Assembly (NCBI RefSeq): GCF_001647085.1
Contig: NZ_CP015520.1
Location: forward strand, 1,756,219 to 1,820,218
Source: Thermococcus piezophilus
GTDB taxonomy: Archaea > Methanobacteriota_B > Thermococci > Thermococcales > Thermococcaceae
DNA length: 64,000 nucleotides
Direction: 5' to 3'
Made by a program: the position numbers and the translations under genes. The notes beneath the pieces are model-generated. The model was not told where the DNA came from, did not search any database, and was given only the letters and a program-made list of their open reading frames with translations. How positions within the stretch are numbered: position 1 is the first letter of the stretch; the number at the start of each line of letters is the position of its first letter. Below, piece after piece: positions 1 to 64,000 of this stretch.

Positions 1-2081
<2,081 letters not shown>

Positions 2082-2247
2082 ATCACCCCCAAACTTTTCA
2101 AAAAATCTGTTTAAAACCGAAGGTTTTATACCTTAAGTTGTTTTCTCTCGAAACACCGACGATGAGACGAATTAGGTTACCCTAATTAAGGTAATCTTTG
2201 TCAGAATGACAGCCAACGTTTATTAATCCCCGGGCGAAGAAACGATC
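2082..2247. promoter_or_regulatory. Divergent promoter region with overlapping inverted repeats
   Basis: Carries the minus-strand TATA box of the flavoprotein gene (about 2123-2133) and a plus-strand TATA-like TTTATTAA at about 2219-2226, 22-29 bp before the SDR start, which would give a nearly leaderless mRNA. Between them are two interlocked inverted repeats: TTAGG/CCTAA (2172-2176, 2181-2185) and TTACC/GGTAA (2177-2181, 2190-2194). This fits an operator for a dimeric regulator; which one is unknown. Confidence 0.5.
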
Positions 2248-3054
2248 ATGAGCGTGGAGATAGACCTCAATGGCATGGGTGTTCTCGTGACCGCCTCATC
2301 GAGGGGGATAGGCTTCAACGCCGCGCGGGAGCTCTTAAAGAGGAACGCCCGAGTCGTGATAAGCTCAAAAAACGAGAAAAACCTCAGAAAGGCCCTCGAC
2401 GATCTTTCAAGTTATGGCGAGGTCTATGCAGTCAGGGCGAACCTTCTCGACCAAGTGGAGCTTGAAAATCTCGTGAGGGAGAGCTGGGAGCTTTTGGAAG
2501 GAGTCGACGCCCTCGTCTGGAACGCCGGGAACGTCCGCTGTGAGCCGTGCATCCTCCACGAGGTGAGTTACATCGACTGGACTGAGGCTTCCACACTCCA
2601 CACGGTTGCTCCGGGCTACCTTACAACACTCTTTGTCCAAACGTGGCTCGAAAGAAAAACGAAGGGCGTCCTCGTTTACCTCAACTCCATCTCGATAAAG
2701 GAGCCAATGCCGCCGCTGGTTCTGGCGGACGTTACGAGAGCCGGCCTTGTTCAGCTGGCGAAGAGCGTTTCGAGAACTTACGGAAAGCACGGAATAAGGG
2801 CCTACAGCGTTCTGCTCGGCAGCTTCGATACACCTGGCGCACGGGAGAACCTCAAGGCCGTTGCCGAGTCGAGGGGCGAGACCTTTGAGGAGACCTGGGA
2901 GAGGGAAGTGCTGGGCAGAACGCCCCTCCACAGGACTGGCAGATGGGACGAGCTTGGCTCACTCGTAGCTTTTCTCCTGAGCGATGAGGCAGAGTACATG
3001 CTCGGCTCGACGGTGGTCATAGACGGCGCAATGACGGGGGGGATAAGCCTTTAA
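2248..3054 (+). CDS. SDR-family oxidoreductase with non-canonical active site
   Basis: 268-residue Rossmann protein of the short-chain dehydrogenase/reductase superfamily. The cofactor loop is TASSRGIG (family TGxxxGIG), followed by WNAGN, matching the NNAG motif. Where classical SDRs have YxxxK, this protein reads LADVTRAGL, so the catalytic Tyr and Lys are replaced by Ala and Arg; the Ser of LNSIS is kept. This is typical of the BKR-like divergent SDR subgroup rather than damage. Substrate unknown. No strong Shine-Dalgarno sequence is visible, consistent with leaderless expression. Confidence 0.85.
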   Translation: MSVEIDLNGMGVLVTASSRGIGFNAARELLKRNARVVISSKNEKNLRKALDDLSSYGEVYAVRANLLDQVELENLVRESWELLEGVDALVWNAGNVRCEPCILHEVSYIDWTEASTLHTVAPGYLTTLFVQTWLERKTKGVLVYLNSISIKEPMPPLVLADVTRAGLVQLAKSVSRTYGKHGIRAYSVLLGSFDTPGARENLKAVAESRGETFEETWEREVLGRTPLHRTGRWDELGSLVAFLLSDEAEYMLGSTVVIDGAMTGGISL

Positions 3055-3109
3055 GCCATCTTCCCCTATTTTATGCCCATAAAAGAGACTTTCTAAGAGA
3101 TACTTTCCC

Positions 3110-3381
3110 ATCAAGATAACGCCGCTCAACCCGACGGTGAGCGTGCTAAAGAATAAGCTCACTAACGACGTTGACCTTGAGACGGGCCTTCCGATGAAGC
3201 ACAGGAAGTTCGTGGACGATTAAAGAGGCTCGGCTACGACATCATTATATCGGTCAGCGACACGAGGGAGAACCTCATCGGCTCGAACTGCGGCCAGTAC
3301 ATCCTCCGCATCCTCAAGAAGAGGCCAGAGCTGAGGGAAGCGTACACCTTCGCGAAGGGGTTTGAGTTTAAGGTGAGCTGA
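3110..3381 (+). pseudogene. Remnant tail of a radical-SAM-like protein
   Basis: One frame reads LNPTVSVLKNKLTNDVDLE and continues to KHRKFVDD before a TAA; after a one-base shift near 3221 the sense continues as KRLGYDIIISVSDTRENLIG, then SNCGQYILRILKKRP to a stop at 3381. The joined text reads as one conserved C-terminal segment and resembles, from memory, the tail of archaeal radical SAM proteins of the AF0577 type. No upstream Cx3Cx2C part is present, so the gene is a 5'-truncated, frameshifted fossil. Family assignment is tentative; the presence of a coding remnant is more certain. Confidence 0.45.
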
Positions 3382-3547
3382 CCAAAAGCCCTTATCTCTT
3401 CTTCTGCGTTCTTTAGCTGGTCTTTTCGAGCGCTGAGGGTAAGATGAAACTCGGGATGAGCGCCCATGAGAAACCTAGGGCGGGTGATTCTGCGGGATGT
3501 CAAAAAAGTTTTTATAACTTAAGTTAGTAGAAGTAACATGATATACC

Positions 3548-5570
3548 ATGAGAATAGTTGGGGGTAAAAATACAGAACTTTAGATCTATCAAAGAGATTG
3601 AAATATCACCTATTGGAGATGCACTTATTCTTAGTTGGAAAGAACAATGCAGGAAAAAGTGCTATTCTAAGTGCAATCGGTGCTTTTTTGGAGAAAAAAG
3701 TCTAACAGAAAGTGATTTTCACAAAAGAGACACTAGAAAACAAATAATCACTAAGATGACCTTTGAAATCAGTGACACAAACCTCGACTCTTTGTTATGT
3801 GATAGGACTTATGGTATAGGTAGTAACAGAGTACTCAGTAGCACATCTAGACTCCCAAATGGCCAATCAGTTAGGAAAGCTAGAGATGAACTTCAAGAGG
3901 TTATTCAATATAAAAAACAGACGACATTAAAAGACATGAGCTGTATCGAATTTGGTTAAATAAGTTAAAAGAAAGACTAGGAATTAATCAAGAAGACGGT
4001 CATCAGTATCTCACAGTGACTTTGACAATATCGAAAAATAACAATGGGATATCTCAGGAGTATACCCTCCTTACAGGGGCAGAACTCAAAAAAACCTCAG
4101 CTAAGAGCTCTGCTTCCAGAGCTCGTATACATCAGTGATGAAAGGAACTACTCAAATGAAGAACAATCAAAGAAAACACTTGGACTGAGAAATTAGTCAG
4201 GCTTTATTGGGAAGGAGTCAACGATTCGATTACTAAAAAAGAAGCTGAACTACAAGAGGAACTGGCAAGATTAACAGAGCACTATGAGAATGAAATCAAC
4301 CAATTCTTTAAAACCTATTATAGTGGTGAGTATGCAGTCAAACTTGATCCTAATATAGATCTAAGGAAGGCAGTAAATGTGGAGGTCAAAATGAAAATTC
4401 TGGGGATTCTTAAGGAATATCATTAACCAATGTTGGCGCAGGGTCAGGAGCATGTATTTAGTCTCACTATTGGAGGCATATCTTAAACTCTCCCATGTTC
4501 CTCGTGCTATATTCATCTTTGAAGAACCCGAGATTTATCTTCACCCTGAGCTTCAAAAGAAGATGGCGAGAATTTTATATGAACTTCCAAGAAGAACTGG
4601 GAATCAGGTATTTTTCTCCACACATTCTCCTATGTTGCTCCAGCATTTTGACATCTCAAACGTCAAGCATGTTTATATGTCCTCTGGGAGTACAAAAATC
4701 AAAGAGGCCAAATTAAGCCAAATCCTCTCCGATTTAGGTTATTCAACAGTGGACATCATACATAAGGAGTTTGTTATTATTGTGGAAGGTCCGGATGACA
4801 CTAGGAGAATCACAGAAATATTATCAAAATTCACGGGATGGAATCCTCATGAAGTAAAGAAACGAATTTATTTCCTTGAGGCGAGGGGATCTAAAAACAT
4901 TGCCGCATATGCCACCCTTAGATTTATGGGAATAACAGAGTTAAAGGACAACTTTGCAATTATACTGGACTCCGACAAAATTTCGCCAAAGAAACTTAAA
5001 GAGCGCTTAATCAATGTATACAAGCAAAATACTGGTATGGGAAAGAGAAAGCTGGTGACCATATCCTTGTTCTTAAGTATTCCTCCCTTGAAAACTATCT
5101 CATTGATCATGAGGTACTCCTGAACATGGGCATCATTCAGTCTAAGGAGGAATACATAAACTTGCTTAAGCAATTTATTGAAGAGAATAAAGAGGAGATT
5201 GAAGGATATTGGGAAAAGAAAAAGAATAGAAGATAGAGACCTTAACATTGAATCCTATCGTCAGCAATTGTTTTCAGGTAGTATCAGTGATGATGAATTC
5301 ATAGAGAACTGTAAAAGGCTCATACGAGGTCACAACTTATATGACTATCTGTGGGATAAACTCATTAGAAGCTCAGATGAGCTTAGACGTCGTTTTAGTA
5401 GTAAAGAGGGGTATGACTCCGCATATATAGATAGTGCATCATGGGAAACTTTTGCTGAGATACTTGACTTTTTAAGTGGCCTAAACTACTTAAATGGACG
5501 CCTAATCAAAGAGAAAACAGGAGATAAGGCAACTTTAATGACCCGGCTAACTCATCAGTCCGTTTCGTGA
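3548..5570 (+). pseudogene. Decayed OLD-family ATPase/Toprim nuclease
   Basis: Pieces of one protein appear in order in shifting frames: KIQNFRSIKEIEIS (N-terminal strand, 3567 on), VGKNNAGKSAILSAIGAF (Walker A, about 3638-3690, another frame), a coiled-coil region (about 4190-4400), FIFEEPEIYLHPELQ (Walker B, about 4515), FSTHSP (about 4614), IIVEGPDD (Toprim, about 4780) and a basic C-terminal region up to 5570. At least five frameshifts separate them, so no functional product is possible. OLD proteins are phage-defence or mobile-element nucleases. The stretch is visibly more AT-rich than its neighbours, suggesting horizontal acquisition. A TATA-like TTTTTATAA lies at about 3509-3517. The 3' end overlaps the convergent amidohydrolase by 16 bp. 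Confidence 0.8.
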
Positions 5571-6694
5571 ATCAGCTCTCCCTCCGCGAAGACGTGCGTC
5601 GGGTAGTTCTCCATGTGGAACGGATCGCCGTTCCAGACCACCAGCGAGGCCCACTTGTCCTTCTCGATGCTTCCGAGCTTGTCGTCAACGCCGAGGATTT
5701 TCGCATTGTTGTGGGTTATGATTTTTATTGCCTCTTCCTTGCTCATGCCGAGCCTTATGAAGTGCCTGAGCTGGAGGTAGAGGTTGGCCTGGAGCGTAAC
5801 TGGGTGGTCGCTCATCAGCCCAAAGAGCAGCTTGACCTCGAGCAGGTATCTGGCGTTCTTCCAGTCCTCATGCTTCAGCTCGACCTTGTAGGGCAGGGAA
5901 TCAAAGGGGCCGTAGACGAGTGGCACGCCTTCTTTCTTTATCTTCTCAAAGGTTTCCCTGCTGTGGACGTCGCAGGCGTGTTCGATGGTTATCTTAAGTC
6001 CAAACTTCCGCTTTATCATCAGCAGGGCGGCGATGTCATCTTCCTTATGCACATGGACCCTGAGCGGAACCTCTCCTTTAAGGACCGGGATTAGTGCCTC
6101 AACCGTTGGCTCTATCTCTTCCGGTTCTTTCTTGTCCTTCTCGAGCAAAGCTATCGTCTTCTGCGTCTTTATGAGCCAGTCGAGGAGAATACCTATGGCA
6201 CCCATCCTCGTGCTTGGCCTTGTTCCCTTCCAGTTCGTGGTCGAGCGCGGGTTGTAGCCGAAGGCAGCTTTGACACCGACGTATTTCATGAAGGCATCCT
6301 CTATGTCTCTGCCATAGTTCTTGATGAGAACGGCCCTTCCACCGATGATGTTCCCGCTGCCAGGCAGGACGGACGAATACAGAACGCCAAACTCAATCGA
6401 GTGCTTGAAAGCCTTGTCGTCCATGTAGATGGAGTAAAGCGCATCAACGAGCGGAAGGACTGCATCCATCTGCTCGTTGGTCTCGTCTTCCTGGTAGGGC
6501 TCGCCGTAGCGGCCCATTCCTATGTGGCTGTGACCATCGATGAATGCAGGGGTTACAACGCCCTCCGCTATCACTTCGGCCTCCTTGGGCTTCTCCTTCG
6601 TTATCTCCTTAATCTCCTTGTCGAAGACTACGTATACGTCTTTCTGGACGTTGCCCAGACCATCGTAGAGAATGGTGGCTTTAACGGCCTTCAT
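5555..6694 (-). CDS. Metal-dependent amidohydrolase
   Basis: About 379 residues of the amidohydrolase (imidazolonepropionase/dihydroorotase-like) superfamily. Metal ligands are visible in order: the HSH of FIDGHSHIG near residue 55, RVHVHKEDD, IEHACD and the Asp of GLMSDHP, followed by the usual C-terminal strand GSIEKDKWASLVVWNGDP. It probably hydrolyses a cyclic amide, imide or amidine; the substrate is unknown. The ATG at 6694 with GGTGA just upstream is preferred over a GTG nine bases earlier. Its 3' end overlaps the dead OLD gene. Confidence 0.88.
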   Translation of the reverse strand: MKAVKATILYDGLGNVQKDVYVVFDKEIKEITKEKPKEAEVIAEGVVTPAFIDGHSHIGMGRYGEPYQEDETNEQMDAVLPLVDALYSIYMDDKAFKHSIEFGVLYSSVLPGSGNIIGGRAVLIKNYGRDIEDAFMKYVGVKAAFGYNPRSTTNWKGTRPSTRMGAIGILLDWLIKTQKTIALLEKDKKEPEEIEPTVEALIPVLKGEVPLRVHVHKEDDIAALLMIKRKFGLKITIEHACDVHSRETFEKIKKEGVPLVYGPFDSLPYKVELKHEDWKNARYLLEVKLLFGLMSDHPVTLQANLYLQLRHFIRLGMSKEEAIKIITHNNAKILGVDDKLGSIEKDKWASLVVWNGDPFHMENYPTHVFAEGELIHETD

Positions 6695-6854
6695 GGTCGT
6701 CACCGCTTAAGAGTTCGCTCGAACGCTTAAATGCCTGTCGATTCTGTAATTACCGAATAGCATAATCACATAGTCTAGAATAATGCAGAAGCCTAGGACG
6801 AACCAAGGAGACCTTTCTGAAAGCCCTGCAAAAGAGAATGAAATAGAAAGGGGC

Positions 6855-8498
6855 TCACATGCCCATTTCCATGCCACCCATTCCGCCAGGCATTCCGCCC
6901 TCTCCGCCTTCCGGCTTGCTGAGCTTGGCGGCGATGACGTCATCTATGCGGAGTATCATTATTGCCGCCTCGCTGGCGCTCTTGATGGCCTGCTTCTTGA
7001 CGCGGAGCGGCTCGATGATGCTCCTCTCGATCATGTCAGCAGGCCCGCCTTCGAAGATGTCTATGCCTATGTTCTTACCCTTGTTCTTGTGCTCGCTGAT
7101 GACCTTGACGAGCATCTCGACGGTGTCGAGACCTGCGTTCTCAGCGAGGGTCTTCGGGATTATCTTAAGAGCCTCAGCGAAGGCCTCTATAGCAAGGGCC
7201 TCCTTGCCGCCAACGGCCTTGGCGTACTCGTCGAGCTTGATACTGAGCTCTATCTCGCCGGCACCCCCGGCCGGGAGAACTGCTCCATCCTCCATGACGT
7301 CCTTGGCGACCTTGACGGCATCCTCAAGGGCCCTCTCAACCTCGTCGACGACGTGCTCGGTACCACCCCTGATGAGGATTGTTACTGCCTTTGGATTCTT
7401 GCAGCCCTCGACGAAGATCATGCTCTCGCCCGCTATCTTGCGCTCCTCAACTATCTCAGCATAGCCGAGGTCCTCACTGGTAAGGTCCTTGACGTTGGTG
7501 ACTATCTTGGCACCGGTGGCCTTGGCGAGTTTCTCCATGTCGCTCTTCTTGACGCGCCTGACGGCGAGGATGCCGTACTTGGCGAGGTAGTGCTGGGCAA
7601 GGTCATCAATACCCTTCTGGACGAAGACGACGTTAGCTCCAGTTGCGGCTATCTGCTCGACCATGTCCTTGAGCATCTTCTCCTCCTGCTCGATAAACTG
7701 GAAGAGCTGGTCGGGGCTGGTGATGTTAATCTTAGCGTCGGTCTCGGTCTTCTTGACCTCGAGGGCGTCGTTGATGAGGGCTATCTTAGCGTTCTCGACC
7801 TTGGTCGGCATCCTCGGGTGGACGCGCTCCTTGTCGATAACCACACCGCGGATGAGCTCGCTCTCCTCGACGCTCTCGCCGGCTTTCTTCTCGATCTTAA
7901 TGTTGTCTATGTCAACAACGTACTTGCCGTTCTTCTTCTCGGCGACCTGCTTGACGGCCTCGACAGCGAGCTTGGCAAAGAGGTCCTTGTGGCTCTCGGC
8001 GTTCTTACCTGTGATTGAAGTCATGGCTATCTTCAGGAGGGTCTCCTCGTCGTTGGGAGTGACCTCGATGGCGATGTCCTCGAGTATTTCCTGGGCCTTC
8101 TCGGCGGCCATTGTATAACCCTTAACGATGATGCTTGGGTGGATGTTCTGGTCAAGAAGCTCCTCGGCCTTCCTAAGAAGCTCGCCAGCGATGACGACAG
8201 CAGTGGTGGTACCGTCACCGGCCTCCTTATCCTGAGTCTTAGCAACCTCAACCATCATCTTAGCAGCAGGGTGCTGGAGGTCAATCCTGTCGAGAATGGT
8301 GGCTCCATCGTTGGTAATGACAACATCTCCAAGGCTGTCAACAAGCATCTTGTCCATACCCTTCGGACCGAGGGTGGTCCTCACTGTCTCAGCAATAATC
8401 CTCGCGGCGAGGATGTTAAGCCTCTGGGCGTCCCTTCCAACGTACCTCTGGGTCCCCTCAGGCAGAATAACAACCGGCTGTCCACTAAGCTGTGCCAT
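6855..8498 (-). CDS. thsB: Thermosome (group II chaperonin) subunit
   Basis: 547-residue ATP-driven folding chaperone that assembles into double rings closed by a built-in lid. It has GPKGMDKM and NDGATIL near the N-terminus, the ATPase signature [15 protein letters not shown], and GGAGEIELS in the C-terminal equatorial domain. It ends in a Gly/Met-rich tail ([14 protein letters not shown]), as in the CpkB/ThsB-type subunit of Thermococcus. The ATG follows a GGAGGA ribosome site. The TATA box is TTTTTATAG on the minus strand (about 8550-8558), and a 19-bp palindrome lies just upstream. Subunit letter is inferred from the tail. Confidence 0.96.
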
Positions 8499-8566
8499 TC
8501 GACATTCCTCCTTCTAAATCAATTTGGCAAAAACGCTTCGTCAGCGCTCTATAAAAACTTTTGGGT

Positions 8567-8585
8567 CAAAAATTTCAAATTTTTG
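8567..8585. promoter_or_regulatory. 19-bp perfect palindrome upstream of the thermosome TATA box
   Basis: Arms CAAAAATTT (8567-8575) and AAATTTTTG (8577-8585) flank one central base. The site lies directly upstream of the thermosome BRE/TATA, where activators bind in archaea; the heat-shock repressor Phr is known to bind below the TATA box. It may serve the divergent 8673 gene instead. Confidence 0.5.
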
Positions 8586-8672
8586 AGATTTTTTTAAACA
8601 TATGACAGCAGTTAAGGAAAAAAGTGGGGGAAAAGGCTAAAACCTTCAATAGCAACAAGGAGTGGTGTGGAA

Positions 8673-8987
8673 ATGGAGCCGACCATCTACAACGTGCCCT
8701 TGGGGAAAATAAGGGAGATTTCCGAAGGCATCGAAAAATACGGGATAGTCGGAATAGAAATTGAGAACGAAGCTTCCCTATTTGATGATATGCTCCAGTC
8801 GGACAAGGAGAGGCTTAAATACGCCCGTGAGAAGCTCGACGATAGAACCATCGACTCGGCACTGCTGGTCGTAAAGGACGGTACTGGAACGCTCGTGGTG
8901 AAGATGGAGAACATCATAATGATACACGTTACAGTCGGGGATTACGGAAGGCTAATAGAAGATTTCGAACTAAAGAGGAGGGAGTGA
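8673..8987 (+). CDS. Conserved small hypothetical protein upstream of Bud32
   Basis: About 104 residues, acidic, not recognised. It has an N-terminal segment YNVPLGKIREISEGIEKYG, a charged helix around residues 40-60 and a C-terminal beta-rich part (SALLVVKDGTGTLVVKMENI). No signal peptide or membrane segment. The ATG at 8673 is chosen over a GTG six bases earlier because AGGAG/GGTG sits 5-9 bases upstream. The stop is one base before the Bud32 GTG start, so the two are co-transcribed. A role near the KEOPS complex is only a guess from this linkage. Confidence 0.75.
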   Translation: MEPTIYNVPLGKIREISEGIEKYGIVGIEIENEASLFDDMLQSDKERLKYAREKLDDRTIDSALLVVKDGTGTLVVKMENIIMIHVTVGDYGRLIEDFELKRRE

Positions 8988-8988
8988 G

Positions 8989-9651
8989 GTGGAGCTGATA
9001 AAGCAGGGCGCGGAGGCAAAGATTTATCTCGCAGACTTCGGTGAACTGTACTTTTCCTGGGATAATGAGAAGATCATCATCAAGCACAGGATTCCAAAGC
9101 GCTACCGCATAAGGGAAATAGATGAAAGGTTAAGGAAAGAGCGCACCGTTCGCGAGGCGAGGGTTCTCCACAGGGCCAAGGAGTTCGGTGTCAACTGTCC
9201 CTACGTTTATGAGGTCGATTTGAGGGACATGAAGATAACCATGGAGTTCATAGAGGGAGAAAGACTGAAGGAGCTCCTTGAGAGCGTCCCGATGGAGGAA
9301 AGGCTGAAGCTATGCAGAGAGATAGGCAGACAGGTAGGAAAGCTCCACGAGGCCGGAATAGTGCACGGCGACTTGACTACCTCAAACATGATACTCCGTG
9401 GTGGGAAAGTTTACCTGATTGACTTTGGCTTGGCGGACTTCGATCCTACGCTGGAGGCCCGGGGGGTTGACATCCACCTGCTTAAGAGGGCAATGGAGAG
9501 CACGCATTATACCTGGTTCGAGGAGGGCTTTGAAGCGGTGCTGGAGGGCTATGCTGAGGTCAGGGGCAAAGAGAAGGCAGCAGAGCTGAAAGCTAAGATT
9601 GAAGAAATCGAGAGCAGGGGACGGTACAGGGAGAGGAGCTGGGTGAGTTAG
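8989..9651 (+). CDS. bud32: Bud32/PRPK atypical kinase-ATPase of the KEOPS complex
   Basis: 220 residues of the minimal RIO-like kinase that works with Kae1 in making the t6A37 modification of ANN-decoding tRNAs. Visible motifs are an N-terminal QGAEAKIY loop, IIIKHRIPKRYR with the ATP-contacting Lys, the catalytic loop HGDLTTSNM, the DFG motif in IDFGLADFD, and the basic C-terminal tail RGRYRERSWVS typical of Bud32. It starts with GTG immediately after the preceding stop. Kae1 is not fused and not in the window. Its 3' end overlaps the intended stop of the convergent MutS2-like gene by 3 bases. Confidence 0.95.
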   Translation: MELIKQGAEAKIYLADFGELYFSWDNEKIIIKHRIPKRYRIREIDERLRKERTVREARVLHRAKEFGVNCPYVYEVDLRDMKITMEFIEGERLKELLESVPMEERLKLCREIGRQVGKLHEAGIVHGDLTTSNMILRGGKVYLIDFGLADFDPTLEARGVDIHLLKRAMESTHYTWFEEGFEAVLEGYAEVRGKEKAAELKAKIEEIESRGRYRERSWVS

Positions 9652-11371
9652 CGGAACGCCCTCCAAACCCTCTCGAAGATCTCCCTCTCTTTTCCACGCT
9701 TCTTCCTCGCGAGCGCTCAACTATGAGCTCGGGCGTGCTTCTCCCAAGCGTTCCAAACTTCGGCTGCCTGTCCACAATGAGGTTGAGGTTCTCGTCCAGA
9801 CCTTTGGCCTCTATGCCGTCAACCCTCGCGAAGGGCAGCTCCCTCTTCAGGTCCTCGCCGAGATGTGAAACTATGACGACGTAAAAGCCCCTCTCGCGGG
9901 CCACCTTGAGAAGTTCGCCGATTATCTTAACGGCCGCTCCGGGCTCGGTTATGGCCTCGAACTCATCTATGAGGATTAGCTTTCTGCCCTTGCCCTTCAG
10001 CGCTCTGACGAACGACCTCAAGGCCGTCTCAAAGGCTCCTGCACTGTAAACACTCCTCTTACGCCTGAAGAGGAAAAGCTCATCGAGGGGCTCGACCCAC
10101 GCTTTCTCCGCCGGAACGGGCAGCCCCATGTGGGCGAGGAGCGTTATCTGTGTGATTAGCTCTAGGAGTGAAGTTTTTCCACCGCTGTTCGCACCGGTGA
10201 GGATTACTACAGGCTCGTCCTTTACCTTCTCTGCGCCTGGAAGGGCAAAGTTCTCGGGCTTTTTCCCGACGACGTAACTCACCGACTGGGGGTTCTCGAT
10301 GAATAGGTGCCTGCCGTTGATAAACGCGATTCCACCGTTCCAGAGCTCGGGGAAGGCAAAGTCCTCCGCGAACTCCTTCACTGCCCTCAGGAAGTCCAGT
10401 TCGTAGACCCTCGCCAGCTCCTCCTTGAGCCTTGGGAGTACTGGGCGGATTCTTTCGAGGACTTCCCTGCTCCTGAGGTAGAGTTCGACTTTGAGTTCCC
10501 TTTCTAGTTCGTCCCTCAGTAACTCGACCCTCTCGGGAGGTACAGAAACAGGGTAAAGCTCTTCGCGTGAGAACAGTTCAACCGTAGCGCCAAGCCTCTC
10601 ACTTAAATCCCTCTCGGTCTCGTTAATTAGCTCGAGTATTTCGCCCTCAATCTCGCCGAAGTGGGAGAAAATTGCCTCATAGTTTCCAGCCTTCAGCTCC
10701 CCCAGGAACTCCAAGAGCTCCTTCCCGCTGAGCGTCAGGCTGAACTTCTCAAGCTTTTCTGAAATCTTCTCGTTCAGCTCGCGCTCCTTGCCGGCTATCA
10801 GTTCTTCGAGCCCATCAAGGAGCCTCCTTTTTTCCATGACTTCTTCGAGTTCTTTAAGCGCCTCGAGAATTTCTTTCGCAACGCTTTTCTCTCCTGTGAG
10901 CTCACCTATACTCACGAGGGCTTGAAGCGTCTCTTTGTTCCCCCATAGAGGCATGATGTAGAGCTCAGGAGCTATATCAGAAGGTGTAAGCTCAACATCG
11001 ATGCCGTAGCCAATGGTGCTGAGGACGAGAGGATAGCCCTCGGCGTCATCTAAGCTTGTTGAGACCTCGCAGAGGTTTAAATTCCCTGCTTTTTCAAGCT
11101 CGCTCTCGTCAACTATCAGAATCCTGTCGTGGAGGAAGTCCCGCCTGAACTTTATGGACCTGATTTTCGAGAGGTAGTCCCTAAGCTTGGGTCTAATCCG
11201 CGGGAGGTTCTCCCTCAGATAGGCCTGTCTCTGGAGGATTTCGTCTTTATCACCCACGGGCTCGAAGCTGTCGAGAATAGCCGAACTCCTATGAAGGACT
11301 AACCTTCTCTTTATATCCTCACGGATAGCCTTGTATATGGCTCTTGCCTCTGGGTTAAGCTTGAGCGTCAT
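9648..11371 (-). CDS. MutS2-like DNA-binding ATPase, frameshifted at its C-terminus
   Basis: About 575 residues of the archaeal MutS2/MutS-like ABC-type ATPase family, presumed to act on branched DNA. A long helical clamp region (roughly residues 150-370) precedes the ATPase with Walker A TGANSGGKTS, a signature-type helix (SVYSAGAFETALRSF) and Walker B KLILIDEFEA with VIVSHLG. No Smr domain. Near 9716 one base seems missing: after LIVERS the frame runs on to 9593, while the next frame gives RKKRGKEREIFERVWRAFR and a TAA at 9648-9650, abutting the Bud32 stop. That endpoint is a strong sign of the true frame. Either a sequencing error or a recent mutation that alters only about 20 residues. 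Confidence 0.85.
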
Positions 11372-11393
11372 CGTTCAAAAGATGGGAAGGGGT

Positions 11394-11913
11394 CTAAAAA
11401 ACCTTCCGCTGGCACTCCACGATTTTCTTGAGGAACTCCTCCTGCTCAAGCATTTCTCACCGCGCTTGAGCTTGACGGCCGCTATCTTGTAGTTGCCTCT
11501 CCCAGCGAAGCGGCAGACTTTTTCTGGCTCGTCCACGAGCCTCGCGACTGCCAAAGTCTTACCGTTGCACTCGACGTAGTCTATCACCGTATCCCTGAAG
11601 CCTGTGAAGATTACCACCGCCTTCCTGCTCGGGTTGAGCGGGGGCAGATCATCGTCTATTGGAGGTAGCTCCCTAACGACGCACTGCCCTGGAAATCCCT
11701 GGCCTTGATACGCTTTACAAGCTCTGGAAGCTCGCCAGTCTTCTCGAAGGCCTTTATATCCTCCCTCGCTATCTCTACTGGTCCTGTCGAGTAGCAGAGG
11801 ACTTTCTCGTCGTGGTACATGATGTAGGTTCCATCATCCATGAAGAGAAACGCTATCCTCTCGCGCAGCTTATTAAATATGTAGTCAGCTTTACTCTTCT
11901 TCACCAGATACAT
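11394..11913 (-). pseudogene. Hypothetical protein gene with two frameshifts
   Basis: Starts at ATG 11913 behind GGTGGGA and reads MYLVKKSKADYIFNKLRERI, then continues FLFMDDGTYIMYHDEK to about 11680. A shift is needed there to continue as QCVVRELPPIDDDLPPLNPS and RKAVVIFTGFRDTV. A second shift at about 11455 gives KMLEQEEFLKKIVECQRKVF and a TAG at 11394. The restored protein would be about 173 residues, soluble and not recognised. The next gene on the strand (MutS2-like) begins 22 bp further on, so they were probably co-transcribed. Restored continuity suggests sequencing error or recent damage. Confidence 0.6.
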
Positions 11914-12044
11914 TACTCCCACCCGGGAAGTCTTCCCGTGGAGGCTTAAAAAAATGGGCTGGCCAGAAGTGAGAACCAACAAAGTTTTATAAGACCAGTG
12001 AGGTTAATACTAACAGAGGCAGTAATCAGTCTGGAGGCTTTTCC

Positions 12045-12550
12045 ATGCTTCTCGAAAGGCTCCTCAAGCCAGCGTATCACTTCAGGGTCTGGTGGCTGAA
12101 GTTCGAGAGCGAAAAGTTCAAGGAGGGGCTGAGGCAAAATGGCATCAACCCCGTGGAGCTGAGGGAAGACTGGGATGCGGAGCTAATGGTCGAGTCTTTC
12201 CTCGCGTCGAGCTTTGGGAAGTACGTCTACCTCATGAAGTTTAAGGACGGGACTAAACTGCTCGTGAGAGCACCAAACCTCTCACGAAGGGGGAGAAGAT
12301 CAAAGAGAACGCCTACTTTGTGAGAAGCGAGGGGGCACTAAAGAAGCTCATTTTAAGCCAAACCTCGATGACGATGAAGATACTCATGGAGCTCCAGCCC
12401 TTCGTCATCTGGGCGCCCCTCATCTTCGGCCTTCAGTATCTGGGGGGCAGATACCCTCTGGCGAGTATCTTTCTGATACTCCTGGGATTCTTCCTCAACG
12501 AACTGCTCAAAGTTATGGAGTACTTCATCCTGGGCTACTGCAGAGAATAG
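12045..12550 (+). pseudogene. Small membrane protein gene with one frameshift
   Basis: Opens MLLERLLKPAYHFRVWWLKF and runs to about 12275, where the frame must change within a run of CTCACGAAGGGGG to continue LTKGEKIKENAYFVRSEGAL and the hydrophobic tail. The restored product is about 168 residues: a soluble N-terminal half, then two membrane segments (PFVIWAPLIFGLQYL and ASIFLILLGFFLNELL). Unrecognised. A TATA-like AGTTTTATAAG lies near 11974-11984. Its end lies 4 bp before that of the convergent membrane protein gene. Confidence 0.6.
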
Positions 12551-12554
12551 GAAA

Positions 12555-12909
12555 TCAGCTGAGGAAGGCGAGTGCGATGAAGATGGCCAGCAGAACAAAT
12601 GGTGTGACAAGCACTATTGCGACGACGCTCGCAGCGTTCTCTCCGGAGGGGGGTTTTCTCAGATGCCTTCCTGTGGAGCCAAGGAATTATACCTACTGCC
12701 AGTATAACAGCCCCAGCCAGCCATACCAATATCTCGCCGTTCGATTCCACGGCCTTAAACATCGCCCACTTGCCAAGCAGGTAAGCTCCAATAAGCAGCG
12801 GTACCATGAGAACCGCTCGCTTCAAGCTTTCCGAGGTGATCAGAAAATAGAGTGTGGTAAGATATACCAGGGTGAAAAACATGCCAGCCAGGAAGGCTGG
12901 CACTATCAA
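12555..12909 (-). pseudogene. Polytopic membrane protein gene with one frameshift
   Basis: Begins MIVPAFLAGMFFTLVYLTTL and has three membrane segments up to ILAVGIIPWLHRKASEK. The raw frame then becomes Arg/His-rich, which is not membrane-like. Dropping one base in the adjacent A/C homopolymers (about 12650) gives KPPSGENAASVVAIVLVTP and a fourth membrane segment ending IFIALAFLS with TGA at 12555-12557. The restored protein is about 118 residues with four membrane helices. Function unknown. It follows moaC by 2 bp, so it may share its transcript. Confidence 0.6.
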
Positions 12910-12911
12910 GG

Positions 12912-13379
12912 TTATCTCTCCTTCACCTTCTCCACGACGTGAACGTCCTCGATCCTCGTAAACGGATACTGACCCTGCTCGTCCTTCTCGACGGCCTTAA
13001 CCATGTCCCATATAGTCAGCAGCGCGAGGGTTACCCCCATCAGGGCCTCCATCTCGACTCCGGTCTTATAGGTCGCCCGAACCTCGCAGGTGGCCTCTAT
13101 GTAGTCCTCACCGAACTCGAAGGTTATATCCACGCCCGTCAGCGGTATCGGATGGCAGAGTGGTACGAGCTCGGGGGTCTTTTTGACCGCCAGAATGCCC
13201 GCTATCTGTGCCGTCGCTATGACGTTGCCCTTCTTCGTCTTTCCTGCCTTTATGAGCTCTATCGTCTCTGGCCTGAGCCTTATCCTGCCCTTGGCAACGG
13301 CCCTCCTGAAGACCTCGCTCTTGTGGCCGACCTCAACCATCTTAACACCCTTCTCATCGACATGAGTGAGTTCCTTCAT
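12912..13379 (-). CDS. moaC: Cyclic pyranopterin monophosphate synthase MoaC
   Basis: 155 residues of the molybdenum/tungsten cofactor enzyme that converts the MoaA product 3',8-cyclo-7,8-dihydro-GTP into cyclic pyranopterin monophosphate. Family signatures [44 protein letters not shown] and the catalytic-region IWDMVKA are present. The ATG follows GGAGG. Its product feeds tungsten enzymes such as the formaldehyde oxidoreductase encoded at 46.3 kb. Length is normal. Confidence 0.96.
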
Positions 13380-13411
13380 GGTGAAACCTCCAAAAGTTAA
13401 GAGAAAATGAA

Positions 13412-14851
13412 TCAGCCCTTGGCCACTCCGAACGGCCTCATCCTGGCAACAAGTGTGGCTATTCCCGCCTGGTGGACGACGTTAACGACGTTGTCCACGT
13501 TCTTGTAGGCTCCTGGAGCTTCCTCAGCAATGACGCGCATGCTGGCCGCTCTAATATAGATTCCCCTCCGGAAGAGCTCGTTCCTCAGCTTGTCGCCGCG
13601 GTACTGCCTGGTCGCGGCGTGCCTGCTCATGAGCCTGCCGGCTCCGTGGCAGCTCGAACCGAAGGTCTCCTTCATCGAGCCCTCGGCCCCAGCCAGGACG
13701 TAGCTGGCCGTTCCCATCGAACCAGGTATGAGCACGGGTTGGCCGCCATCTCTGTATGCCCTCGGAACGTCCGGGTGTCCGGCCGGGAAAGCTCTGGTAG
13801 CTCCCTTCCTGTGGACTACAACTTTGACCTTCTTTCCATCGACCTCGTGCTCCTCGACCTTCGCTATGTTGTGGGCCACATCGTAGACGATGCTCATCTC
13901 CATGTCCTCGGCTTTCTGTTTGAAGACCTCCTCAAAGCTCTCCCTGACCCAGTGGGTTATCATCTGTCTGTTGGCCCAGGCGAAGTTTGCAGCGGCTTTC
14001 ATAGCTGAGAAGTAGCGCTGACCTTCCTCCGTCTGGAACGGAACGCTGACCAGCTCACGGTCTGGCCAGGGCACGTTGTACTTTCTGTTGGCCTTCTCCA
14101 TTATCCTCAGGTAATCGCTCGCTACCTGGTGGCCCAGTCCGCGAGAACCAGTGTGTACCATGACGACGATCTGTCCCTCGTAGAGGCCATAGACTTTAGC
14201 AATTTTCTCGTCGTATATCTTATCGACTACCTGAATCTCGAGGAAGTGGTTACCCGAGCCAAGGGAACCGAGCTGAGAAGCACCGCGCTGCTTCGCCTTC
14301 TGGCTGACGGCCTCTGAGTCGGCCCCCTCCATTCTTCCGCCCTCTTCAAGGTGCTCCAAATCCTCTTCCCAGCCGTAGCCATTATCGACGGCCCATTTGG
14401 CACCGTCGGCTAAAACATCATCCAGCTGGCTCCAGTGGAGCCTCACTCTACCCTTGCTTCCCAAACCGGAGGGAACGTTTTTGAAGAGTGTGTCGACAAG
14501 CTCCTTGATCTTCGGCCTAACTTCCTTTTCAGTTAGGTTCGTGCGGATAAGACGGACACCACAGTTTATGTCATAGCCGACTCCACCGGGGCTGATAACT
14601 CCTTCATTAATATCAAAAGCGGCGACGCCCCCTATCGGGAAGCCATAACCCTGATGACCGTCAGGCATGACTATGGAATACTTGTAGATGCCAGGAAGCA
14701 TGGCAACATTTGCCGCCTGCTCAAGTGTTCTGTCCTGGCGCATTTTCTCTATGAGTTGGTCGTCAGCATAAACCCTGCCTGGAACGCGCATCCTCTTATC
14801 GAACTTCGGTATCTCCCACCTTATCTTATCAATTTTCTTCAGCGGAATCAT
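13412..14851 (-). CDS. rtcB: RtcB 3'-phosphate/5'-OH RNA ligase
   Basis: 479-residue GTP- and Mn2+-dependent RNA ligase that seals tRNA exon halves after intron removal. Visible motifs are [25 protein letters not shown] with the metal-binding Cys, [18 protein letters not shown] and SSCHGAGR with the His that becomes guanylylated, then AYKNVDNVV. Length matches P. horikoshii RtcB without an intein. TATA-like GCTTAAATAAC is at about 14883-14893 and the ribosome site GGAGGTGAG precedes ATG. Archease, its activator, is encoded 1.5 kb upstream on the same strand. Confidence 0.97.
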
Positions 14852-14910
14852 CCTCTCACCTCCGTTTTAAATCCCCCCGAAGTTATTTAAGCTTTAGCTG
14901 GACTGAAGTG

Positions 14911-15357
14911 TTACTCCAGCTTCAGTCTTCTTTCCTTTGGCACATAGTTGATGAGCCTGCCCTCCTTGGCTTTGGCCGAACCAAGGTAATAGCTCCCCCA
15001 CTTTACAATGACCCAGCTGTGAATGTCTTCGTCAATCTCAACGCTCTCGCCGGCAAGATAACGCTTGGCTCGCTCTTTATCCAGCTCAACGATGTTCTTC
15101 GTCGCTTTTGGACCAATCAAGAAGCTTCCTTCGATGGTAAGCCTTATCCCATCGCTTTCGATCCTGCCAAAATAGACCCCCTGTCTGTCCGTGCTTTTCA
15201 CCTCAAAGTCACAAGGCTTGTATGCATAGACCTTATGATATCTGCCGCGTATCTCGTAGATTAACTCCGGGGCGTAGCCATAATTCTCAAGTAAAAGCTT
15301 CTTCACAAGCTCGGTATCGTCCGTCTTCCATATCTCCCCCCTAGGGTTCTCGCTCAT
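14911..15357 (-). CDS. PUA-type RNA-binding partner of the m5C methyltransferase
   Basis: 148 residues. The C-terminal half (DKERAKRYLAGESVEID, HSWVIVKWGSYYLGSAKAKEG, LINYVPKERR) has the pattern of a PUA domain, a small RNA-binding fold common in tRNA and rRNA modification enzymes. The start overlaps the methyltransferase stop by 4 bases, implying translational coupling, so it probably supplies substrate binding to that enzyme, which lacks a PUA domain of its own. Family name is inferred from pattern and context. Confidence 0.75.
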   Translation of the reverse strand: MSENPRGEIWKTDDTELVKKLLLENYGYAPELIYEIRGRYHKVYAYKPCDFEVKSTDRQGVYFGRIESDGIRLTIEGSFLIGPKATKNIVELDKERAKRYLAGESVEIDEDIHSWVIVKWGSYYLGSAKAKEGRLINYVPKERRLKLE

Positions 15358-16292
15358 GCTTCTCCCTCCTTGGGCTTCACTATCTTCGCAATGAAGAATG
15401 CTTCAGTGTCGTTGTCGTTGGGATGAATCCTGCGGGTTTTCCTAAGCTCTTCTGAGTAAGTTCTACCCTCCCACTCGAGAACGGGTTCGCTTGTCTTCAC
15501 AGGCAGGTCTATATCATCCAGCCTCGCGTCCGTCTTCCTCAGGAGGTAGTCAACTACACCCTCGTTCTCCAGTGGGTCTATGGTGCATGTTGAGTATACC
15601 ATGACCCCTCCAGGTTTCAGCGCGCGGTAGCTGGCTAAGATAAGTCTTTTTTGTATGTTCATATAGCGGACGACGGTTCTAAGGTTCCACTCCGTCAGAA
15701 AGCGCCACTTCTTCCTTATCATTCCCACGCTTGAGCAGGGGGCATCTAGTAGAACTCTGTCGAAGGTGTTCTCAAAGCGGCCAAAGTAGGCACCATCGCG
15801 CGTCGTTACGCGCGTGTTCAAAACGCCCATCCTGTTGAGATTCGCTATGAGAACGTTTGCTCTCTCTATCTTCGGGTCGTTGGCTATTATACAGCCCTCA
15901 TTCTCCATATACTGGGCTATCTGTCCGGTCTTGCTTCCCGGTGCGGCGGCCATGTCGAGAACGAGCTCTCCAGGCTTTGGATCAAGAACAACGGGCGGAA
16001 TCATCGAGCTGGCCTCTTGGCCGAATATCAGACCGAGGCTGTGCTCGAGAATCGTGGCAAGGTTCTCGACGTCGATGAAAAAGCCCTCTCTGGCCCAGGG
16101 AATCGGCTCAAGCTCGTAGCGCTCGCTCAGGCGCTCCACGATATAGTCGAAGGGTGCTTTGAGCGTGTTCACCCTGATGCTCTGCCTGAGGGGCCTTACT
16201 ATGAACTCCCAGAACTCATCAGTGTCTTCTATTTGAGAATAGCGCTCGTAAAACTCAGGATTGGCATGCCTAACCTCGTCCCTTGCATTCAT
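15354..16292 (-). CDS. NOL1/NOP2/Sun-family RNA m5C methyltransferase
   Basis: 312 residues using S-adenosylmethionine to methylate cytosine C5 in RNA. SAM motif I is DMAAAPGSKTGQIAQ, motif IV DAPCSSVG carries one conserved Cys, and motif VI STCTIDPLENEG carries the catalytic Cys. The ordering next to archease matches the characterised P. abyssi pair in which archease controls the specificity of a tRNA m5C methyltransferase, so a tRNA substrate is likely (established for that pair, inferred here). It overlaps its PUA partner by 4 bp. Confidence 0.93.
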   Translation of the reverse strand: MNARDEVRHANPEFYERYSQIEDTDEFWEFIVRPLRQSIRVNTLKAPFDYIVERLSERYELEPIPWAREGFFIDVENLATILEHSLGLIFGQEASSMIPPVVLDPKPGELVLDMAAAPGSKTGQIAQYMENEGCIIANDPKIERANVLIANLNRMGVLNTRVTTRDGAYFGRFENTFDRVLLDAPCSSVGMIRKKWRFLTEWNLRTVVRYMNIQKRLILASYRALKPGGVMVYSTCTIDPLENEGVVDYLLRKTDARLDDIDLPVKTSEPVLEWEGRTYSEELRKTRRIHPNDNDTEAFFIAKIVKPKEGEA

Positions 16293-16301
16293 CGAATCAC
16301 C

Positions 16302-16730
16302 TCATAAATCGGGCACGAGCTGGACCATCCATCTCCCGTCTGACAGTTTTTCAATTCTCATGTCGTGGTAGGTTATGGCCTTGACCTCTTCCTTGGGCTC
16401 GTGCTTCACGTAATCAAGGAGCTCACCGTAGGCTCTGGCCCGGAGCCTATAGCCCTCCTCAGTCTTCTCGAGTTTGACCTTGAAGTTTCCAAATACGAGA
16501 CCGTCCATCTCATGAAGCGCCAGGAGCTCCTCAAGGAACAGGTAGAGCAAAGCCTCCAAGTCTTCAGCCTCAACCTCAAGTTCTCTCACTTCCTTCGGCT
16601 CGACCTTCCTCACATTGACCATGACATCGAAGAGCGCCAACGCGACAGCTTCAAAGGCCTCCTCAAGGGTCTCACCGTACCCGCGGATTCCAATGTCCGC
16701 GGTGTGCTCGTAGTGTTCCCACTCGCGCAT
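16302..16730 (-). CDS. Archease
   Basis: 142-residue protein cofactor that accelerates RtcB guanylylation and turnover and, in P. abyssi, directs a tRNA m5C methyltransferase. It reads [20 protein letters not shown] at the N-terminus with the Asp and His of the metal site, and ends in [18 protein letters not shown]. The ATG at 16730 lies behind GGAGGTGAT; the open frame upstream of it is antisense to panB and not part of the gene. Both known clients of archease are encoded within 3 kb. Confidence 0.95.
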
Positions 16731-16787
16731 CTTATCACCTCCAGAAGACTTATAGGGAGGGGGGTTTATTAGGCTAAGGGTGAGAGC

Positions 16788-17636
16788 ATGAGGGAGATAA
16801 CCCCAAGGACGATTATGGAGATGAAGGGCAAAGAGAAAATTTCTATGATAACCGCTTACGATTATCCTTCTGCGCTCATAGCGGACAGAGCAGGAATGGA
16901 CATCATATTCATCGGCGATTCCCTCGGCATGGTCGTTTACGGCGAACCAAGCACACTGGCCGTTTCTATGGATCAGATGGTTCTCCACACGAGGGCCGTT
17001 GCCAAAGCCGTCAAGCGGGCACTCGTTCTGGCCGATATGCCCTTCGGGAGCTACGAGGTTGACGTTGAAGAAGGCATCAGGAATGCCATCAGGCTGATTC
17101 AGGCCGGTGCAGATGCCGTCAAGATAGAGGGCGGCTATGATCATAAAAAGCTCGTTAAGAGGCTCGTCCGCATGGGGATTCCAGTTATAGGGCACACAGG
17201 CTTAACTCCACAGCGCTACCTCAGATTGGGAGGCTATCGCCTGATGGGCGAAACCGAGGAGGAGATCGAGGAAATCCTGCGCGATGCCAAGGCTCTTGAA
17301 AAAGCTGGAGCATTTGCTGTCGTTCTGGAGTTCACACTTGCTGATGTTGCCAAGCTCGTAACCGAAGAGGTTTCCATTCCGACCATCGGCATCGGAGCTG
17401 GGCCATACGTGGACGGACAGGTTCTGGTCTGGCACGACCTTCTTGGAATTTACGAGAACGTCCCACCCTTCGTCAAGAAGTACGCGGACATAGGTGGGAT
17501 GATTCGCCTCGCCCTCGAGAACTACCGTGAAGAGGTCAAGAACGGCTCTTTTCCTGCAAAGGAGCACTACTGGGAGTTTCTCGACAAGGAGGAATTCAAG
17601 AGAAAAGCCAGGAAGGTCCTCGAAAGGTTAAGCTAG
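16788..17636 (+). CDS. panB: 3-methyl-2-oxobutanoate hydroxymethyltransferase PanB
   Basis: 282 residues; transfers a hydroxymethyl group from methylene-tetrahydropterin to 2-oxoisovalerate, the first committed step toward pantoate and CoA. Motifs are [30 protein letters not shown] with the Mg2+-binding Asp, [14 protein letters not shown], and [25 protein letters not shown] precedes the ATG and a TATA-like TTTATTAG lies about 20 bp upstream. The promoter region is shared with the divergent archease gene. The next gene is the interrupted glycosyltransferase, 9 bp on. Confidence 0.97.
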
Positions 17637-17841
17637 GATGATTGAATGCTGGAAGGCAAGAGGATAACGGTGATAATCCCAGCATACAACGAGGAAAGGA
17701 GGATACTAAACGTTCTCAGCAAAATTCCGGAGTTCGTTGACGAGATTATAGTGGTGGACGACGGTAGTGGAGCTGTTCCATAAATAATAACAAGCGAAGC
17801 TTTTAAATATTTTTGGTACTAATTTCTTTTGGGTGAGAGGG

Positions 17842-18450
17842 GTGAAGCTTTATCGAACTGGTGAAGCAGCAAAGAAGCTCGGAGTTTCCAAGATGACAGT
17901 CCTTCGTTGGATTAAATCAGGCAAACTTAAAGCCCACAAAATCGGCAAAGAATACAGAGTCCCTGAAAGCGAAATCAAGAGAATTCTTGAGGGCAAAGTC
18001 CCTGATAAAGTAGTCATTTACGCCAGGGTCTCGGGCAGAGACCAGAAGGAGGACTTGGAGAGACAGGTTGAATACCTCAAGAATTACTCTTCTTCAAAAG
18101 GTTACCAAGTGGCCAAAATCATCACGGACATTTCCTCCGGCCTGAACGAGAACAGGAAGGGCTTAAAACAACTCTTCAAATTGGTTGAGAGCGGAGAAGT
18201 TACCAGAGTCATCATAACTTACCGGGACAGGCTCACGCGATTCGGCTTCAAATACCTCGAACAGTACTTCAACTCTCATGGCGTTGAGATTGAAGTAATC
18301 TTCGATGACGAGGAGAAAACACCAGAAAAAGAACTCGTTGAGGATTTATTAGCCATTGTAACCTCATTTGCTGGAAAACTTTATGGCATGCGCTCTCACA
18401 GGAAAAAACGCCTCATTAAGGCGGTAAAGAATGCCCTTAGAAACGATTAA
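17842..18450 (+). CDS. tnpA: IS607-type serine recombinase TnpA
   Basis: About 202 residues. An N-terminal MerR-like helix-turn-helix (TGEAAKKLGVSKMTVLRWIKSG) is followed by a small serine recombinase domain: VVIYARVSGRDQKEDLERQ, with catalytic Ser in YARVSG and the conserved Arg nearby, and YRDRLTRFGFKYLEQYF. It catalyses excision and insertion through a circular intermediate. GTG 17842 behind GGTGAGAGG is preferred; GTG 17833 is the alternative. A TATA-like TTTTAAATA lies at about 17801-17809. The frame is intact. Confidence 0.93.
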   Translation: MKLYRTGEAAKKLGVSKMTVLRWIKSGKLKAHKIGKEYRVPESEIKRILEGKVPDKVVIYARVSGRDQKEDLERQVEYLKNYSSSKGYQVAKIITDISSGLNENRKGLKQLFKLVESGEVTRVIITYRDRLTRFGFKYLEQYFNSHGVEIEVIFDDEEKTPEKELVEDLLAIVTSFAGKLYGMRSHRKKRLIKAVKNALRND

Positions 18451-19597
18451 GCTCACTGCCAAATTCAAGCTCAAAACAATTCCTGAAGGGTTAGGCAGCC
18501 TTTTCTCCACTTATCGTGAGATTGTAAACCTTCTCATAACTTACGCTTTCGAGAACAACGTTACGAGCTTTTACCGGCTAAAGAAGGAAACTTACAAGGG
18601 ATTGCGCAAGGAATATCCGGAACTCCCAAGCCATTACCTTTACACGGCCTGCCAGATGGCGATTGCAATTTTCAAAAGCTACAGGAAAAGAAGGAGGAAG
18701 GGGAAAGCTAAGGGAAAACCAGTTTTCAAGAAAGATGTTATAATGCTAGACGATCACTTGTTCAAACTCGACTTGGAAACTAAAACCGTAAAACTCTCCA
18801 CTCCTCAAAGAAGGCTTAGTTTGAAGTTTTACCCGGCCAAATACCACGAGAGGTTTAAGGACTGGAAGGTTGGACAAGCTTGGCTCGTCAAAACGCCAAA
18901 AGGCGTCTTCCTTCATGTTGTTTTCTCAAAGGAGGTCAAGATTAGAGAGCCTGAAGCTTTTGTCGGAGTTGATTTGAACGAGAATAATGTAACTCTTTCC
19001 CTCCCGAATGGTGAGTTTTTGCAGATTATCACCCACGAGCGGGAAGTTAGAACGGGTTATTTTGTTAAGAGGAGGAAAATCCAGAGGAAAATTCGAGCTG
19101 GTAAGAAAAGGAAAGAACTCCTCGAGAAATACGGGCAGAGGGAAAGAAACAGGCTGAACGACCTCTACCATAAATTAGCTAACAAAATCGTCGAGTTTGC
19201 GGAAAAATACGGTGGTCTCGCCCTCGAAGATTTAACAGAAATCAGGGCGTCAATCAGGTATTCAGCCGAGATGAATGGTCGTTTGCACCGCTGGAGTTTT
19301 CGCAAACTCCAGTCAATCATCGAATACAAGGCTAAACTAAAGGGCATAAAGGTTGTTTTTGTCAATCCCGCTTTTACTTCTTCCCTGTGCCCGATATGTG
19401 GGGGTAAGTTAAGCCCGAATGGGCACAGGGTTTTAAAGTGTTCAAACTGTGGTTTTGAATCAGATAGGGATGCTGTTGGCTCTTGGAACATTCGTTTAAA
19501 AGCCCTGAAGATGTGGGGAGTCTCCGTTCCCCCCGAACGCCAGCCGATGAGCAGAGGCTGGAAGGTTACCCGCTACAATTACATGTTCCAAAAGTAG
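18431..19597 (+). CDS. tnpB: TnpB RNA-guided RuvC nuclease of the IS607 element
   Basis: 388 residues of the transposon nuclease family ancestral to Cas12. The three RuvC acidic sites are present: the Asp of VGVDLNENNVTLS, the Glu of LALEDLTEI and the Asp of SDRDAVGSWN. A zinc ribbon lies between the last two (CPICGG...CSNCG). Known TnpBs use an RNA from the element's right end to cut the empty donor site. No stop or frameshift, so it is predicted active. The start overlaps tnpA by 20 bp; the last codons and TAG form part of the right-end hairpin. Confidence 0.94.
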   Translation: MPLETIKLTAKFKLKTIPEGLGSLFSTYREIVNLLITYAFENNVTSFYRLKKETYKGLRKEYPELPSHYLYTACQMAIAIFKSYRKRRRKGKAKGKPVFKKDVIMLDDHLFKLDLETKTVKLSTPQRRLSLKFYPAKYHERFKDWKVGQAWLVKTPKGVFLHVVFSKEVKIREPEAFVGVDLNENNVTLSLPNGEFLQIITHEREVRTGYFVKRRKIQRKIRAGKKRKELLEKYGQRERNRLNDLYHKLANKIVEFAEKYGGLALEDLTEIRASIRYSAEMNGRLHRWSFRKLQSIIEYKAKLKGIKVVFVNPAFTSSLCPICGGKLSPNGHRVLKCSNCGFESDRDAVGSWNIRLKALKMWGVSVPPERQPMSRGWKVTRYNYMFQK

Positions 19598-19606
19598 CGG
19601 ATAACC
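19525..19606 (+). ncRNA. Predicted omega-RNA (reRNA) scaffold end of the IS607 element
   Basis: Three nested or consecutive hairpins occupy the tnpB 3' end: CGTTC/GAACG (19525-19529, 19535-19539), CCAGCC/GGCTGG (19540-19545, 19556-19561), and a 13-bp stem with one mismatch, GGTTACCCGCTAC/GTAGCGGATAACC (19564-19576, 19594-19606). TnpB guide RNAs of known elements overlap this location and take their guide from flanking DNA past the end. Here the guide would begin at about 19607 in the glycosyltransferase gene. The 5' limit is not determinable by eye. Confidence 0.6.
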
Positions 19607-20141
19607 AGAACGGACAACACCTACGGAGTTGCCGGGAAATACTCCAAGACTGACTCCAGAGTGAAGGCCTTCCGGCTGGAGAAGAACTGCGGCAAAGGCT
19701 GCGCAATGAGGGAAGGTGTCAATCACGCGAGCGGAGATGTAATCGTCTTCATGGACGCGGATGGCCAACACAGGCCAGAGGAAATCGTGAAGCTCATTGA
19801 ACCGATAGTCAAAGATGAGGCGGATTTTGTCATCGGTGCAAGGAAATTCGAGGTTCAGGGAAAAAGACCGCTCCACAGGAGACTGAGTAACATAATCACT
19901 ACCCGACTTATACGCCTAAAGCTCAGACAGTACGTCTACGACACCCAGAGCGGCTTTAGGGCGATACGGAGGGAGTTCGTCCCAGAAATCGAAAGCGACC
20001 GCTATGAGGTCGAGACGGAGGTGCTAATAAAGACCGCCAAGGCCGGGGCGAGGATTAAAGAAGTGCCCGTAAGCATGATATATGGCGTCGAAACAGGCCA
20101 CTTCCGCCTCGAGGATGTTCTCCGCTTCCTCTGGGCACTGC

Positions 20142-20984
20142 TCAAGTTCTGAGCTCGCTCTTTACCCTCACCGCCCCAAGGGTTCCGAGGGTTATCAGGA
20201 GGAAGCCGAGGGCGTGGTAGGGGGTAAATCTCTCCCCCAAGAACACACCGATTCCTATCGCGACCGCAGGGGCCGGAGTTATTATGGTAGTCGCCTTAGA
20301 GAGGTTGATGAGCTTTATCGTCCTGTACCAAACAATCTGGCCGAGAGCTATTACCAAGCCCTCAGCAAGGATGAACTTTGAGAGCTCAAGACCCGTCGCA
20401 ACCGCGAAGGGAAGCAGGATTAAAAAGCCAAACGTATTCCTGAGGGCTGCTATAGTTATGGGGCTGTATGAAAGCTTTTTAGATATGACATGACCAAGTT
20501 GCCAGAAAAGGGGAACCAGCAGGAGAAGGAAGTCTCCAAAATGAAGCTCCATGGAACCGCCCTGGGTGATTACAAGAACCAAGCCAGCTAGGATAACCGC
20601 AGAATATGCGACGAGATTTCTGGTTATTCGTTCTCCAAGGAAAACCCACGAAAGGAAGAACGAGAAAAGAACTTCACTTCTAGTAATAAGGGAAGCGTTT
20701 ATGGCGGTGCTCAGCCGCACGCCATAGGAATAGGCCAAATAAGCTAGTGCCGTTCCAAAGAACCCTATAAAAAAGGCGCCCTTCAGCCCCTTCCGGTTAT
20801 CCTTAATCTCCCGCCATCTTCCGCTCCAGAGGAGGTTTCCCCACAGAATTAAAGACGCTGTAAGAGCAGAGAACGTGGCAAAGCTAACCGGATTCGAGTG
20901 GTTTGATTTTATTACCACCGGCTCGAGGCCGTAAATGAGCATCCCAATCATTGCGAAGAGTGTCCCGAGGGATTCCTGCTCCAT
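20142..20984 (-). CDS. EamA/DMT-family transporter
   Basis: 280 residues with about ten membrane helices in two homologous halves (for example FATFSALTASLILWGNLLW, FLLLLVPLFWQLGHVISKK and the C-terminal YHALGFLLITLGTLGAV). Members of the drug/metabolite transporter superfamily export amino acids, sugars or other metabolites; the substrate here is unknown. A TATA-like ATTTATAACC (minus strand, about 21005-21014) lies 22-30 bp upstream of the ATG, so the leader is very short. Convergent and overlapping with the interrupted glycosyltransferase. Confidence 0.9.
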   Translation of the reverse strand: MEQESLGTLFAMIGMLIYGLEPVVIKSNHSNPVSFATFSALTASLILWGNLLWSGRWREIKDNRKGLKGAFFIGFFGTALAYLAYSYGVRLSTAINASLITRSEVLFSFFLSWVFLGERITRNLVAYSAVILAGLVLVITQGGSMELHFGDFLLLLVPLFWQLGHVISKKLSYSPITIAALRNTFGFLILLPFAVATGLELSKFILAEGLVIALGQIVWYRTIKLINLSKATTIITPAPAVAIGIGVFLGERFTPYHALGFLLITLGTLGAVRVKSELRT

Positions 20985-21218
20985 GCTTCTCCATTTCTCT
21001 TTTGGGGTTATAAATTCTCAGGAGGGTGCGGCGATTGATGTTCCTCAAGCGGCGCAGCTCAAATCGAGAAAGAGTATGTCCCCCCATATATTGGATTTTG
21101 TCCAATGGAATATAAAAACTACAGGTTGTGGGTATGTACGTAATAAAGATAGAAAAAAGTCAGACTCAACGTAACAACCTTTAAATAGGACGGAACGTAA
21201 TAGTAATAGGGAGGTACC

Positions 21219-21650
21219 GTGAAGCATGTAATTCTTGGACCATTAAACCTGAGGCGCTTAGAAGCCTTTGGATTCGCGCTTATGGTAGTTGTTATTGTCT
21301 TGCTCTCAGTCAGCATCCTTGGAGTTTCATACCAGCTCCAGGAGGAGGTAGTAATACCGCCCGGGGATTATTACATATATGAAATCCAAGGTTACGAGTG
21401 GAGTATGGTCTATTTCTCAATAACCTCCGATAATCCTGTGACGATATGTATCACAGACGACACCGGCCTCAGCATGCTAGAATCCGGGAGGGGTGCCCTC
21501 TGCTTCTTTAAGGTAGATAACACGTACAGTCTGGAAAGGACCTGGAGATTCCCGAAGAACGGTTCCATGTACCTGGTCATGATGTCTGATTCAGCCGAGG
21601 GGCCCACCAAAGTTCAGTTTTTGGTAAGATTAGGGATTATTCCGTGGTGA
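21219..21650 (+). CDS. Membrane-anchored exported protein of unknown function
   Basis: 143 residues. One hydrophobic anchor (FGFALMVVVIVLLSVSILGV, about residues 18-37) is followed by an outside beta-rich domain with a Cys pair (ICITDDTG and ALCFFK). Not recognised. It begins with GTG behind GGGAGGT, with a TATA-like CTTTAAATAGG at about 21179-21189. It stands alone between the EamA gene and tRNA-Thr. A disulphide in the extracellular domain is plausible. Confidence 0.7.
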   Translation: MKHVILGPLNLRRLEAFGFALMVVVIVLLSVSILGVSYQLQEEVVIPPGDYYIYEIQGYEWSMVYFSITSDNPVTICITDDTGLSMLESGRGALCFFKVDNTYSLERTWRFPKNGSMYLVMMSDSAEGPTKVQFLVRLGIIPW

Positions 21651-21750
21651 GCAATAAAAGCCTTCAAATAACAGGAGCCGTTTCATGGAGGATGCCGTTT
21701 TGGTGAGGCTTTCAATTGAGAAATGGCCTGAGAAGTGGGAAGGGTGGTTG

Positions 21751-21827
21751 TGGAGCCGGGAGCGGGATTTGAACCCGCGACCTGCGGATTACGAGTCCGC
21801 CGCCCTGCCGAGCTAGGCTACCCCGGC
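21751..21827 (-). tRNA. tRNA-Thr (CGU anticodon)
   Basis: On the minus strand the 77-nt cloverleaf has acceptor strands GCCGGGG/TCCCGGC (one G-U pair), the anticodon stem GCGGA/TCCGC with loop CTCGTAA giving anticodon CGT, and the T arm GCGGGTTCAAATCCCGC. The CCA end is encoded (21751-21753). No intron. A TATA box (TTTATAA, 21854-21860) lies about 27 bp upstream of the 5' end. Confidence 0.97.
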
Positions 21828-21867
21828 ACCCGATGTTAAGGGCTTCGGAGACATTTATAAGTTTTTC

Positions 21868-22683
21868 TCAGGGAGTCCCAAAGAGATTGTTGACGAGCTG
21901 GCTCCAGTGCTGAGGGGCGGCAGCGAGGAAGAGGGCGATGACGCCGATGAAGAAACTGACCAGTGTCAGCCGTTTTAGATAAGAGAGCTCCAGCCTGCAC
22001 AGGATGGCCGGGAGCTTTGGAGAATAGCCCACGAGGAGCCTTGAAACGATTCCCGCAAGGAGCATCCCTGTGACTATATCATAAATCCAGTGGTGGCCGA
22101 GGAGGAGCGTGGCAAAGGGTATTAACGAGTTGATGGCTATGATAGTCGCGCCTGTCTTCTCCTTTCTGTACTTCCAGAGGGTGATTATGTTCACCATGGC
22201 GAAGGTGTTATGGAGAGAAGGCAGAACGAACTCCTGCCTCGTCAGATAGTTATTCTCGGATATGTAGCCTGGAAGGTTGTAGACCAGATGTGGTGCGTGG
22301 ACATGGAAGAGGATGTATATCACTCCAGCCACGGAATAGGAGAGCAGATATCGAATAAAGAGCTCGTCCGATGTCTCCAAATCCCTTTTGTAAAGGAGTA
22401 GATATGCAACGACGAGAGCGATTGACCCTGAGAAGCCCAGGTAATAAACTGCCTCAAGGAGCCAGTATATGAGAGGAACACTTTTTGTAAACCCCACAAG
22501 GCTAACCACAAAATCCCTGGAGGTGAACGGAAGCTTCAAGAGATAATCGGTCAAATCAACGCTATACCTGCCGAGAAAGCCGTAGGCAAGTCCAAATAAG
22601 AGCCATCCGAAGTAGCTCAGAAAGAACGAGTTTAGCCTAACGAGAACCTCCCAGTCATTGACAAGCTCTCGCACTTTTAACAT
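21868..22683 (-). CDS. PAP2-superfamily membrane phosphatase/transferase
   Basis: 271 residues with about six membrane helices. The active-site histidines appear in VLPSLHNTFAM (family PSxH) and LLLGHHWIYDIVTGML (family H-x3-D), the arrangement of the PAP2_3/inositol-phosphotransferase-like branch, which acts on lipid phosphates at the outer membrane face. The substrate is probably a lipid or polyprenyl phosphate. The start ATG 22683 lies behind GGAGGGA; an upstream extension of the frame is not supported. Confidence 0.85.
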   Translation of the reverse strand: MLKVRELVNDWEVLVRLNSFFLSYFGWLLFGLAYGFLGRYSVDLTDYLLKLPFTSRDFVVSLVGFTKSVPLIYWLLEAVYYLGFSGSIALVVAYLLLYKRDLETSDELFIRYLLSYSVAGVIYILFHVHAPHLVYNLPGYISENNYLTRQEFVLPSLHNTFAMVNIITLWKYRKEKTGATIIAINSLIPFATLLLGHHWIYDIVTGMLLAGIVSRLLVGYSPKLPAILCRLELSYLKRLTLVSFFIGVIALFLAAAPQHWSQLVNNLFGTP

Positions 22684-22828
22684 GGTATTCCCTCCAGTGG
22701 TGAGATATTTAACTCTTTCTCTATTGATACGGAACACACCCTTGAATTGGTCGCCCCCCACCCCTCTATCGGCCACTTGGGGTTCAAACCTTAAAAATCC
22801 TCCTGGCAACGTTACAGTGGTGGTCTCA

Positions 22829-23275
22829 ATGGAAATTCCTGGCTACGGCAAAATAGAAGCTGAAACTGTAGTGTTCGACCTCAACGGGACCCTTGGATCG
22901 GCTGGAAAAGTGGACGATGAGGTAAAGCACCTCCTGGAGAGGCTTGCCGACAGGTACACCGTTGTAATACTAAGTGCGGACACCTTCGGGACGCTGGAGG
23001 AAGAGTTCAAAGGCCTCCCCGTCAGGGTTGAGAGGATTAAAGACGGAAGCGAGAAGCTCCAAAAAGCTATGAGCTACGGCTCCTACATAGCCGTCGGTAA
23101 TGGAAACAACGACGTAGCAATGCTGGAGAGCGCCGAGCTGGCCTTCTGCGTCATAGGTCCAGAGGGGGCCACAATAGACGCCCTACTCGCGAGCGATATC
23201 GTAGTTACCGATGTCAAAGATGCGATAGCTATGCTCCTCAACGAGAAGAAACTCATCGCGACGCTGAGAGGGTAA
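22829..23275 (+). CDS. HAD-family soluble P-type-ATPase-like phosphatase
   Basis: 148 residues. Motif I is VVFDLNGTLG: the nucleophile Asp is present while the usual second Asp is Asn, as in the soluble P-type-ATPase-like group. Motif II is ILSADTFG and motif IV is AVGNGNNDVAML. There is no cap domain and no membrane helix, so it resembles an isolated phosphorylation domain of a P-type ATPase. Substrate unknown. The ATG at 22829 follows GTGGTGGT. The next gene starts 3 bp after the stop, so the two form an operon. Confidence 0.85.
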   Translation: MEIPGYGKIEAETVVFDLNGTLGSAGKVDDEVKHLLERLADRYTVVILSADTFGTLEEEFKGLPVRVERIKDGSEKLQKAMSYGSYIAVGNGNNDVAMLESAELAFCVIGPEGATIDALLASDIVVTDVKDAIAMLLNEKKLIATLRG

Positions 23276-23278
23276 GGC

Positions 23279-23893
23279 ATGTACAGAACGCTAAAGGGCA
23301 TAGGCACAGCCGAGTTAGTCGTTAAGAAGTCCGTCTTCATAGGCTACGCTTCACCTGCCAGCTCTGAGGAAGAAGCAAAATCCTTCATAGGGAAGATAAA
23401 GGCCCACCACAGCGACGCCACCCACAATGTCTCGGCGTATCTGATAAACGACGGGAAGAACTTTGCTGTCCGCTATGACGACGACGGCGAGCCTAAAGGC
23501 TCTGCCGGAAAGCCCGTTCTCAAGGTCATCCAGAACAAAGGCCTGAGCAACGTCGTTGTCGTTGTTACGCGCTACTTCGGCGGCATAAAGCTCGGCTACG
23601 GCAGGCTTGTTAAGGCCTACAGCGAAGCAGCTAGTTTGGCCATAGAAAACGCAGGGATAGTCGAAGTCTATGAGACAGAGCGCTTTGAGGTTGTTTTTTC
23701 CTACAGTCTCTACCAGGCCGTCAGAGAGACTGTCGAGGGAAACGGCGGGAAGGTGGTTGGCGAGGATTACGGTGAGCTGGTGAAATTCATCGTGGAGACG
23801 AGAAAAGGTGAGGCCGAACCGCTGATGGAGCTTCTGACTGAAAAGACGCGCGGGAGGGTTAGACTAAGGCCCCTCTTCATGAGGAGCGTTTAG
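23279..23893 (+). CDS. IMPACT/YigZ family protein
   Basis: 204 residues. The N-terminal UPF0029 domain carries the family signatures FAVRYDDDGEPKGSAGKP and VVTRYFGGIKLGYGRLVKAY; the C-terminal half is the DUF1949 ferredoxin-like domain. Eukaryotic IMPACT modulates GCN2; the prokaryotic role is uncertain, and ribosome- or RNA-related functions have been suggested. Length is normal. The 3' end overlaps the convergent helical-repeat gene by 30 bp. Confidence 0.9.
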   Translation: MYRTLKGIGTAELVVKKSVFIGYASPASSEEEAKSFIGKIKAHHSDATHNVSAYLINDGKNFAVRYDDDGEPKGSAGKPVLKVIQNKGLSNVVVVVTRYFGGIKLGYGRLVKAYSEAASLAIENAGIVEVYETERFEVVFSYSLYQAVRETVEGNGGKVVGEDYGELVKFIVETRKGEAEPLMELLTEKTRGRVRLRPLFMRSV

Positions 23894-24743
23894 ACTCAGG
23901 AGCCGCCTCACTCTGTCCAACAGGTACCAGGTAAGTGCCACCGTAAGGGGTCTTCTAACGGCGTAGAACGTAACGCCTTCTTCAATTTTTACTGCCTTCA
24001 GCTTGTACAGGTAAGGGTGTACTACTCGCGATTTCAGGATTTCCTTCTCATACTTCAAGTGGGCTTCTATGACCAGGTCGAAGGAGTTTTCCTCCGCCGA
24101 TTCATAGCGCCTCTTCAGTGTCTCGGCGAATTCCCAACAGGTGGTTACCCCTTTCTCCAGCTCCTCGGGAAAGAGCCTATCCTCTATGACCTTTCTTCGC
24201 CCCTTTCCGCTCATGGCCCGGCAGGCCTCTGCAACGATATCCCACTCCTCAAGGTCACACGCAGTGTTTATAACCATCTCCAGCCTCCAGTCCCTGTTTG
24301 AACGTCCCTTTATGTGCCTCGCCCGCTGGAGGGCCAGAATCAGCGCGTCACGGGCAAGCTTTGAGTTCTCTTTTCCGGCACACCTCGCAATGTCCGGGAG
24401 AGCCTCCACCTTACTCTCTGGCTTTATAAGAACTTGGTGTCTCTCAAAGGACGTCTCCGCTCTTTCCAGACTGTACGAATCTAGATACTCCTTGAAAACG
24501 TGCCATCTTGCCCAATCGACGGAGTCCCCCACCAGGATGTCCACCACAACCAGTGCTTTCCTAAGATCGCCCCGCCGGGCGAAGTCCGCTGCAATCTTCA
24601 CCCCCAAGAGAGACCAGTTCCTCGCTCGCATAGTCCGGAGGGAGTTCCCGTATCTTGGCGAGAGCCTCTTCGAACCTTCCACGCTCCACAAGGCTGTAGA
24701 TTACACAGTACACCTCGGGTCCAGGGATGCTCTGCACGGTCAT
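23864..24743 (-). pseudogene. Helical-repeat hypothetical protein, one frameshift
   Basis: Starting at ATG 24743 the text is MTVQSIPGPEVYCVIYSLVE, then RGRFEEALAKIREL and SEELVSLG. At the CCCCC run near 24605 the frame must shift to continue VKIAADFARRGDLRKALVVV through to ALTWYLLDRVRRLLSLN at 23864. The restored protein is about 290 residues of paired amphipathic helices, like TPR or other alpha-solenoid scaffolds. Unrecognised. The homopolymer position makes a sequencing error plausible. Ends inside the yigZ-type gene on the other strand. Confidence 0.6.
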
Positions 24744-24766
24744 GGGCTGGGGATGACCATCTGGAG

Positions 24767-27461
24767 TTAAAAATCTTGCCCTTTATTGGGTTGTTTAAGT
24801 AATCTCTCCCACACCCTTCTCGCTATCCACTTATCGAGGAACTCATTGAAGGTGCCGCACTTGGACGAGAGAACGCAGACGGAGCAGCCGTCTTTGCATT
24901 CGCAGCCCTTCAGGTGCCATAAACTCTTCTCCATCAGTTTTTCGGCGTTTTCGTAGAGTATTGGCGCCAGCCCAGCGCTGAACTCATTGCCGTCGTAGAT
25001 AAACACCACTGGCTTCCCTACGTGGGGGGATGGGAAAGCTCGCGTAGCTGTAGCCGCCAAGCTCCCTCGAATCCACGTAGGTGAAGATGGGGGCTATCTT
25101 TATCATGTTGTGCTCTATGGCGTGTAACGCAGAGCCTACCCCGTCCTTGCTGTCCATCATCTTCTTTATCGCGAAGGCGAGCTCCTTGTCTTAAATGTTG
25201 AAGCGCTGGAGGGCATCATCAATCGCCTTCCTGATGTAGTGGCTCGTCGCTCCTAACAGCTCGGGGAAGAGCTTCCTCCTGTCGAGGTTCTCGTAGAGGG
25301 CGAAGGTGATGTTTTCTTTTTCCTTCTCCGCCGCCACTCTGAAGAACTCGTTGAACCCCTCGTGGGGAATTTCCCGAATCCAGTCCGGGAAGACGAGCCA
25401 TATGCCCTCGGTCTCAAACTCCCCCTCTAGGGGTTTTTCAAACTCGACTCTGGCAAAGCGTTCCCAGTTGAGTATGGAGAAGTCCTCCTCAGTTTCAACC
25501 CTCTGGCCGCTTACAGGAGAATGTATCTCCCCGCGGAGGATTCCCTCCTTCCTGAGCTTCATCAGCTCAGCGGCGTAGTTTTCAACGTCCCTGCCCTTAA
25601 CCGCAAAGCCCGTGTAAACGTGCCTGACCCTAAGCCTGCCCAGATGAACCTCTGTCCCCTTGTAAGACTTACTCTCGTAAACTTCGAGCCTCTCGATGTC
25701 CTCCCCCTTGCTCGCGAAGGTCTCAACGTCCCAGAGGCGGTTGAGTCTCTTGGCGAAGACGAAGTGGAACTTGCCGAGGCTCAATCGGTCCTTCGCCATG
25801 TAGAGCTCTCCCCTCGAGAAGTAGGCCATACCCAGAAGGAGGGAGCGGTGGTACTCGGCCGTATCAACCTCCTCAATTACGTAGCCCTTGAGCTTGAGCC
25901 AGTTGATGAAGCGGAGAAGCTCACCCATGTCCCGTTTTTCCACGAGCTTGGCTCTTATCCACGGCTCGTCTATGAGCAGGAAGAAGCTCTCGTCGCTCGC
26001 CGTTCTAAGTGAGGAATAACTAAGAGCTGGCCTCAGTGGCCTGACCTCGAGCTTTCCAAGCAGGGGGTTCTTTCTGAATGAGGCGAGCCTCTCGATGACG
26101 AGCTTTTCCGCAACCTTCCTCTCGAACTCGTCCAGCTCATCCCACTCAACCACTCCAACCTCGGTGAGGAGGTAGTGGATGTGCTTCTTCGCTATGTGCT
26201 CGTTCCACAGGTTGACAGGCATATACTCGATTATGCCCTTCTCAAGCTTCTCGACGAGCTCATCGACGTGCTCCTTGTAGTAATAGTCGACTCCGTTCTT
26301 CCTCAGGACGATACCGTTGATAGCCTCTCTGTCCGCTTTTCTCCCAGCCCTGCCAAAGCGCTGGATGAGCGAGAAGAGGCCGTCTGGTGGGATGCCATAG
26401 TTTATCACTGCGTCCAAATCACCGATGTCTATTCCCAGTTCGAGGGCGTTCGTGGTGAGTAGAACTAAAAGCCTTCCCTCCTTGAAGTCCCGCTCTATTT
26501 CCCAGCGGACGTTTTTTGGCAGTGTTCCCTTGTAGGTGCTCGTTTTCGTGAAAACTGGGGAGCCGAGCATGAAGCGCAGGAGCTTCTCGGTGCCCTTCCG
26601 TGAGTCGAAGAAGACTAGGGTTTTGATTCCTCTCCCCGCCAGCCTCTCGACGACCGCCCTGAGGAGCTGTCTCCCGTCGAGGTTCCTCGGCTCGAAGAGG
26701 ATTAGGTACCTCCTGGGAAAGGGGTTTGTGGCCTCCTCCACGACCTCGAACTTGGTTTTGAAGAGGTTTCCGGCAAACTCCTTCGGATTCCTGAGCGTCG
26801 CAGAGAGGGCTATTATCTGGGGTTTAACTCTGAGACGTTTCAGCCTGAAGGCCAGCCTGCGGAATAGGTAGGCAGTGTTGCTGCCGAAGACGCCGCGGTA
26901 TGCGTGAAGCTCATCAATGACGAGGTAGCAGAGGTTCCACAGGAGCCATTCATAGTCCCGCCACCTCCTCAGGGCGTTGTAGTAGAGCATGTCTGGAGTC
27001 GTGAATATCACGTTCGGCTTCTCGCGGGGTATCTTTCTCCTCTCCTCCCACGGGACGTCGCCAGTCAAGATACTCGCCGTCGGTATCTTTTCTGTGAGCC
27101 TGAAGAAGTAGAAGGCTTCGAGCGAGAACTTTTCATACTGGTTGTTGATAAGCGCGCGGGTGGGATAGATGAGAAGATACGTTGCGCGAGGATTCGAGAG
27201 GTAGGAGTCAAAGATGGCAAGCCTGAAGATTTCGCTCTTTCCGCTCGCAGTTGGAGTGGTTACCACGATGTTTTTGCTGGAGTAGAGCTTCTCCAGCGCC
27301 TCAACCTGGTGACGGTAGAGGGCGAATCCCAGCTCGTTAAGGAGGGCATTTATCTCACGGTGGTTGAACCGGAAATCCGAGAAATCACCTTTCCTCGATG
27401 AAAAAACGCTCACGTGGGCTATCTCGCCTTTGAGGTCTTTGAAGGCCTCGAATAGGCTCAT
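24767..27461 (-). pseudogene. DUF1998-type DEAD/H helicase (MrfA/Hrq1-like) with nonsense and frameshift
   Basis: From ATG 27461 an intact 756-residue frame carries VVTTPTASGKSE (Walker A), VIDELHAYRG (DEVH-like box), LSATLRN, LATTN-type TTNALELGIDIGD and QRFGRAGR (motif VI). It stops at 25191, but the same frame beyond the TAA continues DKELAFAIKKMMDSKDGVGS; then, after a shift near 25030, comes HVGKPVVFIYDGNEFSAG and the four-Cys zinc motif CECKDGCSVCVLSSKC to 24767. The complete protein would be about 895 residues. MrfA/Hrq1 enzymes act in DNA repair; the zinc domain lost here is essential in characterised members. The long intact helicase part suggests recent loss or sequencing error. Confidence 0.75.
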
Positions 27462-27521
27462 GGGTCAAACTACGTCGCAACTTTTTAAAGGCCTTCTCAG
27501 TAGGGTAGGGCGGTGGTGGGA

Positions 27522-29297
27522 ATGAGAATCGCGGTCATCGATTATGAGAAGTGCAACCCTGACAAGTGCGGGCACTTCCTGTGTGAGCGCGTCTGTCCAG
27601 TCAATCGAATGGGTGGCGAGGCTATAATCATCGACGAGGAGAACTACAGGCCCATAATTCAAGAGGCAAGCTGTACGGGCTGTGGAATCTGCGTTCACAA
27701 GTGCCCGTTCAACGCGATAACCATTGTGAACCTCCCGGAGGAGCTTGAAGAGGGCTGCGTGCACCGCTATGGCGTCAATGCATTCGTCCTCTATCGCCTG
27801 CCGGTCGTCAAGGAAGGTATGGTCGTCGGAATCCTTGGTCCAAACGGAACCGGTAAGACCACCGCGGTCAAGATACTCGCCGGCCAGCTCCTCCCAAACC
27901 TCTGCGGCGACAACGACAGCTGGGACAACGTTATTAGGGCCTTCCGCGGCAACGAGCTCCAGACCTACTTTGAGAGGCTGAAAAACAAAGAGATTAGACC
28001 TGTTGTCAAGCCCCAGTACGTCGATTTAATCCCCAAGGCAGTGAAGGGCAAGGTGAGGGACTTACTCAAGAGGGCAGACGAGATTGGAGCATTTGATGAA
28101 GTTGTTGATGAGCTCGAGCTCAGGAACGTCCTCGACAGGAACATAGATCAGCTAAGCGGTGGTGAGATTCAGAGGGTTGCAATAGCCGCGGCTCTGCTCA
28201 GGAATGCACACTTCTACTTCTTTGACGAACCCTCCAGCTACCTCGATATAAGGCAGCGTCTCAAGGTCGCGAGGATAATAAGGAAGCTTGCCGACTCAGG
28301 AAAGGCCGTCTTAACTGTCGAGCACGACCTGGCGGTTCTCGACTACCTGAGCGACATAGTCCACGTCGTCTACGGTAAGCCTGGCGCTTACGGTATCTTC
28401 TCCCAGCCGAAGGGAACGAGGAACGGCATCAACGAATTCCTCAGGGGCTATTTAAGAGACGAGAACGTTAGATTTAGGCCCTATGAGATACGCTTCACCA
28501 AGTCCAGCGATAGGCAGAGCCAGGCGAGCGAGATACTCGTTGAGTACCAGCGCCTCGTCAAGGACTACGGTGGGTTCAGACTGGAGGCCGAGCCGGGGAC
28601 GCTCTACATGGGTGAAGTTGTTAGCATCGTCGGCCCGAACGGTATCGGTAAGACCACCTTCGTGAAAATGCTGGCCGGAGTGGAGAAGCCCACAGAGGGC
28701 GAGGTCGACTGGGAGCTCAAGGTCAGCTACAAGCCCCAGTACATCAAGGCAGACTATGAGGAAACGGTTTACGACCTTTTGAGCAAGATCGACGCCTCAA
28801 AGCTCCTCAGCAACTTCTACAAGACCGAGCTGTTAAACCCGCTGAGCATTCCAGACCTCTACGACAAGCAGGTGAACGAGCTGAGCGGTGGAGAGCTGCA
28901 GAGGGTCGCTATAACTGCGGCGCTCATACGTGATGCCGACCTCTATTTGCTCGACGAGCCCTCAGCCTACCTCGACGTCGAGCAACGCTTGGCCGTATCA
29001 AGGGCGATAAGGCACCTCATGGAGAAAGAAGGAAAGACTGCCCTCGTAGTAGAGCACGACGTCCTCATGATAGACTACATAAGCGACAGGATAATGGTCT
29101 TTGAGGGAGAGCCTGGCAAGTACGGTAAGGCTCTGCCGCCGACAGGAATGCGCGAGGGCATGAACCGCTTCCTGGCCAGTGTGGGAGTAACCTTCAGACG
29201 CGATCCGGATACTGGAAGGCCGAGGGCCAACAAGGAAGGAAGCGTCAAGGACAGGGAGCAGAAGGAGATGGGAGAGTACTACTACGTCTCTCTCTGA
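27522..29297 (+). CDS. ABCE1/Rli1 ribosome-recycling ATPase
   Basis: 591 residues. The N-terminal two-[4Fe-4S] domain (CNPDKCGHFLCERVCPVNRMG and CTGCGICVHKCPF) precedes two ABC domains with Walker A GPNGTGKTT and GPNGIGKTT, signature motifs LSGGEIQRVAIA and LSGGELQRVAIT, and Walker B FFDEPSSYLD and LLDEPSAYLD. It splits terminated 70S ribosomes together with aRF1/Pelota. ATG 27522 behind GGTGGTGGG is preferred to an in-frame GTG three codons upstream. A TATA-like CTTTTTAAAGG lies at about 27480-27490. Full length. Confidence 0.97.
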   Translation: MRIAVIDYEKCNPDKCGHFLCERVCPVNRMGGEAIIIDEENYRPIIQEASCTGCGICVHKCPFNAITIVNLPEELEEGCVHRYGVNAFVLYRLPVVKEGMVVGILGPNGTGKTTAVKILAGQLLPNLCGDNDSWDNVIRAFRGNELQTYFERLKNKEIRPVVKPQYVDLIPKAVKGKVRDLLKRADEIGAFDEVVDELELRNVLDRNIDQLSGGEIQRVAIAAALLRNAHFYFFDEPSSYLDIRQRLKVARIIRKLADSGKAVLTVEHDLAVLDYLSDIVHVVYGKPGAYGIFSQPKGTRNGINEFLRGYLRDENVRFRPYEIRFTKSSDRQSQASEILVEYQRLVKDYGGFRLEAEPGTLYMGEVVSIVGPNGIGKTTFVKMLAGVEKPTEGEVDWELKVSYKPQYIKADYEETVYDLLSKIDASKLLSNFYKTELLNPLSIPDLYDKQVNELSGGELQRVAITAALIRDADLYLLDEPSAYLDVEQRLAVSRAIRHLMEKEGKTALVVEHDVLMIDYISDRIMVFEGEPGKYGKALPPTGMREGMNRFLASVGVTFRRDPDTGRPRANKEGSVKDREQKEMGEYYYVSL

Positions 29298-29390
29298 TTC
29301 TGTGCTCTCTTCCTTTATTCTGCGGGGATTACTCTTTTTTTGGATATTAAAGTATTCAATACCTTTGGCCAACCAGTCTACCGAAACTTT
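29298..29390 (+). terminator. Probable T-rich terminator after ABCE1
   Basis: The 145 bp between ABCE1 and the next operon hold a run of seven T within CTCTTTTTTTGG (about 29329-29340), the usual archaeal intrinsic termination signal, and the start of the next promoter. No hairpin is needed or evident. Confidence 0.5.
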
Positions 29391-29437
29391 TTTAAATGGA
29401 GCCATCATATGTAATTTTAAAGTTACATATGTGGTGA
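29391..29437 (+). promoter_or_regulatory. Promoter with 26-bp palindromic operator (site 1)
   Basis: The TATA box TTTAAAT (29391-29397) is followed 8 bp later by CATATGTAA (29406-29414), an 8-bp spacer TTTTAAAG and TTACATATG (29423-29431): a perfect inverted repeat covering the expected transcription start. GTGGTGA then serves as ribosome site. Almost the same site at the same spacing precedes the DUF2202 operon (33093-33118). A repressor site is the natural reading; the ArsR-type protein at 34558 is the candidate regulator. Confidence 0.75.
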
Positions 29438-29442
29438 TTCGT

Positions 29443-29553
29443 ATGAAATTGATGTTGAAAACCAAAGGAATGACCCCTGACAGAGGTTTCCACATTGAAA
29501 CTCCAACAATTCCTACTCTTGGAACCATAAAATGCAAGGGGAGATGCCGTTGA
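29443..29553 (+). CDS. 36-residue peptide coupled to the DUF4405-like gene
   Basis: Reads MKLMLKTKGMTPDRGFHIE and ends GTIKCKGRCR. It has its own ribosome site (GTGGTGA at 29431) directly behind the palindromic promoter, and its stop overlaps the next ATG in a TGATG pattern (29551-29555). Basic, with two Cys in the C-terminal CKGRC. It may be a real small protein (metal-binding by Cys is possible) or a translated leader that couples expression of the membrane protein. No family recognised. Confidence 0.55.
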   Translation: MKLMLKTKGMTPDRGFHIETPTIPTLGTIKCKGRCR

Positions 29554-30266
29554 TGAAGTGGAAAGCGGCCCCGGCCTGGCTTAGGGGAATAATAGACCTC
29601 GCGCTAACGGTTGTTTTTATAGTGGTCATCATTTCTGGAATAGCCCTGTATTTAGCACCCTCTGGAAGGATAGCAGATACATTGGGCTGGACTTTCCTAG
29701 GGCTTGACAAGGACACGTGGACCAACACCCACACGTATTTCGGCTTTGCCATGGTAGGTCTCGTGGCGGCTCACCTGATAATAGGGTTTAAGAGCATGAT
29801 AACCATGCTCAGGATGGGCTTTAGGAAGACCAAGTGGAAGCCCATCGCTGCGCTGCTGCTCGTGTTCACCCTCCTAGCAGCGGGGTTCTACGCTTACGGC
29901 GCCTTAATCGTAGAGGAAGAGAACACGGAAGACACTGAGGGCACCCACGATTACTTGGACTATCTCCCGAACGAGACCATCAACACCACATACACCTACG
30001 TTGAAATCACCGGAACGATGCTCAAGAGCTATGCGCTACAACAGCTCGCGGATCTCTACGGCGTCCCTGCGGACGAGCTGGCCAAAGTCCTGAAGGAAGA
30101 CTATGGCATCGAAGCAGAACCCGATGAACTCCTTGAGACCATCGAGCTCAAGAATGGCCTAGATAGGGAGGTCTTCAAGGAAGAGCTCGCCGCGGCGATT
30201 GAGAAGCTTCTGGGTTTAAACAGCCCAGTTGAGGGAAACGAAACAGCTGAAGGAGGTGAAGGCTGA
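29553..30266 (+). CDS. DUF4405-like membrane protein with bis-histidine helix
   Basis: 237 residues. Three membrane helices (about residues 12-34, 58-80, 92-113) are followed by a long extracellular acidic domain rich in helices. Helix 2 carries His60 (NTHTYFG) and His74 (AAHLIIG), 14 apart, the spacing used by b-type haem ligands, and it matches the cytochrome-b-like DUF4405 pattern. I infer a membrane redox subunit; haem binding is not shown. ATG 29553 is chosen because it overlaps the upstream stop (TGATG) and follows GGGGAGATG. The stop overlaps the next ATG in the same way. Confidence 0.75.
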   Translation: MKWKAAPAWLRGIIDLALTVVFIVVIISGIALYLAPSGRIADTLGWTFLGLDKDTWTNTHTYFGFAMVGLVAAHLIIGFKSMITMLRMGFRKTKWKPIAALLLVFTLLAAGFYAYGALIVEEENTEDTEGTHDYLDYLPNETINTTYTYVEITGTMLKSYALQQLADLYGVPADELAKVLKEDYGIEAEPDELLETIELKNGLDREVFKEELAAAIEKLLGLNSPVEGNETAEGGEG

Positions 30267-30490
30267 TGGGCCCTTACATTCCCCGATATTTTTACTCCGA
30301 GACTCCCGGTTACGTTGAGTACGTGAACATAGCCCTGTGGCTCGTTCTCTTGGCAGTGGTCCTGTTCTCAATGTACTCCCTGCACAAGAACCTCGCAGCC
30401 ATAACGGAAGAGCTCAGGGGAATAAACCAGGTCGCGGCGGATCTTCGGGGACAGACCGCCGAGGTGGAGAAGATACTCGAAGAGGTGTGA
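30266..30490 (+). CDS. Small single-span membrane coiled-coil protein, copy 1
   Basis: 74 residues. A Tyr/Pro-rich N-terminus (PYIPRYFYSE) leads to one membrane helix (ALWLVLLAVVLFSMYSL) and a charged heptad-like coiled coil ending KILEEV. The last 55 residues align without gaps to the protein at 34857, with 19 identities counted by hand. It is translationally coupled to the DUF4405-like gene (TGATG). Likely a membrane-tethered assembly or regulatory subunit; no function known. Confidence 0.75.
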   Translation: MGPYIPRYFYSETPGYVEYVNIALWLVLLAVVLFSMYSLHKNLAAITEELRGINQVAADLRGQTAEVEKILEEV

Positions 30491-30733
30491 GCCCGACAAT
30501 GCCTATGGGCTTGTATCATTAACCCAGAGATGTGCTGGCACTTTTTTCTTTTCTCTTCGCTGATGAGGGCCGTTGAACATAGATAAACGTTGGCTAACAT
30601 TTTTTAACGATAAAGGACAAAATAGTCACGACGACCGCCCCAGGCTAAATAAGCATGAATTTACACTGACGATTTCGTGAAAAAAGCTTAAATAAGGCCT
30701 TTTTCATAGTAGCAGTCGAGGTGATGTACCGTG
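30491..30733 (+). promoter_or_regulatory. Terminator region and promoter of the CWB2 gene
   Basis: A T-rich stretch (CTTTTTTCTTTTC, 30541-30553) should end the preceding operon. The TATA-like AAAGCTTAAATAAGG (about 30683-30697) and the ribosome site GAGGTGAT (30719-30726) serve the gene at 30734. No palindrome like that at 29406 is present here, and no other gene is seen. Confidence 0.5.
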
Positions 30734-31927
30734 ATGTGGAAAAAAGTCATCGCGTTGCTCTTCGGTATGATGCTAATAACGACCACGTTGGCGTTCGGAA
30801 GAGTCTCCGCAGGGGAAACTTCAGCAACTGTCATCCTCGTCAGCGACAACGAGGCAGATTGTGCACTGGCCGAGTACCTAGCCAATCTGACTGGTGCAGT
30901 TATTATAACCACTGCGTGGGGCGTTTATTACCCGAACGTTACCGCCGAGATAATGAGCTACGCTCCAGATGAGGTCATAATAATTGGCGGCCCCGATGCC
31001 GTTGTTGACCAGTACGTCGAGGACCTCGAGGGCCTGAACATCACAGTTGAGCGCTGGTGGGGCAGGAACAGGTACGAGACCAACCTGGCCGTTATCAACA
31101 ACGCCACCGTGAAGCTCAAAATAAAGTTCGAAAACAGCGTCATCGTGGTTCCAGGCAACGACACTGCCGGAATCGAGGTCGCCCTCAGGAGGGCCTTGAA
31201 GGTTCACGGGATAATAATCTTCGTCAACAACAGTACCGACATAACTCAGGTTATGATGAAGATACAGCTCAGGCCCAAGAACATAACCATCATCAGGAGT
31301 CACGTTATGAAGGGCGTTGCGGAGAGGGTCAGGGAAAGGCTCAGTGAGGGGGCCTTTGATAACGAGACTCCATTCAACGTCACCGAGGTTGAGGTCAACG
31401 TAACCTGGGAGGTGGCACTCAAGGCCATCAACATGGGCGAGGAGAGGATAACCACTGCGGAGGAGCTCCTTGCCAACGTGACGCTCCCGGAGCAGAAGGA
31501 GTGGCTTGCCGAGAAGATGCTCAACCTTGCAAAGAAGGAGCTTGAGAGGGCAAAGGAGGCCTATGACGAAGGTAAGTACGGAAGGGCCTACGGACAGGCA
31601 ACGGCGGCGAAGGCCCACGCTGAGTTTGTCATCAGGATAGCCTCAAAGGAGTGGAACATGAAGGTGAAGTTCGACCCGATGAGGAGGGCAGAGATAACAC
31701 TCCACCGCCTAGAAGCCCAGATAAAAGTCCTAGAAAAGGCCGGGATCGATGTCTCAGAATTAGAGAATCTGGTTGAGCAGCTTAAGGCCTCCATTGAGAA
31801 CAACGACGTGGAGACTGCCAGTGCCCTCCTGATGAAGCTGGAAAGCACCCTCAGGGAGCTCTATATGAGCGGCAAGCCACATATAAAAGGCCATAGAAAG
31901 CTCCCCGTTCATGGGGGAGCCCCATGA
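30734..31927 (+). CDS. Exported CWB2-type cell-surface protein
   Basis: 397 residues. An N-terminal signal peptide (MWKKVIALLFGMMLITTTLA) precedes two or three repeats of the cell-wall-binding repeat 2 fold (DNEADCALAEYLANLTGAVI, DEVIIIGGPDAV, GRNRYETNLAVI). The C-terminal 170 residues are a charged helical domain with coiled-coil tendency (NLAKKELERAKEAYDEGKYG). Many N-x-S/T sites fit an N-glycosylated S-layer-associated protein. ATG 30734 follows GAGGTGAT by 7 bases. The His-rich C-terminus (HIKGHRKLPVHGG) could bind metal. Confidence 0.82.
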   Translation: MWKKVIALLFGMMLITTTLAFGRVSAGETSATVILVSDNEADCALAEYLANLTGAVIITTAWGVYYPNVTAEIMSYAPDEVIIIGGPDAVVDQYVEDLEGLNITVERWWGRNRYETNLAVINNATVKLKIKFENSVIVVPGNDTAGIEVALRRALKVHGIIIFVNNSTDITQVMMKIQLRPKNITIIRSHVMKGVAERVRERLSEGAFDNETPFNVTEVEVNVTWEVALKAINMGEERITTAEELLANVTLPEQKEWLAEKMLNLAKKELERAKEAYDEGKYGRAYGQATAAKAHAEFVIRIASKEWNMKVKFDPMRRAEITLHRLEAQIKVLEKAGIDVSELENLVEQLKASIENNDVETASALLMKLESTLRELYMSGKPHIKGHRKLPVHGGAP

Positions 31928-31984
31928 CGTTTAATTTTGTTTTTGATCCGTTTTTACTTGCTGTCATCAGGTAGCCAGATTCTG
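31928..31984. terminator. Convergent T-rich intergenic spacer
   Basis: The short gap between convergent stops holds TTTAATTTTGTTTTTGATC and GTTTTTAC (about 31930-31957) on the plus strand, suitable as a terminator of the CWB2 gene. Nothing else is seen in it. Confidence 0.45.
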
Positions 31985-33028
31985 CTATTCAATAACTAGA
32001 TACAGGATGATCCCCAGCAGGAACAATGAAAAGCTGTAGAGATGGAACCGTATCAGATATGTCCTTTCTTTATTTCTGTGCGATGAGTATATGCGGTAGG
32101 AGATTAGGTTTGCAAGTGAAGCGATAAGCGTTCCGAATCCACCGACATTCACTCCCCAGAGAAGGGCTTTCCAATCGGACGTAAAGTCAGCAATGAGCAG
32201 TGCTGAGGGGACGTTGCTCATTATCTGACTGAGGAATGCAGCAGTGAAGAATGTTTGGTGAGGGAACTCCAGCTCAAATCTCAGAAGGTGGGAGACGTTG
32301 TCCGTGAAGCCGAAGAACGCCAGAAAAGTGCCGAGAAGGAAGTAATCTACCCTGAGGCGCCTCCTATCGAAAAGGAGGGCGTAGCCCAAAACTATAACGC
32401 CGACCCACAGGGGGACGATCTTCAAGACTGCAGCTATGAACAGGAGAAACATCCCCACGTATATCCATCCCTCCCGAGACGGCTTCCCAGAGAACTCAAC
32501 CTCCGGATTGGCTCTCACCCTAAGACTCATGAAGAGTATAACAAGAGACATCACCAAGACGAAGGGAAGTATAGTGTGGACGAAATCGGCGGGTGAAACG
32601 TTGTAGTGATAGTAGATAAAGAGGTTCTGGGGATTGCCAAAGGGCGTCAAAGCTGAGACGGCGTTAGCCATTAGCGTCTCCAAAATAACAACTAGGGCGG
32701 CGTCTTCGAAGTCTATGACAAGAGTGAGGGGAACCATCGTTATTAGAGCGGCATCATTGGTGACAAAAATCGAGAGAATCCCAGTTATTGCAACGAGCTT
32801 AACCGCTCCCAAGTTCCCCTGAAAGTTGGCCGCCAAGAACCTGAGGACGTTCTCGCGCTGTAGGCCGTTGACAATGACTAGGAACACGAAGAGTGTGAAG
32901 ACAACCTGGAAGTCATCGGTGGAGTAATGGGGGATTCTCTGTGTCACAAGGGAAATCAAGACTAGGCCAGAGACCGAGAGAGAAAACAACCACTCCTCAA
33001 TGAGTATTTTCTTCAGCTTGAGCTGCAT
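31985..33028 (-). CDS. ArsB/NhaD-type (SLC13-like) ion transporter
   Basis: About 347 residues with ten or so membrane helices. Diagnostic re-entrant motifs are FVTNDAALITMVPLT in the first half, NAVSALTPFGNPQNLFIYY, and IMSNVPSALLIADF in the second half. Superfamily members carry arsenite, dicarboxylates, citrate or Na+/H+; the substrate here is unknown. ATG 33028 is preferred to an upstream TTG; a minus-strand TATA-like CAATTAAAAAGG about 28 bp upstream implies a leaderless mRNA. It lies between the two co-regulated operons but does not face the palindrome. Confidence 0.85.
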   Translation of the reverse strand: MQLKLKKILIEEWLFSLSVSGLVLISLVTQRIPHYSTDDFQVVFTLFVFLVIVNGLQRENVLRFLAANFQGNLGAVKLVAITGILSIFVTNDAALITMVPLTLVIDFEDAALVVILETLMANAVSALTPFGNPQNLFIYYHYNVSPADFVHTILPFVLVMSLVILFMSLRVRANPEVEFSGKPSREGWIYVGMFLLFIAAVLKIVPLWVGVIVLGYALLFDRRRLRVDYFLLGTFLAFFGFTDNVSHLLRFELEFPHQTFFTAAFLSQIMSNVPSALLIADFTSDWKALLWGVNVGGFGTLIASLANLISYRIYSSHRNKERTYLIRFHLYSFSLFLLGIILYLVIE

Positions 33029-33076
33029 GATGTATGTGCCCAAGGCTGCCTTTTTAATTGTATCTATACCGAAAAC

Positions 33077-33123
33077 TTTATAAAGTCTTCGATATATGTA
33101 ATATTAAACTTACACATGGAGGT
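33077..33123 (+). promoter_or_regulatory. Promoter with 26-bp palindromic operator (site 2)
   Basis: TATA box TTTATAAA (33077-33084), an 8-bp gap, then TATATGTAA (33093-33101), spacer TATTAAAC, TTACACATG (33110-33118). Compared with site 1, 16 of 18 arm positions are identical and the TATA-to-palindrome distance is equal. The GGAGGT ribosome site overlaps its end (33118-33123). The site covers the expected transcription start, so it should act as a repressor site. Confidence 0.75.
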
Positions 33124-33133
33124 GGCTAATAAC

Positions 33134-33964
33134 ATGAGAAATATGAAGTTGTTTGGAGTTGGGCTCCTCGCCCTGCTGGTTGGAATGACCTTTGGAATGG
33201 CTGCAGCAATGCAGAGCTGGACCGGTCCAAGGATGCCGGTCCAGGAGACCGCGCCCCTCGTGGACAGCACACTCACCACTTACTACGCTGACCTGAGCCA
33301 AGAGGAAATAGACGGCCTACTCTGGATGAGAGAAGAGGAGAAGCTCGCCAGGGACGTCTACCTCACGTTCTATGAGATGTATGGACTGCCAATATTCTAC
33401 AACATAGCCCAGAGCGAGCAGACGCATACTGACACCGTGCTTGTCCTGATAGAGAAGTACAACCTTACCGACCCGGCCACCGACGAAATAGGCGTCTTCA
33501 CGAATCCAGAACTTCAGGCCCTCTACGACCAGCTCGTCGAGATGGGCAGCCAAGGCCTCGTCGACGCCCTCAAGGTCGGGGCATTGATAGAGGAGACTGA
33601 CATAGCTGACCTGGAGGAGTGGACTGAGAAGACCGACAACGCGGACATAATCCAGGTCTACGAGAGCCTCAAGGCAGGTAGCAAGAACCACCTCAGGGGC
33701 TTCGTGAGCGTGCTCGCGAACTACGGGGTAACATACGAGCCGCAGGTGATCAGCGAGAACTACTACCAGGAGGTCATCAGCTCGGCAAACAGCCACGGCT
33801 TCGGCAACCCGATGGGCGACATTGTCAGGGGCCCCGGAATATGGGACAGCGCCGCACAGGAGCCGACTCAAGAGACTGGAATAATTGACAGCATCATCAA
33901 CACCTTCAGGAACACTTGGAACTGGATGAGGGGCTTTGTCCACAGGATAGGCTTCGCCATCTGA
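33134..33964 (+). CDS. Exported DUF2202 ferritin-like protein
   Basis: 276 residues. A signal peptide (MKLFGVGLLALLVGMTFGMA) is followed by a DUF2202 helical bundle: MREEEKLARDVYLTFYEMYG, QSEQTHTDTVLVLIEKYNL with an E-x-x-H motif, the region VGALIEETDIADLEE, and KNHLRGFVSVLANYG. The Glu/His pattern matches ferritin-like di-metal proteins; metal binding is inferred. The C-terminus has a Trp-rich segment (TWNWMRGFVHRIG) that may touch the membrane. ATG 33134 is chosen because GGAGGT lies 10 bases upstream; an earlier ATG sits inside the operator. First gene of its operon. Confidence 0.85.
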   Translation: MRNMKLFGVGLLALLVGMTFGMAAAMQSWTGPRMPVQETAPLVDSTLTTYYADLSQEEIDGLLWMREEEKLARDVYLTFYEMYGLPIFYNIAQSEQTHTDTVLVLIEKYNLTDPATDEIGVFTNPELQALYDQLVEMGSQGLVDALKVGALIEETDIADLEEWTEKTDNADIIQVYESLKAGSKNHLRGFVSVLANYGVTYEPQVISENYYQEVISSANSHGFGNPMGDIVRGPGIWDSAAQEPTQETGIIDSIINTFRNTWNWMRGFVHRIGFAI

Positions 33965-33999
33965 AGCTTTCTTTTTTATAATCGAATGGAGGTTTAGAT

Positions 34000-34302
34000 A
34001 TGGAGGCCAAGGTTTGGCACTTCGTTGAGTTCGGGGAGTTCCCGGTTGAGGAGATAGATGTGGAGGAAGTTAAGGACGACGCTCTAAAGCTGCTCAGGCG
34101 CGTGAGGGTCGATATGTACGAGACCTCAAGGGGAACCGTGATGAAACTGCTCGATGAGTACGGAAACTACATCGGAAAGGTCGTAGGTGAGTGCCCCATT
34201 GAAAAGCTCACCATTGGAAGCGCCTACCAGACCCCGTTTGGGGTCAAAGTAACGCTCGACTGCGGCGAAACAATCGTTGGATGGCTATATCTAGAGGGAT
34301 GA
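34000..34302 (+). CDS. 100-residue conserved hypothetical protein
   Basis: Acidic, alpha/beta, not recognised. It reads MEAKVWHFVEFGEFPVEEI and has one Cys in VVGECPIEKL and one in VTLDCGETIVGWLYLEG. No signal or membrane helix. Follows the DUF2202 gene by 35 bp with a ribosome-site-like GGAGG before the ATG. Its stop overlaps the start of the next small gene (ATGA at 34299-34302), so the three are one transcript. Confidence 0.7.
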   Translation: MEAKVWHFVEFGEFPVEEIDVEEVKDDALKLLRRVRVDMYETSRGTVMKLLDEYGNYIGKVVGECPIEKLTIGSAYQTPFGVKVTLDCGETIVGWLYLEG

Positions 34303-34481
34303 AAATGCCGAGAGGATTTGGAGGATCAATAATGAGGGGTCCAATGTTTGGAAGGAGGAGGTGGGGCTTCGGCTGGATGTGGTGAGGTTTTGGAATATTT
34401 TTCATATTTACGCGCTTAGCGTTCCTGTTCCTGCCTCTCCTCCTGCTGGGGGCGTTGCTTTACACCCTCCTGAAGCGCTGA
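34299..34481 (+). pseudogene. Trp/Arg-rich mini membrane protein with internal TGA
   Basis: A 61-codon frame starting at the ATGA overlap reads MKMPRGFGGSIMRGPMFGRR, then RWGFGWMW, TGA (34383-34385), and continues in the same frame as GFGIFFIFTRLAFLFLPLLL to TLLKR and TGA at 34481. The part after the stop is a perfect membrane helix with a basic cap. The simplest explanation is a TGG-to-TGA nonsense change (Trp codons surround it) or a sequencing error; readthrough or a genuine 28-residue peptide are alternatives. Thermococcales are not known to use selenocysteine. Confidence 0.6.
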
Positions 34482-34557
34482 TTTCGAAAGCTTTTTATTT
34501 TTCGTTCCAACTTATGTAATGACTTCCTGTCCTATGGAAGGCCAAGCGTGATGAAAA

Positions 34558-34854
34558 ATGGTCGAGAGCATCCAAGAGCTGGCAGTGATCGCGGAAGCTC
34601 TGAGTTCTCCAATCAGGGTGAAGATACTCAAGATGCTCTGCGAGAAGGAGTGGTACGTCTACGAGCTCGCAAAGACCCTGGGCATTTCTCGCCAGCTGCT
34701 TTACCTCCATCTGAAAAAGTTGGAAAAGGCGAACCTCGTCGAGAGCGAGCTCCGCCTGGAGCCGAACGACCCAAGGGCAAAGAAGTATTACAAAGCAAAA
34801 CCCTTCAAGCTCATAATCGATAACGAGATTGTGAAAAACCTGAAGGAGGTGTGA
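34558..34854 (+). CDS. ArsR-type winged-helix regulator
   Basis: 98 residues. The winged helix-turn-helix is clear: ALSSPIRVKILKMLCEKEWY, then VYELAKTLGISRQLLYLHLKKLEKANLVES, then a wing with KKYYKAKPFKLIIDNEI. One Cys in the dimer or recognition region (MLCEKEW); no ArsR ELCVCDL metal box. A half-site of the palindrome (TTATGTAAT, about 34512-34520) lies upstream, just below a TATA-like CTTTTTATTTT (about 34493-34503), suggesting autoregulation. It is the obvious candidate for the two palindromic operators nearby. Coupled to the next gene. Confidence 0.85.
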   Translation: MVESIQELAVIAEALSSPIRVKILKMLCEKEWYVYELAKTLGISRQLLYLHLKKLEKANLVESELRLEPNDPRAKKYYKAKPFKLIIDNEIVKNLKEV

Positions 34855-34856
34855 TG

Positions 34857-35054
34857 ATGCCGTACAGCTCGACTCCGAGCGGATGGATATCTATAACCCT
34901 CGGGCTGATCCTGATAGCGATAATGGTCTTCGCCTTTTACCAGATGAACAAGACGCTGGGTGAGCTGAAGCTCGAGCTGGCAAACCTGCGGAACACTCTA
35001 GAGGAGACCAAGAGACACACCGAGGAAGTCAAGAAGAAGCTCGAGGAAGTCTGA
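34857..35054 (+). CDS. Small single-span membrane coiled-coil protein, copy 2
   Basis: 65 residues: PYSSTPSGW N-terminus, one membrane helix (ITLGLILIAIMVFAFYQM), then a charged coiled coil ending KKKLEEV. Paralogue of the protein at 30266 (55-residue gapless alignment, same LEEV end). ATG 34857 is chosen because GGAGGT lies 6 bases upstream; ATG 34854 overlaps the regulator's stop. Being in the regulator's operon, it links the ArsR-type protein to the DUF4405-like operon. Confidence 0.75.
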   Translation: MPYSSTPSGWISITLGLILIAIMVFAFYQMNKTLGELKLELANLRNTLEETKRHTEEVKKKLEEV

Positions 35055-35055
35055 A

Positions 35056-36048
35056 ATGCTGCCGCCAGGCAAAATTCCCCCAGAGAAGCTCAGGGAGATA
35101 GTGTTCAACCGCCTGGGAGCCCCAGGCGAGAGGGTTATAATTAAATCAGACCTCGGGGTAGATGCCACTGCAATCGATTTCGGTTCTTCCGTTTTGGTTG
35201 CCTCCACTGACCCGATAACCGGGACCGAGGAGAGAATAGGCTTCTATGCGGTTCACATCAACGCGAACGACGTTGCGACCTTCGGCGCCAAGCCCAAGTG
35301 GTTTTTAGTTTCTATCCTCCTCCCCGAAAATGCCGACGAGGCCTTACTCGCCAAGATTATGGACGAGCTCCACGAGAGTGCCAAAAAGCTTGGCGTGGCG
35401 ATAGTCGGCGGCCACACGGAGGTCACCCCAGGCCTCCACAGGCCAATAGTGGTCGGCACCATGCTGGGAGAGGTTTCGGAGGAGAAGCTCGTAACCTCAA
35501 ACGGTGCCAAACCGGGCGATGCCATAATCCTCACCAAGTGGGCCGGTTTAGAGGGCACCTCCATCATAGCGAACGAGCGTGAGGAGGAACTGGTAAAGGT
35601 CTTCGGGAGGGAGTTTGTCGAGAGGGCCAAGTCCTTCATCTCGATGATAAGCGTCGTTGAGGACGCCCTCACGGCCAACGAGGCCGGCGTTGATGCAATG
35701 CACGACCCCACCGAGGGCGGAATAACCAACGGCCTCCACGAGATGGCAGACTCTGCTAAGCTTGGCCTTAAGGTTTACGCAGAGAAGATCCCGATAAGGG
35801 AAGAAACTCTGAAAATCTGTGAGTTTTACGGCCTCAATCCGCTCGCCCTCATCAGCTCAGGTGCGCTTATAATAGCTGCCCCTAAAGAAAATGCCGATGA
35901 TATAATCTCCGCCCTCGAGGGAAAGGGCATAAACGCCTCGGTAATCGGGGAGTTCCTGGAAGACAAAGACTCAAAGGTAATAGTTGAGAACGGAAGGGAA
36001 AGGCCCCTTGAGAGGCCGGAGAGCGACGAGCTCTGGAAGATCGTCTAA
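35056..36048 (+). CDS. AIR-synthase-related (HypE/SelD-like) protein
   Basis: 330 residues of the PurM/HypE/ThiL/SelD ATP-binding superfamily. It has LPPGKIPPEKLREIVFNRLG, the nucleotide-binding segments SDLGVDATAIDFG, GHTEVTPGLHRP and MHDPTEGGITNGLHEMAD, and an ISSGALIIAA strand. The HypE C-terminal Cys tail is absent (it ends ELWKIV), so it is not the hydrogenase maturation HypE itself. Starts 1 bp after the coiled-coil gene's stop. Its reaction is unknown; it may make an activated ATP-derived intermediate. Confidence 0.85.
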   Translation: MLPPGKIPPEKLREIVFNRLGAPGERVIIKSDLGVDATAIDFGSSVLVASTDPITGTEERIGFYAVHINANDVATFGAKPKWFLVSILLPENADEALLAKIMDELHESAKKLGVAIVGGHTEVTPGLHRPIVVGTMLGEVSEEKLVTSNGAKPGDAIILTKWAGLEGTSIIANEREEELVKVFGREFVERAKSFISMISVVEDALTANEAGVDAMHDPTEGGITNGLHEMADSAKLGLKVYAEKIPIREETLKICEFYGLNPLALISSGALIIAAPKENADDIISALEGKGINASVIGEFLEDKDSKVIVENGRERPLERPESDELWKIV

Positions 36049-36917
36049 AGCTCCACGGAAATCCTTAGCCTTTCTTCCTCCTCGAGCTTCTTCAGAATTT
36101 CAAGGGCGGTTCTGGGGCTTATCGTCATCGCCCTTATGTGTTCGTAGGCTTTCCTGATTTCTTCCTTCTGAGGACCATGGGAGTTTTTTTCCATGTAGAG
36201 CAGGACCGCGAGCAGGACGCCTTTAATGCTCCTCTCAGGTAGTGGGAGGAGCTTCCAGCCGTTGTCATAAACGTAAGCTGCCTTGGGCGCCTCCGTCCCG
36301 GTAAGATCCTCGACGGGAACGAGGTTCGTACCGCCCTTGGAAGTTAGATACTCGATGAGCATCTCTTCCGAATAGCCCTCTTTCCTCAATCCTGCAAAGC
36401 TCAGCTCGAGGGCTTTAAGAAGCGATGTCAGCCTTTCAATGTCCCAGATACGGGACTTCGACAGAAGAGAGAGCTTGAGAACAAGCTTGTTCAGGGACTC
36501 CTCCTCGATGTTGGTGATAAGAAGAATCCTATCGCTCAGCCTCGAGCCTTCCTCAAAGGCCTTTAGGGCTATCCAAACTGCCCCGTTCGTCAGTATACCG
36601 TACCTCACGCCCGAGTTGAAGCAGTAGCGGCCGAGCTGTCTGAGCGGTTTATCATTCTTGAGGATGTTCACACCGAGGTTCTTGGCCTCAACGTAGGCGA
36701 AGACGTTACCGTCGAGGATGAGGGCATAATCGGCCCTTCCGTCCTCTGTCCTCTCCTCCGGTCTAACTTCCTCGGGGTTGTTCCAGTCCCAGCCAAGGGC
36801 CTGAAATATCTCCCCTATTAGATGCTGCTTTACAGCCTCTTCGTTCTTCTCGTAGAGAGATCTGTGAGCGCGCACCTTCCTAGCAACACTGATAATGGCT
36901 TTTCTAAGCTCTTCCAT
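36045..36917 (-). CDS. HsdR-N-type restriction endonuclease-like protein
   Basis: 290 residues. The N-terminal PD-(D/E)xK fold of the type I restriction R-subunit N-terminal type is visible: QHLIGEIFQALGWDWNNPEE, then GRADYALI with the Asp, and YVEAKNLG with the E-x-K, and a QLGRYCFNSGVRYGILTNG motif. The C-terminal 100 residues look like a separate helical domain. No helicase or methylase is attached. Likely a solitary nuclease or a DNA-binding relative; role unknown. The ATG at 36917 overlaps the stop of the DUF364 gene. Confidence 0.75.
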   Translation of the reverse strand: MEELRKAIISVARKVRAHRSLYEKNEEAVKQHLIGEIFQALGWDWNNPEEVRPEERTEDGRADYALILDGNVFAYVEAKNLGVNILKNDKPLRQLGRYCFNSGVRYGILTNGAVWIALKAFEEGSRLSDRILLITNIEEESLNKLVLKLSLLSKSRIWDIERLTSLLKALELSFAGLRKEGYSEEMLIEYLTSKGGTNLVPVEDLTGTEAPKAAYVYDNGWKLLPLPERSIKGVLLAVLLYMEKNSHGPQKEEIRKAYEHIRAMTISPRTALEILKKLEEEERLRISVEL

Positions 36918-36918
36918 A

Positions 36919-37665
36919 TCATCCACCGACCCCAATGATGTACTTCCTGCTACCCGCCTCAAAACCCCTGAAGGAGCCGAGCTTGAGCTTCACCAAGGCC
37001 GTATCGATGTCCACAACTTTCATGGTGGCTAGATGAGTAACTCCACTTCCCCTGAGGAACTCTGGCAGGAGCTGGGCAGTCGGTCCTGTGAGGATGAAAA
37101 ACTTAGCCCGCTTTGCCCTGTCGAGCATCATCTCAAGGGTCCCGTTCAGGATGGCTGAACCGCTCGCTATCACAGCGTCGACCTCTGGCAGAAGCCAGTA
37201 CTCGAGGGCATCGCTGAGAGTGTTCCTGTCCCAGAGCTTCGGATTCCGCTCGAAGACGTAAACGTCAAAACCCCTCTCGCGGATAGTCCTCACCACGGGA
37301 GGCATGTTACCGATGATGGCGACCTTTTCAAAGCTGTCATCCAGAAGCTCAACCACGTCCAAGTTCGGTGCATTTGAGACGTCGATGTAGTATTGAGAAA
37401 CCGCGTTTATCGCCGCCAGGGCAAGCGTTCGCTCGATGACGTTGAGACTGTCCGCCCTTTCGATGAAAACCTCCAGAGAAGGCTCCTCAATCGAAGTCCT
37501 GTAGGTGCCCACTTCCTCGGGGAGGGTCATGGCCACACCGAGGGCCCTTCCACGCTCTCCCTCTATGAGGACGTAAGTGTATGGCAGGGCGAAGGAGAAG
37601 TCGATAATCCTAAAGTCTTCCTCCACCAGCTTAAGAGCTTTCCTCTTTATCTCCCTCAGCAGCAT
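36919..37665 (-). CDS. DUF364/DUF4213 family protein
   Basis: 248 residues. The C-terminal DUF364 domain shows a Rossmann-like layout (KVAIIGNMPPVVRTIRERGF, VDAVIASGSAILNGT, FFILTGPTAQLLPEFL), a family proposed to act on heavy-metal chelators or tetrapyrrole-like substrates; the N-terminal part fits DUF4213. Function unproven. Immediately upstream of the nuclease-like gene on the same strand and divergent from the glutamine amidotransferase. Confidence 0.8.
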   Translation of the reverse strand: MLLREIKRKALKLVEEDFRIIDFSFALPYTYVLIEGERGRALGVAMTLPEEVGTYRTSIEEPSLEVFIERADSLNVIERTLALAAINAVSQYYIDVSNAPNLDVVELLDDSFEKVAIIGNMPPVVRTIRERGFDVYVFERNPKLWDRNTLSDALEYWLLPEVDAVIASGSAILNGTLEMMLDRAKRAKFFILTGPTAQLLPEFLRGSGVTHLATMKVVDIDTALVKLKLGSFRGFEAGSRKYIIGVGG

Positions 37666-37733
37666 GGAAACATCTACACTTTGAGACCTAAAAGCTTTTG
37701 GGGTTCTGGAGGGAACTCAGTGTGGTGAGAAGA

Positions 37734-38525
37734 ATGTGCCGCATACTGTTTGCAGCTGGAGACGGGAAGAAAATCAAACCCCTCGTCGATGCGATAGTCA
37801 AAGCCTCGGAGAATGACCCGTATAAGGAGCGTAGGGGAAGTGGAAGACAGCACAGGGACGGTTGGGGCTACGTCCTGGTGAGAGACGGAAGCGTGAGGCA
37901 CTACAGGAGCATGAAGCCAATATTTGAGGACTCTTCTGCCGTCGCGTCCGTAAAGGATGCCCTCGAGGGCTTCTCCGTTCTGATGGTTCACACGAGGGCG
38001 GCCAGCCAGGGGGCCAAGAACCTCTTCAACGTCCAGCCCTTCGCTTTCTCAACGAGACGTGGCTTCAGCTTCTGGTTGCTTCACAACGGAGACCTCAACA
38101 AGGAGAAGATAATCGAGCTCGCCGAGCTGGACGAGAAAGACCTAAGGAACGCCTCCGACAGCTACACCTTTGCCGTGTATCTCTGCAGGAGGCTCCCGAG
38201 TCCCAAACTGGAGGATGTTCTCATCCACTACCGCGTAATCGAGGAGACCACCAAGAGTGTCTTCAACACGATGACGCTGTTCCAGAACTCCAAGGGAGAG
38301 TTTACTGCATTTATAACGGCTAAGATGGTCGAGAGACTCCTCCAAAAACCCGAGAGGTTCGACTACTCCAAGCTCCTCCTTCTGAGGGAGGAGAACCTAT
38401 TTGCCGTGGCTTCCTCAACGCTGGAGCTCTATCACGAAGCCGGATACGAGGTCATCCCCAACGAGACAGCCTTTTACCTGCGGATTTCTTATGAGGATGT
38501 CAGCGTTGAGACCGTTCATCTGTGA
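37734..38525 (+). CDS. Class II glutamine amidotransferase (Ntn hydrolase)
   Basis: 263 residues. ATG TGC CGC at 37734 places Cys2 at the N-terminus, the nucleophile after Met removal. Supporting motifs are HRDGWGYVLV, LMVHTRAASQG and WLLHNGDLN, typical of the YafJ/DUF4934-like GATase type 2 branch. It is not fused to a synthase domain, so it hydrolyses glutamine or a related gamma-glutamyl substrate by itself or with an unknown partner. Confidence 0.88.
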   Translation: MCRILFAAGDGKKIKPLVDAIVKASENDPYKERRGSGRQHRDGWGYVLVRDGSVRHYRSMKPIFEDSSAVASVKDALEGFSVLMVHTRAASQGAKNLFNVQPFAFSTRRGFSFWLLHNGDLNKEKIIELAELDEKDLRNASDSYTFAVYLCRRLPSPKLEDVLIHYRVIEETTKSVFNTMTLFQNSKGEFTAFITAKMVERLLQKPERFDYSKLLLLREENLFAVASSTLELYHEAGYEVIPNETAFYLRISYEDVSVETVHL

Positions 38526-38570
38526 TAAGGTTATATAGAAAGTCCTCCCACTTTTCTTTTGGGTGATGAT

Positions 38571-38978
38571 ATGGAGGGGAAGGCTCCGATTAAGGTCTAC
38601 ATGACGAGAAAGCTCATTGGCGTCGCGCCCGACGATACGGTGAAGCGGGCCTGTGAAGTGATGGTCGAGTTCGACATCGGCTCCCTTGTGGTAGTGGAGG
38701 AGGGACGGGTCGTCGGCTTCTTCACCAAGAGCGATATAATAAGACGCGTTGTGATTCCCGGCCTTCCGAACACGACACCGGCGAAAGATATAATGAGCAG
38801 CGAGCTCATAGCCGTGGACGAAAACACCCCGCTCAGGGAAGTTCTCGATCTGATGGCCAAAAAGGGAATAAAGCACATGCTCATCGAGGAGAAAGGCAAA
38901 ATAGTGGGCATCTTCAGCCTAAGCGACCTTCTCACCGCAAGCAGAAGAAAGCTCGAAACTGCCATAGCCGCGGAGTGA
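38571..38978 (+). CDS. Two-CBS-domain protein
   Basis: 135 residues consisting only of a CBS pair: VYMTRKLIGVAPDDTVKRAC...VGFFTKSDI and KDIMSSELIAVDENTPL...VGIFSLSDLL. Such modules bind adenosine nucleotides and regulate partner proteins. The ATG 38571 follows GGTGAT, and a TATA-like GTTATATAG lies at about 38530-38538. The phosphoesterase gene begins 6 bp after the stop, so the two are likely co-transcribed. Confidence 0.93.
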   Translation: MEGKAPIKVYMTRKLIGVAPDDTVKRACEVMVEFDIGSLVVVEEGRVVGFFTKSDIIRRVVIPGLPNTTPAKDIMSSELIAVDENTPLREVLDLMAKKGIKHMLIEEKGKIVGIFSLSDLLTASRRKLETAIAAE

Positions 38979-38984
38979 TGGGCG

Positions 38985-40496
38985 ATGATTCGAATAGCTC
39001 ACATAAGCGACACCCACATAACAAGCGAGTCAGCGTACAAGGGCTACGCCTACGACCTCATAGTGAGCGAAATCAACAGAGGAAACTTCGACTTCGTGAT
39101 CCACACGGGCGACGTCACCAATCAAGGACTGCGCGAGGAGTATGAACGGGCAGCATATGAACTGAAGAAGATTCAGAAACCTCTGGTCGTCATCCCCGGA
39201 AACCACGACGTTAGAAACGTCGGTTATGAGCTCTTCCAGAAGTTCATTGGGCCTCTGAACGGCGTTTTTGAGTTCGAGAATGGTGTCGTTATCTGGGTCG
39301 ATTCGACGATTCCAGATTTGAGCGACGGCAGGGTCGGCGGCTATAAGTTCAAGTGGCTGAAAGCAAAGCTGGAGGAGTACTCCAAAAGGGAGTTCAAAAT
39401 CATTGCTGCCCACCACCACATCGTCCCTCTGCCCGACACAGGGCGTGAGAGGAACGTGCTCTTCAACGCCGGCGACGTCCTCGATTTAATGCTCAGGCAC
39501 GAAGTCAGCCTCTACACGTGCGGTCACAAGCACGTACCCAACGTTTACAGGGTTGAGGACATGGTAGTGGACAACGCGGGCTGCACCTCCTGCAGGAAGA
39601 CGCGCAAGGGTGACGTGAACAGCTACAACATCATAACTCTTCACGATGACGGAAGGATAGAGGTTACTATAAAGCGCGTTACCGGAGAGAGGGCAAAGAA
39701 AGAGCGCGAACCTGTAAGGCCAAAGATTTTCGTCCCCAAGGAGAAAAGGCTTTTCAGGATAGTCCAGCTCAGTGAGAGCAACGTCTCGGACAGGGTTTAC
39801 TTCAGGAGAAAAGTGCTCGAAAACGCCATAAGAACGATAAACGAGCGCATAAAGCCAGACCTGGTGATCCACTGCGGCGATATCGTGGATATGGGAATAG
39901 AGAGGTACTACGAAAAGGCCTACGAGTTCTACGAGAAAATAAAAGCCCAGAAGCTCGTCGTTCCCGGCCACAATGACATAACATATCTCGGCTACGACCT
40001 CTTCAGAGAGTACTTCGGCGACCCAAATATCCTCGAAATCGGGAGATTCACCTTTATTCCGGTGATAAGCGCCCAGTACGAGACACCGATTGGGGTTGTG
40101 GGGAGGATAGGACAGAGAATTATAGCCAAACACCTTGAGGAGTACCGCGAGACGTTCACGGTGGTGGTTATGCACCACAACATCGTGCCCATTCCGCGGA
40201 GCAGAGAGAGGGGCTTCCTAGAGGATGCCGGAGACGTGCTGAGGATGCTGACAAGAGAAAAGGCCAACCTCGTTCTGACTGGCCACGGTGGCAACTCCTT
40301 CGGTATAAAGGTGGAGAACACGCCCATAGTCAACGCCAGCTCGGTAAGCTGGGAGCTCCACAGGAACCCCTACGGGAACACCTTCAACCTCATAGATATA
40401 TACCGCGACCTGATGGTGGTCTTCGAGGTACAGGCAACGTGGGGTTCAGGCAGACTGCTGGGGATGTGGAAAATAAAAGAGCCCTTTAACCCCTGA
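38985..40496 (+). CDS. Tandem calcineurin-like phosphoesterase, second copy degenerate
   Basis: 503 residues with two metallophosphoesterase domains. Domain 1 (about 1-220) has every metal motif: HISDTHI, HTGDVTN, GNHDVR, AAHHHIV and CGHKHVPN. Domain 2 (about 255-500) repeats the layout but with QLSESNV, HCGDIVD, GHNDI, MHHNIV and TGHGGNS: the DxH, GNHD and GHxH motifs are all altered, so it probably has a structural or regulatory role. Likely a cyclic-nucleotide or nucleotide phosphodiesterase. Linked to the CBS gene. Confidence 0.9.
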   Translation: MIRIAHISDTHITSESAYKGYAYDLIVSEINRGNFDFVIHTGDVTNQGLREEYERAAYELKKIQKPLVVIPGNHDVRNVGYELFQKFIGPLNGVFEFENGVVIWVDSTIPDLSDGRVGGYKFKWLKAKLEEYSKREFKIIAAHHHIVPLPDTGRERNVLFNAGDVLDLMLRHEVSLYTCGHKHVPNVYRVEDMVVDNAGCTSCRKTRKGDVNSYNIITLHDDGRIEVTIKRVTGERAKKEREPVRPKIFVPKEKRLFRIVQLSESNVSDRVYFRRKVLENAIRTINERIKPDLVIHCGDIVDMGIERYYEKAYEFYEKIKAQKLVVPGHNDITYLGYDLFREYFGDPNILEIGRFTFIPVISAQYETPIGVVGRIGQRIIAKHLEEYRETFTVVVMHHNIVPIPRSRERGFLEDAGDVLRMLTREKANLVLTGHGGNSFGIKVENTPIVNASSVSWELHRNPYGNTFNLIDIYRDLMVVFEVQATWGSGRLLGMWKIKEPFNP

Positions 40497-40509
40497 TAAC
40501 TCCGTCAAG

Positions 40510-40686
40510 TCTTACCCGCCAGTGCGGGACGGGAATCCTCCAGACAGGCCCTTTAAAAGCAAAAACCTTTCAAGACTGTCTCCTCGGGGCTGGTTCCCAA
40601 AATTGGTGGCGGGGGCAAGTAGATCCCCCGCAAACCGATGAAGCACCCTGGAGGGAGTTATGACGTCCGGGGAACTCCTTCAGGGT
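40510..40686. ncRNA. Structured non-coding segment, possible transposon-end remnant
   Basis: The 183-bp gap between convergent genes is packed with inverted repeats: CCCGC/GCGGG (40515-40519, 40524-40528), AGACAG/CTGTCT (40542-40547, 40576-40581), GCGGGGG/CCCCCGC (40609-40615, 40625-40631), and a 15-16-bp arm hairpin from CACCCTGG (40644) to CAGGGTG (40680-40686), with one bulge. It encodes no protein. It resembles the ends plus RNA of a TnpB-type element without its genes, or an unknown ncRNA. Orientation unknown. Confidence 0.4.
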
Positions 40687-41579
40687 GAAGGGGAGGTCAG
40701 CTTCTCCCCAATTCTCTCCATAAGCCTCTCCATTATGTCCTCCATGATGGTGTTAATCGTGTTCTCAAGCTCGACGTTGTTGAGGACCGGCACACCGTGC
40801 TCCCTGGCACGTTCAATGAGAAAATCCTGAATCTCAAGGATCGCCTCAATGTGCTTGAGGTAGTAGTCCACTGGTCTTTTGCTGTAGCGGGCCCTCTCGT
40901 AGAACCTGGCCTCAAGGTCTTTTCGGCCATCCACGGTTATCACGTACATGAAACTGTTCTCCCTTAGCTCTATGTATCCGGGAACTAGGTGTATGCCCTC
41001 GATTATCGCGTTGAAGCCCTCCTTGTAAGCCCTCTCAAGGACGGCGTTGACGCCAACAGAGACGTGCTGAACCTGGTTCTCAAAGCCCCGTATGAGAGGC
41101 GAATTCTCCTTCCTGCCCGCACCTATTACCTTCCACGCGAGGAAGGATGAGGTGTGAAGGTCGGGGAGGAGCTCGGGGGCTATTATCTTCCTCATGACTT
41201 CTCGTATTGTATCCGTGCCTATGACGCTCCTGATCCCAAGGCGAAAGGCTAACTCCGTCGCTATGGTTGATTTCCCCACGCCTGTGGCGCCGCCGAGCAG
41301 TATGGTTATCGGCACCTTGAGACGTCTGAGCTGACGCCAGAGGAGGTAGCGCTTTGCTGCCTCCTTCAGACCATGGTCAAGGAGCTTCTGATAGGTCAGC
41401 TCGTGGATATCCTCAGTGGTTATGAGCTTGCGCTTCCGCTCCTTCAGTTCTTTCTGAACCTCCGTAGCTATGATGTACGCTATTCCCACGTCAACCCCTG
41501 CGAGGGTTATTGAGCGCGTGAGGATTCCCCGTGAGAACGGAAGGCGTATCTTCCTTTCTGGGTCGGTAACGATTATCAT
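40680..41579 (-). CDS. pgk2: 2-phosphoglycerate kinase
   Basis: 299 residues. An N-terminal ATP-cone-like regulatory part (about 1-90) precedes a P-loop kinase with [31 protein letters not shown], and EGIHLVPGY. It phosphorylates 2-phosphoglycerate to 2,3-diphosphoglycerate, the precursor of the osmolyte and thermoprotectant cyclic 2,3-diphosphoglycerate in methanogens. It overlaps the next gene's stop by 4 bp, and together they form the complete two-step pathway. Confidence 0.9.
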
Positions 41580-42874
41580 GCTCTCCCCTCCAGCAAGGAA
41601 CGGCCAAGGGTTAATACGGCACTCCTCAGGTCTTTGCCGTCGATATTGACCGGCTCGTTGTCAAGATAGATGACCTCTATTCCCCTCTCCAGTGCCCACC
41701 TCGTAACCACGTCAACCGCAGCGGCTTTGAGCTCGACGGCAACGGCGTCTATTCCCTCAAAGCCCCCCAAATCCCTCCAGAGGAGTGGCCTCTTCGAGAG
41801 GTTGCCCGAGTTGTATAGCACTTCAGCGCCAAGCATTTCAAGGTACTCCTTCGCCTTTGGAAGGGCCTCACCGGAGGTCATCACGAGGCCGAGCCTCTTC
41901 CCGGAGACCTCACCGAGGGGTCTCGGACGGAAGGCCGTCAAGTGAAGATCCGCGTCAGGGTTGGTATCGTGGATGACGTTTTCCAAAGCTTTCATCTTTT
42001 CTTCACCCACGGAGTCTGCTCTCGTAACCACGACGATATCCGCCATTGCCAATCTGAAGGGCCCAAAGTAGCCCCGTATGAAGTCCAGCTTCTGATCGGC
42101 ACTGACCACAACAACGTACCGGTCGGCTTTATAAGCTGGAAACGTCGCCCCGCTGCCCTCTAGGATTATCAAGTCGTTGGGCAGGCTCTCGGCAAGCTTC
42201 ACCCCCGCGTCCACAACATCGAAGAAGGGAAAGCCCGCCATGCCGCCGCCGCAGCGCCTGCAGCCTATTGTTGTAACGCGCGACGTCAGCGCATCCTCAA
42301 AGTGATCTGATGCCGCATGCTTGCCGTTCTCGGCCAGCTTAAGCAGGAACTCTGGGGTTATCTCGAACCTTTCTCCCTCTATCAGCTCAGGCTCCTCTGG
42401 ACCGCCGCGCCCCATGGTGACGATGACAGGTCTGGCTATCGTCTTAAGGATTCTCGCCACGAAGCCGCTCACGGCCGTCTTCCCCACCCTCTTCCCTGTG
42501 CCAATAATAGCTATACTCGGCTTTCCAAGCCTTTTCATGGGGCTTGGCTTGAAGTAGAAGTCCGCACCGCGGTATGCCACGCCGTAGAGCATGCAGATGG
42601 ATGCTATCTTAAAGCGGTCCTCATAGTTGAGGACGGGCTCATCACTCAGATCAACGACCTCTTCAACTTCGTTTTCCTCCAGCGCCCGCCTGATGGCATT
42701 AAGATAGTTGGGTGAATGATAAACCTTAACCCCCACTTTCCTCTCGACCTCTTCGATACTACCAATCTTTTCGCTTCCCCCGAGGAAGACGGCGCAGCAG
42801 ACGTTACCAAGCTTTTTAATCGCCCATGCAGTGACACCTGGATAGTGCTCACCGTCGATTAGAGCGAGCCTCAT
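41576..42874 (-). CDS. cpgS: Cyclic 2,3-diphosphoglycerate synthetase
   Basis: 432 residues. The P-loop [19 protein letters not shown] is near residue 122, with the conserved [24 protein letters not shown] and [16 protein letters not shown] segments of this enzyme family. It closes 2,3-diphosphoglycerate into its cyclic pyrophosphate using ATP. Coupled by a 4-bp overlap to 2-phosphoglycerate kinase. Known from thermophilic methanogens, where the product accumulates to high levels. Whether this organism accumulates it is not shown by sequence. Confidence 0.92.
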
Positions 42875-42961
42875 ATAACCACCCGCCCTTATTTATCCCC
42901 AGGACATTATAACCTTTCGATGGATTTTTAATCGTGAGCTTTTAACAAGGGTGATGGTACT

Positions 42962-43835
42962 ATGGCATTGGGACGGTTGGGTGATTCTGCCCACCTGTAT
43001 CCCGGAAGCCCCGCAACGCTCATCGGGGTTTTTGATGAAGGCTGTGTTCTTGTCGACCCCGACCAGGGGAGCGGCAGGCATAAAGACCTGAAGAGGGAAG
43101 TTAGAAAGCTCGGACTGGATATCAAATCACAGCTCGTCACCCACGGCCATGCCGACCACGTTTCAGTTGCCCCGAAGATAAACGCTCCGCTCTTCATCCA
43201 CCGTTTCGAGTTCTCCATTGCCTAGAGTCCCCTCAACAGGAAATTGCTTACCTTCAGCTCGAAAGCTCCCAGGGGCTTTCTGACCTACCAGTTTCCAGAG
43301 GAAGTCAAAGTTCACGCCGTTTTGAGTGGGGTGACGAGCCATTCGGCCTCAAGGCGATAAGGCTCAACGGACATTCGCCCAGAATGACGGGTTTTCTTGA
43401 CGAGGAGAACAGGATAATCTACGCTGGCGATTCATTCTTTGGCAAGAGGTTGATAATGGCCGTAGGCGTTCCCTACTTCGTTGAGCCAGAATTATTTAAA
43501 GCTTCAATTATTGAATTACAGAATTATGCAGAAGATGATTACACCCTCGTTCCCCCCATGGGGAGGTTGTGAGCGGCGAGGAAGCTCTTAAGCTCCTTGA
43601 TTTCAACATGAAACGCGTCGAAGGGCTGGAGGCGTTAATTCCCAGGCTCCTCAGAACGCCGATGAGTCTCGACGAGCTGGCTTTTAAGATAATGGGGCAC
43701 TACGGTGTCAAAGTTACTCCACAAAAACTCGCCCTTAACCTCGTCCCCCTAAGGGCAATTATAGCGGAGCTCTACAACGAGGGAAAAATAGAGGCCGTCG
43801 CGGATAATGGACTGAAGTGGAGAACCGCTCCATAA
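42962..43835 (+). pseudogene. Metallo-beta-lactamase-fold hydrolase, decayed
   Basis: ATG 42962 behind GGTGAT opens MALGRLGDSAHLYPGSPATL and reaches the metal motif THGHADHVS. A TAG at 43223-43225 interrupts RFEFSIA/SPLNRKLL; a frameshift near 43320 restores EWGDEPFGLKAIRLNGHSP, continuing TGFLDEENRIIYAGDSFF; another near 43555 joins the C-terminal winged-helix part GEEALKLLDFNMKRVEGLEA to the stop at 43835. One nonsense change plus two frameshifts argue for real decay. The intact family are glyoxalase-II-like hydrolases with a C-terminal helix domain. Confidence 0.75.
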
Positions 43836-44465
43836 TCATTCTTCATCCGGATGGCACAGATACCTGTAGGGGCAGAACCTGCAGGCGTAGTCATTCCAGC
43901 CTTTGGGAGGCTTTCCTTTCTCGTAGTGCATCTTGACGTTGTAGAAGTGCCTGAGTGTCTCTCTGAAGAGCTTACCGTCGTAGGGCACCTCGAAGGCCTT
44001 GAAGTTGGGCCCCTTGACGATCGGGAAGCGGGAGAAGTCTATCCTGCTGATGACCTTCATCGGCTCGTTGTGAAGCTTTATGTAGTAGAGGTAGCCGTAC
44101 TCAGCTTCGGCCCAGCGGAGGTAGATGTTGAGCTGGGCCAAATGGTAGTCGTAGGGAACCCTCGGGAGGCTCGTCTTGCCCTTTATCTCGATGGGAAAGT
44201 CCCTTATGGCATCAACCCTGCCGTGGATCTCAAAGCCCAGTCTAGTGGAGCGCAGAATCATGTGCTTCTCAAGCTCAAAGCCAAAGCGCTTTGCCAGAAT
44301 CTCGCCGAGGACGTTGTGGGTATTTACCCCCTGGTTCAACCTCACCCTGACGAACTCGGGCCACCTCTCGGGGTAGCCCTTGAGCCTGAAGTATATTCTC
44401 CTCGGGCAGGTCAGGGCCTCGCTTGCGTAAAACTCAAGCAGTCCGTCGTTTTCCTCGTTGCCCAT
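43836..44465 (-). CDS. Solo Cas4-like RecB-family nuclease
   Basis: 209 residues. The nuclease core has GRVDAIRDFPIEIKGKTS (D and E-x-K) and HLAQLNIYL (Q-motif). An N-terminal Cys in ALTCPRRIYFRLKG and three C-terminal Cys in ACRFCPYRYLC make the four-Cys iron-sulphur site of Cas4. No other cas gene and no CRISPR repeat is near, so it is one of the solitary Cas4-like nucleases, probably for DNA repair. It abuts the stop of the dead MBL gene. Confidence 0.85.
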   Translation of the reverse strand: MGNEENDGLLEFYASEALTCPRRIYFRLKGYPERWPEFVRVRLNQGVNTHNVLGEILAKRFGFELEKHMILRSTRLGFEIHGRVDAIRDFPIEIKGKTSLPRVPYDYHLAQLNIYLRWAEAEYGYLYYIKLHNEPMKVISRIDFSRFPIVKGPNFKAFEVPYDGKLFRETLRHFYNVKMHYEKGKPPKGWNDYACRFCPYRYLCHPDEE

Positions 44466-44519
44466 CTCCTTCCCTCCAGATGAGGGGGTGGGTCATCGGT
44501 CCGCGAGCCTCACCACCCC

Positions 44520-44580
44520 AGCGTCAGCTAATACCGACGTCATCACCAATCAGACTGGGCAAGGGTCGTCATCCGCTTAG
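44520..44580 (-). ncRNA. C/D box small guide RNA
   Basis: Minus-strand order: C box GGATGA (44574-44569), a 15-nt guide (44568-44554), D' box CTGA (44553-44550), C' box GTGATGA (44546-44540), a 12-nt guide CGTCGGTATTAG (44539-44528) and D box CTGA (44527-44524). The spacing is that of archaeal 2'-O-methylation guides; box C departs by one base from TGATGA. A TATA-like AAATATTTAAAGG (minus, about 44600-44612) lies about 25 bp upstream. Targets would be complementary to the guides, with methylation five bases from D or D'; I could not identify them. Confidence 0.7.
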
Positions 44581-44642
44581 AGAATTAAGACTAACTGTGC
44601 CTTTAAATATTTGGGGGGCATAAGTGGGGATAAAAGCAAGAG

Positions 44643-44987
44643 TCAAAGAAGGGTGCCCCTCTTCCTCTTGAGCGAGTAACTTAGACCATAAGCCGGCCAG
44701 AGGCTCGGGGGCTGCTCGTAGTGGTGCAGGTTGCGGAGTATCTTCTCCGCGGCCTTCCGGTTCTTTGCCTTAACGCGGAGAACGCCGCGGTCGAGCTCGA
44801 CGGTTCCGCTGGAGAGCCTCAGTGTAAGCTTTGATCCGCTGACCTCGGGCCTAGCCTTCATCAAAAGCCGCCTGTAGTCCTCGTAGACCTCTTCACTCAA
44901 TTTCTGCTCAAGAAGGGCGGGTTTATTCCGTGGTTTAAATAGCTTCAATAACCAACTACTCGGGGGTTCTTCATCCATAGGGGCCAT
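44643..44987 (-). CDS. Conserved hypothetical protein
   Basis: 114 residues, basic, soluble, unrecognised. A charged helical N-terminal half (LEQKLSEEVYEDYRRLLMKA) is followed by a beta-hairpin region (SKLTLRLSSGTVELDRGVLRV) and a helix with many Lys/Arg (KNRKAAEKILRNLHH). Nucleic-acid binding is possible. ATG 44987 lies two bases after GGAGGT; ATG 44978 has better spacing and may be the true start. Confidence 0.65.
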   Translation of the reverse strand: MAPMDEEPPSSWLLKLFKPRNKPALLEQKLSEEVYEDYRRLLMKARPEVSGSKLTLRLSSGTVELDRGVLRVKAKNRKAAEKILRNLHHYEQPPSLWPAYGLSYSLKRKRGTLL

Positions 44988-45108
44988 CGACCTCCAAGGG
45001 ACTTCTCGCTTTTTTATTCGCCTTCCATGTTTTTAAGGCTTTCTCATCGCTTTTTGCCGAAATGCTGAGAGGGAATCCTTTTTAAGGTTTACACACTGAG
45101 TAAGTCCG

Positions 45109-45951
45109 ATGCCGTGGAAAACCCAACTAATCAAGCCGAGGATCAGGGCGATACTTTCAAAAGAGCTCCCCGCGGAGTTAGTGGATAAGCTCCCAAAGCA
45201 CTGGACGCAGATAGGCGACGTGCTAATCCTTCCGCTCAGGGAGGAGCTTGAGCCATACAAACACAGGATAGCCGAAGTCTATGCGGAGGTTCTCGGCGTC
45301 AAGGCCGTGCTTAGGAAAGGGCGCATATGTGGCGAATTTAGGGAGACAAACTATGAGCTCCTCTACGGGAACGACACTGTCACAATACACCGCGAGAACG
45401 GGATACTCTACAAGCTCGACGTGGCAAAGGTCATGTTCTCGCCAGCGAACGTCAAAGAGCGTGTTAGGATGGCCAAAATAGCAAAACCAGATGAGCTTGT
45501 CGTTGATATGTTTGCGGGAGTCGGCCACCTCAGCCTGCCAATGGCAGTTCACGGAGGGGCGAGGGTTATAGCCATAGAAAAGAGCCCTTACACCTTCCGC
45601 TTTCTGGTGGAGAACATCGAGCTTAATAAAGTGCAGGACAGGATGACGGCTTACAACATTGACAACCGCGACTTTCTAGGGGAGAACATCGCCGACAGGA
45701 TTCTCATGGGATACGTGGTGAAGACTCACGAGTTCATCCCTAAAGCGCTGAGCATAGCGAAGGACGAGGCGATAATCCACTACCACAACACCGTTCCCGA
45801 GAGGCTGATGCCGAGGGAACCCCTTGAGACCTTCCAGAAAACGGCCAGGGAATACGGCTACGAGGTGGAGAAGCTCAACGAGCTCGTTATAAAGCGCTAC
45901 GCTCCAGGGGTGTGGCACGTGGTTCTGGATTTAAGTGTCTTCAAGCGGTAG
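45109..45951 (+). CDS. taw2: tRNA wybutosine-synthesis aminocarboxypropyltransferase Taw2
   Basis: 280 residues of the Trm5/TYW2 family. It transfers the 3-amino-3-carboxypropyl group of S-adenosylmethionine to the wyosine precursor at G37 of tRNA-Phe. The SAM motif is VVDMFAGVGHLSLPMAVHGG (HLSLP rather than the Trm5 type), followed by AIEKSPYTFRFLVENIELN and a degenerate ILMGYVVKTHEF in place of the Trm5 NPPY-type motif, both as in P. horikoshii TYW2. Assignment over Trm5 rests on these motifs and length. Confidence 0.88.
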   Translation: MPWKTQLIKPRIRAILSKELPAELVDKLPKHWTQIGDVLILPLREELEPYKHRIAEVYAEVLGVKAVLRKGRICGEFRETNYELLYGNDTVTIHRENGILYKLDVAKVMFSPANVKERVRMAKIAKPDELVVDMFAGVGHLSLPMAVHGGARVIAIEKSPYTFRFLVENIELNKVQDRMTAYNIDNRDFLGENIADRILMGYVVKTHEFIPKALSIAKDEAIIHYHNTVPERLMPREPLETFQKTAREYGYEVEKLNELVIKRYAPGVWHVVLDLSVFKR

Positions 45952-46003
45952 TATAATCGCGGTTATAATAATCGCTATCATACAACGTCAGCAGTTGTCT
46001 TCA

Positions 46004-46165
46004 TCAGGCCCTTTCAAACCTCTTCCACAACGGCTCCCAGTCATCGCAGACGAAATTCATGTGGACTGTTTTCATGCACTTCCTGCATATCCCCTGTGTC
46101 GGGAAATACGAGTCTACCGCACCGAACCAGTGGCAGTTCTTGCAGGCTTTAAGACCTTCATCCAT
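46004..46165 (-). CDS. 53-residue zinc-ribbon-like mini protein
   Basis: ATG 46165 lies 5 bases after GGGTGA. The protein opens MDEGLKACKNCHWFGAVDS and continues FPTQGICRKCMKTVHMNF and CDDWEPLWKRFERA. CxxC (KACKNCHWF), CxxC (ICRKCMK) and a later C-D-D-W give five Cys, a typical Zn- or FeS-binding mini-protein pattern. A minus-strand TATA-like GGTTTATTCGG (about 46195-46205) lies about 30-40 bp upstream. It is divergent from the tungsten-oxidoreductase gene. Function unknown. Confidence 0.75.
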   Translation of the reverse strand: MDEGLKACKNCHWFGAVDSYFPTQGICRKCMKTVHMNFVCDDWEPLWKRFERA

Positions 46166-46335
46166 CGGGTTCACCCATGAAAATTCATGCGCTCCGAATA
46201 AACCTTTGGCTATTTGTGTTCGTCTTGGGTCATTGTAGTTAACAAATGGACTTAACGTAAAGGGTTCGGTGAAATGTTTCCTTTTGCGAAGCCCTTATAT
46301 CCTTCAAACCGAAAATCTCTCGAGGTGATTCTGAT

Positions 46336-48201
46336 ATGTCAATGAAAGGATGGTGGGGAAGGATCCTCCGGGTCGACTTGACCAACAACAAAGTCTGGGT
46401 GCAGGAGTATTCTCCCGATGTGGCTCAGCAGTTTATCGGGGGTAGAGGTCTCGCAATCAAGATCCTCTGGGATGAAGTCAAAGGTGCCGACCCGCTTGGG
46501 CCGGAGAACAAGCTCGTTTTTGCTGCGGGTCCGTTCAACGGTTTACCAACTCCGAGCGGCGGTAAGCTCGTCGTCGCCGCCAAGAGCCCGCTCACCGGCG
46601 GTTACGGTGATGGTAACCTCGGCACCATGGCGACTGTCCACCTGAGAAAGGCCGGTTATGATGCCATCGTCGTTGAGGGCAAGGCCAAGAAGCCGGTTTA
46701 CCTCTACATAGAGAACGACAACGTTAGCATACTCAGCGCTGAGGGCCTCTGGGGTCTCGACACCTTCAAGACAGAGGAGGAGCTCAAGAAGATACACGGC
46801 AAGAACGTCGGAATCCTTAGCATCGGTCCGGGTGGAGAAAACCTTGTCCGCTACGCCGTCGTCATGTCACAGGAGGGCAGGGCCGCTGGAAGGCCCGGTA
46901 TGGGTGCCGTAATGGGAAGCAAAAAGCTCAAGGCCGTCGTCATAAAGGGAACGAAGGAGATACCAGTCGCTGACAAGAAAAAGCTCCAGGAGCTCTCAAA
47001 GGAGGCCTACAAGGCAATCCAGAGCTCGCCGGCTTACCCCTTCTGGAAGAGGCAGGGAACCATGGCCGCTGTCGAGTGGACCAACGAAAACAGCGCCCTG
47101 CCGACGAGGAACTTCAGCGACGGTTCCTTCGAGTTTGCACGCTCGATCGATGGATACACCATGGAGGGCATGAAGGTCAAGCAGCGCGGTTGTCCGTACT
47201 GTAACATGCCCTGTGGAAACGTCGTCCTCGATGCCGAAGCCCAGGAGAGCGAGCTTGACTACGAGAACGTTGCCCTGCTCGGCTCAAACCTCGGCCTTGG
47301 CAAGCTCAATGAGGTTTCGGTCCTCAACAGGCTCGCCGACATGTACGGCCTCGACACCATTTCACTCGGTGTATCGATATCATTCGTGATGGAGGCTGTA
47401 GAGAGGGGACTCCTTAAGGAAGGTCCGACCTTTGGGGACTTCAAGGGCGCCAAGCAGCTCATTGAGGACATCGCCTTTAGGAGGGGAGAGCTCGGCAACT
47501 TCGCCGCCGAAGGCGTCATGAGGATGAGCCAGAAGCTCGGCGATGACAGCTTCGCCATGCACGTAAAGGGCCTTGAGACGAGCGGTTACAACTGCTTCAT
47601 CTATCCGGCCATGGCGCTCGCCTTCGGTACCAGCTCAATCGGTGCTCACCATAAGGAGGCATGGGTCATCGCCTGGGAGATTGGCACCGCTCCAATCGAG
47701 GGTGAGCAGGCCAAGAAGGTCGAGTACAAAATCACCTACAACCCGGAGAAGGCCGCTAAGGTTATCGAGCTCCAGCGCCTCAGGGGAGGCCTCTTTGAGA
47801 TGCTCACCGCATGTAGGCTTCCATGGGTCGAGGTCGGCCTGAGCCTCGACTACTATCCGAAGCTCCTCGAGGCCATTACCGGCGTAAAATACACCTGGGA
47901 CGACCTCTACAGGGCAGCCGACAGGGTCTACGCACTCATCAGGGCCTTTTGGGTCAGAGAGTTCAACGGCAAGTGGGACAGAAAGATGGACTACCCGCCG
48001 AAGAGGTGGTTCATCGAGGGCCTCAAGAGCGGCTCGTACAAGGGCATGCACCTCGATGAGAAGCAGTACGACAAGCTTCTCAGCGAGTACTACAGGCTCA
48101 GGGGATGGGACGAGCGCGGAATCCCGAAGGAGGAGACCCTCAAGGAGCTCGGCCTCGAGGAGGTTATCCCAGAGCTCGAGAAGGTTACAAAGCTCGAGTG
48201 A
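46336..48201 (+). CDS. for: Tungsten formaldehyde:ferredoxin oxidoreductase
   Basis: 621 residues of the aldehyde:ferredoxin oxidoreductase family. It oxidises short aldehydes to acids and reduces ferredoxin with a tungsten bis-pterin and a [4Fe-4S] cluster. Length and text ([53 protein letters not shown] for three of the cluster Cys, [15 protein letters not shown] with the fourth) match FOR of P. furiosus rather than AOR or GAPOR. TATA CCCTTATATCC lies near 46291-46301 and GAGGTGAT 7 bases before the ATG. A MoaD-like gene follows by 62 bp. Confidence 0.95.
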
Positions 48202-48263
48202 TTTTCCCTTTTTCTTCTCCAACAAACCTTAGCCCGCGGAGTCAAGTTTGTACGGTGGTAAAA

Positions 48264-48494
48264 ATGGTCAGGATTAGGCTAATGGGAGCTTTCGCCCACC
48301 TTGCGAAGGCGAGGGATCTCAATGTGAAGATAGAGGACAAGAAAACTGTGGATGAGATTCTGAGGGAGGTAATTCCGAGGTACGACGAGTTCAAGGAGAA
48401 GATCATCTTCATCAACGGCCAGCCCGCGAGGGGCGACGCCGAGGTTACCGACGGCGATGAGATTAAGGTGATGCCGATTTTGAGCGGAGGCTGA
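48264..48494 (+). CDS. MoaD/ThiS-type ubiquitin-like sulphur carrier
   Basis: 76 residues of beta-grasp fold ending in the required Gly-Gly (MPILSGG). After adenylation and thiocarboxylation the C-terminus donates sulphur to pterin dithiolene or tRNA thiouridine. Placement behind the tungsten enzyme favours the tungstopterin role. The text RIRLMGAFAHLAKARDL and GDEIKVMPILSGG is family-typical. ATG 48264 follows GGTGG by 5 bases. No E1-like MoeB is in the window. Confidence 0.92.
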   Translation: MVRIRLMGAFAHLAKARDLNVKIEDKKTVDEILREVIPRYDEFKEKIIFINGQPARGDAEVTDGDEIKVMPILSGG

Positions 48495-48610
48495 AGGAGG
48501 ACCGTTCTTTTCTTTGCTTTGGAGTTAAGTACAACAACCCGTGAGGGTATCCTCTCGTTGGTGTGAATCATGGAGAGGAAGCTCACTGAGTTCTAAATGA
48601 TTCACCCAGG

Positions 48611-48691
48611 AAGGATAACGGTTTAACCCGTGAGGAGCTTGCGAAGTTTGATGAGAGGATTGAAGGGTATTTGAGGGAGCTGGGGTATTGA
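48611..48691 (+). pseudogene. Short C-terminal coding fossil
   Basis: An open stretch of 26 codons reads KDNGLTREELAKFDERIEGY and ends LRELGY with TGA, with protein-like composition but no start codon or upstream continuation. The rest of the 240 bp between the MoaD-like gene and 48738 holds nothing recognisable. Probably the 3' end of a lost gene; parent family unknown. Confidence 0.3.
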
Positions 48692-48737
48692 GGGAAGGGT
48701 TATTAAAGCTCCTCGTCTAAATTAATTGGGTGGGGAA

Positions 48738-48854
48738 ATGGTCACAAAGAGGAGAACAAAGAAAAAGTACAAGCGCATTCACAATCCACTCACGGGAAAG
48801 TACTATCTCGCCGAGGTTCAGCCCGACGGGCGGTATAAAATAGTGGGACTCTGA
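48738..48854 (+). CDS. 38-residue basic mini protein
   Basis: ATG 48738 behind GGGTGGGG. It opens MVTKRRTKKKYKRIHNPLTG, then KYYLAEVQPDGRYKIVGL. The Lys/Arg-rich start and short beta-like tail suggest a nucleic-acid-binding peptide. A TATA-like TAAATTAATT lies about 18-20 bp upstream. It sits ahead of a PIN-like gene, where an antitoxin would be expected, but no known antitoxin fold can be recognised. Confidence 0.55.
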   Translation: MVTKRRTKKKYKRIHNPLTGKYYLAEVQPDGRYKIVGL

Positions 48855-48919
48855 CATCCTCCCAAGAGAGGGGGCAGGAAGAAAAAAGGGTCAATTTGGG
48901 ATCTTCTGGGCCAAGGGCT

Positions 48920-49512
48920 ATGGTCAGGGTGTTCGTTGATACGAACACGATAGTCCACGGGGCAATGTTGAGGAAGGGTATCGAGGGGCATGGCAGAGCA
49001 CTCGTTAGGAAATACCGCAAGCTTGAGCAATCCTACCGTCTTGTTGATAGGGCAATTAACGGAGAGTTTAAGGCTAAATTCTACACCTCAAACCTCGCAA
49101 TGGCGGAGATGGCGAGGACTTTTGCCGATTTTTTAATCGCTTCCTGATGGGTGAACTTTTCAGCGAAAACAACCTGATAAGTTTTGCACTGCTCGTTGAA
49201 GGCTATTCCCTGACAAAAAACGAATTCCCCCATAAGGCTCTCAACGCCAAGGGACACACCCTCTTTAAGTTCTCATACTCCGGTCTTACTGGCAGCGAAA
49301 AGGTGAGGTTCATATATAGCCTGAGGGGGAGAAAGGGAGGTAAGGGGATACTCAAAAAGCTCAATGCCGTTGAGCTTGCCGCAGGAGTAGTTTTGGTGCC
49401 GGTGCATGCGACGTTTGAATTCAGGGCGTTTTTGACGAGATGGAGGATTGAATACGAGTACGCCCCGCCCATAATGGGCGAGTTCTTCAGGGAGGTGCCG
49501 TCCCTTGCATGA
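48920..49512 (+). pseudogene. PIN-like nuclease gene split into two frames
   Basis: The first frame (48920-49147) reads MVRVFVDTNTIVHGAMLRKG with the leading PIN Asp and NLAMAEMARTFADF with the conserved Glu, then a TGA that overlaps the ATG of the second frame (49147-49512). The second frame contains KKLNAVELAAGVVLVPVHAT, where PIN domains usually have the third acidic site, here Asn. A single frameshift near 49140 would fuse them into one protein of about 197 residues. Alternatively two coupled short genes. Activity is doubtful either way. Confidence 0.55.
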
Positions 49513-49537
49513 AACCCCCGAATACCTCCAATGTTAG

Positions 49538-51978
49538 GAGCTTACCATCGAGCGGCTGTAATCGAAGGGCCGGACTTACAGGAGGGGCATCGAGGTCCTC
49601 GAAGACGAAAACGAGCCCCTCTCAATCCCAAGGATGAAGCGTGCGATAGTAAGGACGAGCGGAGTTAGCGAGACGGAAGCGGAGGAGGCAATCAACATCC
49701 TCAAGGCCGCTCATTTTGGTGTTAATGGGTCGAGAAAGGTGCTCGACTACCTCAAGAACGGCGTTCCTGTGAAGGATGAGGAAACCGCTCAACCACAGGG
49801 GCTGATGCTCATTGACTACGAAAACCTCGGAAACAACGAGTTCATCATTGCTAACCAAGTCGGCTATCCGTTCAAGACCAAGATACCCGATGTAATCCTC
49901 TACGTCAACGGTATCCCTCTGGTCATCATCGAGTGCAAAAAGTTGGACGTGAGCTGGAAAAAGGCCTACGAGCAGATTAAGGACTACGAGAGGGAGATAC
50001 CCGAGCTCTTCAAGTACGTGCAGGTAGGGATCGCCGTCGGAGATAAACCCGTCTACGTCCCCATAGTGCCGTGGCTTGACAATGTTCCGGTCTACAAATG
50101 GAAGGGCGAGAGATTTGATGAGCTGGATAATCTGGTTGGGCTTTTAAAACCTGAGACTCTCCTTGACATCTTCCGCTACTTCACCTTCTACCGTGAGAGC
50201 GGTGGAGCTTTTACAAAGGTTCTACCAAGGTACATGCAGTACCGGGCGGTTAGAGAGGTAGTGAGCATCGCTCTGGCCTACGCGAGGGGCGAGACGGAAA
50301 GAAACAGGGGCTTGATATGGCACTGGCAGGGAAGCGGAAAAACCTTGACCATTATATTCTCCGCCTATAAACTCAAGCGCCTGCTGGTAACCCCACAATT
50401 TTCTTCGTCGTTGACAGGAAGGAACTTGAGAGACAGCTGAGCGATGAGCTTAAAGCCGTGGGCCTGAGCTTTGAAGTCATGGATTCAATCGAGAAGCTCA
50501 AGGAAGTCCTAACCCACGCCGATGGAACGAGGGGGATATTCATCACACTCATCCACAAGTTCCGCGCCGAGGACCTCAATGACGTGCTGGAAGGCCTCAA
50601 TAGGGAAAGCCGGAGAAGAAAGACGATAATGAACCGCAGGGACGTCGTGGTTCTCATAGACGAAGGCCACAGAACCCAGTACGGCGAGCTTGCTTCGACT
50701 ATGCGCTCGATACTTAAGAGCGCGTCCTTCTTTGCCTTTACCGGTACTCCGATAGCAAAGAAAGGGCACGACACCTACGCTACCTTCGGCTATAAGGACA
50801 GGCCCTACCTCGACAGGTACTTCACAACGCAGTCCATAGGGGACGGCTTTACTGTGAAGATAACCTACCAGGCGAGGCTTGAGGGGATGTTCACCTAAAG
50901 AGGGAGCTCCTTGAGGCGTTTCTCTCATCGAAGCTGGAGTAAATCCCAGAGGAGTACCGCAGAAGGGTAGAGGAGAAGCTCAAAAAGAGGCTCAACGCGA
51001 TAAGGGTCCTCCTGAAAAACCCGAAGAGGACCGAAATGATAACCCGGGACATAGCAAGGCACTATAAAGAGAGCATGGAGCCGTTTAAAGCAATGGTCGT
51101 CGCAGTTGATAGGGAGTCCTCAAAAATCCTGATAGTTACCGATATGCTCCTCACGGGCTTTGACGCCCTAATCCTTCAAATATGTATCTGGACAAGCCGC
51201 TCAAGGAGCACAGGCTCCTTCAGGCAATAGCGAGGACCAACAGGCCCTTCATCAAGAATGGTGAGAACGTCAGGCCCTTCGGCCTCGTTATAGATTACGT
51301 GGGTATATTCAAGGAGTTGAAGAGAGCGCTAGAAATCTATGATGAAGTTGATATCGAAGGGGCCACCTACAGCGTCGAAGAGATAAAGGAAGAGCTCAGG
51401 AAAAAGATTGCCAGGGTTATGGGATACTTTGATGGTCTTGAGCCGAGAAGGGATAAGGAGACGATAATGAACGCAATTGAGATACTGTTCAGAAACAACA
51501 AGGGCAAGGAGTTCGGGAGGCTGTCTTCAGAGAAGCTTTACGGTTCATATATGAGATAGTGGACATAGAGGAGATAAAGACTGACTCTCCAATAATTGAA
51601 CTTGACGAGGAGTTCCTCAAGAAAGTAATGGGGGAGAGGGATAAGCGGAAGGCATTTACTAACCTCCTATTCTCGGTCAGACACTACGTAAACACTCACA
51701 AGGAACCTTTAACGGAGGACTTAGTTGAGCAGGTAGAGAAGATAATCGAAGCCTAGAGGCATAAAAAGGAAGAAATCGAAAAGCTCTATGAGGAGCTCCG
51801 TGGAATAGCGAAGGAAATAGAAACGCGCTTGCAGGAGCAGAGAAAGCTCGATTTGAACGAGCTCGAATATGCCCTTCTTATGGTGCTCAAGAAGCACATA
51901 AAGACCAATACTAACGAGCTTATCAAAGGGGTTAGAAAGCTACTCAAAGAAACTGAGGCGCTTAGGTTCACCCGCTAG
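49538..51978 (+). pseudogene. Type I restriction enzyme R subunit (HsdR), decayed
   Basis: Recognisable blocks in order: TYRRGIEVLEDENEPL after an in-frame TAA, LVIIECKKLDVSW (nuclease E-x-K), LIWHWQGSGKT (Walker A), a shift near 50395, VVLIDEGHRTQYGELA (DEGH box), FFAFTGTPIAKKG, stops and a shift near 50895-50940, TDMLLTGFDA, a shift near 51180, YLDKPLKEHRLLQAIARTNRP (motif VI), and helical C-terminal fragments with another stop near 51755. At least three frameshifts and several stops. No HsdM or HsdS is present, so the whole restriction system is gone. Confidence 0.85.
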
Positions 51979-52022
51979 ACGGAGAAAACCGAGGTCGTCA
52001 GTGAGGTCTCGCTCTGAGGGAC

Positions 52023-52505
52023 GTTAAGTATCCCCGCATCGAGATAAGCCCCCTTGGGAGGTTTCTCCCGCTTTCCAAGAGACTCATACTCGACGGTGAG
52101 TTCTACGAACTCATCGAGTCAGAGGAGTTTGGGGTTAATCCAAAGTTTCACGTGGTTCTCCTGCCCAACAACGATTTGGGAATGCTAAAAAGATGGCTGA
52201 AGAGTCAGCTGGGAGAGGGGCTGGAATTCAAGGTGAGACTCTTCTCATCGGTCTTTGGGGTAAAGTACAGAAAAATCTACATCCGCTTTCAGAAGACGAA
52301 GTGGGCAAGCTGCTCTGAGAAAGGAAATCTAAGCTTTAACCTGATGCTTATGGCGCTGCCAGAGGAACTCAGGGACTACATCATAATCCACGAGGTGGCC
52401 CACCTCAAGTTCCAAAAACACTCTCGAGCATTTTGGAAGCTCGTGAGGGAGTATTATCCAGATTACATGCGTGCCCGGAGGGGACTGAGGGAGTACTGGC
52501 GATGA
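52023..52505 (+). CDS. DUF45/WLM-type zinc metalloprotease, start unclear
   Basis: The open frame from 52023 reads VKYPRIEISPLGRFLPLSKR and later TKWASCSEKGNLSFNLML, with the zinc site YIIIHEVAHLKFQKHSRAFW (H-E-x-x-H). This YgjP/DUF45 family commonly accompanies type I restriction systems, in line with the HsdR remnant just upstream. No good start codon exists before GTG 52152, and a better N-terminus (EVVSEVS) appears after a shift near 52010, so the 5' end may be frameshifted. Confidence 0.7.
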   Translation, partial: VKYPRIEISPLGRFLPLSKRLILDGEFYELIESEEFGVNPKFHVVLLPNNDLGMLKRWLKSQLGEGLEFKVRLFSSVFGVKYRKIYIRFQKTKWASCSEKGNLSFNLMLMALPEELRDYIIIHEVAHLKFQKHSRAFWKLVREYYPDYMRARRGLREYWR

Positions 52506-52589
52506 GTTAGTATGTCCTTTAAACTGACTTGCGAGTGTGGGTTTTATTGAAAAACAGGCTTTTTAGCAGGTTTCCCCATTTTTAGGCGC

Positions 52590-52768
52590 TCGAAAAGCGC
52601 CGAGTACAGTGAAACATTGAAAAACAGCTCATGTAATAGAGAAAATCATTCAAAAGTTGAAATTTATAAGAGACGTACGAGCCTTGATCAAACTCAACGG
52701 GACTATCGTCCCGTGCGTTGAAGCTTCGCTTCAACGTCGCGCAGGCGAAGTTTGTTAGAAGGGTTGAT
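52590..52768 (+). ncRNA. Structured intergenic segment facing tRNA-Ser, candidate ncRNA
   Basis: After a hairpin GGCGCT/AGCGCC (about 52582-52599) comes a plus-strand TATA-like ATTTATAAG (about 52659-52667). Downstream are two strong stems, ACGGGAC/GTCCCGT and CGTTGAAGC/GCTTCAACG (within about 52695-52740), then CGC-rich DNA up to the tRNA end. No protein frame. A short RNA transcribed toward the tRNA is possible; equally it may be transposon debris. Confidence 0.3.
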
Positions 52769-52856
52769 TGGCGCCGGGGCAGGGATTTGAACCCTGGCGG
52801 GCTCGACGCCCACGGACTCTCCAGGCCCGCGCCTTCCCAGGCTAGGCTACCCCGGC
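52769..52856 (-). tRNA. tRNA-Ser (GGA anticodon)
   Basis: 88-nt class II tRNA on the minus strand. Acceptor GCCGGGG/CCCCGGC, anticodon stem CGGGC/GTCCG with loop CTGGAGA (anticodon GGA), a long variable arm (GGGCGTCGAGCCC), T arm CAGGGTTCAAATCCCTG, discriminator G (as in Ser) and encoded CCA (52769-52771). It lies 18 bp past the end of rps10 and is probably cut from the same transcript. Confidence 0.97.
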
Positions 52857-52874
52857 GCGTAAAAAGGAGGAGAA

Positions 52875-53183
52875 TCACGAGATGAGCTCGATCTCGATGG
52901 TGACGTCCTCAGGGACGCGAATCCTCATGATCTGCCTCATGGCCCTTTCGTCGGCCTCAATGTCAACGAGCCTCTTGTGAACGCGGAGCTCGAATCTGTC
53001 AAAGGTTGCCGTGCCCTCTCCGTCCGGGCTCTTCCTGGTGGTGATCCTGATCCTCTTGGTGGGGAGCGGGATCGGGCCGCTCATCCTAACGCCGGTCCTC
53101 TCGGCTATCTGCTTTATCTGGTCGGTGACCTCGTTGAGGGCCTTAATGTTGGTGCTTGCGAGCTTAATCCTTGCCTTCTGCAT
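52875..53183 (-). CDS. rps10: 30S ribosomal protein uS10
   Basis: 102 residues with the S10 signature [21 protein letters not shown] and the C-terminal [17 protein letters not shown] component of the small-subunit head. The ribosome site is GGAGGG. It follows EF-1alpha by 52 bp in the archaeal tuf-rps10 order, with tRNA-Ser behind. Length is normal. Confidence 0.97.
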
Positions 53184-53235
53184 TTTCGTCCCTCCTATGA
53201 GTTCAGGGAAGTAAAGGAAAGATTAGTGAAGGGCT

Positions 53236-54522
53236 TCACTCGCCCTTCTGAACGGAGATAACCATACCCGCAGCGACGGTCTGGCCCATGTCACGGATGG
53301 CGAACCTGCCCATCTGCGGGATCTCCTTGACCGGCTCAATAACCATTGGCTTGGTCGGCCTGAGGATGACGATGGCGGAGTCACCGGTCTTGATGAACTG
53401 CGGGTTCTCCTCGACGATGTTACCTGTCCTCGGGTCGAGCTTGGCGAGGATCTGCTCGAACCTGACGGCGACCTGGAGGGTATGGGCGTGGAGGACTGGG
53501 GTGTAGCCGACGGTGATGGCGGTCGGGTGGTTGAGGACGATGATCTGGGCCTTAAAGGTGTCCCTTGGCCTGACGACGGTCGGCGGGTTGTTGGTGTGGC
53601 CAGCGACATCACCGCGCTTTATGTCGTTCTTACCGACACCCCTAACGTTGAATCCGATGTTGTCACCCGGAAGGGCCTCCTGGAGTGGCTCGTGGTGCAT
53701 CTCGATGCTCTTGACCTCACCCTGGATCGGCTTGTGGAAGATGGTGCTGGCCGGCTCGAAGATGACGACGTCACCGACGCGGAGGACACCGGTCTCGACA
53801 CGGCCGACCGGGACGGTACCGACACCCTTAATGGAGTAAACGTCCTGGATCGGGATGCGGAGCGGCTTGTCGGTGGGCTTCGGCGGCTCGGGTATCTGGT
53901 CGAGGGCCTCGATGAGGGTTGGACCCTTGTACCAGGGCATCTTGTCGCTCTTCTTGACAACGTTGTCACCCTCCCAAGCGCTGATCGGGATGATCGGGAA
54001 GTCCTTGTAGCCGAGCATCATGAGGAGCTTCTTGACCTGCTCGGCGACCTGCTGGAACTTCTTCTCGTCGTAGTTAACCATGTCCATCTTGTTGATGGCG
54101 ACGATGAGGTGGCCGATACCAAGGGTCCTGGCAAGGAAGGCGTGCTCCTTGGTCTGCGGCATGACACCGTCGGTGGCGGCAACGACGAGAACGGCAGCGT
54201 CGGCCTGGCTGGCACCGGTGATCATGTTCTTAACGAAGTCCCTGTGACCCGGAGCGTCGATGATGGTGATGTACCTGTGCGGGGTCTCGAACTTGGTGTG
54301 GGCAACGTCGATGGTGATACCCCTCTCCCTCTCCTCCTTGAGCCTGTCCATGACCCAAGCGAACTTGAAGGACTTACCCTTCTCACCCATCTCCTCGAAC
54401 TTCTTGATGATGTTCTCCGGGATGTTAGCGGTGTCAAAGAGCAGCCTTCCGATGGTGGTGCTCTTTCCGTGGTCGACGTGGCCGATAAAGACTATGTTAA
54501 CGTGTGGCTTCTCCTTTGCCAT
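53236..54522 (-). CDS. tuf: Translation elongation factor 1-alpha
   Basis: 428-residue GTPase that delivers aminoacyl-tRNA. G motifs are [17 protein letters not shown] and NKMD; domain II/III motifs include [11 protein letters not shown] and [17 protein letters not shown]. The ATG 54522 follows GGAGGTG; a TTG six bases upstream is not the start. TATA GATTTAAAAGG lies on the minus strand at about 54571-54581. The high content of preferred codons matches high expression. Confidence 0.98.
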
Positions 54523-54710
54523 TTTCAAACACCTCCTAATTTTGGTCTAGTCCCGTTTGACTAGGATGGCCTTTTAAATCTTTCGAACTTCGGCTCCCTC
54601 GGGCGGGAAACCCGCCTTTTTCTCGAGGGAACCTCATGAGTTCCGAGGTGAACTTGAGGGATGAGTTTAAAAACTTAACTAATCGCCGTTGGGCAGAGAT
54701 TTGTCAATTT
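54523..54710. promoter_or_regulatory. Promoter of the tuf-rps10 operon and spacer
   Basis: Holds the EF-1alpha TATA box (about 54571-54581). Also a small hairpin GCGGG/CCCGC followed by TTTTT on the plus strand (about 54603-54620); no plus-strand gene ends here, so it may be chance. No other gene seen. Confidence 0.5.
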
Positions 54711-56052
54711 TCAGGACAAGCCTTCAAACTCCTTCAAATCCCATACGAGCCAGCCTTCCTCCTTCAGCCTTTCCTTCCCTTCAACACTCTTCACCACTAA
54801 ACCAAAGCTCTTCTCCCAATTGTTCAATCATACAAGCTCCGCTTTTTCCCTAAATCCCTCAAAATTCCCCTTGCCTCCCGATTGCTTGAGTCCTTCCACT
54901 TGACTTCAAAGAAGAGGGCCTTCTTTTCACGCTCATTCAGGGCAACCAAATTAATTTCCTCGTTCTTGTGCCACCACTTCTCAATCTTCGTGAAGCGGAA
55001 CGGAAGCTTTCCATCTCTGTTCATTTTGAGAAGGAACCGCCTCGTAACTTTCTCAAAAACCCAGCCGAGGTAGTGACTGTAATTTTCCTGGATTTCAGCA
55101 ACGTCAAAAGTTCCTTCCTCAATCCTTGAGAGGTTTGGGTAAACGTAGCAGAACCAGAAGGCCAAAAAGTTATCGGCAACGTAGTAATGGCCCCTCTTAG
55201 AGGAGGGCTTTTCAGTAACCGGAACTTCCCTCACGACCAAATCCATTTCAATAAGGTTGCGCAGGTAGGGGATTATGTTGGAGTGCTTCATTCCAGTGAA
55301 GTCCGTTATCTCCTTTGGCGTTGTTTTGCCCAGCGCAATAGCTTCAAGTATGCGCTTGTATGTTTTGATCTCTGTGAACTCATACCTGAGGAGAAAATCA
55401 ATCTCGTCCCTAAAGAAGCTCACCGGATTAAGGAGTTCCTCCCTCAGCCACTCCCAGAGTGGGATTTCAACTTGAGTGATATAGAATGGGATGCCATCGG
55501 TGAGGGCGTAAATCTCAACGAGCTCTTCCAAGCCCGCCCTGGGAAAGAACTCCCTCAAGGTAAAAAAACTCCATCGGTTTTAACTTCATGGAGCCTATTC
55601 TCCTGCCGTAGAGTGGGCTTTTGTAGCTCAACACCTTCTCAGTCATCATGCTCACTGAAGAACCAAGGCGTATCAGTTTGGTCTTTGACCCCGAAAGATC
55701 AAGGTCAAACGCCCTTTGAAACAGGGAAAGAACCTTAGGATCTTCCTTAATCATGTTGGGAAATTCGTCTATGACCCTCACTTTTCCCTTTAGAGCGTGA
55801 AGCAGGCCCTTCCAGTCCTCACGGGCATAACGAACTTCCGGAAAAGCTCTCCCGGCAGTTTTCCGAAAATACTCGAGGTTGTCCCCTTCAACCGCCAGAT
55901 AGTAAACGTGTGGTATTTCCTTAACTGCCTCAAGAACGAGTCGGTTTTTCCAACACGCCTCCTTCCGTATATCACGATGAGTTCAAACTTCTCACTCATC
56001 AACTTCTCATTTATGGCCCTTAGCTCGGCCTCCTGTCCACGAAGCGGTTCAT
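54711..56052 (-). pseudogene. Archaeal ATPase (PF01637/DUF234 type), decayed
   Basis: ATG 56052 begins MNRFVDR; a shift near 56035 gives EAELRAINEKLMSEKFELIV and IYGRRRVGKT (P-loop); a shift near 55945 gives RLVLEAVKEIPHVYYLAVEG and later KVRVIDEFPNMI (Walker B); a shift near 55545 leads to REFFPRAGLEELVEIYALTD and the DUF234 nuclease-like tail KALFFEVKWKD; a last shift near 54830 gives NNWEKSFGLVVKSVEGKERL to TGA at 54711. Four frameshifts. Such ATPases are abundant, often mobile, in Thermococcales. Confidence 0.82.
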
Positions 56053-56053
56053 T

Positions 56054-56073
56054 ATGATAATCACTATTATCAT
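56054..56073. promoter_or_regulatory. Inverted repeat at the start of the dead ATPase gene
   Basis: ATGATAAT (56054-56061), CACT, ATTATCAT (56066-56073): a perfect 8-bp-arm palindrome directly before the ATG of the decayed ATPase gene, in very AT-rich DNA. It could have been an operator or an integration-related site. Confidence 0.4.
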
Positions 56074-56199
56074 ATTATTATCTTTAAGAATTTTGGTCAA
56101 TTGCGAATCACGATCCGAAGTCCAAGCCACTTTTGAAAAACTCAGAAAATGGCACAACAAAGAAACGAGGAATAGAAAAGTTTAGAGGGCAGAAAGCCC

Positions 56200-58398
56200 T
56201 CACTGCTGCGGGCAGACGTCCTGCTCCTTCGGCGGGTTCGGGTCGAGGCCCTTCCTCTGGCGTATCTGCCTGATGATCTGCTGGGCGAGTTCGTTCGGAA
56301 CCCTCTTGAAGCCGGCATGCTCTGTTGTCCAGAGGGCCTTTCCGCTGGTGGCCCCGCGGATCGCTCCGGCAAATCCAAACATCTCGGCAACTGGGGCCTC
56401 GCCGATTATGATCATAACCTCTCCTTCCTGCCTCATGTCTATGAGCTGGCCGCGCCTCTGGTTGAGTTCCCTGCTGACGGCACCCATGTACTCGTAGGGT
56501 ATGTTGATGATGACCTTCTGGTACGGCTCGTAGAGGACCGGCTGGGCCTTCATCATGGCGCAGTGGATGGCAGTCCTGATGGCCGGGTAGATCTGGGCCG
56601 GACCGCGGTGGACGTTGTCCTCGTGAATCTTGGCGTCGTGGAGCCTGACGATGACTTTCATGACCGGCTCCTTAGCGAGCGGTCCCTCATCCATGGCCAT
56701 GTGGAAACCGTCGACGAGCAGATCCATAACCTCGTTGAGGTACTGGATACCCTTGGTGTTGTCGAAGAACATGTTGCCGTTGTATATGTCGACGATACCC
56801 TTGGCGATCTCGTAGTCCATGCCGAGCTCTGCGAGTTTCTTGGCGACCTCCTTCGGGTTCTTGGGCCTTCCCTCTGGGATGACGCCCTCACGGATGGCCT
56901 GGTAGATCTCGTCCGGCATAGGCTCGACGGTGATGTAGAACCTGTTGTGCTTGTTCGGGGACTTTCCTTCGACTATCGGGCTGACCTTGGTGACGCTCTC
57001 GCGGTAGACGACAATCGGCGGGCTGACTTCGACGTCGAGCTTCCAGTCCTCCTTGAGCTTGACGAGCTTGACCTCGAGGTGGAGCTCACCCATACCACTG
57101 AGGAGGTGCTGGCCGGTCTCCTCGTCGATCTTGACGTGCAGAGTTGGGTCCTCCTTGGCGAGCTGCCTGAGCGCCTCGATGAGCTTCGGAAGGTCCTTAA
57201 CGTTCTTGGCCTCTATAGCCACGGTAACGACTGGCTCGCTGGTGTAGTGGAGCGCCTCGAACGGCTCGATCTGCTCCTGGGCGACGGTCTCACCGGCCAT
57301 GGCGTCGCGCAGTCCGGTGACGGCGACGATGTTACCGGCCGGAACGGCCTCCATGTTGACCCTCTCAGGACCCATGTAGATACCGACCTGCTGAATCCTA
57401 GCCTTCCTCTTGGCGCTGATGAGGTAGACCTCCTGACCGGTCTTCACGGTACCGCTCCAGACACGGCCGGTGGCGACCTCACCCGCGTGCTTGTCGAGGA
57501 TAATCTTGGTAACGACCATGACAATCTTGCCCTGCGGGTCACACTTGAGCATGGCCTGACCGACATCGCTGTTGACGTCGCCCCTCCAGAGGTGCGGGAT
57601 CCTGTACTTCTGGGCCTCGAGCGGGTTCGGGAGGTGGCGGACGACCATATCGAGAACCACGACGTGGAGCGGGGCCTTCTGCCTGAGGGTCTTAATGTCG
57701 CCGGCGTTGGTGAGCTCGACGATGTCCTTGAATGAAACGCCAGTCTTCTTCATGTAGGGGACGCTGAGGGCCCAGTTGTAGTAGGCGCTACCGAAGGCGA
57801 CGCTACCGTCCTCGACCTTAACCATCCACTGGCTCTTGAACTCGTCCGGAGCGTACTTCTTGATGAGCCTGTTGACGTCGGTGATAATCTTGGCAAACCT
57901 GTTGAGGATCTCGTTCGGACCGAGCTTGAGCTCCTTGATGAGCCTATCGACCTTGTTGATGAAGAGGACCGGCTTAACGTACTCCCTGAGGGCCTGCCTG
58001 AGAACGGTCTCGGTCTGGGGCATGACACCCTCGACGGCGTCGACGACTATGATCGCACCGTCTATTGCACGCATGGCCCTGGTAACGTCACCACCGAAGT
58101 CAACGTGACCTGGAGTGTCGATGAGGTTAATGAGGTACTCCTTGCCCTCATAGGTGTGGACCATTGAGACGTTTGCAGCGTTGATGGTAATTCCCCTCGC
58201 CTGCTCCTGCTCGTCGAAGTCAAGGACGAGCTGCTTTCCAGCGAGCTCCTCGCTAATCATACCTGCTCCGGCGAGCAGGTTGTCGCTCAGCGTTGTCTTA
58301 CCGTGGTCAATGTGAGCGGCAATACCCATGTTCCTAATCCTCTCGGGCTGGGTCATGAGCTCCTTAATCTTTGCAATCATCTCTTCCCTTCTTCCCAT
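56200..58398 (-). CDS. fusA: Translation elongation factor 2
   Basis: 732-residue translocase GTPase. G domain motifs are [25 protein letters not shown] and NKVDR; domain IV contains the loop with the diphthamide His in the segment [27 protein letters not shown] precedes ATG; TATA GATTTATAACCG lies on the minus strand at about 58451-58462. It ends QDVCPQQ. The histidine is matured by the Dph pathway encoded elsewhere. Confidence 0.98.
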
Positions 58399-58542
58399 TT
58401 ACACCACCTTCTAACCTGATGAGCTTGTTCACCACTCACTTAAAAGGTGCGGTTATAAATCTTTCCCAGCGCAAAATCGAGGTCAGGCGAAAACGTTTAA
58501 ACTACTTAAGGTTTTTGGAAGCAAAAAGAAAATCCAACCACT

Positions 58543-59391
58543 TCAGCCAAGGAAGTCTATTAAGAATTGCCTGACCTCTTCCCTGACGTCCTCCCTTGCG
58601 TAAACCCCCCAGCGCCAGTGCGTATCCTTGAGCTCTACCAGGCTCCTGACGAGAGGGGAAACATTGCTTAACCTCTGGTCTCCCTCAACGAATGCGTTCT
58701 TCTCCTCGAACTTTGGCTTCGGTGGGTAGTCAAAAATAGCTAAGTGGCCGAACTCATCTTCAAGGGCCTTTTTAAGCTCCTCGACATTCTTGAGCTCTTT
58801 GTTTGTGTAAACTACGCGTTTATAGAGCCTCCTATTATCGATGGCCTTCACAAGCTCTTTGACCTCATCGCGCTCGCTTCCCCTAAGGAGAGCAATTAAA
58901 TCGACCTCGTCCATGGTGGCGACCTCTTTCTCACGTATTCTCTCAAGCTCGACTGCCTTGATGAGCATCGCCGACGCTATCCTGGAAACATGGTGCTGGT
59001 AGACGGTCGGATACATCATGCTCCTCGCGAGGAGCAGCGACTGAGCGGCCATATCCCCCTTTTGCCCGATGATGAGCTTTTCGCCGTCGTAGCGGAGGTT
59101 TCTTATAAGCCTGTCGAGGTCGACGAGTCCATATGCAACGCCGGTGTAGTAGGCATCCCTCACGAGGTAGTCCATCCTGTCGGCGTCTATGTCCCCACTC
59201 ACTATCGGGTGCTTCAGAAACAGCAGGAACTTCCTAATCGAGTAGGCTTCCTCTATTGCCTCCCTAATCTCGCCGTTTTTGAGGAACCATGTGGGGTTCT
59301 CCTCGTGCCACGGATAAAGGACCTCCAGCGTATGGGAGAAAGGATACTGCCCGAGGTCATGAAGCAAAGCCGCGTAGGTTACACCCTCCAT
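58543..59391 (-). CDS. HD-domain phosphohydrolase lacking its N-terminus
   Basis: 282 residues of the dGTPase-like/SAMHD1-like HD family. It begins MEGVTYAALLHDLGQYPFSH, i.e. directly at the HD motif, and has SGDIDADRMDYLVRDAYYTG with the later Asp. Full relatives have 60-100 more residues upstream, including the first metal His in an R-x-x-H-S-type segment, missing here. A TATA-like ATTTATATAAAC (minus, about 59400-59411) lies just before the ATG, inside the ABC gene's tail. Probably a truncated, inactive gene created by a deletion. Confidence 0.75.
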   Translation of the reverse strand: MEGVTYAALLHDLGQYPFSHTLEVLYPWHEENPTWFLKNGEIREAIEEAYSIRKFLLFLKHPIVSGDIDADRMDYLVRDAYYTGVAYGLVDLDRLIRNLRYDGEKLIIGQKGDMAAQSLLLARSMMYPTVYQHHVSRIASAMLIKAVELERIREKEVATMDEVDLIALLRGSERDEVKELVKAIDNRRLYKRVVYTNKELKNVEELKKALEDEFGHLAIFDYPPKPKFEEKNAFVEGDQRLSNVSPLVRSLVELKDTHWRWGVYAREDVREEVRQFLIDFLG

Positions 59392-60197
59392 GAGGAAAAG
59401 TTTATATAAATCTGGTGCCGACTAATAGGTGGCAGGGGCTTCCACTTCAGATGGTTCACCTCCGCTTGGAGTTTGTCGACCCTCCTGCCCGGGGGGCTCT
59501 TTTGAGCCCCCTTCTTCCTTGCTATACGTGGTTTAAACAGCTTCTCAACATCCTCCTGCACCTCATCAGCCTTTCCGTTCAGGATGAGCCTCACGTTGCC
59601 GATGACAATTACCCAGTCGACTATGGGCATCAGCGGCTCCCAGATGTGGCTTATCTTCACGAAGTTCGTCTTTCTCATGCCGTCGATTATCTCAATGACC
59701 CTCTCCATGCTGTCGAAGTCTATGTTCGCCAAAGGCTCATCGAGGAATACCAGCTCCGGCTCCCCAATGAAGGCCTGAGCGAGCGATAGGCGCTTCAACA
59801 TCCCCGAGGAGTAGCAGTTTATCCTTTTATCTATGAAGGGCTTGACCTCAAACAGCTCCACAACCCTCTCCACTTCATCCTCTCCAAAGCCTTTGCTCTC
59901 GGCGAAGAGGGTGAGCCACTCCCTGCCCGTTGTGAACTGGGGAAAAGCAGGTGGATCGTAGGCAACGCCAAAGCGTTTCTTGACCCTCCAGTTGTTCCAA
60001 GGGTTCTCGCCAAAGACCTTTATCTCCTCTGAGGTTGGCCTGTATACCCCCGTTGCCAGCTTGAGGAAGGTGCTCTTTTCGCCGCCGTTGGAGCCGAGGA
60101 TGAGGGTTATCCCTTCGGAAATCTCAACCGTTACGCCGTCGAGCGCCCTTATGCTTCCGAAGATTTTCCTAAGTTCTTTCGCCTCTACCAGCGTCAT
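59379..60197 (-). CDS. ABC transporter ATPase with altered P-loop
   Basis: 272 residues of the ABC-2-type exporter ATPase class. Walker A reads LGSNGGEKSTF, with Glu where the invariant Gly before Lys should be; the signature is CYSSGMLKRLSLAQAF, Walker B LVFLDEPLANID and the switch His in KISHIW. ATG 60197 (GGAGGTG upstream) overlaps the preceding stop as ATGA. After EKLFKP a 50-residue basic tail has no ABC counterpart and runs over a perfect GGGGGCTC/GAGCCCCC hairpin (59492-59511), so the natural C-terminus may be lost. Function is doubtful. Confidence 0.8.
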   Translation of the reverse strand: MTLVEAKELRKIFGSIRALDGVTVEISEGITLILGSNGGEKSTFLKLATGVYRPTSEEIKVFGENPWNNWRVKKRFGVAYDPPAFPQFTTGREWLTLFAESKGFGEDEVERVVELFEVKPFIDKRINCYSSGMLKRLSLAQAFIGEPELVFLDEPLANIDFDSMERVIEIIDGMRKTNFVKISHIWEPLMPIVDWVIVIGNVRLILNGKADEVQEDVEKLFKPRIARKKGAQKSPPGRRVDKLQAEVNHLKWKPLPPISRHQIYINFSSWRV

Positions 60198-60654
60198 CTG
60201 GCCCACCTCCAGACCACGAGAGCGAGGAGAAGAGCGAAGACGGAGCCGCTGATGTAGAGCGCGTCCTGAACTTCTTTAGTCGGGTAATTCTTTATGAACC
60301 TGAACGAGCAGGTCAATCCGTCGGTGCCGTTGTTGATTATGAGGTAGTCCCCTTCACGGGGGATGACGAACTGATACTTTGCGTGGCCGTAGACAGCGTG
60401 CCTATCTATCTGTTTCCCGTGATGATGTCGTACACCTCAACCATTCCATTGCCGTTGCATGACGCCTCCACCAGTGAGCTGGTGAGCGTATGGGCAGTGA
60501 CATAGTCCATGCTAGTGACGTTTCCCTGATGCTCCACCAAAGAGAGGAAAACCTGCCCTATAGAACCCACCCTGTCCTCGTAGGAGCTGTAAACCCACAG
60601 CGAGCCCGCGGTGAGCATCAGCATTGCCGCGAGGAGAGCCACCCAGAACCTCAC
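60194..60654 (-). pseudogene. Small two-span membrane subunit of the ABC operon, frameshifted
   Basis: GTG 60654 overlaps the permease stop. The protein has a membrane anchor (FWVALLAAMLMLTAGSLWVY), an outside domain with VEHQGNVTSMDYVTAHTL to VYDIITGN, a shift near 60408, then QIDRHAVYGHAKYQFVIP, YLIINNGTDGLTCSFRFI and a second anchor (ALYISGSVFALLLALVVW) with a stop overlapping the ATPase ATG. About 150 residues when restored. The perfect overlaps on both sides support this reading. Role: probably an accessory subunit. Confidence 0.65.
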
Positions 60655-61418
60655 ACCACATCCCTCCTCCTGATTAGAACCCACGATACGGCGAAGAGGA
60701 CAGCAGGGACGAGCAGGCCCCAACCAAAGTAGTGTAAGGTGAAGGGAGTGAAGTCTGCACTTCCGCTCCGAGCTATAGCGTCAATGAAGAGCTGGGGCGG
60801 TATCTCCGATGTCCCAATGACCCTAGGCGCGTATATGAGGGCGAAGCCCACCATGAAGGCAAGAAATGCGTTGGGGGACGCGAGGGAAACCACTGTGGCT
60901 ATTGCCATTAAGTACAGCACCAGGAAAGTCAGGATGATTTGGGCATCGGTCATGAAGTTCGACGTTATCTCCGGCAAGTAGCCCGCTATGCTCGCGTATG
61001 TGGTCAGCGTCACGTATGCGAAAGGTAGCAGCACTACGAGGAAGCCGTAGATGAGGAACGAGAGCAGTTTGATCCAAAGGAACTCGTCGTTCGAGTAGGG
61101 GAGGGAGTAGACGGACTTCGCCACCCCGCTGTCCCGGTCGTAGCGGAAGGTTAGCGCACCAAGGAGCAGAACGAGGAAGCTTATCAGCGTCCAGACATCA
61201 TCGAGGGGGAGCATGCCCAGTATCGCCGTTGAAACTCCGGATGCTTTTGAAGGCCCGAAGAGTTCAATCTGGGCTCCAGAGGCAAAGCCCATACTTGAAC
61301 TTACTGTCATCAGAGACTGCTTCATAGCCATTCCTGCCAAGAGTATTCCGAACAGCAGGAGGACGCTCTTAACCAAGTTGTTCATCTTCCAGCGGAAGAG
61401 CGTGTAGAGACGTCCCAC
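60651..61418 (-). CDS. ABC-2-type transporter permease
   Basis: 255 residues with six membrane helices (VKSVLLLFGILLAGMAMKQS, DDVWTLISFLVLLLGALTF, KLLSFLIYGFLVVLLPFAYV, IILTFLVLYLMAIATVVSLA, NAFLAFMVGFALIYAPRV, and the C-terminal YFGWGLLVPAVLFAVSWVLI). GTG start. Overlaps both neighbours. Together with the ATPase and two membrane-anchored proteins it forms an export operon of unknown cargo. Confidence 0.82.
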   Translation of the reverse strand: MGRLYTLFRWKMNNLVKSVLLLFGILLAGMAMKQSLMTVSSSMGFASGAQIELFGPSKASGVSTAILGMLPLDDVWTLISFLVLLLGALTFRYDRDSGVAKSVYSLPYSNDEFLWIKLLSFLIYGFLVVLLPFAYVTLTTYASIAGYLPEITSNFMTDAQIILTFLVLYLMAIATVVSLASPNAFLAFMVGFALIYAPRVIGTSEIPPQLFIDAIARSGSADFTPFTLHYFGWGLLVPAVLFAVSWVLIRRRDVV

Positions 61419-62502
61419 CTCATTCCCACCTCTAATTTTGTCTTTTCTTTGATTCCCTTATTGTACCTTCCAATCAAGAGTGCCAACAATAGAATTGCAA
61501 GCGAGCAATAGAAGACGTAGGAGGTTTTTACCTTCGGTTTTTCGAAGGCCACTACACCGGATTTTTCCCCTTTGAGTCTGAACGATTAAGGACAATGCCT
61601 GTGGCGTACGAATCATTGTGCCTGACCTCCACCTGGTATAGAGCATACTCGTCGGTAAAGGATGCCTCCAAGATTCCAACGGCCCATAGATCAGGTCCGC
61701 CGTTGGGAGTGAATATAAGCTTTCCATCGGAAGCGTCGAAGGTGTAAATCATGGTCGCCATCTGAACGTTTACAATGGGATACCCCCTGCCAAAGGGCTG
61801 GGTAAGGTTAAAGGAGTACTGGCTTGTGACTACTGTTTTTAACGGTGGATAGTACGTAATGTTTTTCCATTTCATTGGTCTCTTATTGTCGATTGCCACA
61901 GAGGATATTGTTGTTGGGAAAGGATACTCCGTGAAGGCGTCCCCTTTTTTGAGGGGTTTTAACGGGGTCATCAAAAAGCATTGTGTGGCCATAAACCTTC
62001 CCGTTTTTTATTACCTGCAAATCGCTTTCTCTGATGAAGTAAGACCCACTTATCTTAACTTTCCTCAATTTGAAGACGTACCAACTCCAGTCCTTGAAAT
62101 CAGGGTCGTGGCTTTCCTCAATTTTCTTCGAGAGAAGATCCGACTCATTCCAGAAAACCGGGAGTGATACACCTCTGGGAAGAAACGTCATTACCGTAAC
62201 GTTATTGAGCGTAATGGCGACACGCGAACGGACATAGCTGCCGTTTTCTTCGAGTTCGAACTTTATCATGACATCATTGTATGTTTTTATCGTGTAAAGA
62301 ACTCCAGAGTAATTGTAAATCATGATGTGGTTATCCATTCGGGCTTGTCCCCAAGGGAGAGACGATAGTGAATATATGGGTCGTATCTAGAGGCTATATA
62401 TGTTAGAGAAGTATAACTACCAAACTCAGAAGCACTAGCAAGGGACGACACCATGAGAATCGCAACCAGCAGGAAAAGATTTACCAATCTATGCTTGACC
62501 AT
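61382..62502 (-). pseudogene. Exported membrane-anchored protein of the ABC operon, frameshifted
   Basis: ATG 62502 behind GGAGGG opens MVKHRLVNLFLLVAILMVSS (signal peptide). A shift near 62335 leads to MDNHIMIYNYSGVLYTIKTY; a shift near 61945 leads to GDAFTEYPFPTTISSVAIDN and the outside domain with many N-x-S/T sites; a shift near 61560 leads to SGVVAFEKPKVKTSYVFYCS and the C-terminal membrane anchor. About 370 residues when restored. The stop shown overlaps the permease and is uncertain. First gene of the damaged ABC operon; no family recognised. Confidence 0.6.
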
Positions 62503-62699
62503 TTCAGACCCTCCTTGTTCAATTTTCAAAACAATACGACCTGCCGGGCGATTGGTGATACTCTCATTATTATATTTAACTTTTACTTCGAAGTTTAATT
62601 ATAAATTTCAAAAAATCGGAAACGTCCCTCCAGCCCATTACACTGTACAAACATATAGATAGGTATGTCAAAACTAACAACCCAGTTATACCAGGATTA
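62503..62699. other. AT-rich spacer
   Basis: Contains the likely promoter of the ABC operon (a TATA-like ATTATATTTAAC around 62569-62580) and degenerate DNA following the broken RelE gene. No further gene is seen. Confidence 0.35.
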
Positions 62700-62922
62700 A
62701 CGAAATAATTTAACAAAAGGTCGCCAAAAATGACCCTGTATTCACCAACGCGGAGGCGGTAAACATTCTTGTAGCCCTGATCTTTTGAACATCGAGATGG
62801 GCAGTGGAAAGAAGGCAAGCTTAGATATCCTGTCCTTAATAAGCCTCTCTTTCTTCCTCAGGTATGTCCATGAGTTCCTTCAGAGCTTTTCTGCTGATGA
62901 GAACTCTGTTCTCAAAGCCCAT
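62700..62922 (-). pseudogene. relE: RelE-type toxin, frameshifted
   Basis: ATG 62922 opens MGFENRVLISRKALKELMDI; after PEEERE the frame ends, and other frames continue RLIKDRISKLA and then KNVYRLRVGEYRVIFGD, the core RelE beta-strands. At least two shifts separate the parts, and the usual C-terminal strand is gone. Start overlaps the antitoxin gene by 11 bp, the normal TA order. The toxin should be inactive. Confidence 0.65.
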
Positions 62923-63097
62923 CCTTCACCACGTCCCACTCGACGAACTCATCTTCTCCGCGTTCTTTGATTGCCTCTTCCTCCCACTCCTCAGGCTTAA
63001 CCTCCTCGATGAGCTGGAGGTTGACATCTATGAGCTCCTTTAGAAAGCGCTCTGTTTCATCTATCCTGTGGAGGATTTCGCTGAGTGTGACGCTCAT
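62912..63097 (-). CDS. relB: RelB-type antitoxin of the broken RelE
   Basis: 61 residues, acidic and helical: MSVTLSEILHRIDETERFLK followed by ELIDVNLQLIEEVKPEEWEE and a C-terminal DEFVEWDVVKDGL that would wrap the toxin. ATG 63097 lies 5 bases after GGTGAT. It is intact while its partner is dead, as when toxin loss is tolerated. Family assignment comes from the context and size. Confidence 0.7.
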   Translation of the reverse strand: MSVTLSEILHRIDETERFLKELIDVNLQLIEEVKPEEWEEEAIKERGEDEFVEWDVVKDGL

Positions 63098-63144
63098 CTT
63101 CATCACCAACTAAAGTTAAAGGGTAAGGACAAAAAAGCTTTTGG

Positions 63145-63951
63145 CTAACTCCACGTCTCCGCTATGACGTCGTGCTTGTGGATGCTCTCGTTGCTGATGA
63201 CCCTCACGTGAATCCTGCCCTTAAAGCGCTCCTTGGCCTTGGCGAAGATTTCTCTCGCAACATCCTCCACGAACTTCGGGTTCCTGTACATGCCCTGAAC
63301 GACGGCGTTCTCGTCCACCGTCTTGAGCAGCGTGTAGGTCGGGTGACTGAAGGAGCTCTCAACGACGTCTATCATGTCCTCAAGTGCTATCTCCTCGTCG
63401 AAGGCAGTCCTGACTTCCAGCTCGCCGACCGCGCGCTGGATGTGGGTTTTCCCCATGTTGTTGGCCATCGCGTGCGGACAGGCGGTGTTTCCGATAACCT
63501 TAACCCTTAGAATCTTCTCAAAGCTTCCGTCCTCATTCTTGAGGACACCGACTTCAACGTCATAGGGCTCGTAGGTGGTCTTTTTGCTCGCCGGAGTCTC
63601 GCGAGGGATTATGAGGTGAGTTCTTATCCAGACCTCAGCCCTCTTGTGTGGGTGCTTGCCTTCGAGCCTATAAATGACTGCCTTCCCAAGCTCTTCGAGC
63701 GAGCTGTGGGCTTCCATTACCTCTTCCTCAACGGCCTCGCTCATCGCTTCCGTTATGCTTTCCACGAGCCTGCTCATGTGTATGCCCTTCTTCTCTTCGG
63801 GAACGTCGATAGTTATCTCAAAAAGCGGGAGGAAAGTGTACACCCTTCCTTTCCAGTTTATCTTTGCCACCGTTCGGAGATTTGTTATTCCGACACGGTG
63901 AAGACGCTCTCTAATCTCGGGAATCTCTTCCTGGGTCTCGAATATCGGCAT
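63145..63951 (-). CDS. mptA: GTP cyclohydrolase MptA (FolE2-like)
   Basis: 268 residues of the Fe2+-dependent archaeal GTP cyclohydrolase that starts tetrahydro-(methano)pterin synthesis. It has the T-fold pattern with [20 protein letters not shown] (the metal-binding Cys and His) and the acidic [12 protein letters not shown] segment. ATG 63951 lies 4 bases after GGTGAT; the GTG nine bases upstream overlaps this ribosome site. The gene is complete 10 bp inside the window's right part. Confidence 0.9.
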
Positions 63952-64000
63952 GAGTATCACCCTGAACTTTTTAGGGGCATCTATGAGGGGGGCTTTTTAA

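What the first reader, a model, noticed from the sequence alone, without database searches (positions are those of the whole stretch)
17766..19606. IS607 element with base-level ends that restores a glycosyltransferase when removed
AG at 17766-17767 and at 19607-19608 fit the dinucleotide core of IS607 recombination. Removing 17766-19606 gives an uninterrupted 221-residue GT2 protein. Both transposition genes are intact, so this looks like a recent insertion and a natural excision test site.
Basis: partly seen in the sequence, partly recalled or inferred. Interest (0 to 1): 0.65.

Follow-up and report, generated by a model that had tools for sequence, protein, structure and literature searches.

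The report
Archaeal jumping gene splitting a glycosyltransferase
A complete IS607-type jumping gene sits inside a sugar-transfer gene of a Thermococcus-like archaeon, and a close relative without it shows that its true ends lie five bases to the right of those first proposed, so its exact removal would rebuild the relative's protein motif.

Summary
The element is real: an intact IS607-family insertion (serine-recombinase TnpA 17833-18450, RNA-guided nuclease TnpB 18431-19597) splits a GT2 glycosyltransferase (17646-20152). The proposed AG/AG ends are wrong. The element is therefore 17771-19611, inserted in the middle of a GGGG run (AGTGG^GGACAAC) without duplication. At about ten other insertions of the family, relatives' empty sites show the same two extra bases, mostly GGGG. 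The right end carries a covarying two-hairpin RNA, a probable omega-RNA. The restored site would put G-rich sequence directly before a 23-nt guide match, so TnpB should recut excised copies (inferred). Excision that merges the two flanking GG pairs would instead frameshift the gene. The element is ordinary for IS607. More unusual are related 0.2-kb copies and TnpB plus ribbon-helix-helix-like copies sharing the same ends.

The parts
17771..19611 (+). IS607-family element, net insertion of 1841 bp (AGCTGTT...AGAAC)
   Evidence: Anchor distance 1886 in the window versus 45 in G028; empty-site alignment
17769..17770 (+). Left GG of the GGGG target (host)
   Evidence: G028 empty site AGCGGGGACAAC
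19612..19613 (+). Right GG of the GGGG target; conserved GG at all right ends aligned
17833..18450 (+). tnpA, IS607 serine transposase: N-terminal helix-turn-helix plus resolvase catalytic domain
   Evidence: Pfam HTH_17 and Resolvase; NCBIfam transpos_IS607 239 bits, cut-off 110; ISC1926 TnpA structure E=1e-54
18431..19597 (+). tnpB, RNA-guided nuclease
   Evidence: Pfam Cas12f1-like_TNB and OrfB_IS605; NCBIfam guided_TnpB 188 bits, cut-off 100; solved Cas12f/TnpB relatives
19533..19613 (+). Right-end structured RNA, probable omega-RNA scaffold (two hairpins then AGAACGG)
   Evidence: Covariation over 29 right ends, 76 double-changed cells versus 28.9 in shuffles
19614..19636 (+). Probable guide: first 23 nt of the right flank, identical in the empty allele of G028
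   Evidence: (match), guide role inferred
17646..17770 (+). 5' part of the interrupted GT2 glycosyltransferase gene
   Evidence: Joined translation
19612..20152 (+). 3' part of the interrupted GT2 gene
   Evidence: Pfam Glycos_transf_2; joined translation

Best explanation
This is an autonomous IS607-family insertion, 17771-19611, in the middle of a GGGG run in a GT2 glycosyltransferase gene of a Thermococcus-type archaeon. Shown by comparison: the ends, the absence of duplication, the in-frame restored sequence (DDGSGDNT) and the family-wide GG^GG target tendency. Inferred from known IS607 biology: TnpA excises the element as a circle and inserts it at G-runs by serine-recombinase strand exchange; the right end is transcribed as an omega-RNA whose guide is host sequence from 19614; TnpB reads the G-rich left flank as its target-adjacent motif, so it would cut the restored site GGGG-ACAACACCTACGG and favour refilling from a sister copy.
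For: Empty site in G028 and exact 1841-bp difference. Restored protein VVDDGSGDNT as in G028. Same-genome and genus copies share the left GCTGTT and right AGAACGG ends. Empty sites of other copies carry two extra bases, mostly GGGG. TnpA and TnpB family, structure and intactness. Covarying right-end RNA. Published IS607 target (G)GG, no duplication, circle (PMC6188088, PMC4058570); G-rich motifs for bacterial IS607 TnpBs (PMC11061315).
Against: The left end varies by one base between copies, so the exact point of strand exchange is not fixed. A simple 2-bp GG core shared by both ends would predict an empty site two bases shorter than observed. Two sites have GGAG or GGTG in relatives and one has only GGG. 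No excision, RNA or nuclease activity was measured.
Confidence: 0.92

Rival explanations
1. One reading: the element is 17766-19606 with an AG recombination core, and excision gives a DDGRTDNT protein.
For: Open 221-residue frame after removal.
Against: No relative examined has DDGRTDNT; the nearest has DDGSGDNT. AGAAC 19607-19611 is invariant in the right ends of other copies, so it is element sequence.
Confidence: 0.02
2. Canonical 2-bp core: the GG at 17769-17770 recombines with the GG at 19612-19613, so excision leaves a single GG and a frameshifted, still broken gene.
For: IS607 is described as exchanging across a shared GG, and GG flanks both ends here.
Against: Orthologous empty sites at this and about ten other copies have two more bases than this predicts, and the product is out of frame. 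These observations concern insertion; excision itself was not observed.
Confidence: 0.2
3. The insertion is old and the element is dead; intact frames are coincidence.
For: No identical copy in the genome; the best resident copy is 83% identical.
Against: Both genes are open over their full length. A relative with 97-98% identical flanks lacks the element. The GT2 pieces show no significant excess of nonsynonymous changes over panB (7:12 versus 7:23 codons, p=0.35).
Confidence: 0.06

Closest known systems
IS607 family (IS607 of Helicobacter pylori, IS1535, ISC1904 and ISC1926)
   Same: tnpA with N-terminal DNA-binding and serine catalytic domains, overlapping tnpB, G-rich insertion sites, no target duplication
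   Different: Here the closest empty sites are mostly GGGG split in the middle; TnpA is closest in sequence to the archaeal ISC1926 enzyme among solved structures
IS607 TnpB systems with RAGATH-18-derived guide RNAs (ISFba1; PMC11061315)
   Same: TnpB with a structured RNA at the element's right end and a G-rich sequence at the left flank (published motifs AGGAG and GAGGG)
   Different: No Rfam family reached its gathering score; the motif is inferred from empty sites, not assayed; the NCBIfam IS607_TnpB model scores far below its cut-off (39.9 versus 350)

Membership tests
IS607 family | TnpA is a serine recombinase with an N-terminal helix-turn-helix domain (inverted domain order) | tested here: met
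   HTH_17 at residues 6-54, Resolvase at 60-194; transpos_IS607 above its cut-off
IS607 family | tnpB downstream of tnpA | tested here: met
   18431-19597, overlapping tnpA
IS607 family | No terminal inverted repeats | tested here: met
   Left 30 bases and reverse complement of right 30 bases compared by eye only
IS607 family | No target duplication; GG or (G)GG target | tested here: met
   Net +1841 bp into GGGG
IS607 family | Identical 2-bp core at both ends | tested here: inconclusive
   GG flanks both sides, but a shared GG core predicts a shorter empty site than observed
IS607 family | Circular intermediate and TnpA-dependent transposition | not testable with these tools
   Needs PCR or a transposition assay
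IS607 family | Subterminal direct repeats bound by TnpA | not tested
   Not searched for
TnpB/omega-RNA nuclease | TnpB fold with RuvC and zinc-ribbon region | tested here: met
   guided_TnpB above cut-off; alignment to solved Cas12f/TnpB proteins
TnpB/omega-RNA nuclease | Structured RNA ending at the right end, guide from the flank | tested here: inconclusive
   Structure supported by covariation; transcription and guide use not shown
TnpB/omega-RNA nuclease | Target-adjacent motif at the left flank | not testable with these tools
   GGGG inferred from empty sites; needs a cleavage assay

The most novel reading that the evidence does not exclude
In Thermococcus one IS607 TnpA may move three kinds of element with the same ends: autonomous tnpA plus tnpB; tnpB with a small ribbon-helix-helix-like protein in place of TnpA; and 0.21-0.24 kb elements that keep only the left end and the omega-RNA end. 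Their common GGGG insertion site may double as the TnpB target-adjacent motif, so TnpB made by one copy could protect the small copies in trans through their own guides.
Probability: 0.35. Interest if true: 0.55.

Novelty: new member of a known kind. Interest (0 to 1): 0.3.

Why it matters
The locus is a defined natural site where two excision products of an IS607 element can be told apart by sequencing: GGGG (gene restored) and GG (gene frameshifted). It also shows an insertion preference for G-runs that coincides with the likely TnpB motif, linking how the element inserts with how TnpB would recognise the emptied site.

Tried and rejected
AG core and 17766-19606 ends: rejected by the empty site and the family alignment. 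A single-GG joint as the ancestral site: rejected because empty relatives mostly have two extra bases. Rfam search of the element, its full copy and the short copies: no family reached threshold. The original IS607 paper (PMC110970) is not held, so its description of insertion sites was not re-read. Relatives at L050 could not be aligned through the junction; no empty site spanning the junction was recovered for L046, L049, L051, L052 and L058. Searches for papers on Thermococcus IS607 elements gave none that describe them, judged from titles and abstracts.

Full report
What is there. Window 17646-20152 holds a GT2 glycosyltransferase gene split by an element with two open genes. Gene 1 (17833-18450) is an IS607 serine transposase: HTH_17 plus Resolvase, NCBIfam transpos_IS607 at 239 bits against a cut-off of 110, and the solved ISC1926 TnpA catalytic domain at E=1e-54. 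Gene 2 (18431-19597) is TnpB: guided_TnpB at 188 bits against a cut-off of 100, with Cas12f and TnpB proteins as its solved relatives. Both genes are free of stops and align over their full length with some twenty relatives.

Where the ends are. The closest relative genome, G028, has the uninterrupted gene with GGT AGC GGG GAC AAC at the junction. The window has AGTGG, then the element, then GGACAAC. Distances between shared anchors differ by exactly 1841 bp. The net insertion is therefore 17771-19611, between the two GG pairs of a GGGG run. The joined gene encodes 221 residues with VVDDGSGDNT, as in G028.

Is this a rule? Flanks of 12 further full copies and 7 shorter copies were joined with a single GG pair and searched in 60 genomes of the genus. 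Closest empty sites: L039 TCTGGGG|GG|TTAT (95% identical), L002 four or five G, L041 five G, L042 five G, L048 five G, L057 five G, L060 four G, L006 four G, and the site made of L004's left and L005's right flank four G. L045 has GGAG and L043 has GGTG in the relatives aligned; read in frame by eye, the changed base is the third position of a glycine codon in both, so the target itself may have been GGGG. L061 aligns with a GAG insertion in one 81% relative. One site (L005 left with L004 right) has only GGG. The left end varies by one base: AGCTGTT here and in L044, GCTGTT in most, TTGTT in L041. The net footprint is firm here; the exact nucleotide of strand exchange is not.

How it most likely works. 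Published IS607 work describes exchange across a GG dinucleotide, (G)GG targets, no duplication and a circular intermediate (PMC6188088, PMC4058570). The right end encodes a two-hairpin RNA with 76 double-changed paired cells against a mean of 28.9 in shuffles, and sliding the partners destroys the pairing. It is followed by AGAACGG and then the flank, as expected for an omega-RNA. If so, the guide begins at 19614, and its first 23 nt match the G028 empty allele, next to GGGG. Bacterial IS607 TnpBs that were assayed need AGGAG or GAGGG (PMC11061315), so a G-rich motif is plausible. The model, inferred and not shown, is that TnpA excises, TnpB cuts the restored GGGG-ACAACACC site, and repair from a sister copy puts the element back.

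Two excision products can be told apart. Exact reversal leaves GGGG and restores the gene. Merging the flanking GG pairs leaves GG and frameshifts it. The insertion footprints favour exact reversal, but excision itself was not observed.

Age. The relative with 97-98% identical flanks lacks the element. The GT2 pieces carry 7 nonsynonymous and 12 synonymous codon differences from G028, against 7 and 23 for neighbouring panB (p=0.35), so no decay is visible. The resident full copy is only 83% identical, so the donor was another copy or came from outside. Close GT2 orthologues (E of 1e-70 or better) occur in 42 of the 61 genomes searched, counted by hand from the rows; four near-complete genomes (G010, G013, G017, G020) show none, so loss seems tolerated.

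Verdict. This is an ordinary, well-preserved new member of the IS607 family.

Noticed in passing
L057, L058, L060, L061 (other genomes of the genus): Elements of about 1.44-1.46 kb with the same left (GCTGTTTC) and right (AACCAGAACGG) ends carry tnpB and, in place of tnpA, a short frame of about 54 residues that matches ribbon-helix-helix models weakly (best E=0.0044, below the curated cut-off)..
   Followed up: partly
L004, L005, L006 (own genome C1 near 505.0, 948.0 and 1205.9 kb): Elements of 210-236 bp keep the left end and the structured right end but no full gene; they look like non-autonomous copies that still encode the guide-RNA end.
   Followed up: partly
L004 and L005 (own genome C1 505 kb and 948 kb): L004's left flank and L005's right flank are contiguous in G028 and G014, and L005's left with L004's right in G040. 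The copies are in opposite orientation, which suggests an inversion of about 443 kb between them in this genome.
   Followed up: partly
L007 (own genome C1 842.2 kb): A near-perfect palindrome made of two facing copies of the right end, CCGTTCTGGTTACCCGCTAC...GTAGCGAGTAACCAGAACGG, without the left end.
   Followed up: no
L002 (own genome C1 506634-508483): The second full copy (83% identical) interrupts a gene that reads ERWGTG in frame when the GGGG site is restored; L003 (tnpB without tnpA) and L004 lie within 10 kb.
   Followed up: partly
L041 (G011 C1 1567158-1569004): An independent copy in another species lies beside the orthologue of the same GT2 gene, at the end of the neighbouring transporter gene.
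   Followed up: no
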